Shown: positions 1 through 33,384 of the stretch, in pieces
How the letters are laid out: each line of letters begins with the position of its first letter
Position numbering within the stretch: position 1 is the first letter of the stretch
Origin: Thiobacillus sp.
GTDB taxonomy: Bacteria > Pseudomonadota > Gammaproteobacteria > Burkholderiales > Thiobacillaceae
DNA: 33,384 bases
Assembly (NCBI GenBank): GCA_018262815.1
Contig: JADFDN010000022.1
Coordinates: 1-33,384, forward strand
Direction of reading: 5' to 3'
Notes under the pieces: generated by a model
What the model saw: the letters and a program-made list of their open reading frames with translations, nothing else
What the model was told of the DNA's origin: nothing
Databases searched by the model: none
Translations under genes and position numbers: made by a program

Positions 1-1
1 G

Positions 2-883
2 TTCCAGCCGCTGAGCTTCCTCGGCGTGATGTACCGCCAGATCAAGGAATCGATCACCGACGTCGAGCGCATGTTCGCACTGATGCAGCGGCCGCGCGAG
101 GTTGAGGACAAGCCCGACGCGCGCGAGCTCGACGTCATTGCCGGCGAGGTGAAATTCGATCACGTCAGCTTCGCCTACAATCCCGATCGCCCCATCCTGC
201 ACGACGTCAGCTTCACCATCCCGGCCGGCAGGACGGTGGCGGCAGTGGGTTCGAGCGGCGCCGGCAAGTCGACGCTGGCGCGGCTGCTGTTCCGCTTCTA
301 CGACGTCGGCGCCGGCAGCATCGCCATCGACGGCCAGGACATCCGCCACGTCACGCAGGACAGCCTGCGCGCCGCCATCGGCGTGGTGCCGCAGGACACC
401 GTGCTGTTTAACGACAGCATCTACTACAACATCGCCTACGGCCGGCCGGATGCGACGCGGGACGAAGTGATCGAGGCCGCGCGCGCCGCGCACATCCTGC
501 ATTTCATCGAAACCCTGCCGCAGGGCTGGGACACCGTGGTGGGCGAACGCGGCCTGAAACTGTCGGGCGGCGAGAAGCAGCGTGTCGCGATCGCGCGCAC
601 GCTGCTGAAGAATCCGTCCATTCTCATTCTCGACGAGGCCACCTCGGCGCTCGACACCAAGACCGAAAAGGCGATCCAGGCCGAACTGCTGGAAATCGCC
701 AGGAGCCGCACCAGCCTCATCATCGCGCATCGTCTTTCCACCGTGGTCGAGGCCGACGAGATCCTGGTCATGGAGGGCGGGCGCATCGTCGAACGCGGCC
801 GCCATCCCGAGCTGCTGGCGCGGAACGGCGTGTACGCCCACATGTGGGCGCTGCAGCAGCAGGCCGAGGACGAGACTGTCTGA
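2..883 (+). CDS. Atm1/HMT1-type ABC exporter, C-terminal part (5' truncated by window edge)
   Basis: This is the end of a half-size ABC exporter (membrane domain plus ATPase); only the last membrane-helix residues and the nucleotide-binding domain lie in the window. The open frame runs in from base 2, so the ATG at 26 is internal. All ATPase motifs are visible: Walker A GSSGAGKST (near base 250), the signature LSGGEKQR (near 560), Walker B ILILDEATSALD (near 630) and the switch histidine in IIAHRLST (near 722). The segment before the ATPase (FLGVMYRQIKESITDVERMF) is typical of the Atm1/HMT1 group, whose members export glutathione- or sulfur-containing compounds or metal conjugates. The substrate here is inferred from family only. 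The stop overlaps the start of the next gene (TGATG), suggesting translational coupling. Confidence 0.9.
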   Translation, partial: FQPLSFLGVMYRQIKESITDVERMFALMQRPREVEDKPDARELDVIAGEVKFDHVSFAYNPDRPILHDVSFTIPAGRTVAAVGSSGAGKSTLARLLFRFYDVGAGSIAIDGQDIRHVTQDSLRAAIGVVPQDTVLFNDSIYYNIAYGRPDATRDEVIEAARAAHILHFIETLPQGWDTVVGERGLKLSGGEKQRVAIARTLLKNPSILILDEATSALDTKTEKAIQAELLEIARSRTSLIIAHRLSTVVEADEILVMEGGRIVERGRHPELLARNGVYAHMWALQQQAEDETV

Positions 884-2193
884 TGGGCAGCCGCCCTTCG
901 GCCCGGATCAGGGCTGGCCTGCTGCAGCCGGGCGTGCGCAAGCGTGAGCTGTGGGCGTGGGCGATGTACGACTTCGCCAATTCGGGCTACACCACCGTCG
1001 TCATCACCGCGGTGTTCAGCGCCTACTTCGTCGGGGTCGTCGCCGGCAAGGCACCGTGGGCGACCTTCGCGTGGACGCTGGCGCTCTCGGTGTCCTACGC
1101 GCTGGTGATGCTGACGGCACCGCTGATCGGCGCCTGGGCCGACGCCCACGCCAGCAAGAAGCGCCTGCTGTGGCTGACCACGCTGGGCTGCGTCGGCTTC
1201 ACCGCGGCGCTCTATTTCGCTGCGCCAGGCGCGCTGCTGCTGGCGATCGCGGCGCTTGTGCTCTCCAACTATTTCTTCGGCACCGGGGAAAACCTGATTG
1301 CCGCGTTTCTCCCCGAACTCGCGCGGCCGCGTGCGCTCGGCCGCGTATCGGGCTGGGGCTGGGCGCTGGGCTACATCGGCGGGCTGGTGTCGCTCGGTGC
1401 CAGCCTGGCATACATCAGCTGGGCGCAGGACGCAGGGCAGGGCGCCGCCGACTTCGTGCCGGTAGCGATGCTCCTCACTGCCGGGATCTTCCTGCTGGCG
1501 AGCCTGCCGACGCTCCTGATGCTGCGCGAACGTGCCGTGCCGCAGCCCGGTCGTACTGCGAAAAGCGCGTGGGCACAGGTGCGCCATACGCTGGGCCATC
1601 TTGAGCGTCTGCCCGATCTGAAGCGATTTCTGGTCTGTACCGTGCTGTACCAGGCCGGCATCCAGGCGGTCATCACGCTGGCGGCAATCTACGCCAGCGA
1701 AGTGTTCCGTTTCGATACCCGGCAGACGATCCAACTGGTGCTGGTGGTCAATATCACCGCGGCACTCGGCGCTTTCGCATTCGGTCACGTGCAGGACCGC
1801 ATCGGTCATGTACGGTCGATCGCGCTGACGCTCGTCGGCTGGATTGCGATGGTGCTGCTGGCGTGGGCGGCGCCCGACGAGCGCATGTTCTGGATCGCCG
1901 CCAACCTGGCCGGACTGTGCATGGGCGCGTCGCAGTCGGCGGGCCGCGCGATGGTCGGCCTGCTCGCGCCGCCGGCTCAGCAGGCCGAGTTCTTCGGATT
2001 GTGGGGGCTGGCGGTGAAGCTGGCGTCCATCCTCGGACCGCTGACCTACGGCGCGGCCAGCTGGATCACCCAGGGCGACCATCGCCAGTCTCTGCTGATC
2101 ACCGGCAGCTATTTCGTCCTCGGGCTGTGGGCGCTGCGCGGCGTGCAGGCGCCACGCGGCCATCGCGCGGCACGCCGCTTCGCGCATGCCTGA
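883..2193 (+). CDS. UMF1-type MFS transporter (Atg22-like)
   Basis: A 436-residue inner-membrane protein with about a dozen hydrophobic segments. The N-terminal motif WAWAMYDFANSGYTT is the hallmark of the UMF1/Atg22 branch of the major facilitator superfamily (usually W-x-x-YDWANSxY). The next loop, GAWADAHASKKRLL, matches the MFS loop 2-3 signature. Fungal Atg22 exports amino acids from the vacuole; the bacterial substrate is unknown. I chose the ATG at 883, which overlaps the stop of the preceding ABC gene, over the in-frame ATG at 844, because the extra 13 residues of the longer form look like shadow coding of the upstream gene. The 3' end overlaps the following GNAT gene by 8 nt, so these three genes probably share a transcript. 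Confidence 0.88.
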   Translation: MGSRPSARIRAGLLQPGVRKRELWAWAMYDFANSGYTTVVITAVFSAYFVGVVAGKAPWATFAWTLALSVSYALVMLTAPLIGAWADAHASKKRLLWLTTLGCVGFTAALYFAAPGALLLAIAALVLSNYFFGTGENLIAAFLPELARPRALGRVSGWGWALGYIGGLVSLGASLAYISWAQDAGQGAADFVPVAMLLTAGIFLLASLPTLLMLRERAVPQPGRTAKSAWAQVRHTLGHLERLPDLKRFLVCTVLYQAGIQAVITLAAIYASEVFRFDTRQTIQLVLVVNITAALGAFAFGHVQDRIGHVRSIALTLVGWIAMVLLAWAAPDERMFWIAANLAGLCMGASQSAGRAMVGLLAPPAQQAEFFGLWGLAVKLASILGPLTYGAASWITQGDHRQSLLITGSYFVLGLWALRGVQAPRGHRAARRFAHA

Positions 2194-2620
2194 GCGGGCA
2201 TATACCCTCGTCGAGACCGACTGGGCGCGCGACGCCGCGCGTCTCGCAGCGGTGCGGCGCGCGGTGTTCATCGACGAGCAGGGCGTGCCCGAGGCGATGG
2301 AATGGGACGAGCACGATGCGGTCTCGATGCATTTCCTTGTGCTGGCGAAGGACGGCGCGCCGGTCGGCTGCGCCCGCCTGCTGCCCGACGGCCATATCGG
2401 CCGCATGGCGGTGCTCCCGGCCTGGCGCGGGCACGGTGTCGGCCGGGCGCTGCTGAACGCGGCGATGTCCGCCGCCCGTGCGCGCGGCCATGCGACGCTG
2501 CGGCTCAGCGCGCAGATCCACGCCGCCGCCTTTTATTCGCGAGCGGGCTTCGTCGCCGACGGACCCGCCTACGAAGAGGCCGGCATTCCGCACGTCGCCA
2601 TGCACAGGACGTTCGCCTGA
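2186..2620 (+). CDS. GNAT-family N-acetyltransferase (YjcF-like)
   Basis: A 144-residue single-domain acetyltransferase. The N-terminal strand-helix AVFIDEQGVPEAMEWDEHD is characteristic of the YjcF-like GNAT group. The acetyl-CoA pyrophosphate loop is visible as RMAVLPAWRGHGVGRALL (R-G-x-G-x-G, residues about 72-89), and the C-terminal AAAFYSRAGF matches the family's last conserved segment. These enzymes transfer an acetyl group from acetyl-CoA to an amine, but the acceptor cannot be deduced. The start overlaps the transporter stop by 8 nt, and the frame ends 124 nt before the next gene, which has its own ribosome-binding site. Confidence 0.88.
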   Translation: MPERAYTLVETDWARDAARLAAVRRAVFIDEQGVPEAMEWDEHDAVSMHFLVLAKDGAPVGCARLLPDGHIGRMAVLPAWRGHGVGRALLNAAMSAARARGHATLRLSAQIHAAAFYSRAGFVADGPAYEEAGIPHVAMHRTFA

Positions 2621-2648
2621 CGCAACGCCATCGGGCGAAGCAGGGTCT

Positions 2649-2677
2649 TTGTATCGGCAATTAAGAATTTGCTGATA
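2649..2677 (+). promoter_or_regulatory. possible sigma70-type promoter before the flavoprotein gene
   Basis: In the 124-nt gap after the GNAT gene there is an AT-richer stretch with TTGTAT (2649-2654), a 17-nt spacer and CTGATA (2672-2677). The spacing fits a sigma70 promoter, but both boxes are weak. The site lies about 70 nt before the next start codon. Confidence 0.3.
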
Positions 2678-2744
2678 GAGTTGGGCTGTATCGGGCGATG
2701 CAACGACGCACGCCGTTTCATCGACAGACACAAGGTAGGGACGC

Positions 2745-3710
2745 ATGACAAAACTCAGGGCAGGGATCGTAGGCGCGGGCATCGCCGGCGCCAGTTGCGC
2801 AGGCACGCTCGCCGCGGCGGGATGGGAGGTGGATGTGTTCGACAAGGCGCGCGGCGCGGGCGGACGCTTGTCGACCCGCCGCTTCGAGCAGGGCTGGGCC
2901 ACGCTCGGCACGCCCTTCGTTTCGGCCAAGCGCGATCCCTTCCGCAGCCAGTTGCGCGACTGGGTGCGTCAGGGCTGGGTATCGGCGGTGCGCGGCAACG
3001 TCTGGCAGGGCCGTGCCACCATTTCATGGGCCGAGGCGCAACTGCAGAATCACTACTGTCCCACCATCGAGCCCTCGCAACTGGTGCGGAAGCTCCTCGG
3101 CAGCGCGCGCCTGCACACCGGCCACCGCGTCGCCGCCTTGAAGCCGCGCACCCTGGTGCTGGAAGACGGCCGCGAACTGGGCGATTTCGACTGCGTGATC
3201 TGCAGCGTGCCGGCGCCGCAGGCCATTCCCATGCTCGACGCACTGCCGCTGCTGCGTGAGCGCCTGGCCGAGGTGCGCTACCGCCCGATCTGGTCCTTCC
3301 TGATGCGCTGGGACGGCGGTCCGGCGGCCGACGTCATCAAGTTCGACGACCACCTGCTGAATCTCGCGGTGCGCCAGCCATCCGGCGGACCCGGCCTGTG
3401 GTCGGTCTATGCCACGCACGAATTCAGCGAAACCTATCTCGAAGCCTCCGAGATGGAAGCCAGCAACCGTGCAGCCTCGGCGCTGATGGGCCTGCTGGGG
3501 CTGCCGTGGCCGGTGGAGATCGAGGCGTCCCACCTGTGGCGCCATGCGCGTCCGGAAAACCCGGTCGGCGGCTTCTGGGTCGGCGACCGCGAGAATCGGG
3601 TCGCGCTGATCGGCGACGGCATCGCGGGGGTCGGTGTCGAACGCGCGTGGGAAAGCGGTTTGCGTCTGGCGCAGGCGATCCTGCAGTCGAAGGAAGAACT
3701 GGCGCTCTGA
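2745..3710 (+). CDS. Renalase-like FAD/NAD(P)-dependent oxidoreductase
   Basis: A 321-residue flavoprotein. It begins with a dinucleotide-binding Rossmann motif (GIVGAGIAGASCAGTLAAAG, then the acidic D in VDVFDKARGAGGR), which is the FAD-binding start of the amine-oxidase/renalase family. Near the C-terminus NRVALIGDGIAGVGVERAWESG is the second FAD contact. Family members oxidise amines or isomeric dihydronicotinamides; the substrate here is not known. The start is well supported by a purine-rich AAGGTAGGG shortly upstream of the ATG. The gene converges on the diguanylate cyclase gene with only 21 nt between the stops. Confidence 0.87.
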   Translation: MTKLRAGIVGAGIAGASCAGTLAAAGWEVDVFDKARGAGGRLSTRRFEQGWATLGTPFVSAKRDPFRSQLRDWVRQGWVSAVRGNVWQGRATISWAEAQLQNHYCPTIEPSQLVRKLLGSARLHTGHRVAALKPRTLVLEDGRELGDFDCVICSVPAPQAIPMLDALPLLRERLAEVRYRPIWSFLMRWDGGPAADVIKFDDHLLNLAVRQPSGGPGLWSVYATHEFSETYLEASEMEASNRAASALMGLLGLPWPVEIEASHLWRHARPENPVGGFWVGDRENRVALIGDGIAGVGVERAWESGLRLAQAILQSKEELAL

Positions 3711-3731
3711 AGCCGAATGCGCTGAAGTGCC

Positions 3732-4622
3732 TCAGGGTTCGGCGATGACGTAGCGGTTGCGCCCGCTTTGCTTGCCTTCGTATAACGCCATGTCGGCACG
3801 CTTGATGGCGCTCGACAGGTCTTCCCTCTCGCCGGCCAGCGCCAGTCCCATGGTGATGGTCAGCCGCAGGGTTTCATCGTCGTCGATCGGCACCGGGGTG
3901 GTTCCGACGGACGCCAGAATGCGGCGCGCGGATTTCCTGGCTTCTTCGGCAGACTTGCATTTCAGCAACCAGAGGAATTCCTCGCCGCCGAAACGATACA
4001 GCGGCTCGTCGCCGCGCAGGCCCTGCTTCAGCGTATTGGCGACGTGGCGCAACACCAGGTCGCCCACCTGATGCCCGTAGGTGTCGTTGATCGGCTTGAA
4101 ATGATCCACGTCGATCATCACCACATACAGCAGGCTGCGATTGCGGCGGGCTTCCTTCTGGTACAGGGCGAAATCGTTCTCGACGTTGTAGCGCAGGGGC
4201 AACCCGGTCAGCGGATCGATGCGCACCGCGTTCGACAGGATCAGCGTCTTGAAGCTGGCCAGCAGGCTGATCAGTTCTGCCTGCGAGGCCTCGAACTCGT
4301 CGAGGTCCTCGCTGCGACCGGTGCGGCCCGCCAGGACGTCGCTGCAGATGGTGCGGATGGCATCGTGCATGGCCTGATGCACCGCCTCCACACGCTGTGC
4401 CGCCTCGGGCTCGAGCGCATTGAATTGCGCCCGGTTCTCCATGAACCACGCGCCGAAATGGCACAGGGTATGCGCCAGCGGATCGAGCACATCCTCCCCG
4501 GGCGTCGACCGCAGCACGGCGCAGCGCACGATACGGCGCGTCCAGTTCATGTGCGCCTCGACGGCGGCGTCGAGCTCGGCGATGAAAAAATCGGTTTCTG
4601 CAGGCAGGTCGGACATGGTCAT
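3732..4622 (-). CDS. dgcZ: CZB-GGDEF diguanylate cyclase (DgcZ-like)
   Basis: A soluble 296-residue enzyme making cyclic di-GMP from two GTP. The N-terminal half carries the zinc ligands of a CZB domain: H24, C54 (within LCHFGAWF), H82 and H86. This is the spacing found in the zinc-inhibited E. coli cyclase DgcZ, which is also 296 residues long. The C-terminal half is a GGDEF domain with DPLTGL (136-141), DVDHF (171-175) and the active-site GGEEF (212-216). The product-inhibition I-site RxxD is degenerate (RGDE, 203-206), so control may rest mainly on zinc. The first ATG is preceded by AGGA at a good distance. The same-strand SUMF1-like gene lies upstream across an 83-nt gap. The symbol rests on architecture and length, not on a database search. 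Confidence 0.88.
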   Translation of the reverse strand: MTMSDLPAETDFFIAELDAAVEAHMNWTRRIVRCAVLRSTPGEDVLDPLAHTLCHFGAWFMENRAQFNALEPEAAQRVEAVHQAMHDAIRTICSDVLAGRTGRSEDLDEFEASQAELISLLASFKTLILSNAVRIDPLTGLPLRYNVENDFALYQKEARRNRSLLYVVMIDVDHFKPINDTYGHQVGDLVLRHVANTLKQGLRGDEPLYRFGGEEFLWLLKCKSAEEARKSARRILASVGTTPVPIDDDETLRLTITMGLALAGEREDLSSAIKRADMALYEGKQSGRNRYVIAEP

Positions 4623-4705
4623 GTTCCTAACCTGTCACTCATCGGGTATTTGGCAGCCAATCTTGATCCAGCCCGGCAAAATCGGCTCGTCGGGCGCGGC
4701 GGCGT

Positions 4706-5578
<873 letters not shown>

Positions 5579-5823
5579 GTGAGCGCGGAGTCGGGCGAGG
5601 AATCCTGATTATGCCAGCTTCGTTTTCGTCCGGCTTCATGCAGCCCGGGGGAATTGATTTTGCGCGTCAGCCGAATGCCTGGCGGATTGTGCAGTCAGAG
5701 CGATGGTCAGCTTGACGGCTGATAGTCTTGGGTCATTCGGCCATTTGGTGCAATCCGGTAACAAAACGACACAATCCCGCAGACGAAGCCAGCATACAAT
5801 TTCCGCAAACACACCGTCCACCC
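5579..5823. promoter_or_regulatory. divergent intergenic region; weak candidate -10 box for the efflux operon
   Basis: This 245-nt gap separates the minus-strand SUMF1-like gene from the plus-strand efflux operon. The only promoter-like word towards the operon is TACAAT at 5795-5800, about 24 nt before the start codon, with no convincing -35 box upstream. No clear operator palindrome or riboswitch fold was seen. Confidence 0.3.
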
Positions 5824-7275
5824 ATGAACCTTCCCCTCTTTACGCCCTTGTTGCCCATCCTGGCCGGTCTTGGCCTCGCGGGATGCGTTGCAGTCGGCCC
5901 CGATTACACCCCGGCGTCGTCAGACGTGCCGGACGGCTGGAAGCGGATCGACACGACCGCCCGCCCGCTGACGCATGCTGGCGCGACCGGCGATCTCAGC
6001 CAGTGGTGGCAAGGCCTGAACGATCCGCTGCTGTCAGAACTGGTCGCCGAAGCCTTGCAGGCCAGCCCCGACCTGCGCACCGCGCAGGCGAGATTGCGCG
6101 AGGCGCGTGCCCGCCGCAGCGTGGCCGCCGCCGCGCGTTTCCCCGACGTGACCGCAGCGGGCAGCGCCCGCCGCAGCCGGTCGAGCGAGGAGACCGGCAG
6201 CGGCGATGCCCGCAATTCTTTCAGCGCCGGCTTCGACGCCAGCTGGGAGCTCGACGTGTTCGGCGGTGTGCGGCGCGGGGTCGAGGCGGCCGAGGCCGAC
6301 CTCGAATCGAGCGTTGCGAATCTGGACAACACCCGGGTGTCGCTGGCGTCCGAAGTGGCGCGCAACTACGTCGAGGTGCGTGCGCTGCAGACCCGCCTCG
6401 GCATTGCCCGCGCCAATCTCGCCAGCCAGTCCGAGACGCTGCAGCTCACCGACTGGCGCGCGCAGGCCGGACTGGTCAGCAGCCAGGACGTCGAGCAGGC
6501 ACGCAGCAACCGCGAGCAGACGCGGGCGCAGATCCCGGGTCTTGAAACCAGCCTTGCCGAATCGGAACATCGCCTGGATGTCCTGCTGGGCCATGCGCCG
6601 GGCGCGCTGCATGCGCGTCTGGCCACAACCGCCGAACTGCCGGCCGTGCCCGATCAGATCGCCGTCGGCATCCCGGCCGACACCCTGCGCCAGCGTCCCG
6701 ACGTGCGCGCCGCCGAGCGCAAGCTGGCGGCGGAAACCGCCCGGGTGGGCGTGGCCGAAGCGGCGCGCTATCCATCCTTCACGCTCTCCGGCTCGATCGG
6801 CCTCGAAGCGCTGACCCTCGGCGCGCTCGGCAACAGCGGCGCGGCTACCTCGTCGCTGCTTGCCGGCATCACCAGCCCCGTCTTCAATGCCGGGCGCCTG
6901 CGCGCTCAGGTCGAGATCCAGGACGCGGTGCGCGAGCAGGCGCAGGTGGGCTATGAGCAGGCCGTTCTGACCGCGCTGCAGGAGGTGGAAAACGCGCTGG
7001 TGGCGCTGGCGCGCAACCGCGAGCGCGTCGAGGCGCTCACAGTTGCCGTCGAATCCGCGCGCAACGCGGCGCAGCTGGCGCAGCAGCGCTACAGCGCGGG
7101 GCTCATCGATTTCCAGTCGGTACTCGACACCCAGCGCAGCGTGCTGTCCGCCGAGGACAGTCTCGCCAGCAGCCGCGCCGACGGCGTGCTGGCGCTCATC
7201 CGTTTGTACAAGGCACTGGGCGGCGGCTGGCCTCATGTGACCGAAGCCAGCCCGCTCAGCAAGGACGCTCCATGA
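5824..7275 (+). CDS. NodT-family outer-membrane efflux lipoprotein (TolC-type channel)
   Basis: A 483-residue outer-membrane factor that would form the exit duct of a tripartite pump. The ATG at 5824 starts a lipoprotein signal peptide with lipobox LAGC, followed by VAVGPDYTPA, the usual N-terminus of the NodT family (VGPDY). Two repeats rich in alanine, glutamate and arginine form the long helices: SPDLRTAQARLREARARR, and later the second-repeat motif RQRPDVRAAERKLAAETARVGVAEAARYPSF. The C-terminus YKALGGGW is also typical. The longer frame from 5728 would add 32 residues before the signal peptide and is rejected. The stop overlaps the next start (ATGA), making this the first gene of a four-gene efflux operon. 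Confidence 0.92.
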   Translation: MNLPLFTPLLPILAGLGLAGCVAVGPDYTPASSDVPDGWKRIDTTARPLTHAGATGDLSQWWQGLNDPLLSELVAEALQASPDLRTAQARLREARARRSVAAAARFPDVTAAGSARRSRSSEETGSGDARNSFSAGFDASWELDVFGGVRRGVEAAEADLESSVANLDNTRVSLASEVARNYVEVRALQTRLGIARANLASQSETLQLTDWRAQAGLVSSQDVEQARSNREQTRAQIPGLETSLAESEHRLDVLLGHAPGALHARLATTAELPAVPDQIAVGIPADTLRQRPDVRAAERKLAAETARVGVAEAARYPSFTLSGSIGLEALTLGALGNSGAATSSLLAGITSPVFNAGRLRAQVEIQDAVREQAQVGYEQAVLTALQEVENALVALARNRERVEALTVAVESARNAAQLAQQRYSAGLIDFQSVLDTQRSVLSAEDSLASSRADGVLALIRLYKALGGGWPHVTEASPLSKDAP

Positions 7276-8566
7276 ACGATTCCAACACTTCGCAAACCAA
7301 GCAGGGCCCCGCCCTGAAGCAACTTCTCGCAAGCAAATCCGGCGGCCTGTTCTCCGGACGCTGGCTGTGGCCGACTGGCGCACTGGTCGTGATTGCCGTC
7401 GCGGCCTGGCTTTTCTTGCGTACGGGCGAGGACAAGGCAGCGCCGCGCTACACGACCGAAGCGGCCACGCTTGGCACGCTGGTGGTCAAGGTATCCGCCA
7501 CCGGCAACCTGCAGCCGACCAACACGGTGGACGTCGGCAGCGAACTTTCCGGCATTGTCGACAAGGTCTACGTCGACGACAACGATGAAGTGAACAAGGG
7601 CCAGATCCTGGCGCAGCTGGATCTGTCCAGGCTGCAGGACGCGGTGGCGAAATCGCGCGCCAGCCTCGCTGCCGCCGAGGCGCAGGTGCTGCAGGCGCAG
7701 GCGACGGTGGCGGAAGCGCGCGCCACGCTGTCGCGCTTCCGGCAGGTGTCGCAGCTGTCCGGCGGCAAGGTGCCGTCCAAGACCGAAATGGACAGCGCCG
7801 AAGCCAACCTGAAGCGGGCCGAGGCCAACGTCGCCAGCGTCCGCGCCAGCGTGACCCAGGCGCGGGCCACGCTGCAATCCGACGAGACCAATCTGGGCAA
7901 GGCCAGCATCCGCTCGCCCATCAGGGGCGTGGTGCTGTCGCGCGAGGTGGACCCGGGCCAGACCGTCGCCGCCTCGTTCCAGGCGCCGGTGCTGTTCAAG
8001 CTGGCCGAGGACCTGACCAAGATGGAGCTACAGGTCGACGTCGACGAAGCCGACGTCGGCCAGGTCAGGGCGGGGCAGAAGGCGACCTTCAGCGTCGACG
8101 CCTGGCCCGGCCGCGAATACAGCGCCGTCATCACCCGGGTCGGCTACGGCGCACAGGAAGCGGAGGGCGTCGTCTCCTATCTCACCGTGCTCGAGGTCGC
8201 CAACGACGACCTCAGCCTGCGACCGGGCATGACCGGCACCGCCGACATCACCACCCTGACGCGCGAAAATGCGCTGCTGGTGCCGAACGCCGCGCTGCGC
8301 TTCACCCCCGCGGCCAGCGATGCCGCCGAGAAGAAATCGGGCGGCAGCGTGATGGGGGCCCTGCTGCCGCGCATGCCGAGACAGACGCGAAAGCCCCGGC
8401 AGGTGGACAGCAACAGCGGCGCGCAACGCGTGTGGGTGCTGCAGGATGGGCAGCCGGCCGCCATCGACGTGCAGACCGGCGCCACCAACGGCCGCGTGAC
8501 CGAGGTCACCGGCGGGGCACTCAAGGCCGGCATGCAGGTGATCACCGAGGCCCTGAGCGCGCAGCC

Positions 8567-8570
<4 letters not shown>
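7272..8570 (+). CDS. macA: MacA-like periplasmic adaptor (HlyD/RND-MFP family)
   Basis: A 432-residue membrane-fusion protein linking the inner-membrane ABC unit to the outer-membrane channel. One membrane segment lies at about residues 35-52 (LWPTGALVVIAVAAWLFL). It is followed by the first barrel/lipoyl strand (LGTLVVKVSATGNLQPTNTVDVGSELSG), a long alanine-rich coiled-coil hairpin (about 115-205), and the second lipoyl half with IRSPIRGVVLSREVDPGQTVAAS. These features match MacA. A linker of about 35 residues rich in Arg, Pro and Lys (near 350-390) before the last domain looks longer than usual. Four-nucleotide ATGA overlaps join it to the channel gene before it and the ATPase gene after it. 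Confidence 0.9.
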
Positions 8571-9270
<700 letters not shown>

Positions 9271-9271
<1 letters not shown>

Positions 9272-10473
9272 TGCTGTGGAACACGCTGCAGCTCGCGCTG
9301 CGCTCGATCCGGCGCAACCTGATGCGCTCCTTCCTGACCATTCTCGGCATCGTCATCGGCGTCGCGGCGGTCATCACCATGGTCACCCTCGGCAACGGCG
9401 CGACGAAATCCGTGTCGGACCAGATCTCCAGCATGGGCAGCAACCTGCTGATCGTGATGCCGGGCCAGCGCTTCGGCCCCGGAGCCGAGGCGGCCCCGCC
9501 GTTCAAGAGCGCCGACGTCGAGGCCATCCACAACCAGATCACGGCCGCCAGGCTGGTCGCACCGCTGGTGAGCAAGGCGGCGACGGTCGTGTTTCAGGCC
9601 AACAACTGGTCGACCGTGGTCACCGGAACCAGCAACGACTATTTCCAGGCGGGCAACTGGGAAATCGCAGCCGGCCGCAGTTTCACCGAGACCGAGGAAC
9701 GGGCGGGCAAGGCCGTCTGCGTGATCGGCGAATCGGTGCGCGACAAGCTGTTCGGCCGGCAAAACCCGGTGGGCAGCGAAATCCGCATCAAGCAATTCGC
9801 CTGCGAAGTGATCGGCCTCCTGAAGGCCAAGGGCCAGTCGTCCATGGGCTCCGACCAGGACGACATCGTGGTGATGCCCCTGCGCACCGTGCAGCGACGG
9901 CTTTCCGGCAGCCAGGACATCAACCGGCTGACCATCTCGGTCAAGGAGGGCGCCTCGATCGACGCGACCAAGCAGCAGCTCACCATGCTGCTGCGCGAGC
10001 GGCGCAACATCGCCGAAAACGAAGACGACGATTTCCGCGTGATGGATACCCGGCAGATCGCCGAGACGCTGACCAGCACCACCAAGATCCTCACCATGCT
10101 GCTCGCCGCAGTGGCGGCGGTGAGCCTGTTGGTCGGCGGCATCGGCATCATGAACATCATGCTGGTGTCGGTGACCGAACGCACCCGCGAAATCGGCATT
10201 CGCCTCGCCATCGGCGCGCTGGAGCGCGAAGTGCTGCTGCAGTTCCTGATCGAGGCGGTGGTGCTGTCGAGCCTGGGTGGTCTGATCGGAATCGCGATCG
10301 CCACCGCAGCTTCCATCTTCCTCGCCGGCCTGATGAACGTACCCTACCTGTTCGACCCCGGCATCAACCTGCTGTCCTTCTTCTTCTCCGCCGCGATCGG
10401 GGTGATCTTCGGCTTCTTCCCGGCGCGGCGTGCGGCAGGACTCAACCCGATCGATGCCTTGCGGCACGAATGA
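9271..10473 (+). CDS. MacB-like ABC permease (FtsX fold)
   Basis: A 400-residue permease with the MacB layout: one N-terminal membrane helix (SFLTILGIVIGVAAVITMVTLGNG), a periplasmic MacB_PCD domain of about 220 residues, and three C-terminal helices. These are at about 267-300 (TMLLAAVAAVSLLVGGIGIMNIML, followed by the coupling segment SVTERTREIGIRLAIGA), 320-345 and 363-385. The end, FPARRAAGLNPIDALRHE, is the classic family C-terminus, so the protein is complete. It is the last gene of the efflux operon. Twenty-seven bases after its stop begins the truncated glutathione-peroxidase remnant on the other strand, which marks a likely rearrangement joint. Confidence 0.92.
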
Positions 10474-10499
10474 ACAATAGGCCAGCGGGAGCTGGGTGT

Positions 10500-10619
10500 A
10501 AGGGACTGCATCGTGCCGTCGATGTCCTTGAGCGTGTGGTTGAGCAGAGGCGGCCAGTCGGGTGCGGCCTGTGCGGCGGATGTCAGCAGTAGAGCGGACA
10601 GGAGGAGGGCATTTTTCAT
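10500..10619 (-). pseudogene. 5' remnant of a periplasmic glutathione peroxidase gene
   Basis: Read on the minus strand from the ATG at 10619 there is a clean secretion signal (MKNALLLSALLLTSAAQA) followed by WPPLLNHTLKDIDGTMQSL. In my recollection of secreted bacterial glutathione peroxidases, a signal peptide is followed by a PLL(D/N)H-type start and then a short lead into the catalytic cysteine region. The likeness ends after about 40 codons, near 10500. The frame then runs on as antisense of the efflux permease, and no catalytic Cys, Gln or Trp motif follows. An AAGGTGG sequence lies at ribosome-binding distance. The identification rests on a short stretch and is moderate. Confidence 0.5.
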
Positions 10620-10859
10620 GTGCGGACCACCTTGTGCGCGGTGCAGGATGCCTGGAGGCGTGGCGCCTCGCCCGGCTGAGGCCGCGTCGGCGGGTGCGGC
10701 GTGGCCAGGCGGTGGTAGAACAGATAAGTCGGCGGGGATGTCCGCTGTCGTGGTTGGCGCACACGACAACGCCCGCTTCGGCTTGGCCGCCTCCGCGGCG
10801 GCTTGAAAGGCGAGGATGAGCACGACGGCGGCGGATGTGGGTTGCGATACGGATGTCAT
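10620..10859 (-). pseudogene. 3' end of an unidentified gene upstream of the peroxidase remnant
   Basis: One minus-strand frame reads TYLFYHRLATPHPPTRP and continues to AHKVVRT, then stops at a TGA that overlaps the peroxidase ATG as ATGA. Its third codon positions are strongly G/C-rich, unlike those of the parallel frame continuous with the peroxidase, so this looks like former coding sequence in an operon with the peroxidase. Further upstream the same frame becomes unconvincing. Another frame opens with MTSVSQPTSAAVVLILAFQA at 10859, so a frameshift or deletion is likely. I do not recognise the product. Together with the peroxidase remnant this fills the 463-nt gap 10474-10936. Confidence 0.35.
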
Positions 10860-10936
10860 TTGTCTTGGTCAAACAATGTACGTGTGCTTCAATTAGGACA
10901 ACATCTTGCCGTTGTAAACAATTTGTCCAAAACAAT
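10860..10936. promoter_or_regulatory. candidate autoregulatory operator/promoter of the CarH-like regulator
   Basis: The AT-rich stretch just before the regulator holds three spaced TTGT...ACAA half-site pairs: 10860-10876 (9-nt spacer), 10912-10921 (TTGTAAACAA, 2-nt spacer) and 10923-10935 (5-nt spacer). MerR-family and CarH/LitR-type repressors bind such sites overlapping promoters and often control a divergent operon, which here would be the broken peroxidase operon. No good Shine-Dalgarno sequence precedes the start at 10937. Binding is inferred from pattern and position only. Confidence 0.45.
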
Positions 10937-11878
10937 ATGACGAATTCATCAGTAAGCTCAGGCCCCGGACTGCCCATCGCCTCGGTCGAGCGCGAAACCG
11001 GTTTATCGAAAGACACCTTGCGCGTGTGGGAGCGTCGCTACGGTTTTCCGACGCCCGAACGCGACGTCAACGGCGAGCGTCTGTACGCGCCGGTGCAGGT
11101 TCGCCAACTCGCTCAAATCAAGCGCCTGATGGACCGCGGGCACCGCCCGGGCAAGCTGATGACGCTGGACGAAGCCGGCCTCATGGCGCTCGACCAAGTG
11201 CGCAGCTCGGCGTGGCCCTCGCCCGACGACCAGCAACTCGAGCACTGGCTGAGCCTGGTCAAGACGCACGACACCGAGGCCTTGCAGCGGGCTTTCCACC
11301 GCGAAATGGCGAAGCGAGGCATGGCCCGCTTTGTCCAAGACATCGTTGCACCCCTGATCGCCCGCGTCGGCGAAGCCTGGTCGCGAAACGAACTCGGCGT
11401 CTTCGAGGAGCACCTGTTTTCGCAGCATCTGGAGAAGCTGTTCCGCACCACGCTCGCCAACATGACACCAAAGAGCGGCGACCCGCGTGTGTTGCTCACG
11501 ACGCTGTCGGGCGAGGAGCACACCCTGGGACTGCTGATGGTGGAAGCGCTGCTGGTGGTGGAGGATGCCTATCCGGTGCTGCTCGGCCCGCAAACGCCGA
11601 TCGACGAGATCGTACGCGCTGCGCAGATCAAGGCGGTCGATGCGGTCTGCCTCTCGTTCAGCACCGCCTATTCGCCGGCGCTGGCCGCACAGGGCCTGCG
11701 GGACCTGCGGCTGATGCTGCCCGCGGACACGCAGTTGTGGGCGGGCGGCTACGGCGTCAAGCCGATCCGCAAGGCGATCGACGGCGTATGCCTGATGCCC
11801 GAATTCCAGGACCTGTTCGACTGCCTGGCACGCTGGCGCAGCGAGCCGGGCGGGAACACGGCGGATGACCTAAAATAG
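10937..11878 (+). CDS. MerR-family cobalamin-binding transcriptional regulator (CarH/LitR-like photoreceptor)
   Basis: A 313-residue regulator. Residues 12-65 form a MerR winged helix (LPIASVERETGLSKDTLRVWERRYGF, then PERDVNGERLY). Residues about 95-175 are the helical cobalamin cap, and the rest is a Rossmann B12-binding domain. The two signatures of adenosylcobalamin photoreceptors are present: Wx9EH (W148, E158, H159) and the base-off ExHxxG motif (E193, H195, G198). In CarH/LitR, light breaks the Co-C bond and releases the repressor from DNA, inducing photoprotection genes. I chose the ATG at 10937 because the helix-turn-helix follows at once; the 34 extra residues from 10835 are cysteine-rich and look non-coding. 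A ferritin-like gene follows 63 nt downstream. Confidence 0.88.
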   Translation: MTNSSVSSGPGLPIASVERETGLSKDTLRVWERRYGFPTPERDVNGERLYAPVQVRQLAQIKRLMDRGHRPGKLMTLDEAGLMALDQVRSSAWPSPDDQQLEHWLSLVKTHDTEALQRAFHREMAKRGMARFVQDIVAPLIARVGEAWSRNELGVFEEHLFSQHLEKLFRTTLANMTPKSGDPRVLLTTLSGEEHTLGLLMVEALLVVEDAYPVLLGPQTPIDEIVRAAQIKAVDAVCLSFSTAYSPALAAQGLRDLRLMLPADTQLWAGGYGVKPIRKAIDGVCLMPEFQDLFDCLARWRSEPGGNTADDLK

Positions 11879-11941
11879 GGCACGTTTCATCAACCATGGC
11901 ACATGGGGACAGGCTCCCCGCACCCACGCCCCGCAACGCAC

Positions 11942-12772
11942 ATGCTTTACATCGATCTCTTCAAATCCCTCGAACGCGCCCGCTGGAACATGGAAACCGA
12001 CATTCCGTGGGACCGGTTCGACGCCAGCAAGCTCACTGACGAGGCGGCGCTCACCATCAAGATGAACGCCATCACCGAGTGGGCGGCGCTGCCGGCCACC
12101 GAGATGTTCCTGCGCGACTTCGTGCACGACAGCGATTTTTCCGCCTTCATGTCGATCTGGTTCTACGAGGAACAGAAGCACGCGCTGGTGCTGATGGAAT
12201 ACCTGCGCCGCTTCAAGCCGGAGTACATGCCCAGCGAGGAAGAACTGCACGCGATCCGCTTCCCGTTCGATCAGGCGCCGCCGATGGAAACGCTGATGCT
12301 GCACTTCTGCGGCGAAGTGCGGCTGACCCAGTGGTACAAGTGCGCCTCCGAATGGCACACCGAACCGGTGATCAAGTTCATCTACGAGACGATCTCGCGC
12401 GACGAAGGCCGCCACGGCGGTGCCTACCTGCAATACATGAAGCGCGCGTTGAAGCAGGGCGGGCAGGGCGTCGCCGCCGCCTTCGCTAAGATCGGCTTTT
12501 TGATGGCCTCCAGCAAGCGCTCGGACAAGGCCTTGCATCCCACCAACTTGCACGTCAACGAGGCGCTGTTCCCCCAGGACACCATCCAGTCGCGCCTGCC
12601 CGACCCGGAGTGGCTGGAACGCTGGCTCGACGAGCAGATCCGTTTCGACGACGTCTGGGAAAACCGCGTCGTCGGCGGCATCCTGCGCAACCTCTCGAAC
12701 CTCCTCGGGCAGACCTTCGAGAACGTGCGCGACCTCAACAGATACCGCAAGCAGGCGCTGGCTGAGGCCTGA
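11942..12772 (+). CDS. Ferritin-like di-iron carboxylate protein
   Basis: A 276-residue, mostly helical protein with the metal ligands of the ferritin/ribonucleotide-reductase-like superfamily: E46 in AITEW, E77 and H80 in FYEEQKH, E125 in HFCGEVRL, and E155 and H158 in RDEGRH. The two ExxH motifs in a four-helix bundle point to a di-iron site, as in acyl-ACP desaturases, ribonucleotide reductase R2 and related oxidases. The sequence lacks a signal peptide, so it is cytoplasmic. The reaction is unknown. The start at 11942 is favoured over 11903 because the extra residues are low-complexity, but neither has a strong ribosome-binding site. It lies directly after the CarH-like regulator and may be co-transcribed with it. 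Confidence 0.8.
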   Translation: MLYIDLFKSLERARWNMETDIPWDRFDASKLTDEAALTIKMNAITEWAALPATEMFLRDFVHDSDFSAFMSIWFYEEQKHALVLMEYLRRFKPEYMPSEEELHAIRFPFDQAPPMETLMLHFCGEVRLTQWYKCASEWHTEPVIKFIYETISRDEGRHGGAYLQYMKRALKQGGQGVAAAFAKIGFLMASSKRSDKALHPTNLHVNEALFPQDTIQSRLPDPEWLERWLDEQIRFDDVWENRVVGGILRNLSNLLGQTFENVRDLNRYRKQALAEA

Positions 12773-12895
12773 CATTCCTGTCCGGATATCCGGTCAGCCG
12801 GCGAGCGGACTGCATTGGCCGCTCATTTTCCCGGCCTGCCCGCGATTCGGCGCTGTCCGCTTCATAAAAGGCCGAAAAAGCCGATATCTCATGTC

Positions 12896-14770
12896 ATGAG
12901 AGACAAGCGCTTCTACGATTTCGTGCACCGGCAGATCCCGGTGTTCATCATGCTCTCATTGCTCCCGGGTCTGGGCTATCTCTTTCTCGGATGGCTCAAT
13001 GGCATCTTCACCCCGGCCTTCGTGTGGTATCTGATGGTCATCGCCGGGTCGATCTGGGGCGTCACCCTCTACCGAAACTTCGATTTCGACAGCATGAGCG
13101 AGTACCGGCGCAATCGCTGGTATCGCCACTGCAGCGGGTTCTTCTATGCGTTTTTCCTGCTGTGGGCGCTGATTTTCCTGCTGTATGTCGGGCAGGAGGC
13201 CGCCAATCTCCACTACATCGCCATCTTCACCGAGATCGGCGCCTCGGTGGTGGCGTCGTCCCTGCTGTCCTCGGACCGGCGGCTCTACCGGCCGACCCTG
13301 TATATCCTGATGGCGCCGCTGATCGTCTATTTCTTCCTGATCGGCGAATGGTACGGCTACGTTCTGAGCCTCTTCGCCGGGACCCTGACCTGGGTGCTGC
13401 TGTATGCCGCCAACAGCAGCAACCAGCTGCTGATGCAGGCGACCTACCAGGCCACCCACGATGCGCTCACCGGCCTGCACAACCGGCAATACTTCATCGA
13501 GCACCTGCAGAAACGGATGAACACGCTGGCCGAAAGCGGGCAGTTCTCCTTCCTGCTGCTGATCGATCTGGACCATTTCAAGACCGTCAACGATTCCCTG
13601 GGACACGACATCGGCGACCAGCTGCTGAGAAACGTGGTCGCGCGCCTGCAGCAACACGTTCCCGAAGGCTGCCTGACTGCGCGTCTCGGCGGCGACGAAT
13701 TCATCATTACCGGCCGCGATTGCGTCGACCGGGAAATCTGCGAACGCGAGGCGCTGGCCCTGTCCGAACAGCTCATTGCGCGGCTGAAGGAAACCTATGT
13801 CGTGGGTCCGCATCATCTGTACATCAGCGCCAGCATCGGCGTGAGCATCATCAGCGCCAGCAGCGTCAACGCCAACCGCTTCATCAAGGAAGCGGATATC
13901 GCCATGTACGAAGTGAAGGCGAAAGGACGCGATGGCGTATTCATGTTCAACGATGAGATGTCCCGCCGGGTGGAGAAGCATCTCGAAATCGAACGTCTGC
14001 TGCACTTCGCGCTGGCCAACGACGAGATCACGCTGCACTATCAGCCGCAGCTCGATCACCGCGGGCGCGTGATGGGCGCCGAATCGCTGGTGCGCTGGAA
14101 CAACGCGGAGCTCGGCGCGGTTCCGCCCGCTCGCTTCATCCCCATCGCCGAGCAGACCGGACTGATCGTCGAACTGGGAATGCACATTCTCGAAACCGGT
14201 TTCCGCACCTTGCGCGAATGGCACGAGGCGGGCATCGAGCTCGACCAGTTCTCGATCAACATCAGCATGCGGCAGTTCACCCACCAGCATTTCGTGGCCC
14301 AGGTCACGCAGCTGATGCAGCGCTACCTGGATGCCGGCCTGGCCCGCAAGCTCGTTTTCGAGATCACCGAATCGATCGTCGCCGAGGACATCCACCGCGT
14401 CATCGATGTGATGAACCAGCTGCGGGCTTCCGGTATCCGCTTTTCGATGGATGATTTCGGCACCGGCTATTCGTCGCTCAGCAATCTCAACCGGCTTCCC
14501 CTCGACGAGATCAAGATCGACCGCTCGTTCGTCGGTGCACTCGACCAGAATGAAGGGCATCGGGCGATGGTGGTCACCATCCTGAACATGGCCAGCATCC
14601 TCAAGCTGAATATCGTGGCCGAAGGCGTGGAGACGGTGGAGCAGCTCGATTTTCTGCTGGGCCACGACTGCCGGATTTTCCAGGGTTACTTCCATTCGCG
14701 GCCGTTGACCCAGGACGCATTCGCGCAGTTCTACCGCGAACGGGCCCTGGCACCGGCGGTGGCAGAGTAG
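12896..14770 (+). CDS. Membrane GGDEF-EAL protein (c-di-GMP cyclase/phosphodiesterase)
   Basis: A 624-residue inner-membrane protein. About six membrane helices occupy residues 13-172. The GGDEF domain has HDALTGL (188-194), DLDHF (224-228) and an intact GGDEF (265-269); the inhibitory RxxD site is missing (PEGC at 256-259). The EAL domain starts with ESL (396-398) and keeps the other catalytic features: NISMRQF, FEITES, MDDFGTGYSSL, IKIDRSFV, AEGVE and FQGYFHSRP. The glutamate of ExL is conserved, so hydrolysis of c-di-GMP is likely and both activities are possible. The membrane part resembles no sensor domain I can name. I chose the ATG at 12896 because upstream residues are not hydrophobic or conserved-looking. 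It converges on the next c-di-GMP gene. Confidence 0.9.
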   Translation: MRDKRFYDFVHRQIPVFIMLSLLPGLGYLFLGWLNGIFTPAFVWYLMVIAGSIWGVTLYRNFDFDSMSEYRRNRWYRHCSGFFYAFFLLWALIFLLYVGQEAANLHYIAIFTEIGASVVASSLLSSDRRLYRPTLYILMAPLIVYFFLIGEWYGYVLSLFAGTLTWVLLYAANSSNQLLMQATYQATHDALTGLHNRQYFIEHLQKRMNTLAESGQFSFLLLIDLDHFKTVNDSLGHDIGDQLLRNVVARLQQHVPEGCLTARLGGDEFIITGRDCVDREICEREALALSEQLIARLKETYVVGPHHLYISASIGVSIISASSVNANRFIKEADIAMYEVKAKGRDGVFMFNDEMSRRVEKHLEIERLLHFALANDEITLHYQPQLDHRGRVMGAESLVRWNNAELGAVPPARFIPIAEQTGLIVELGMHILETGFRTLREWHEAGIELDQFSINISMRQFTHQHFVAQVTQLMQRYLDAGLARKLVFEITESIVAEDIHRVIDVMNQLRASGIRFSMDDFGTGYSSLSNLNRLPLDEIKIDRSFVGALDQNEGHRAMVVTILNMASILKLNIVAEGVETVEQLDFLLGHDCRIFQGYFHSRPLTQDAFAQFYRERALAPAVAE

Positions 14771-14816
14771 TCGGCTCGCTGCTCGCTGCAGCCGTCGGCA
14801 AGCGATCTCGCCCCAG

Positions 14817-14836
14817 TCCGCTGGCGGCGGAGCGGA
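14817..14836. terminator. weak hairpin between convergent c-di-GMP genes
   Basis: TCCGCT (14817-14822) and AGCGGA (14831-14836) can pair with an 8-nt G-rich loop in the 66-nt space between two converging stops. There is no U-run on either side, so intrinsic termination is uncertain. Confidence 0.25.
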
Positions 14837-17230
14837 TCAGGAAAGCGCGTGCAATCGACCGGCCGACGGATCACCCAGCCCCCATTGGAGCCCGACGATG
14901 AAATCGTCGGTCAGTAATTCGGGCCGGTGCAAGCCATAACCCTGCGCATAGTCGATTCCCATGCCCCTCAGCAATTCAAGGGTGGCGGCGTCCGCCACAT
15001 ATTCGGCGACGGTGCGTAGTCCCATGACATGGCCGATGTTGTTGATGGCCGCCACCATGGCGCGGTCGGTTTCGTTCTCGAGCATGGTGCGCACGAAGGC
15101 GCCGTCGATCTTCAGGTAATCCACCTTCAGCTGCCGCAGGTAGCCGAAGGACGACATGCCGCTGCCGAAGTCGTCCAGCGAGAAATGGCAGCCGAGATCG
15201 CGCAGGGTCTGGATGAACTGCACCGCGGCCCGCAGATTGGACACGGCCGCGGTCTCGGTAATCTCGAAACAGATATGCTGCGGCGCCACGCCGGTCTGCT
15301 CGAACTGCTCCAGGATGTAGGGCAGCATCGTCGCATCGCCAAGCGACTGTCCCGACAGATTGATGGAACAGCTGGCGTTCACGCAATTCATCTGGTGGCG
15401 CGACAGCCTCGCCAGAACATTGCGTATCACCCAGCGATCCAGCGCGGGCATCATGCCGTAGCGCTCGGCGGCGGGAATGAAGGACATCGGCGGCACCGCC
15501 TGGTTCGTCGCGCCCTCCATGCGCACCAGGGTTTCCAGGTGGGGGCAATGCCCGCGATTGCCGTTGAGCGGCATGATTTTTTGCGCATACAGCAGCAGAC
15601 GATCCTCCTGGATGGCCTGCGAAAGCTGCTGTGACCAGCTCATTTCTCCGGTGCGCTGCGAGGTCTCCGTGTCGTCCTGCTTGAACACGTGCACCTGGTT
15701 GCGTCCCTTGTCCTTGGCCACGTAGCACGCGGCATCCACCGTGCTCAACAGCTGCGTGGCGCTGACGGAATCCGCGGTGATGGGCACCACGCCGATGCTG
15801 ACGCCGACATCGAAGGGCTTGCTCTCCCACATGAAGCGAAACTGGGCGACGGTGCTTCTGAGGGTCTCCGCCATCTGGGCCGCCTTCTCCAGCGGGCAGT
15901 TGTCCAGCAGCAGGCCGAATTCGTCTCCGCCCAGCCGGCCCAGGCTGTCGCTGCTCCGCATCTTTTCGGTCAGGCGGGCCGTCAACTGGCGCAACAGCTC
16001 GTCTCCCGCGATGTGCCCACAGGTGTCGTTCACCACCTTGAACTGGTCCAGATCCAGGTACAGCAGCGCGTGCTCGCGCCGCAGGGTCCTGGCGTCCTGC
16101 AGCAGCCATTCCAGCCTGCGCTCGAATTCGTTGCGGTTGATGAGTCCGGTCAGGGCATCGTGGCTCGCCGCCCAGCTGATCTGCCGCGAAAGCTCGCGCG
16201 AATCGGTGACGTCGCGCAAGACCAGCGTCGCGCCCCGGACCTGTCCGTCGGGCGCATGAATCGGGCTGGCGGTGAATTCCACCGCATAGTGGGTCCCGTT
16301 CCGCGCGGTGAGCTCGGTGGCGTCGCCGCAGGATTCGATCCAGGCTTCGATATTGAGCGGGTCGAACGCGGCGTCCGCCGCGTCCTTGCCTTTCTCGCTG
16401 GACAGATGCAGCACGTCGGTCAGGAAGCGGCCCTGCGCCTCGCCGTCCAGCCAGCCTGTCATGCGTTCGGCGACCGGGTTGAGATAGGTCACCAGTCCAT
16501 GCTCATCGGTGCTGATCACCGCCTCGCCGATGGAATGGAGGGTGATCTGGGCGCGTTCCTTCTCCTGGTGGAGTTCAGTTTCGATGATCGACGAGCGGCG
16601 GATCACATAGTAGGCGACCAGGCTGCCCACCAGGAGGGTCAGCAGCCCGAATCCCAGCGTCAGGCTGAGCGCGTCCTGGAATGCGTTCTTGGCCCTGTTC
16701 TGGGCGACCAGGGCCGCCTTCTGCTGGGATTCGAGCATCAGGGTCAGCTGCGCCATCACATGGTTCTGTACCGGCACGACGCGATGGTAGAGCAGGTCCT
16801 GGGCTTCCTCCTGCCTGTCTTCGTCGAGCAGGTCGAGGACCGTGTTCTGGGCGCTTTCGCCCTGGCGTGCCAGCTTCAGCGACGCATTCAGATAACCCCG
16901 CTCTTCCGCCGTCAATCCGCTCGATTCGAGGCCGGTTCGTGCCTGGATGAAGTGGGCGGCATACTGACCGAAGCGCAGCTTGAGTTCGTCGCGGGCGAAG
17001 GGATCCTCGGTATGCGCCATATGGTAGAGGATCATGGCCCGCTCCCGAGCGGCATGGCGCATTTCCCAGACCCGCGTCATCTTGGTGTTGTGGGTCTTGA
17101 CGATGGTTTCGAGGTTTTCGTTGATGACGCCCATGCGGTTCAGGCCGGCCGCCATCAGCGCCACCATGAGCCCCAGCATCAGGGCGAAACCGAAAAAGGT
17201 CAGATTCCTTGTCGAGCGCACCCAGTCCAT
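14837..17230 (-). CDS. Membrane sensor with PAS, GGDEF and EAL domains
   Basis: A 797-residue inner-membrane protein. TM1 (about 9-31) and TM2 (about 187-210) enclose a helical periplasmic sensor of about 155 residues resembling the four-helix-bundle domains of chemoreceptors. A PAS domain follows (about 225-350; ITLHSIGEAVISTDEHGLVTYLNPVAERMTGW). The GGDEF domain has DLDQF (393-397), GGDEF (434-438) and a complete I-site RSSD (425-428). The EAL domain begins with ETL (566-568) and retains INLSGQS, FEITETA, LDDFGSG, LKIDGAF, the AE of AEYV, and AQGYGLHRPE. Either cyclase or phosphodiesterase activity is possible. It is convergent with the preceding c-di-GMP gene and divergent from the next. 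Confidence 0.92.
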   Translation of the reverse strand: MDWVRSTRNLTFFGFALMLGLMVALMAAGLNRMGVINENLETIVKTHNTKMTRVWEMRHAARERAMILYHMAHTEDPFARDELKLRFGQYAAHFIQARTGLESSGLTAEERGYLNASLKLARQGESAQNTVLDLLDEDRQEEAQDLLYHRVVPVQNHVMAQLTLMLESQQKAALVAQNRAKNAFQDALSLTLGFGLLTLLVGSLVAYYVIRRSSIIETELHQEKERAQITLHSIGEAVISTDEHGLVTYLNPVAERMTGWLDGEAQGRFLTDVLHLSSEKGKDAADAAFDPLNIEAWIESCGDATELTARNGTHYAVEFTASPIHAPDGQVRGATLVLRDVTDSRELSRQISWAASHDALTGLINRNEFERRLEWLLQDARTLRREHALLYLDLDQFKVVNDTCGHIAGDELLRQLTARLTEKMRSSDSLGRLGGDEFGLLLDNCPLEKAAQMAETLRSTVAQFRFMWESKPFDVGVSIGVVPITADSVSATQLLSTVDAACYVAKDKGRNQVHVFKQDDTETSQRTGEMSWSQQLSQAIQEDRLLLYAQKIMPLNGNRGHCPHLETLVRMEGATNQAVPPMSFIPAAERYGMMPALDRWVIRNVLARLSRHQMNCVNASCSINLSGQSLGDATMLPYILEQFEQTGVAPQHICFEITETAAVSNLRAAVQFIQTLRDLGCHFSLDDFGSGMSSFGYLRQLKVDYLKIDGAFVRTMLENETDRAMVAAINNIGHVMGLRTVAEYVADAATLELLRGMGIDYAQGYGLHRPELLTDDFIVGLQWGLGDPSAGRLHALS

Positions 17231-17566
17231 CCCTCCGGATCATTCGTGAACGGATTGCAAGCAGTCCACGTGCTGCCGCTGGCGGATTTTCCGCACAGGC
17301 AGCATTCAACTTTCCCTTATTGTGCTTATTCTTAACGGATAAATCAGATTTTTCCTACAGCAATCGCGATTCCGCTCCTGCATGATCCACCGCGTATACG
17401 AACCGATCGGCAAGACCATGAAACGAGTTGGCACCGCAATGGAATCCGGGCGCCAGGCGCTTGTCACGAAACGCAATCGCAACGCGCACGCACCGGCAGG
17501 TGTATTTCCCAATAAAAACAAGGCCACATCCTCGCGCTTTCCTTTGACCCGGGCAGGCGAACCTTC
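17231..17566. other. 336-nt divergent intergenic region between two c-di-GMP genes
   Basis: The space holds an AT-rich patch at about 17305-17365 that probably contains the divergent promoters; I could not fix convincing -35/-10 pairs. A 62-codon frame (17382-17570) overlaps the downstream start as ATGA, but it has no ribosome-binding site and no recognisable domain, so it is not called a gene. No riboswitch-like structure was apparent. Confidence 0.4.
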
Positions 17567-19540
17567 ATGACGCCTGTCCTGCAGCGATTCAACCATATAC
17601 TCGATCGTGAGTCCGTCGCATGGGTCGTCCTGGTCCTGGCATTGCTGATGACGCTGGTATTGTGGCGGCAGTCGGAAAGGGAGGTTTTCCACCGCCAGCA
17701 GGATCATTTTCTGCGTCTCGCGGAAAAACAGAGAAACATCCTGAACAGCCGCATGCACGATTACGAGCAGGTCCTGCGCGGAGGGGCCGCGCTGTTTGCG
17801 GCGAGCAACACGCCAAGCCGCGAACAATGGCGTGTCTATGTCGACATGCTGGAACTCGACAAAACCCTGCCAGGGATCCTGGCCACCGGCTTCGCCGTGA
17901 TGGTCCCCAACCAGGCCCGGTCCGCCCACGAGGACGCCATCCGCGCGGAAGGTTTTCCCCGCTACGCGATCTTTCCGCCCGGCGATCGCGACATGTACAG
18001 CAGCATTGTTTACATCGAGCCTTTCAAAGGACGCAATCTGCGGGCATTCGGCTACGACATGTATTCCGATTCCGTGCGACGCGAGGCGATGGAGCGCGCG
18101 CGCGATACCGGCCAGCCCGCGCTATCGGGCAAAGTCACACTGGTCCAGGAGTTGGGCACCGGGGTGCAGCCCGGTTTCCTGATTTATTTTCCCGTCTATC
18201 GTTCCGACCTGCCGCACGACACCGTGGCAGCGCGCCGCCAGGCGTTGATCGGCTTCGTGTATAGCCCGTTTCGCTCGTTCGATCTGCTCAATGGCGTGTT
18301 CGATACGTCCACCCAGCTGCTTGAAGTCGAGCTGTACGACAGCCATCCTGCGCTCGGTAATCTGCTGTATTCCTCGAAAGCGACTCGCGGCCGTGCGAAA
18401 TACATGAGCGAAGTCCCGCTGCGTATCGGCGGGCACACGTGGGTCATACGCTTTCACAGCGGTCCCCGATTCGATGCAACCGAAGCGAGCAACCAGCCCA
18501 TGGTCATTCTTCTCGGCGGACTGGCGCTCTCGCTGTTGCTGTTTTCGGTGCTCTACATGAATGCAAGGCATCGGCGCACGATGCGCCGCACCGCGGTCAA
18601 GCTCGAACAAAGCCTCGACAGCTACAAGACCCTGGTCGAAAACATACCGGGCGCGGTGTTTCGTTCGGAAGTGGGTTCTCCGGTGCCTGTCTTCCAGCTG
18701 AGTCAGGGCGTCCGTGCGCTGACGGGCGTTCCGCCAGAACGCTTTCTGTCGGGTGATCTTTCCTATTCCCAGCTGATCCATCCGGAAGACCGGGACAAGG
18801 TCGCCACAGCCATTGCCGAAGCGATCGCGCGGCGAAGCGCATACAGCATCGAGTACCGCATCAAGGCCACCGATGGCTTTACCCGCTGGGTCAACGAACG
18901 AGGCCGGGTCACCACCGACGAGACAGGCCGGTCGCGCTGGCTGGATGGCCTCGTTCTCGACATCACCGAACGCAAGGCCGCGGAAATCATGATCCGCGAT
19001 CTGGCATTCAACGACACCCTGACCGGCTTGCCCAACCGCCGTCTGCTCCTCGACCGGCTGGACCGCCATCTCGTCGCCAGCGAACGCACCGGCAGATACG
19101 GTGCGCTGATGTTCATCGACATGGACAACTTCAAGGCCATCAACGATACGCTGGGCCATGAGGCAGGCGATCAGGTGCTGATCGAGGTGGCGCGCCGCCT
19201 GCTCACCAGCGTCCGCGAAAGCGATACGGTTTCGCGGCTGGGAGGCGACGAGTTCGTCGTCATCCTCGACAGCCTCGGCGACACGGCCGAGACGGCCGCC
19301 GCCGAGGCAGCGGAGCTGGGCAGCAAGATGCTGGTCAGGCTGTCACAGCCTTATCGGATTGGGACGCTGCTTCGCAACAGCACCCCCAGCATAGGCATCA
19401 CCACATTCTGCGGGCACAAGGCATCCGCCGTTCAGCTGCTGAGGCAGGCCGATCACGCCATGTACCAGGCAAAAACGGCCGGGCGCAACCAGCTGCAGTT
19501 CTACCGCGAAGCGCCCGTCGAAGCGGCTCGCGCCGGCTGA
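17567..19540 (+). CDS. CHASE-PAS-GGDEF diguanylate cyclase
   Basis: A 657-residue membrane sensor cyclase. TM1 is at about 18-33 and TM2 at about 311-331. Between them is a CHASE domain, recognisable by ILNSRMHDYEQVLRGGAALFAAS, LPGILATGFAVMVP and the conserved middle block YSSIVYIEPF with FGYDMYSDSVRREAM. A PAS domain (about 350-470; YSIEYRIKATDGFTRWVNERG is a PAS_3 end) precedes the GGDEF domain with NDTLTGLPNR, DMDNFKAIND, the I-site RESD (550-553) and GGDEF (559-563). There is no EAL domain, so this is a dedicated cyclase with product inhibition. CHASE domains sense extracellular small molecules; the ligand is unknown. Its last 40 nt overlap the converging gamma-glutamyltransferase gene. 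Confidence 0.92.
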   Translation: MTPVLQRFNHILDRESVAWVVLVLALLMTLVLWRQSEREVFHRQQDHFLRLAEKQRNILNSRMHDYEQVLRGGAALFAASNTPSREQWRVYVDMLELDKTLPGILATGFAVMVPNQARSAHEDAIRAEGFPRYAIFPPGDRDMYSSIVYIEPFKGRNLRAFGYDMYSDSVRREAMERARDTGQPALSGKVTLVQELGTGVQPGFLIYFPVYRSDLPHDTVAARRQALIGFVYSPFRSFDLLNGVFDTSTQLLEVELYDSHPALGNLLYSSKATRGRAKYMSEVPLRIGGHTWVIRFHSGPRFDATEASNQPMVILLGGLALSLLLFSVLYMNARHRRTMRRTAVKLEQSLDSYKTLVENIPGAVFRSEVGSPVPVFQLSQGVRALTGVPPERFLSGDLSYSQLIHPEDRDKVATAIAEAIARRSAYSIEYRIKATDGFTRWVNERGRVTTDETGRSRWLDGLVLDITERKAAEIMIRDLAFNDTLTGLPNRRLLLDRLDRHLVASERTGRYGALMFIDMDNFKAINDTLGHEAGDQVLIEVARRLLTSVRESDTVSRLGGDEFVVILDSLGDTAETAAAEAAELGSKMLVRLSQPYRIGTLLRNSTPSIGITTFCGHKASAVQLLRQADHAMYQAKTAGRNQLQFYREAPVEAARAG

Positions 19541-21363
19541 CGTTCACCGGCGGAGGAGGGGAGAAGGGTCGCCGGGCCGACCCGGATCACCGTTCCCTCG
19601 CGCCGCGGGTCGGCGGCACCGTGATGTGCGCCAGTTGCAGGATCGATGACGACCGCCTGCACCGAACCGATCGTGTCCATGCAGCCGTCCGTTCCCGCTT
19701 CGCCCAGCCCCGCATGACCCAGGGCGCGCAAGGCGTCCTGCGTGGCGACGCTGATGCGCGGCCGCATGTACGCCTCGCCGCCTTCGCAGCTGATCCGGCC
19801 GGCTGCGTGGGTGACCGACAGGCGCGGCGCGATGATGGCCTGCTGCATCGTCATGCCGTGGTCGATCAGGTTGAGCGTCACGTTGAACACCGAGTTGATG
19901 ATGGTGGCGCCGCCGGGCGAGCCCCAGGCGGCCACCGGCTTGCCGTTCCTGAACAGCATCGTGGGCGCCATGCTGGACCGCGGACGCTTGCCGGGCGAGA
20001 CATCGTTGGCGCCGGGGTTGCCGGCGGCGGCATCAAAGCCGGGGACGAAGTTGAAATCGGTCAGCTCGTTGTTGAGCAAAAAGCCATACCCCGGCACGGT
20101 GATGCCCGAGCCCCAGGTGAATTCGATCGTGCTGGTGTAGCTCACCACATTGCCCCAGCGGTCGACGATGGAAAAGTGCGTGGTGTGCGGGCTTTCTGCC
20201 GGCGCACGCGACGGCGCGGGCCGCACCACCGTCGTGTCCCACGGCCTGGGATCGCCGGCCTGCGGTGTCTCCATCCGCCCGTCCGCCCGGATCAGCGCCG
20301 AGCGGGTCGCCAGATAATCGGGATGCAGCAGGCCGGCCCGCGGCACCGGCACGGCATCGTCATCGCCAATCCACAGCGCGCGGTCGGCAAACGCCAGCCG
20401 CATCGCCTCGGTCATCGCGTGTAGCGTCTTCGGGCTGCCGAAGCCGTAGCCCTGGCTGGCGTCGCCGAGCGGAAGCGGCTCCAGCAAGCCCAGCATCTGC
20501 AGCATCGTCAGGCCGCCCGAGGAGGGCGGCGGCATCGTGGCCAGCGTCCAGCCGCGGTACTGGCCGATCAGCGGTTTGCGGATCGCCACCTTGTATTGCG
20601 CCAGATCGGCCAGCGCCATGCGGCCTTGCCCGGCTGCGCCGAGTTCGTCACGCGTGCGCTGCTGCGCCTGCACGATCGCCCGCGCGATGGCGCCGCGGTA
20701 GAACGCGTCCGGACCTTTTGCGGAAATCAGTCTCAGCGTTTTGGCGAGATCCGGCTGCACCAGCCAGTCGCCCTCGGCGAGCGGCACGCCGCCGGGGCGA
20801 AAGATCGCTGCGGTCTCGGGATAAAGCTGGGTGCGGCCGGAATCGTTGAGGATGTCCTGGGCCAGAAACCGGTTGACGCGAAACCCGCGCTCGGCGAGCT
20901 CGATCGCCGGCACCAGCGTGTCGGCCAGCTTCTTCGTGCCCCAGCGCGTGAGCGCGGTGTCGACGCCGCGCAACGTGCCCGGCACGCCGACCGCAACCCC
21001 GCTGGTCGACGCCAATGGAAAGGACATCGCCAGCCCGTCCGGCGCAAACATGTCGGCGCGGGCTTTCGCCGGCGCGCGCTCGCGCGAGTCCACCACAAAG
21101 GTCTCACCGGTCTTAGCGAGATACACCATCATGAAACCGCCGCCGCCGATGCCCGACGACTGTGGCTCCACCACGTTCAGCGCGAACTGCACCGCCGCCG
21201 CCGCATCGATCGCATTGCCGCCCGCCGCCAGCATGCGCGCGCCGGCCGCAGCGGCGGCCGGATGCGACACCGACACCACGCCGTCGGGCGACGCAGCCAG
21301 CGCCAAGTTGGAGAACAAAACGAAAAGCGCGAGCCAGCGCGTGCAAAACGAGCGGAGGGTCAT
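19501..21363 (-). CDS. ggt: Gamma-glutamyltransferase (periplasmic)
   Basis: A 620-residue Ntn-hydrolase precursor that cleaves gamma-glutamyl bonds of glutathione. A signal peptide (about 1-24, ending LALA-ASPDG) is followed by the large-subunit start VVSVSHPAAAAAGARMLAAGGNAIDAAAA and NVVEPQSSGIGGGGFMMVY. The autocatalytic cleavage site and nucleophile is the first Thr of HTTHFSIVDRWGNVVSYTSTIE. The oxyanion-region SPGGATIINSVFNV is also present. The ATG at 21363 places the signal peptide at the N-terminus; the frame from 21393 only adds residues before it. The C-terminal tail after GTVIRVG is longer than usual and overlaps the convergent CHASE gene by 40 nt. Confidence 0.93.
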   Translation of the reverse strand: MTLRSFCTRWLALFVLFSNLALAASPDGVVSVSHPAAAAAGARMLAAGGNAIDAAAAVQFALNVVEPQSSGIGGGGFMMVYLAKTGETFVVDSRERAPAKARADMFAPDGLAMSFPLASTSGVAVGVPGTLRGVDTALTRWGTKKLADTLVPAIELAERGFRVNRFLAQDILNDSGRTQLYPETAAIFRPGGVPLAEGDWLVQPDLAKTLRLISAKGPDAFYRGAIARAIVQAQQRTRDELGAAGQGRMALADLAQYKVAIRKPLIGQYRGWTLATMPPPSSGGLTMLQMLGLLEPLPLGDASQGYGFGSPKTLHAMTEAMRLAFADRALWIGDDDAVPVPRAGLLHPDYLATRSALIRADGRMETPQAGDPRPWDTTVVRPAPSRAPAESPHTTHFSIVDRWGNVVSYTSTIEFTWGSGITVPGYGFLLNNELTDFNFVPGFDAAAGNPGANDVSPGKRPRSSMAPTMLFRNGKPVAAWGSPGGATIINSVFNVTLNLIDHGMTMQQAIIAPRLSVTHAAGRISCEGGEAYMRPRISVATQDALRALGHAGLGEAGTDGCMDTIGSVQAVVIDPATGAHHGAADPRREGTVIRVGPATLLPSSAGERQPARAASTGASR

Positions 21364-21518
21364 GGGTGTCGGCGGATAACGGGAGACGCTCAAGCCTGCA
21401 CCGGTTTGGTCGCGTGCGTCAATGGCGGCTAGAGCGCGTGCGACTGGAAAAAACGGGCCATGGAGAACGACTCATGTTCGGCCAATGCAGCCGTTGAGGA
21501 AACCCGACCCTGGCCCCT

Positions 21519-23555
21519 TTAACTTTCCAAAATCTCCTCCCACCCCGGGTTATTCCTCTTCCATTGCTCATAATCACGGACGGGTATGCTGACCCTGGAA
21601 TTCCTATAGCTGAGCTGAACATAGTCCTCTTTCGCGACATGTCTATCTTGCGTAGGTGTCGCCATAGCCGGTTGCTGGCTTGGTCCAGCCGACTTCCGGG
21701 TTAACGGCTTTACCAATGCCGCTGCCAGTTCTGGGAATAGCAGCCCAAGAAACTTGTCGAATTTCCTACTCCGCTGATAGGTTTGCTCACCGCCTTCAAG
21801 ACTGCGCTTGACCTCTGCACGCCATACTGCAACCCGATCAGCCTGTTTGGCATTAAGCGTCGGCTCGTAAACCTTGATCGCTATCAGGTAGAGGGTATGC
21901 CACGAAAAATGGTGAGGTCCTTCCTGAAGGATGGCGTTGATGACCTGCCAAGCCGTGCTTAGCTGGTAGCCCACCGCCCGGTCTAGCTTGAGCGACAGGA
22001 TCCGTTCCAGGATGTTACCCCGCCATCCATAGAGGTCGCGGTCCTGAGCTTCGGGGAAACCGTGGACGGCAAGGCCATCAGCGCACTCGCCAATGTGGCT
22101 GAATGCCCTTTCCACGACTGGCCTCAGGCTGGAGTCCCCCTCCATTTGTTCGCGAACAGCGGCGTGCTTCAGGACCGCTTCAAGATACCTCTCGGCCCAC
22201 TGCTTGACTGGTATCCGCTGCATCTCCCGGCGCCGCTCATCGCGCTCCAGAAGCTCCTGGATAGCCTGGTTCGCTTCAGAAACCGCTGACGCAAGCTCCT
22301 GCTCAAGCTTAACTTTCTCGTCGACCAGACGAGGATGGTGCAACCAACGCTTACCCGCGTGCTCCTCGACTACCAGCCTTGCGAACTCAGCCTCAGTCAC
22401 GACACCGCCCATCCTGGAGATGTCGATCTCGATCGCAGGGATATTCTGCGCCCGGATGCGTTCGATACGCTCGTCACTAATGGTGTTGGTAACCGTCACC
22501 TCGACCAGAATCTGACTGGCTGGCCACGCTGGCGCAGTGATTGTGCTGGCGAGTACGTCGGGCCGGATTCGCCCTATATGCTTCTCCAAAACAACTGATT
22601 CGAGGTTGACGATTTTCCCAGGTAACAAAAACTGCCTGGAGAAAATGTCACCGTCGTCTGTCAATGCGTCAAGCTCAATGGCCAAGTCGGGCAGCCGGAT
22701 GCGCTTCTCACGCTCCAGGATCTCCTTGGCCTTGAGATGGAGGAGGGTTTCGCGCCTTGCCGAGGGACTCAAGCCATCCGGCAGGCTCATACCTTCGTCC
22801 AGCCAATCGAGAGCTGCTCGGGCCGACTCCAGTGCTGCCGCTTCAGCTGCCTGCTCAAGTTTCGCGTCTTCCCAGTGCGAACACCAAGTTCCATTCTCTA
22901 CCAGGAGACGCAAGCGTTCCCGGATTTCGCTGAGCGGCATAGACGCAATCGCAGGATCGTCGACGACTAGGCAGATGGTTGGAATTGAGGCCTCCGATGT
23001 GTTAGCCGGGTCTGCGCCGAGGCTCCCAGCTAGCTTTACTCTTAGCTGCCGGCCATCGTCAAGGGTCAGAATGCCGTTCACCTTGTCTTGAAACGTGAAG
23101 TCCTGGATGCGCACGCGCTTGGCTGGCTCTTCTACCCAAGCTTCGTAGTACTGTCCACTGAGGCCGGCGATACGAATAGACTGGCGGCGACGCGGCAACT
23201 CGAGAAAATCCGTGCCCTTTAGTGCCTCCAACATCGCGAATCTCGCAGCCAATACAACGCAGGAATCCTTCTCGGCACCCTCTGGATGGCGAAAATGCGG
23301 ACGTAGACGGAAAGTCGTTTTTGCCGCGTTTACTGCGACAAGGGGAAGCCCACAGCTTGCGCATACACAGCCGCATTTAGAACCGCGCTGCTTCTCGTTA
23401 AGCTCACCGATGTATCGAGGATTCCCGGTCGTGCGATCTTGGGCCCAGGCCATGACAAGGTCGCCAGCCGACGTTTCGGCCGGCATGTCAGATGGCGTGG
23501 AAATCTGCCACTTAGGCGCTACCCACGTTGGATCATTGTCAGACGAGCCCCCCAT
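21519..23555 (-). CDS. CoiA-like nuclease-domain protein, stand-alone
   Basis: A 678-residue cytoplasmic protein not assignable to a named gene. Residues 63-99 form a zinc-finger-like knuckle (C65xxC68, HFRH at 87-90, C99), as at the start of CoiA-family competence proteins. A restriction-endonuclease-like core may lie at about 319-380: a glutamate (E319 or E324), RPDV with D333, ILVEVTV with E352, and the helix/strand DERIERIRAQNIPAIEIDIS, which mirrors the CoiA pattern. A coiled-coil stretch (about 410-450) and a helical C-terminus follow. Base composition differs from the neighbours: 21841-21900 counts 31/60 G+C, versus 43/60 at 26041-26100 in czcA, which suggests recent acquisition. It has no operon partners. 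Function could be DNA processing or defence; this is inference. Confidence 0.7.
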   Translation of the reverse strand: MGGSSDNDPTWVAPKWQISTPSDMPAETSAGDLVMAWAQDRTTGNPRYIGELNEKQRGSKCGCVCASCGLPLVAVNAAKTTFRLRPHFRHPEGAEKDSCVVLAARFAMLEALKGTDFLELPRRRQSIRIAGLSGQYYEAWVEEPAKRVRIQDFTFQDKVNGILTLDDGRQLRVKLAGSLGADPANTSEASIPTICLVVDDPAIASMPLSEIRERLRLLVENGTWCSHWEDAKLEQAAEAAALESARAALDWLDEGMSLPDGLSPSARRETLLHLKAKEILEREKRIRLPDLAIELDALTDDGDIFSRQFLLPGKIVNLESVVLEKHIGRIRPDVLASTITAPAWPASQILVEVTVTNTISDERIERIRAQNIPAIEIDISRMGGVVTEAEFARLVVEEHAGKRWLHHPRLVDEKVKLEQELASAVSEANQAIQELLERDERRREMQRIPVKQWAERYLEAVLKHAAVREQMEGDSSLRPVVERAFSHIGECADGLAVHGFPEAQDRDLYGWRGNILERILSLKLDRAVGYQLSTAWQVINAILQEGPHHFSWHTLYLIAIKVYEPTLNAKQADRVAVWRAEVKRSLEGGEQTYQRSRKFDKFLGLLFPELAAALVKPLTRKSAGPSQQPAMATPTQDRHVAKEDYVQLSYRNSRVSIPVRDYEQWKRNNPGWEEILES

Positions 23556-23582
23556 GCCACCCCCTTTCCTTTGTACGAGGCG

Positions 23583-23591
23583 AGTTTAGCA
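23583..23591 (-). promoter_or_regulatory. possible extended -10 promoter of the CoiA-like gene
   Basis: On the minus strand TGCTAAACT (extended -10 form, hexamer TAAACT at 23583-23588) lies about 28 nt before the start codon at 23555, and an AAAGGAAAGGGGG ribosome-binding region follows. No strong -35 box is visible. Confidence 0.35.
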
Positions 23592-23619
23592 ACCACAGAT
23601 GGTAATGGGCAGTTGGGAA

Positions 23620-23672
23620 GAGGCGCCCGGCTGGACCGGAGCGCCTCATAAGGGGCAGTTGCACGAACTGCC
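23620..23672. terminator. paired hairpins between the metal operon and the CoiA-like gene
   Basis: Two perfect 7-bp stems lie next to each other: GAGGCGC (23620-23626) with GCGCCTC (23641-23647), whose loop carries CCGG twice, and GGCAGTT (23654-23660) with AACTGCC (23666-23672) around a 5-nt loop. They sit after the last gene of the minus-strand metal operon and before the promoter of the CoiA-like gene, where a terminator is expected. Runs of U are short, so the call is moderate. Confidence 0.4.
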
Positions 23673-23732
23673 AGGCAAACCTTAACCGTCAGCAATGGCC
23701 GAACAAGAGTCACTCGCACTTTTCCGCAGTGC

Positions 23733-24809
23733 TCAATGCCCATGCCGATGATGGATGTCCGGAAAATGCGGATGCTTGTGGGTCAGCACCGCATGCCTGT
23801 GCAAATGGCTGTGCGGTTCGCTGCCATCCCATTCGAAATCGTGGTCGTGCTGGTGATGCGCGTCGTGAACGTGCGGATGGGTGTGCTCCAGCGGTTCGTG
23901 CGTGTGCTCGTGCTCGTGGCGCTCGGTCAGGTGCAGCCAAACCCCGATTCCCATCAGGCCGGCGGCGATCCAGAACGGCGCCGGCGTCGGTTCGCCCAAT
24001 AGCAGGATGGCGATGGCGGCACCGATGAACGGCGCGGTGGAGAAATAGGCGCCGGTGCGGGCGGTGCCGAGACCGCGCAGCGCCAGCACGAAGAGCACCA
24101 GGCTCAAGCCGTAGCCGGCGAGGCCGACCGCCATGGCCGCGCCCGCGGCGGGCCAGGCGGGCAGGGAGGCGCCCAGCAACAAGGCGAGGCTGGTGTTGAT
24201 GACGCCTGCCGTCCAGCCCTTGGCGCCGGCGATGAACAGCGCGTCGGAGCCGGACACGCGGCGCGTCAGGTTGTTGTCGATGGCCCAGCACAGGCAGGCG
24301 GCGGCGATGGCCACAAGGCCGACCACGTCCTGCGGCGGACTGGCGGCGGTGGGCCACGCAAGCACCACGCCGCCGGCGACGATCAGCAGCATGCCCAGCA
24401 CGATGCGGCGATCGACGTTTTCCCGGAACACCACCCAAGCCAGCACCGCCGTGAAGACGGATTCGAGGTTGAGCAAGAGCGAAGCCGGGCCGGCATCGCT
24501 GCGGGTGAGGCCGAACACCAGCAGCGCCGGCCCCAGCATGCCGCCGAAGACGATGGCGCCGCCCAGCCAGCGCCATTCGCCGGCTGCCAGCCCGCTCGAC
24601 TTCCAGCCGCGATCCCGCAGCAGCCGGATCGCGGCCAGCCCGAGGCCGCTGCCCAGATAGAGCAGGCCGGCCAGCAGCAGCGGCGGCAATTCGCCGACCA
24701 GCAGCAGCGGCGGCAATTCGCCGACCAGCAGCTTGACCAGCGGCGTGCTGGCGCCAAACAGCGCGGCGGCGGCAAGCGCCGGCCAGACGGCCGAGTGCAT
24801 CGCGTTCAT
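23733..24809 (-). CDS. DMT/EamA-family permease with histidine-rich C-terminal tail
   Basis: A 358-residue inner-membrane protein with about ten hydrophobic helices in the EamA drug/metabolite layout (PALAAAALFGASTPLVKLL at the start; a second repeat beginning AIAAACLCWAIDNNL). The last 66 residues (293-358) contain 24 histidines in HEHEHTH-, HHQHDHD- and HHRHGH-type clusters and are probably a cytosolic metal-binding tail. As the last gene of a czc-type operon it is probably a metal-related transporter, moving either the ion or a metal ligand. The first loop carries an in-frame 9-residue duplication (LLVGELPPL twice) encoded by a 27-nt tandem repeat. The start ATG lies 25 nt after the stop of the small GHDHG-protein gene. 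Confidence 0.85.
   Translation of the reverse strand: MNAMHSAVWPALAAAALFGASTPLVKLLVGELPPLLLVGELPPLLLAGLLYLGSGLGLAAIRLLRDRGWKSSGLAAGEWRWLGGAIVFGGMLGPALLVFGLTRSDAGPASLLLNLESVFTAVLAWVVFRENVDRRIVLGMLLIVAGGVVLAWPTAASPPQDVVGLVAIAAACLCWAIDNNLTRRVSGSDALFIAGAKGWTAGVINTSLALLLGASLPAWPAAGAAMAVGLAGYGLSLVLFVLALRGLGTARTGAYFSTAPFIGAAIAILLLGEPTPAPFWIAAGLMGIGVWLHLTERHEHEHTHEPLEHTHPHVHDAHHQHDHDFEWDGSEPHSHLHRHAVLTHKHPHFPDIHHRHGH
24671..24732. repeat. 27-nt tandem repeat inside the DMT permease gene
   Basis: Two identical 27-nt units (24671-24697 and 24698-24724) are followed by the first 8 nt of a third copy. The unit length is a multiple of three, so the frame is kept and nine residues are duplicated near the first membrane helix. 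This looks like replication slippage. Confidence 0.9.
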
Positions 24810-24834
24810 GATGTGCGGCCTCGGTGTCCTGCGT

Positions 24835-25227
24835 TCACTTCAGATTGAAGGTGGCCTTGGCCGGCGTTTTGCCCGGAAGGGTCGTGGTGAGGATGACCCG
24901 CACGCCGACGCCGACCTTGAAGCTGCCCTTGGCAACCATGCGATTCTCGCCGGCCGGTTGAAGCTTGACCGCAGTCTTGTCGTTGCCGGCGTAGATCACG
25001 GCTTCCGCCGTCGCGCCCTGGGTCGATACGGGTTTGCCGTGGTCGCTGACATACAGCGTCAGCGAATCCGGCTTGGCGACCAGCTCGTACGCGATGTTGT
25101 GGAGCTCGCGCACCACGCCGCCGTACTTCGGCCCGTGGTCGTGGCCGGCGCCCGCCAGCGCGGACGCGACATGGAGGCTCGTGGCAAGCGATGCGACGGC
25201 GAGCAGGGAGAGGAGGGACGATTTCAT
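24835..25227 (-). CDS. Small periplasmic GHDHG protein of the metal-efflux operon
   Basis: A 130-residue secreted protein. The signal peptide (MKSSLLSLLAVASLATSLHVASALA) is followed by GAGHDHGPKYGGVVRELHNIAYELVAKPDSLTLYVSDHGKPV and a beta-rich domain ending GVRVILTTTLPGKTPAKATFNLK. The mature N-terminus HDHG could bind metal. Proteins of this kind recur, in my recollection, next to RND metal pumps in betaproteobacteria, with no assigned function; a periplasmic metal chaperone is a reasonable inference. The start at 25227 is supported by AAAGGAA about 8 nt upstream; the longer frame from 25392 runs into czcA. It lies between the czcA-like and DMT genes with short gaps, so it is probably in the same transcript. 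Confidence 0.8.
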   Translation of the reverse strand: MKSSLLSLLAVASLATSLHVASALAGAGHDHGPKYGGVVRELHNIAYELVAKPDSLTLYVSDHGKPVSTQGATAEAVIYAGNDKTAVKLQPAGENRMVAKGSFKVGVGVRVILTTTLPGKTPAKATFNLK

Positions 25228-25253
25228 GGTGGGTTCCTTTCGAGTTGAGAAGC

Positions 25254-28200
25254 TCATGCAGGGTTGATGCTTTCGACGGCACGGCGATGGGGGGTGCCGC
25301 CATTTTCCAGCAATTGATGAATAGCGCCGAAGCGCAGGTAGAGCGCAGGCACGACGATCATGTTCAGCACCGTCGAGCTCAGCAGCCCGCACAGGATCAC
25401 CACCGCCATCGGCGCCTGGATCTCGCTGCCCGGTTGGCCCGCGGCGAGCGCCAGCGGCACCAGCGCGAGGCCGGCGGCGAGCGCGGTCATCAGGATCGGC
25501 ACCAGCCGCTCCTCGGCGCCGCGCTTCACGGCTTCCGTCGCGTTCGTCACGCCCTCGTGCTCCACCAGGTGGTGGATGTGCGAGATCATCATCACGCCGT
25601 TGCGCGTGGCAATGCCGAACAGCGTGATGAAGCCGATGATCGACGCCACCGACAGCACGCCGCCGGCGGCGAACACGCCGATCACGCCGCCGATCATCGC
25701 GAGCGGCAGGTTGAGCATGACCAGGAGCGCGTCGCGCGCGGTGCGGAAGGCGATGAAGAGCAGCAGGAAAATGCCCACCGTCACCGCCACGCCCAGCACC
25801 AGCAGCGTGCGCGAGGCCGCTTCTGCGCTTTCGAACTGGCCGCCGTATTCGATGTGGTAGCCAGCCGGCAGCGTGACTCCGGCGGCCACCGCCTTGCGGA
25901 TGTCGGAGACCACGCTCGCCAGATCGCGCCCGGCGACGTTGGCCATCACCACCATTTTGCGCTGCACGTTCTCGCGGCTGATCGAGTAGGGCGCGCGGTC
26001 GTTGCGGATGTCGGCCAGCGCGGAGAGCGGCAGCCGCGCGCCGTCGGTGGTGGTGATCAACGTCGCGCGCACCGTGTCGATGCTGGCGCGCGTCGACGGG
26101 TCGAAGCGCAGCACCAGGTCGAAGCTGGCCTGGCCCTGCTGCACGCGATCGACCGGCATGCCGGAAAACGCGGTCTCGATCGCCTCCGACACTTCCCGCA
26201 TCGACAGGCCGTGCTGCGCCAGCGCCGCGCGGTCGAAGCGGATGGTGAGGAAAGGAATGTCGGTCTGCTGCTCGTCGGTAACGTCGACCGCGCCGGGAAT
26301 CTCCTGCACGACCGACTTCACGCTTGCGGTCAGCCGGCGCAGTTCGCCGAGATCGGGACCGAAGATCTTCACCGCGATGTTGGAGCGGCTGCCGGACAGC
26401 ATGTGGTCGATGCGGTGCGAGATCGGCTGGCCCACCACAATTTGCGTGCCGGGCACGCTGGAGAAGTCGGCGCGCAGCGCGGCGAGGAAGTCTTCCTTGC
26501 TTCGCTCTCCCATCTTCAGCGTCACCTCCATTTCCGACGCCGACACGTCCATCGCGTGCGGGTCGCCCTCGGCGCGGCCGGTGCGGCGCGCGGTGGCGAC
26601 GACTTCAGGATGCGACAGCAGGATGTTCTCCACCATGCGGCCGAGGCGGTCGGATTCTTCCAGCGAGGTGCCGGGCAGCGTCGCCATGCCGACGGTGAGC
26701 GTGCCTTCGTTGAAGTCGGGCAGGAAGGCGCGGCCGGCAAAGCCCAGCGCGACCAGCGCGACCACCAGCGTGGCGACACTGATGCCGGCCACGGCTTTCC
26801 AGCGCACGACGGTCGCGTCGAGCACGCGACGGTAGCCGGCCTTCAAGCGATGGATGAAGCGCGGCTCGATCGATTCGCGCACCGTCTTCGAGTTCGGCAG
26901 CCACAGCGCCGCCAGCACCGGCGTCACCGTGACCGCCACCGCGAGCGAGGCGGCGAGCGAGACCACGTAGGCGAGGCCCAGCGGCGCCATCAGCCGCCCT
27001 TCGACGCCGGAGAGGAAGAACAGCGGCAGGAACACCAGCATGATGATCAGCGTGGCGAACACGATCGAGCCCTGGATCTCGCGCGTGGCCTCGTACACCA
27101 GGTGCAGCATGTTGACCTGCTGCTCGGCCGGTTTGGCGCGGTTCTCGCGCAGCCGGCGCACGATGTTCTCGACCACGATGATCGCGTCGTCGACCAGCGC
27201 GCCGAGCGCGATGGCCATGCCGCCCAGCGTCATGGTGTTGATCGTCGCGCCCATCGCCTTCATGGCCAGGACCGCCGCCACCAGCGACAGCGGGATGGCG
27301 ACGAGGCTGATCGCGGTGGCGCGCGCCGACAGCAGGAAGGCGAACACGATGGCCACCACCAGCACCGCGCCTTCGACCAGCGCTTTCATCAGGTTGTCGA
27401 TGGAGACGCGGATGAAGTCGGCCTGGCGGAAGATGTGGCGTTCGATCTTCATGCCCTTCGGCAGGCCGCTCTGGATTTCTTCCAGCGTGGCGTCGAGGCG
27501 GTCGGTCAGCTCCAGCGTGTTGGCGCCCGGCTGCTTCTGGATGCCCAGCACGACCGCCGGCTTGCCGTTATGCGAACCGACGCCGCGCGTGGGTGCGGGG
27601 CCGATGGCGACCTCAGCGACGTGCCGCACCAGCACCGGCTGCCCGGCCTGCCTGCTGATGACGGTGTCGCCGATGTCGGCCAGCGTCGCGATGCGGCCGA
27701 GGCCCTGGATCAGATATTCCTGGCCGGCCTCGACCATGAAGCCGGCCGAGGTGTTCTGGTTGGCGGAGCGCAAGGCTTCGGCGATCTGGTCGACGGTGAG
27801 GCTGTAGGCCGCCAGCCGCTCGGGATTGAGCGTCACCTGGAACTGCTGGGTGTCGCCGCCGATCGGCAGCACCTCGGCCACGCCCGGCACCGCCAGCACG
27901 CGGCGCTTGATCACCTGCTCGGCGGTGTTCTTCAGCGCCATGCCGTCGTGCTGGTCTGAGGCAAGCGCGATGAACAGGATTTCGCCCATGATCGACGCCG
28001 CCGGCGCCATGCCGGGCGCCGGGATGTCGGCCGGCAGCGACGCGCGAGCGAGCTGCAGGCGCTCGGCGACCACTTGGCGGGCCTTGTAGAGATCCGTGCC
28101 CCACTCGAACTCGACCGTGACGACCGACAGGCCGATCTTGGTCGACGAGCGCACCCGGCGCACGTCGGGCGCGCCGTTCAGCGCCGTCTCGATGGGGAAG

Positions 28201-28397
28201 GTGACGAGGTTCTCGACGTCGGTCGGCGCCATGCCGTGCGCCTCGGTGACCACGGTCACGCTGGGCGCGGTGAGGTCGGGGAAGACGTCGACCGGGGTTT
28301 TCGACGCCTGCCAGCCGCCCCAGGCCAGGATCAAAACCCCGGCCAGGACGACGAAGAGCTTGTTGCGCAGCGACCACGCAATGATGTGTCCGATCAT
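25254..28397 (-). CDS. czcA: CzcA/CusA-family heavy-metal RND efflux pump
   Basis: A 1047-residue inner-membrane proton-driven pump. Its N-terminus is typical (MIGHIIAWSLRNKLFVVL, then TPVDVFPDLTAPSVTVVTEAHG), as are two sets of membrane helices around large periplasmic loops and the HME-RND block FGIATRNGVMMISHI. The TM4 motif at 397-411 reads ALGALVDDAIIVVEN. Cupriavidus CzcA has DFGIIVDGAVVIVEN there, so the first Asp is replaced by Ala, as in the CusA pattern AIGxxVDxA. The proton-relay Asp (D403) and Glu (E410) are kept. A divalent or monovalent heavy metal is the likely substrate, but not safely Zn/Co/Cd. The symbol reflects family and operon position. An 83-nt gap with a small inverted repeat separates it from czcB. 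Confidence 0.9.
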   Translation of the reverse strand: MIGHIIAWSLRNKLFVVLAGVLILAWGGWQASKTPVDVFPDLTAPSVTVVTEAHGMAPTDVENLVTFPIETALNGAPDVRRVRSSTKIGLSVVTVEFEWGTDLYKARQVVAERLQLARASLPADIPAPGMAPAASIMGEILFIALASDQHDGMALKNTAEQVIKRRVLAVPGVAEVLPIGGDTQQFQVTLNPERLAAYSLTVDQIAEALRSANQNTSAGFMVEAGQEYLIQGLGRIATLADIGDTVISRQAGQPVLVRHVAEVAIGPAPTRGVGSHNGKPAVVLGIQKQPGANTLELTDRLDATLEEIQSGLPKGMKIERHIFRQADFIRVSIDNLMKALVEGAVLVVAIVFAFLLSARATAISLVAIPLSLVAAVLAMKAMGATINTMTLGGMAIALGALVDDAIIVVENIVRRLRENRAKPAEQQVNMLHLVYEATREIQGSIVFATLIIMLVFLPLFFLSGVEGRLMAPLGLAYVVSLAASLAVAVTVTPVLAALWLPNSKTVRESIEPRFIHRLKAGYRRVLDATVVRWKAVAGISVATLVVALVALGFAGRAFLPDFNEGTLTVGMATLPGTSLEESDRLGRMVENILLSHPEVVATARRTGRAEGDPHAMDVSASEMEVTLKMGERSKEDFLAALRADFSSVPGTQIVVGQPISHRIDHMLSGSRSNIAVKIFGPDLGELRRLTASVKSVVQEIPGAVDVTDEQQTDIPFLTIRFDRAALAQHGLSMREVSEAIETAFSGMPVDRVQQGQASFDLVLRFDPSTRASIDTVRATLITTTDGARLPLSALADIRNDRAPYSISRENVQRKMVVMANVAGRDLASVVSDIRKAVAAGVTLPAGYHIEYGGQFESAEAASRTLLVLGVAVTVGIFLLLFIAFRTARDALLVMLNLPLAMIGGVIGVFAAGGVLSVASIIGFITLFGIATRNGVMMISHIHHLVEHEGVTNATEAVKRGAEERLVPILMTALAAGLALVPLALAAGQPGSEIQAPMAVVILCGLLSSTVLNMIVVPALYLRFGAIHQLLENGGTPHRRAVESINPA

Positions 28398-28400
28398 GGT

Positions 28401-28437
28401 GTCATGCCTCCGAAGGGCCGCCCCGAGAGGGCATGAC
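28401..28437. repeat. inverted repeat in the czcB-czcA gap
   Basis: GTCATGCC (28401-28408) is complementary to GGCATGAC (28430-28437), with a C/G-rich 21-nt interior. It would form an mRNA hairpin just upstream of the czcA start, and could be a processing or stability element that sets the ratio of pump to adaptor. Confidence 0.5.
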
Positions 28438-28480
28438 TAGCGAACGTAAGTGAGCGAAATGAAGTCATGGTATCCCCCGG

Positions 28481-30049
28481 TCAGTGCGCATGGCCGTGGC
28501 CGATTTGCGCGGTGCCGGTCGAGGCGAGCTTGACCAGATAAGCGCCGCGCGAGACCACGCGCTGCCCCGGCGCGAGGCCGTCGAGCACCTCGACCCAGTC
28601 GCCTTCGCGCGCGCCCAGTCTGATCTGCCTCCGCTCGAAGGATTCGCCGCCGGTCATCACGAACACCACGCTCATGCCGCCTTCATCGAGCACGCTCGAC
28701 GCCGGGATCGCCACCGCCTCGCGCGCGCCGCCGGCGAATACCTGCGCCTGCACCGCCATGCCGATGGGCAGCGCCAGATCGCCCGGCGTGAACTCGAACA
28801 CCACCGGAACGGTGCGCGTCGTGGCATCGACCACGCCGCCGACGGCGACGAGCTTGCCGTTTTTCCCGGCAACGATCTCGACGCCGGCTTCCTTGCCTGC
28901 GACCTTGAACGCGGCCCCGCTCGGGCTGGCCAGCCGCGCCGCGTCGGATTCGGGCACGCGCAGTTCCAGCCACAGCCGGCTGCGATCGGCGATATGGAAC
29001 AGCAGCGCGCCTTCCTGCGCGAACGCGCCGGGCGACACGCGCACATCCGCCAGCGTGCCGGACACCGGCGCCCGCACCGGGATGCCGCCACCAGCGCCGC
29101 CGTATTGACCGAGGCGCTGCTGCGTTGCGTTCAGTTCGGCGCGTGCCAGGGCTGCGGCCGCACGCGCGGCGAGCACGCGTTTCTCGGGCACCGCTTCCTC
29201 GCGGTACAGCGCTTCCATGCGCGCCAGTTCCTGTTGCGCGAGATCACGCTCGACACGGGCCTTGTTCGCTGCCGCCCGCAGCGTGGCGAGATCGGTTTCG
29301 CCGCCCAGACGCGGCACCAGATAGGCGAGCAGCTGGCCTTTCTTCACCTGCTGGCCCAGACGCGGGAAGCTGCCCGTGGACTGAATCTGCCCGGCCGCCG
29401 CCGCGGTGATCTGGGCCTCGCCGTCCGGACGCGCGCGTAGCACGCCGGTTGCGGCGACTGCGGTGCGGATCGGGCGCGTGACGACCTCACTGGTGGCGAA
29501 GTCGACCTTCCACTGCTGTTCCTTGGTGAAGCCGATGCCTTCGTCGTCGTGCGGCGCCGGCTCGGCGTCGGCGGCCTTGCGGTCGGCATAGACGGTGAAG
29601 GGGCCGAGCTCGTGCGTGACACTGAATTCGGGCGTGACGACTTCGATCGACAGTTCGCGATCGCCGGCATGCTTCGGTACCACTTCGGGGCGGAAGATGC
29701 CGGGCTGGCTGGCCTTGTCGACGCTGAACACTTCATCGGGCTGATCGCCACCGGTCAGGCGAACGCTGACCTTGGCGGCGGTGAGCGCCCGGAAGTCGGC
29801 GAGCGTGGTCAGGTGCGCGGCGAAGGCGGATGTTTCGCCGACCACCAGGCGCGGGAACTCGACGAAGAGTTCGGTGCGGTCGGTGAAATGGGTGATCTTC
29901 TCGCCGCCGGCGCCATGGCCATGCGCGTCCTCGGCTTCGGCTTCGGCTGCGGGGGGATGGCTGCCGTCTGCGGCGTGTTCGTGGTCCGCCTCGCTGCAGC
30001 CGATCAGGAAGAGGGCGGCACACAGGGATGCAATAAGGGTCTTGTTCAT
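28481..30049 (-). CDS. czcB: CzcB-like periplasmic adaptor lipoprotein (RND family)
   Basis: A 522-residue membrane-fusion protein. The signal peptide ends in a lipobox (LIGCSEADHEHAADG), so the mature protein is an inner-membrane-anchored lipoprotein. The N-terminal extension (about 20-190) carries HEH and HGHG metal-binding clusters and a beta domain. After it comes the classic adaptor core: VAATGVLRARPDGEAQITAAAAGQI, a helical hairpin (about 255-325), RAPVSGTLADVRVSPGAFAQEGALLFHIAD, and the membrane-proximal domain. The C-terminus ends GHGHAH. Its role is to link CzcA to the CzcC channel, and CzcB-type N-terminal domains also bind metal. The start overlaps the czcC stop as ATGA. Confidence 0.92.
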   Translation of the reverse strand: MNKTLIASLCAALFLIGCSEADHEHAADGSHPPAAEAEAEDAHGHGAGGEKITHFTDRTELFVEFPRLVVGETSAFAAHLTTLADFRALTAAKVSVRLTGGDQPDEVFSVDKASQPGIFRPEVVPKHAGDRELSIEVVTPEFSVTHELGPFTVYADRKAADAEPAPHDDEGIGFTKEQQWKVDFATSEVVTRPIRTAVAATGVLRARPDGEAQITAAAAGQIQSTGSFPRLGQQVKKGQLLAYLVPRLGGETDLATLRAAANKARVERDLAQQELARMEALYREEAVPEKRVLAARAAAALARAELNATQQRLGQYGGAGGGIPVRAPVSGTLADVRVSPGAFAQEGALLFHIADRSRLWLELRVPESDAARLASPSGAAFKVAGKEAGVEIVAGKNGKLVAVGGVVDATTRTVPVVFEFTPGDLALPIGMAVQAQVFAGGAREAVAIPASSVLDEGGMSVVFVMTGGESFERRQIRLGAREGDWVEVLDGLAPGQRVVSRGAYLVKLASTGTAQIGHGHAH

Positions 30050-31257
30050 GGAGTGACACTCCCGGTCAATAAATCAAATTCAATGCGGGCATCGCGTGCC
30101 CGCTTTTCAAGTTCGAGCGCGGTGGTTTCCGTCTCCAGTGCGCCGCGGTAGGCGTCGAGCAGTTCCAGCAGACTGGATTCGCCGCCCCGATAGGCGGTTT
30201 CCGCGATGCGCAGCAATTCGGGGGAAGCCGACACCGCACGGCTGCGATAGTCGATTGCAGTGGCGCGCAGGCCTTCTGCCTGGCGATACAGGCCGCGCAG
30301 TTCGACTTCGGCGCGGCTCATCGCCAGGCGGTATTCGGCGCGTGCCTGCAGGGCCTCGGCCGCCGCGCGCTGCTGCCCGGCCTGCTGGCGGTCGAACACC
30401 GGCAGTGGAACGGAAAGCGACAGCGCCATGCCGTTATCCTGGGTGCTGCCGTTGTCCACGTACTTGGGGCCGATCCCCACGGTCACATCGGGAATGCCGC
30501 CGCGCCTTGCGGCACGCCCGTCCAGATCGGCCGCCTCCGCTCGACGCGACAGCGCCTGCAGGTCGGGACGCTGATCGAGGCCGGTCAATGCCGTGTCGAC
30601 CGGAGGCAGGGGGGAAGGCAAAAGCGCGCCTTCAAGACGGGGTACATCGGCTGCTGCGCCGGTGAGCGCCATCAGACGCGCCCGGGATCGATCCAGCTCG
30701 GCGCGCTCGGCGGCCAGCCGCGCTTCCGCCGTCTGGCGTTCGCGTGAAAGACGGCGCTGGTCATAGCCCGACGTCTCGCCCGCACGGGCCAGCTTCGTGA
30801 TCGTGCCCTCGATCTGCGCGAAGCGCTGCGCCCAGATTTCGGTCGCCCGGATGGTCTGCTGCCGGAACAGGACTTCATGAAAGCGGCGGCGGATTTCGGC
30901 AGCCATGTCGAGTTGGCGCGCAGCGTTGCCGGCGGTGACCGATGCCACCCGGCGGCTGGCGGCCTCGCGATGCAGCCCGCGGCGCCCGGACAGGTCGAAG
31001 GTTTGCCCGAGCATCCAGGTTTGCTCGACCGAGTCTGGCGAGCCGTCGACACGGTCGCGGCTGTAGCTCAGGGTGGGATTGGGGAACAGGCCGGCGGCAA
31101 GCGCCTCGGCCTCGGCGGCTTGCACCGCGCCGCGTTCCAGATCGGCGAGATCGGCGCGCGCCAGTCCCAGGCGCACCGCCTCGGCCTCGGTCAGCGGGGT
31201 TTGCGCCCACACGGCCAGCGGCAGCGCGAGCAGACATACGGATAGCGTGAATCGCAT
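30046..31257 (-). CDS. czcC: CzcC-like outer-membrane factor
   Basis: A 403-residue TolC-type channel subunit. Its signal peptide is MRFTLSVCLLALPLAVWA-QTPLTEAEAVRLGLA. Two helical repeats follow, the first with ALAAGLFPNPTLSYSRD, the second around LDQRPDLQALSRRAEAADLDGRAARR and IPDVTVGIGPKYVDNGS. GESSLLELLDAYRGALE is the conserved C-terminal motif of CzcC/CusC-type channels. The ATG at 31257 puts the signal peptide first; the frame from 31329 adds an unlikely polar leader. It overlaps czcB by 4 nt and follows czcI by 160 nt. Confidence 0.9.
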   Translation of the reverse strand: MRFTLSVCLLALPLAVWAQTPLTEAEAVRLGLARADLADLERGAVQAAEAEALAAGLFPNPTLSYSRDRVDGSPDSVEQTWMLGQTFDLSGRRGLHREAASRRVASVTAGNAARQLDMAAEIRRRFHEVLFRQQTIRATEIWAQRFAQIEGTITKLARAGETSGYDQRRLSRERQTAEARLAAERAELDRSRARLMALTGAAADVPRLEGALLPSPLPPVDTALTGLDQRPDLQALSRRAEAADLDGRAARRGGIPDVTVGIGPKYVDNGSTQDNGMALSLSVPLPVFDRQQAGQQRAAAEALQARAEYRLAMSRAEVELRGLYRQAEGLRATAIDYRSRAVSASPELLRIAETAYRGGESSLLELLDAYRGALETETTALELEKRARDARIEFDLLTGSVTP

Positions 31258-31352
31258 GGTTTTTCCTCGTGATGAATCAATGCAACGAGAAACCGGCGCG
31301 CGATTGCAGGAGGCGACTTGAAGCCGCAATGAAACACGCGCTCGCCGGTCAG

Positions 31353-31380
31353 GCGTGCGCTGTCCGAATTGAGCGCACGC
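31353..31380. promoter_or_regulatory. 9-bp stem-loop between czcI and czcC
   Basis: GCGTGCGCT (31353-31361) pairs perfectly with AGCGCACGC (31372-31380) around a 10-nt loop. In the 160-nt czcI-czcC gap this could be an attenuator, a processing site or a partial terminator. There is no U-run downstream on the minus strand. Confidence 0.45.
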
Positions 31381-31417
31381 CGATCAGGCGCGCGTTGCTC
31401 TCAGGGTGCGCACGCCT

Positions 31418-31780
31418 TCAGGCGAGCGCGAGCGGTGGGCGGTCGAGAAGCGGAGGGGTGCGGGAGTAAAAGACTTCGGGCGGATGCGGAAGCGGTCCTC
31501 CCGAAAGGCACAGCCCGAGCGACAGGCCGGATTCCATGATGAGCGAGGAAAAGACCGGGTGGCAGTGGTTGCCGTGCTGTCCGTCTTCGCTTGAATGCGT
31601 GCCCGTGTCGCCGGCGGCGTCGTGTTCGGACGGCCCGTGCTCGTGATGGCTGTGGTCGTGGGCATGAACGCCGAGCGCCGCCACGTTCTCCCCCATGTGC
31701 CCATGCAGGCTGGCCGCCGCAGCCCAGGCGAACTGGAGCGGGATGACGAGCATGATGATCAGGGCGATGAAGCGGCGCAT
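31418..31780 (-). CDS. czcI: CzcI-like histidine-rich leader protein of the metal operon
   Basis: A 120-residue secreted protein. It starts MRRFIALIIMLVIPLQFAWAAAASLHGH, the usual CzcI signal peptide, then carries a histidine-rich stretch (HAHDHSHHEHGPSEHD and later HSSEDGQHGNHCHP) and a Pro-rich C-terminus. CzcI precedes czcCBA in Cupriavidus and is thought to modulate metal induction of the operon. I chose the ATG at 31780 because the signal peptide begins there; the frame from 31870 runs back into nrdG. A promoter-like element lies directly in front. Confidence 0.82.
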   Translation of the reverse strand: MRRFIALIIMLVIPLQFAWAAAASLHGHMGENVAALGVHAHDHSHHEHGPSEHDAAGDTGTHSSEDGQHGNHCHPVFSSLIMESGLSLGLCLSGGPLPHPPEVFYSRTPPLLDRPPLALA

Positions 31781-31787
31781 GACCCGG

Positions 31788-31815
31788 ATTCTACACAATC
31801 GGCCGCGGCCACCAA
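31788..31815 (-). promoter_or_regulatory. candidate sigma70 promoter of the czc operon
   Basis: On the minus strand TTGGTG (31810-31815), a 16-nt spacer and TAGAAT (31788-31793, with TG two bases upstream) form a plausible promoter in the 43-nt gap between nrdG and czcI. Transcription would start about 7 nt downstream, almost at the czcI ATG, so the transcript may be nearly leaderless. Confidence 0.5.
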
Positions 31816-31823
31816 GGGTTCGT

Positions 31824-32456
31824 TCATACCTTGGCGCCACGTATGGGCTGAACCAGCGTTGCATCCGCACAGCCCTGGCTGCGGAATGCCTGAATCACGT
31901 AGTGTTTGACGCCGCGTGCCGACAGTTCCTGTGCCAGGCCCGAGACATCAGCGTCGGTCAGCAGGGCAGGATGCACGGTGGTGCGGATTTCGTGGGCGAC
32001 GCCCGATGCCAGCACAGCTTCGAGGCTGGCCAGCGCCGGGACGCCGCTGCCGGCGACGCCGGTGATGCGCGGGTAGTCGGCGAACGGCGCCTTCGCATCC
32101 AGCCCGACCCAGTCGACAAGCGGAAGCACCTCGGCGAGCCGGCGCGGATAGGCGCCGCCGGTGTGCAGGCCGATCTTGAAGCCGAGCGCGCGCACCTCGC
32201 GCATCGCGTCGGCCAGTTCGGGCTGCAGCGTCGGCTCGCCGCCCGAGAACACCACACCGTCGAGCAGGCCCTGGCGGCGGCGCAGAAAGGCCATCACGTC
32301 GTCCCAGGGGATTTCGCTGTCGCCGCGCGCGGGAATCAGGTGCGGGTTGTGGCAATAGCCGCAGCGCCAGGGACAACCCTGGCAGAACACCACCGCGGCC
32401 AGCATGCCGGGCCAGTCTGTGGTGGAGAGCGGGGTCAGGCCGCCGACGCGGAGCAT
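31824..32456 (-). CDS. nrdG: Anaerobic ribonucleotide reductase activase (radical SAM)
   Basis: A 210-residue radical-SAM activase that uses S-adenosylmethionine and a 4Fe-4S cluster to place the glycyl radical on NrdD. The cluster motif CxxxCxxC is C28, C32, C35 in FCQGCPWRCGYCHNP. The SAM-contact GGEPT is in VVFSGGEPTLQPEL, and the start GGLTPLSTTDWPG is typical of the family. It is encoded after nrdD and the small glycyl-radical gene, but 150 nt away because an inverted-repeat element lies between. No ribosome-binding site is visible before its ATG. The gene ends 43 nt before czcI. Confidence 0.92.
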   Translation of the reverse strand: MLRVGGLTPLSTTDWPGMLAAVVFCQGCPWRCGYCHNPHLIPARGDSEIPWDDVMAFLRRRQGLLDGVVFSGGEPTLQPELADAMREVRALGFKIGLHTGGAYPRRLAEVLPLVDWVGLDAKAPFADYPRITGVAGSGVPALASLEAVLASGVAHEIRTTVHPALLTDADVSGLAQELSARGVKHYVIQAFRSQGCADATLVQPIRGAKV

Positions 32457-32481
32457 GAGGTTGTCCAGGGAAGGAAGAAGT

Positions 32482-32603
32482 TGCTCCCTCTCCCCTTGTG
32501 GGAGAGGGTTGGGGAGAGGGGGGGAATTAAATCGAGCAACTGCGATAAATCCTGCGACTGCTCACCCTCTCCCCAACCCTCCCCCCTCAAGGGGGAGGGA
32601 GCA
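32482..32603. repeat. 122-bp inverted-repeat element (REP/MITE-like)
   Basis: Two 39-nt arms (32482-32520 and 32565-32603) are inverted copies, matching at 33 of 39 positions by eye, around a 44-nt AT-richer centre. Each arm also folds on itself: CCCTCTCCC (32486-32494) with GGGAGAGGG (32500-32508), and CCCTCCCCC (32577-32585) with GGGGGAGGG (32591-32599). The C/T-rich sequence is of the dispersed REP/MITE type seen in many proteobacterial genomes. It encodes nothing and sits inside the nrd operon, where it could weaken read-through to nrdG. Confidence 0.85.
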
Positions 32604-32609
32604 TCTGGC

Positions 32610-32792
32610 TTACCCCAGGCGGCAACGGCCTTCGACGAAGAAACGCCGCTCGCGATGCTCGCTCTTCTTGCCCTTGTTGAAGCTCGTCACCGGGCGGTGA
32701 TAGCCCATCACGCGGGTCCACACTTCGCAGCGGGTGCGCTCCTCGTCTTTCAGCGTGAGCGGGGCCTGGGTCGGGTCGGTCATGTCGTTCAT
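32610..32792 (-). CDS. Detached glycyl-radical domain of anaerobic ribonucleotide reductase (60 aa)
   Basis: A 60-residue protein whose core, RCEVWTRVMGYHRPVTSFN followed by GKKSEHRERRFF, is the C-terminal glycyl-radical segment normally fused to NrdD (compare the RxxGY motif of class III reductases). G30 is the expected radical residue. It has its own strong ribosome-binding site (AAGGAG, 7 nt before the ATG). It is in the same frame as nrdD, which ends 15 nt earlier at a TAA. This could be a genuine split gene, with the small chain docking into the large one as GrcA docks with pyruvate formate-lyase, or a nonsense-derived split kept functional by re-initiation. The ribosome-binding site and intact motif favour a functional separate gene. 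Confidence 0.8.
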   Translation of the reverse strand: MNDMTDPTQAPLTLKDEERTRCEVWTRVMGYHRPVTSFNKGKKSEHRERRFFVEGRCRLG

Positions 32793-32807
32793 CTCGGTCT
32801 CCTTGGG

Positions 32808-33384
32808 TTATGCGGCAACAGCGCGCTTGCGGGACAGGGCTTCCTCGTCGCACGCGGGGCAGAACTCATGCTCGCCGGCGAGGTAGCCGTGTTTGGGACA
32901 GATGGAAAATGTCGGCGTGATGGTGATGTAGGGCAGGCGGAAGCGCGTCAGCGCGCGGCGCACCAGCTTCTTGCAGGCTTCCGCCGACGAGATGTGCTCG
33001 GACATGTAGAGATGCAGCACGGTGCCGCCGGTGTACTTACGCTGCAGATCGTCCTGCCGCTCGAGCGCCTCGAACGCATCGTCGGTGAAGCCCACCGGAA
33101 GCTGCGACGAGTTGGTGTAGTAGGGCGCGTCTTCGGTGCCGGCCTGCAGGATGCCGGGATAGCGCTTGGCGTCTTCCTTCGCGAAGCGGTAGGTGGTGCC
33201 CTCGGCCGGCGTGGCTTCCAGGTTGTACATGTGGCCGGTCTCTTCCTGGAAGGCGGCAATCCGCCCGCGGATGTGGTCGAGCAGGCGCACCGCGAAGTCG
33301 TGGCCCCATTCGGTCGTGATGTCGTGCTGATCGCCCGTGAAGTTGCGGATCATCTCGTTGACGCCGTTCACGCCGATGGTTGAG
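32808..33384 (-). CDS. nrdD: Anaerobic ribonucleoside-triphosphate reductase, C-terminal part of large chain (5' truncated by window edge)
   Basis: The frame is open to the window end; the first whole codon is at 33383-33381. The protein end reads STIGVNGVNEMIRNFTGDQHD, RFAKEDAKRYPGI, GTEDAPYYTNSSQLPVGFTDD, YTGGTVLHLYMSEHISSAEACKKLVRRAL, and a zinc-ribbon-like tail CPKHGYLAGEHEFCPAC. These are conserved class III NrdD segments; the enzyme makes dNTPs from NTPs without oxygen. The chain stops (EALSRKRAVAA) just after the zinc site, before the glycyl-radical motif, which is supplied by the next gene. The GTG at 33371 is internal, not the start. Confidence 0.92.
   Translation of the reverse strand, partial: STIGVNGVNEMIRNFTGDQHDITTEWGHDFAVRLLDHIRGRIAAFQEETGHMYNLEATPAEGTTYRFAKEDAKRYPGILQAGTEDAPYYTNSSQLPVGFTDDAFEALERQDDLQRKYTGGTVLHLYMSEHISSAEACKKLVRRALTRFRLPYITITPTFSICPKHGYLAGEHEFCPACDEEALSRKRAVAA

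Follow-up and report, generated by a model that had tools for sequence, protein, structure and literature searches.

A class III ribonucleotide reductase of Thiobacillus and its relatives with a predicted radical glycine on a separate small chain

The nrdD gene at the edge of the window, as the whole analysed stretch of 33,384 nucleotides from a Thiobacillus sp. contig is called here, stops before any glycyl-radical motif is reached, and the motif appears in a small ORF directly behind it. This raises the question of whether the class III (anaerobic) ribonucleotide reductase encoded here consists of two chains, with the radical glycine on a separate chain of about 60 residues. On the comparisons described below, this reading has a probability of roughly 0.86. 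In the literature searched, with most subscription journals outside its scope, no description of a stand-alone NrdD radical subunit was found. The small gene is already labelled 'nrdD' at NCBI and is, as far as seen, annotated and apparently unexplained.

Gene arrangement in the window

The minus strand shows the gene order nrdD, small ORF and nrdG, the last encoding the cognate activase of a class III ribonucleotide reductase. The nrdD frame enters at the window edge (33383), ends with ...SICPKHGYLAGEHEFCPACDEEALSRKRAVAA-TAA, whose stop codon lies at 32810-32808, and encodes a chain that finishes with the zinc ribbon and 13 further residues, upstream of any radical motif. The small ORF (ATG...RVMGYHRPVTSFNKGK...) contains 60 codons, from 32792 to 32610, and begins 15 nt past this stop in the same frame. 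The region contains the following features:

32808..33383, minus strand: C-terminal 191 residues of the NrdD large chain, which runs off the window (PF13597 positions 357-530, NF006126 470-657)
32850..32900, minus strand: zinc-ribbon motif CPKHGYLAGEHEFCPAC at the end of the large chain, read from the sequence
32799..32804, minus strand: putative ribosome-binding site AAGGAG, within the 15-nt gap between the nrdD stop and the small ORF, read from the sequence
32610..32792, minus strand: predicted stand-alone glycyl-radical subunit of NrdD, 60 aa (PF13597, 32.9 bits, profile 532-562)
32703..32705, minus strand: codon of the candidate radical glycine, G30, in the motif RVMGYHRP, read from the sequence
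31824..32456, minus strand: nrdG, radical-SAM activase, 210 aa (TIGR02495 NrdG2, 220 bits against a cut-off of 131)

The original prediction had read the same TAA, ribosome-binding site and in-frame RVMGYHRP ORF, and PF13597 confirms it: the profile is divided between the upstream ORF and the small ORF, which places the break between the zinc ribbon and the radical loop, and the small ORF alone beats the Pfam NRDD cut-off (26.2 bits). R[VI]xG[YF] shows four matches in the six frames of the window, and a glycyl-radical context is found in the small ORF alone. The candidate radical glycine is invariant in the 19 alignment rows. In the 14 large chains compared, the C, H, G, Y, C and C of the zinc ribbon, a predicted zinc-binding element by family knowledge of NrdD, are invariant, as are M390, C391, C392 and R393.

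The source genome is a Thiobacillus-like MAG of 2.5 Mb in 168 contigs, 82% complete. The large chain was read as two pieces on two contigs, the N-terminal nrdD piece (PF13597 2-309) being located at the end of contig C53, where it contains the finger-loop cysteines in the motif MCCR. Summed over the pieces, the NRDD homology covers the barrel, the zinc ribbon and the radical loop of a class III ribonucleotide reductase; the glycyl-radical motif, which in this class ends the same chain, is absent from the large chain and present in the pair. A second NRDD copy, such as the complete nrdD elsewhere that the original prediction had named as evidence against itself, was not found in the 82% of the genome recovered, which also contains one class I/II-type large-subunit gene (PF02867).

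The locus resembles class III NrdD (PF13597; NCBIfam NF006126/TIGR02487; T. maritima, phage T4 and P. copri structures) in its family, ATP-cone, MCCR double-cysteine finger loop, zinc ribbon, radical loop and adjoining NrdG. Unlike the solved NrdD, it shows the radical loop as a separate gene, with the zinc ribbon kept on the large chain. Two further observations concern the neighbouring DNA. Between the small ORF and nrdG there is a 42-nt G/C-rich inverted repeat of REP-like look (32479-32520 and 32565-32606), 83% complementary and with a 44-nt loop. From 25254 to 31329, on the minus strand, three long ORFs (1047, 522 and 427 aa) resemble in size and sequence a metal-efflux RND operon, with putative pump, membrane-fusion and outer-membrane parts.

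Distribution and independence of the two genes

NRDD is present in 34 of 60 relatives, the source genome included, and is split in 33 of them: 26 belong to the same genus, all split, and eight belong to other families of the order, of which seven are split and one (G039) contains only a fused E. coli-like NrdD. The typical PF13597 coverage in these relatives is about 2-530 plus 532-562, and four genomes known in pieces only (G019, G021, G022 and G025) are split too. Among 30 loci from relatives, 28 have the small gene immediately behind the stop of the large one, one is fused and one has a distant small gene (L009); in L021 the small ORF, which starts 15 nt past the large stop, is cut short by the contig end.

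In GTDB genomes, 583 stretches gave a match and 578 were confirmed, the best 80 of which were kept. These 80 contain Thiobacillus, Ralstonia, Thauera, Pseudomonas, Stutzerimonas, Stenotrophomonas, Chromatiaceae and others, and also MAGs named Verrucomicrobiota and Omnitrophota. Among them 78 are split, none is fused and two lack a large gene in the locus, counts in which conservation is inflated and fused forms are perhaps under-sampled, as the GTDB loci, like the viral loci described below, were found via the conserved motif and the 80 nearest to the query kept. The large chain lacks the radical motif in all 78 split loci. This named set overlaps the set of relatives (L039, for instance, is L017), so that the two are not independent, and L100 and L101, with the same coordinates and identity, look like near-duplicates.

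An even draw of 397 Pseudomonadota genomes, the source genome included, gave 24 with a match: 17 are split and seven are fused, four of the fused showing weak scores (E 3e-4 to 1e-3) and the motif RVIGYLKR. Loci L147-L150 were labelled fused by hand and then checked in sequence. In a class-level sample 12 of 140 genomes matched, two of the 12 with long fused frames by table, and the one genome looked at on the sequence level (G198) is split; the argument here makes no use of this sample. Splits are annotated on plasmids of Bradyrhizobium and Shinella, on pHG1 of C. necator H16 and on pSULKU01 of the campylobacterote Sulfuricurvum kujiense, and fused forms among the plasmid records belong to Acidiphilium and Actinomyces. 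Judged by these sequences, the split is found across scattered Pseudomonadota and some other phyla. The original prediction, which allowed for similar splits in related genomes, understated their number, and the contrary outcome that it had named, fused genes in the closest relatives and a break in this genome alone, is not what the close relatives show.

Several single loci depart from this pattern. L144 (genome G369) is a split pair with the variant motif RSMGF instead of RVMGY in the small chain. In L093 (2687-5698) the large-chain frame has 1003 aa and its match is interrupted at reference residue 290/291 by about 300 extra residues, perhaps an intein. Genome G607, whose completeness is not given, has a small gene without any large one, and on pALVIN01, a plasmid of Allochromatium vinosum, a small gene (L126, 4001-4141) stands as an orphan, with a large nrdD nowhere on the plasmid.

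The spacing of the two genes is irregular. In the 78 split named loci, with starts chosen by script, the small start, counted from the large stop, lies in frame 0 in 26 cases, in frame 1 in 27 and in frame 2 in 25; the gap ranges from -89 to 549 nt, with 12 negative values, and in 75 loci the small start has a loose Shine-Dalgarno match of at least four bases ahead of it. Several gaps contain further in-frame stops. In genome G043 (the L009 locus) the two genes are about 9 kb apart, and the small one stands immediately in front of a radical-SAM (nrdG-like) gene. In 22 Thiobacillus-genus sequences (21 different), found by NRDD homology with WTRVMGY also required by the script, pN/pS is 0.14 over 34 codons, and pN is at or above pS in one of 210 pairs; the values of 0.22 for the bacterial and 0.25 for the viral set are biased, both sets having been found through the motif. 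Frame use, spacing and pN/pS together show, at the level of sequence, that the small chain has a gene to itself, which in most cases has its own ribosome-binding site and in Thiobacillus is under purifying selection.

These data bear on two trivial explanations. That the break is an assembly error, as the fragmented source MAG might suggest, or a decaying pseudogene of a fused nrdD, retains almost no probability and is refuted by the same architecture in complete plasmid records such as pHG1 and pSULKU01, by the split relatives and by the pN/pS in Thiobacillus. It is scarcely more credible that stop-codon read-through or frameshifting yields one continuous protein, so that no real split exists: the two ORFs share a frame in the window and in a third of the split named loci (26 of 78), but the other frames are used about as often, the gaps vary and hold further stops, most starts have a ribosome-binding site and the genes of G043 are far apart. 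The even frame use and the displacement in G043 mean that read-through cannot be general, and for the out-of-frame and distant cases it is ruled out.

Relationship between the large and the small chain

The large-chain tree contains 51 rows, 44 split and seven fused; it was made by a quick method with a midpoint root and carries long-branch warnings (L143-L146 and L150 among them), and L147 and L148 gave no usable row. In this tree fused rows (L120, L122 and L143) are placed among split rows; the fused genes of Acidiphilium and Actinomyces sit inside groups of split rows, and the fused G507 pairs with the split Sulfuricurvum. At least four changes between the split and the fused label are present, and the tree may fit one split with later re-fusions as well as repeated splits. 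The fused forms placed among split rows show the radical loop within about 20 residues after the zinc ribbon. That the same two segments are fused in some orthologues and separate in others is evidence that they act together, and suggests that the two chains make up a single enzyme. The T. thioparus core was joined to the small chain, with one stop read as a residue, and modelled with AlphaFold2; the model has a mean pLDDT of 77 and a pTM of 0.80, and its best PDB match is T. maritima NrdD (4u3e, E 4e-25). The join forces proximity, and the predicted fold speaks for compatibility and does not demonstrate docking. By itself, the C. necator small chain has no sequence match in the PDB at E up to 1.

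In the proposed enzyme, the large chain would contain the ATP-cone (in most), the barrel, the finger-loop cysteines and the zinc ribbon, and the chain of about 60 residues would contain the glycine that NrdG turns into a glycyl radical. From family knowledge, NrdG would form this radical on the small chain, most likely when it is docked, and the radical loop would dock by the zinc ribbon and reach the MCCR active site of the large chain in the manner of the C-terminal loop of fused NrdD. The original prediction had likewise proposed a separate radical domain acting on another chain, and the conservation, the frame independence, the displaced gene and the fused orthologues lend it support.

A different role is that of GrcA, a small protein that backs up pyruvate formate-lyase (PFL) and carries the PFL-type glycyl-radical domain, presumably Pfam PF01228. 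The likeness drawn in the original prediction stands in part: GrcA/YfiD and T4 Y06I are small stand-alone glycyl-radical proteins that serve another chain, as the chain described here would, and occur in bacteria and phage. They are PFL spare parts of another family and with another partner, and the enzyme backed up by GrcA has a radical domain of its own, unlike the large NrdD chain of the split loci examined. Membership of the GrcA/YfiD family was rejected, the small ORF of the window matching only NRDD at E up to 1, and the large chains of the 78 split named loci do not resemble a partner with its own radical domain. It is very improbable that the small protein, instead of being a normal subunit, backs up a complete NrdD elsewhere in the way of GrcA, although its size and domain content are GrcA-like, one genome (G606) has a further small gene at a distance from its split pair, and another (G054) has a fused E. 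coli-type NrdD besides its split pair. G054 is the only one of the 33 split relatives with such a fused gene, no second NRDD was found in the source genome as far as it is complete, and the large chains that would be backed up lack the motif themselves. In bacteria, the small chain looks, from these comparisons, like an obligate subunit and not a repair part.

Another ribonucleotide reductase in two pieces, NrdJa/NrdJb, is B12-dependent, with no glycyl radical and no such small radical chain, and differs thereby from the split NrdD. The likeness lies in the enzyme being made as two polypeptides, as reported for this class II enzyme of P. aeruginosa in the available part of PMC4520616.

The plasmid pHG1 of C. 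necator H16 shows where the two readings of a radical site diverge. It encodes an NrdD of 676 aa (76,191 Da) and a separate 66-aa ORF, H16_RS32675, annotated nrdD. In the large chain, position 650 falls on the glycine of the zinc-ribbon HGY, and RVMGY (Gly36) sits in the small chain. In 1999, Siedow et al. reportedly described a 76.2-kDa NrdD of Alcaligenes eutrophus, in which G650A gave a null phenotype and G650 was proposed as the radical site. If that residue is reported correctly, what was taken for loss of the radical glycine was a change in the zinc ribbon, and the radical site published for C. necator NrdD looks misplaced. The available part of PMC2864759, which cites the 1999 study, goes no further than to say that NrdDG is essential for complete denitrification in C. 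necator, and a pHG1-free strain grows poorly on nitrate unless B12 is supplied. For P. aeruginosa, a 2025 metalloproteome describes NrdD as a 76-kDa homodimer, and its available part leaves a small chain unmentioned (PMC12284477).

Phage copies and the spare-part question

IMG/VR gave 154 matching stretches, of which 139 encode the small module, and the best 80 of these 139 loci were kept. Of these, 76 contain a stand-alone small ORF, the other four having missed the pattern of the script. A large NrdD ORF is found in none of the 80 loci, which extend no further than 6 kb to either side and are in many cases cut by a contig end. The whole records of 33 of these viral contigs, hand-picked among the longer ones (31-108 kb) and possibly fragments, as the phage contigs mostly are, all contain the radical module and no other NRDD piece, and one of the 33 contains a radical-SAM protein. 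The phrog_2 terminase profile matches 11 of the 33, six of these 11 best matches having internal stops, and also matches 11 of 14 control cellular genomes; the terminase matches lend modest support to a viral origin of the records. Only four viral loci with the split-type large chain came up in a scan for it, two of them with a separate small ORF after the large chain, and the ratio of four to 139 is a rough one, the two scans having used different peptide patterns. Isolated phages gave one record in 50,697, a weak hit annotated as an anaerobic reductase. Phage nrdD genes interrupted by introns or endonucleases are known, and the available part of that account makes no mention of the present split (PMC3653736).

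The shortest viral module reading has 42 residues. The modules keep the glycine, WTRVMGY and the flanking conserved positions much like the bacterial ones, both sets being found by motif. Six loci (L170, L171, L172, L182, L190 and L217) show a cysteine-containing N-terminal extension ahead of the module. No constant neighbour gene was seen among 80 ORFs flanking the module in 33 phage loci, picked by hand from 130: they include integrases, DNA polymerases, terminases, a portal and others, and none of the families listed (25 families of 129 and of 31) accounts for more than three of the 80. The best PHROG match of the small ORF of the window is PHROG 4132 (179 positions, unknown function; E 5e-9), which is also the best match of the five phage modules tested (E 7e-11 to 3e-5).

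Two small genes in bacteria adjoin genes of another kind: L055 (4752-4931) and L110 (1697-1852), second or orphan copies, lie beside radical-SAM/DUF4070 genes, in L055 with B12-binding as well; in L110 there follows a further NrdG-like radical-SAM gene. From this context, they possibly encode a radical subunit for another system.

Two accounts of the phage copies have to be weighed. Oxygen cuts glycyl-radical enzymes at the radical and kills the enzyme. In the split form it would cut the small chain only, and a fresh 7-kDa chain could bring a 76-kDa enzyme back to work; a phage would need just one gene of about 50 codons to gain deoxynucleotides. The small subunit is possibly exchangeable. There is about an even chance that only the 7-kDa subunit is lost to oxygen and can be replaced, and that phages exploit this by carrying the small subunit alone. 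The single match in each of the 24 matching Pseudomonadota genomes indicates that bacteria do not usually stock spares, and by analogy the phage-borne copies are closer to a spare part than the bacterial small chain is. According to the available part of Andorfer et al. (2021; PMC8683613), YfiD and Y06I are the only validated spare parts, both of PFL, and others may exist for other glycyl-radical enzymes.

The second account is that the phage copies are decoys, which occupy NrdD or NrdG and block deoxynucleotide synthesis of the host, or that they serve another radical enzyme. This is unlikely, though it keeps real weight: the large NrdD is absent from all 33 searched phage records and the radical-SAM protein from 32, and the copies L055 and L110 beside radical-SAM/DUF4070 genes would fit a partner of another kind. 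The glycine, WTRVMGY and flanking positions retained in the motif-found phage modules would, however, be needless for a blocker, and T4 Y06I is a working precedent with PFL (available part of PMC8683613).

With the radical glycine on a chain of its own, as preferred here, the split nrdD would be a natural case, present in hundreds of genome records (the 578 confirmed stretches), in which the fragile part of an enzyme for DNA precursors is a separate 7-kDa chain, and phage contigs carry just this fragile chain. It would propose a function for PHROG 4132, annotated as a phage family of unknown function, and would revise where the radical of C. necator NrdD is placed. Annotators and structural biologists would be warned that the 76-kDa NrdD of split bacteria, including strains of Pseudomonas and Stutzerimonas (L080, L115), lacks the radical glycine, and the spare-part question for NrdD becomes directly testable with two small genes.
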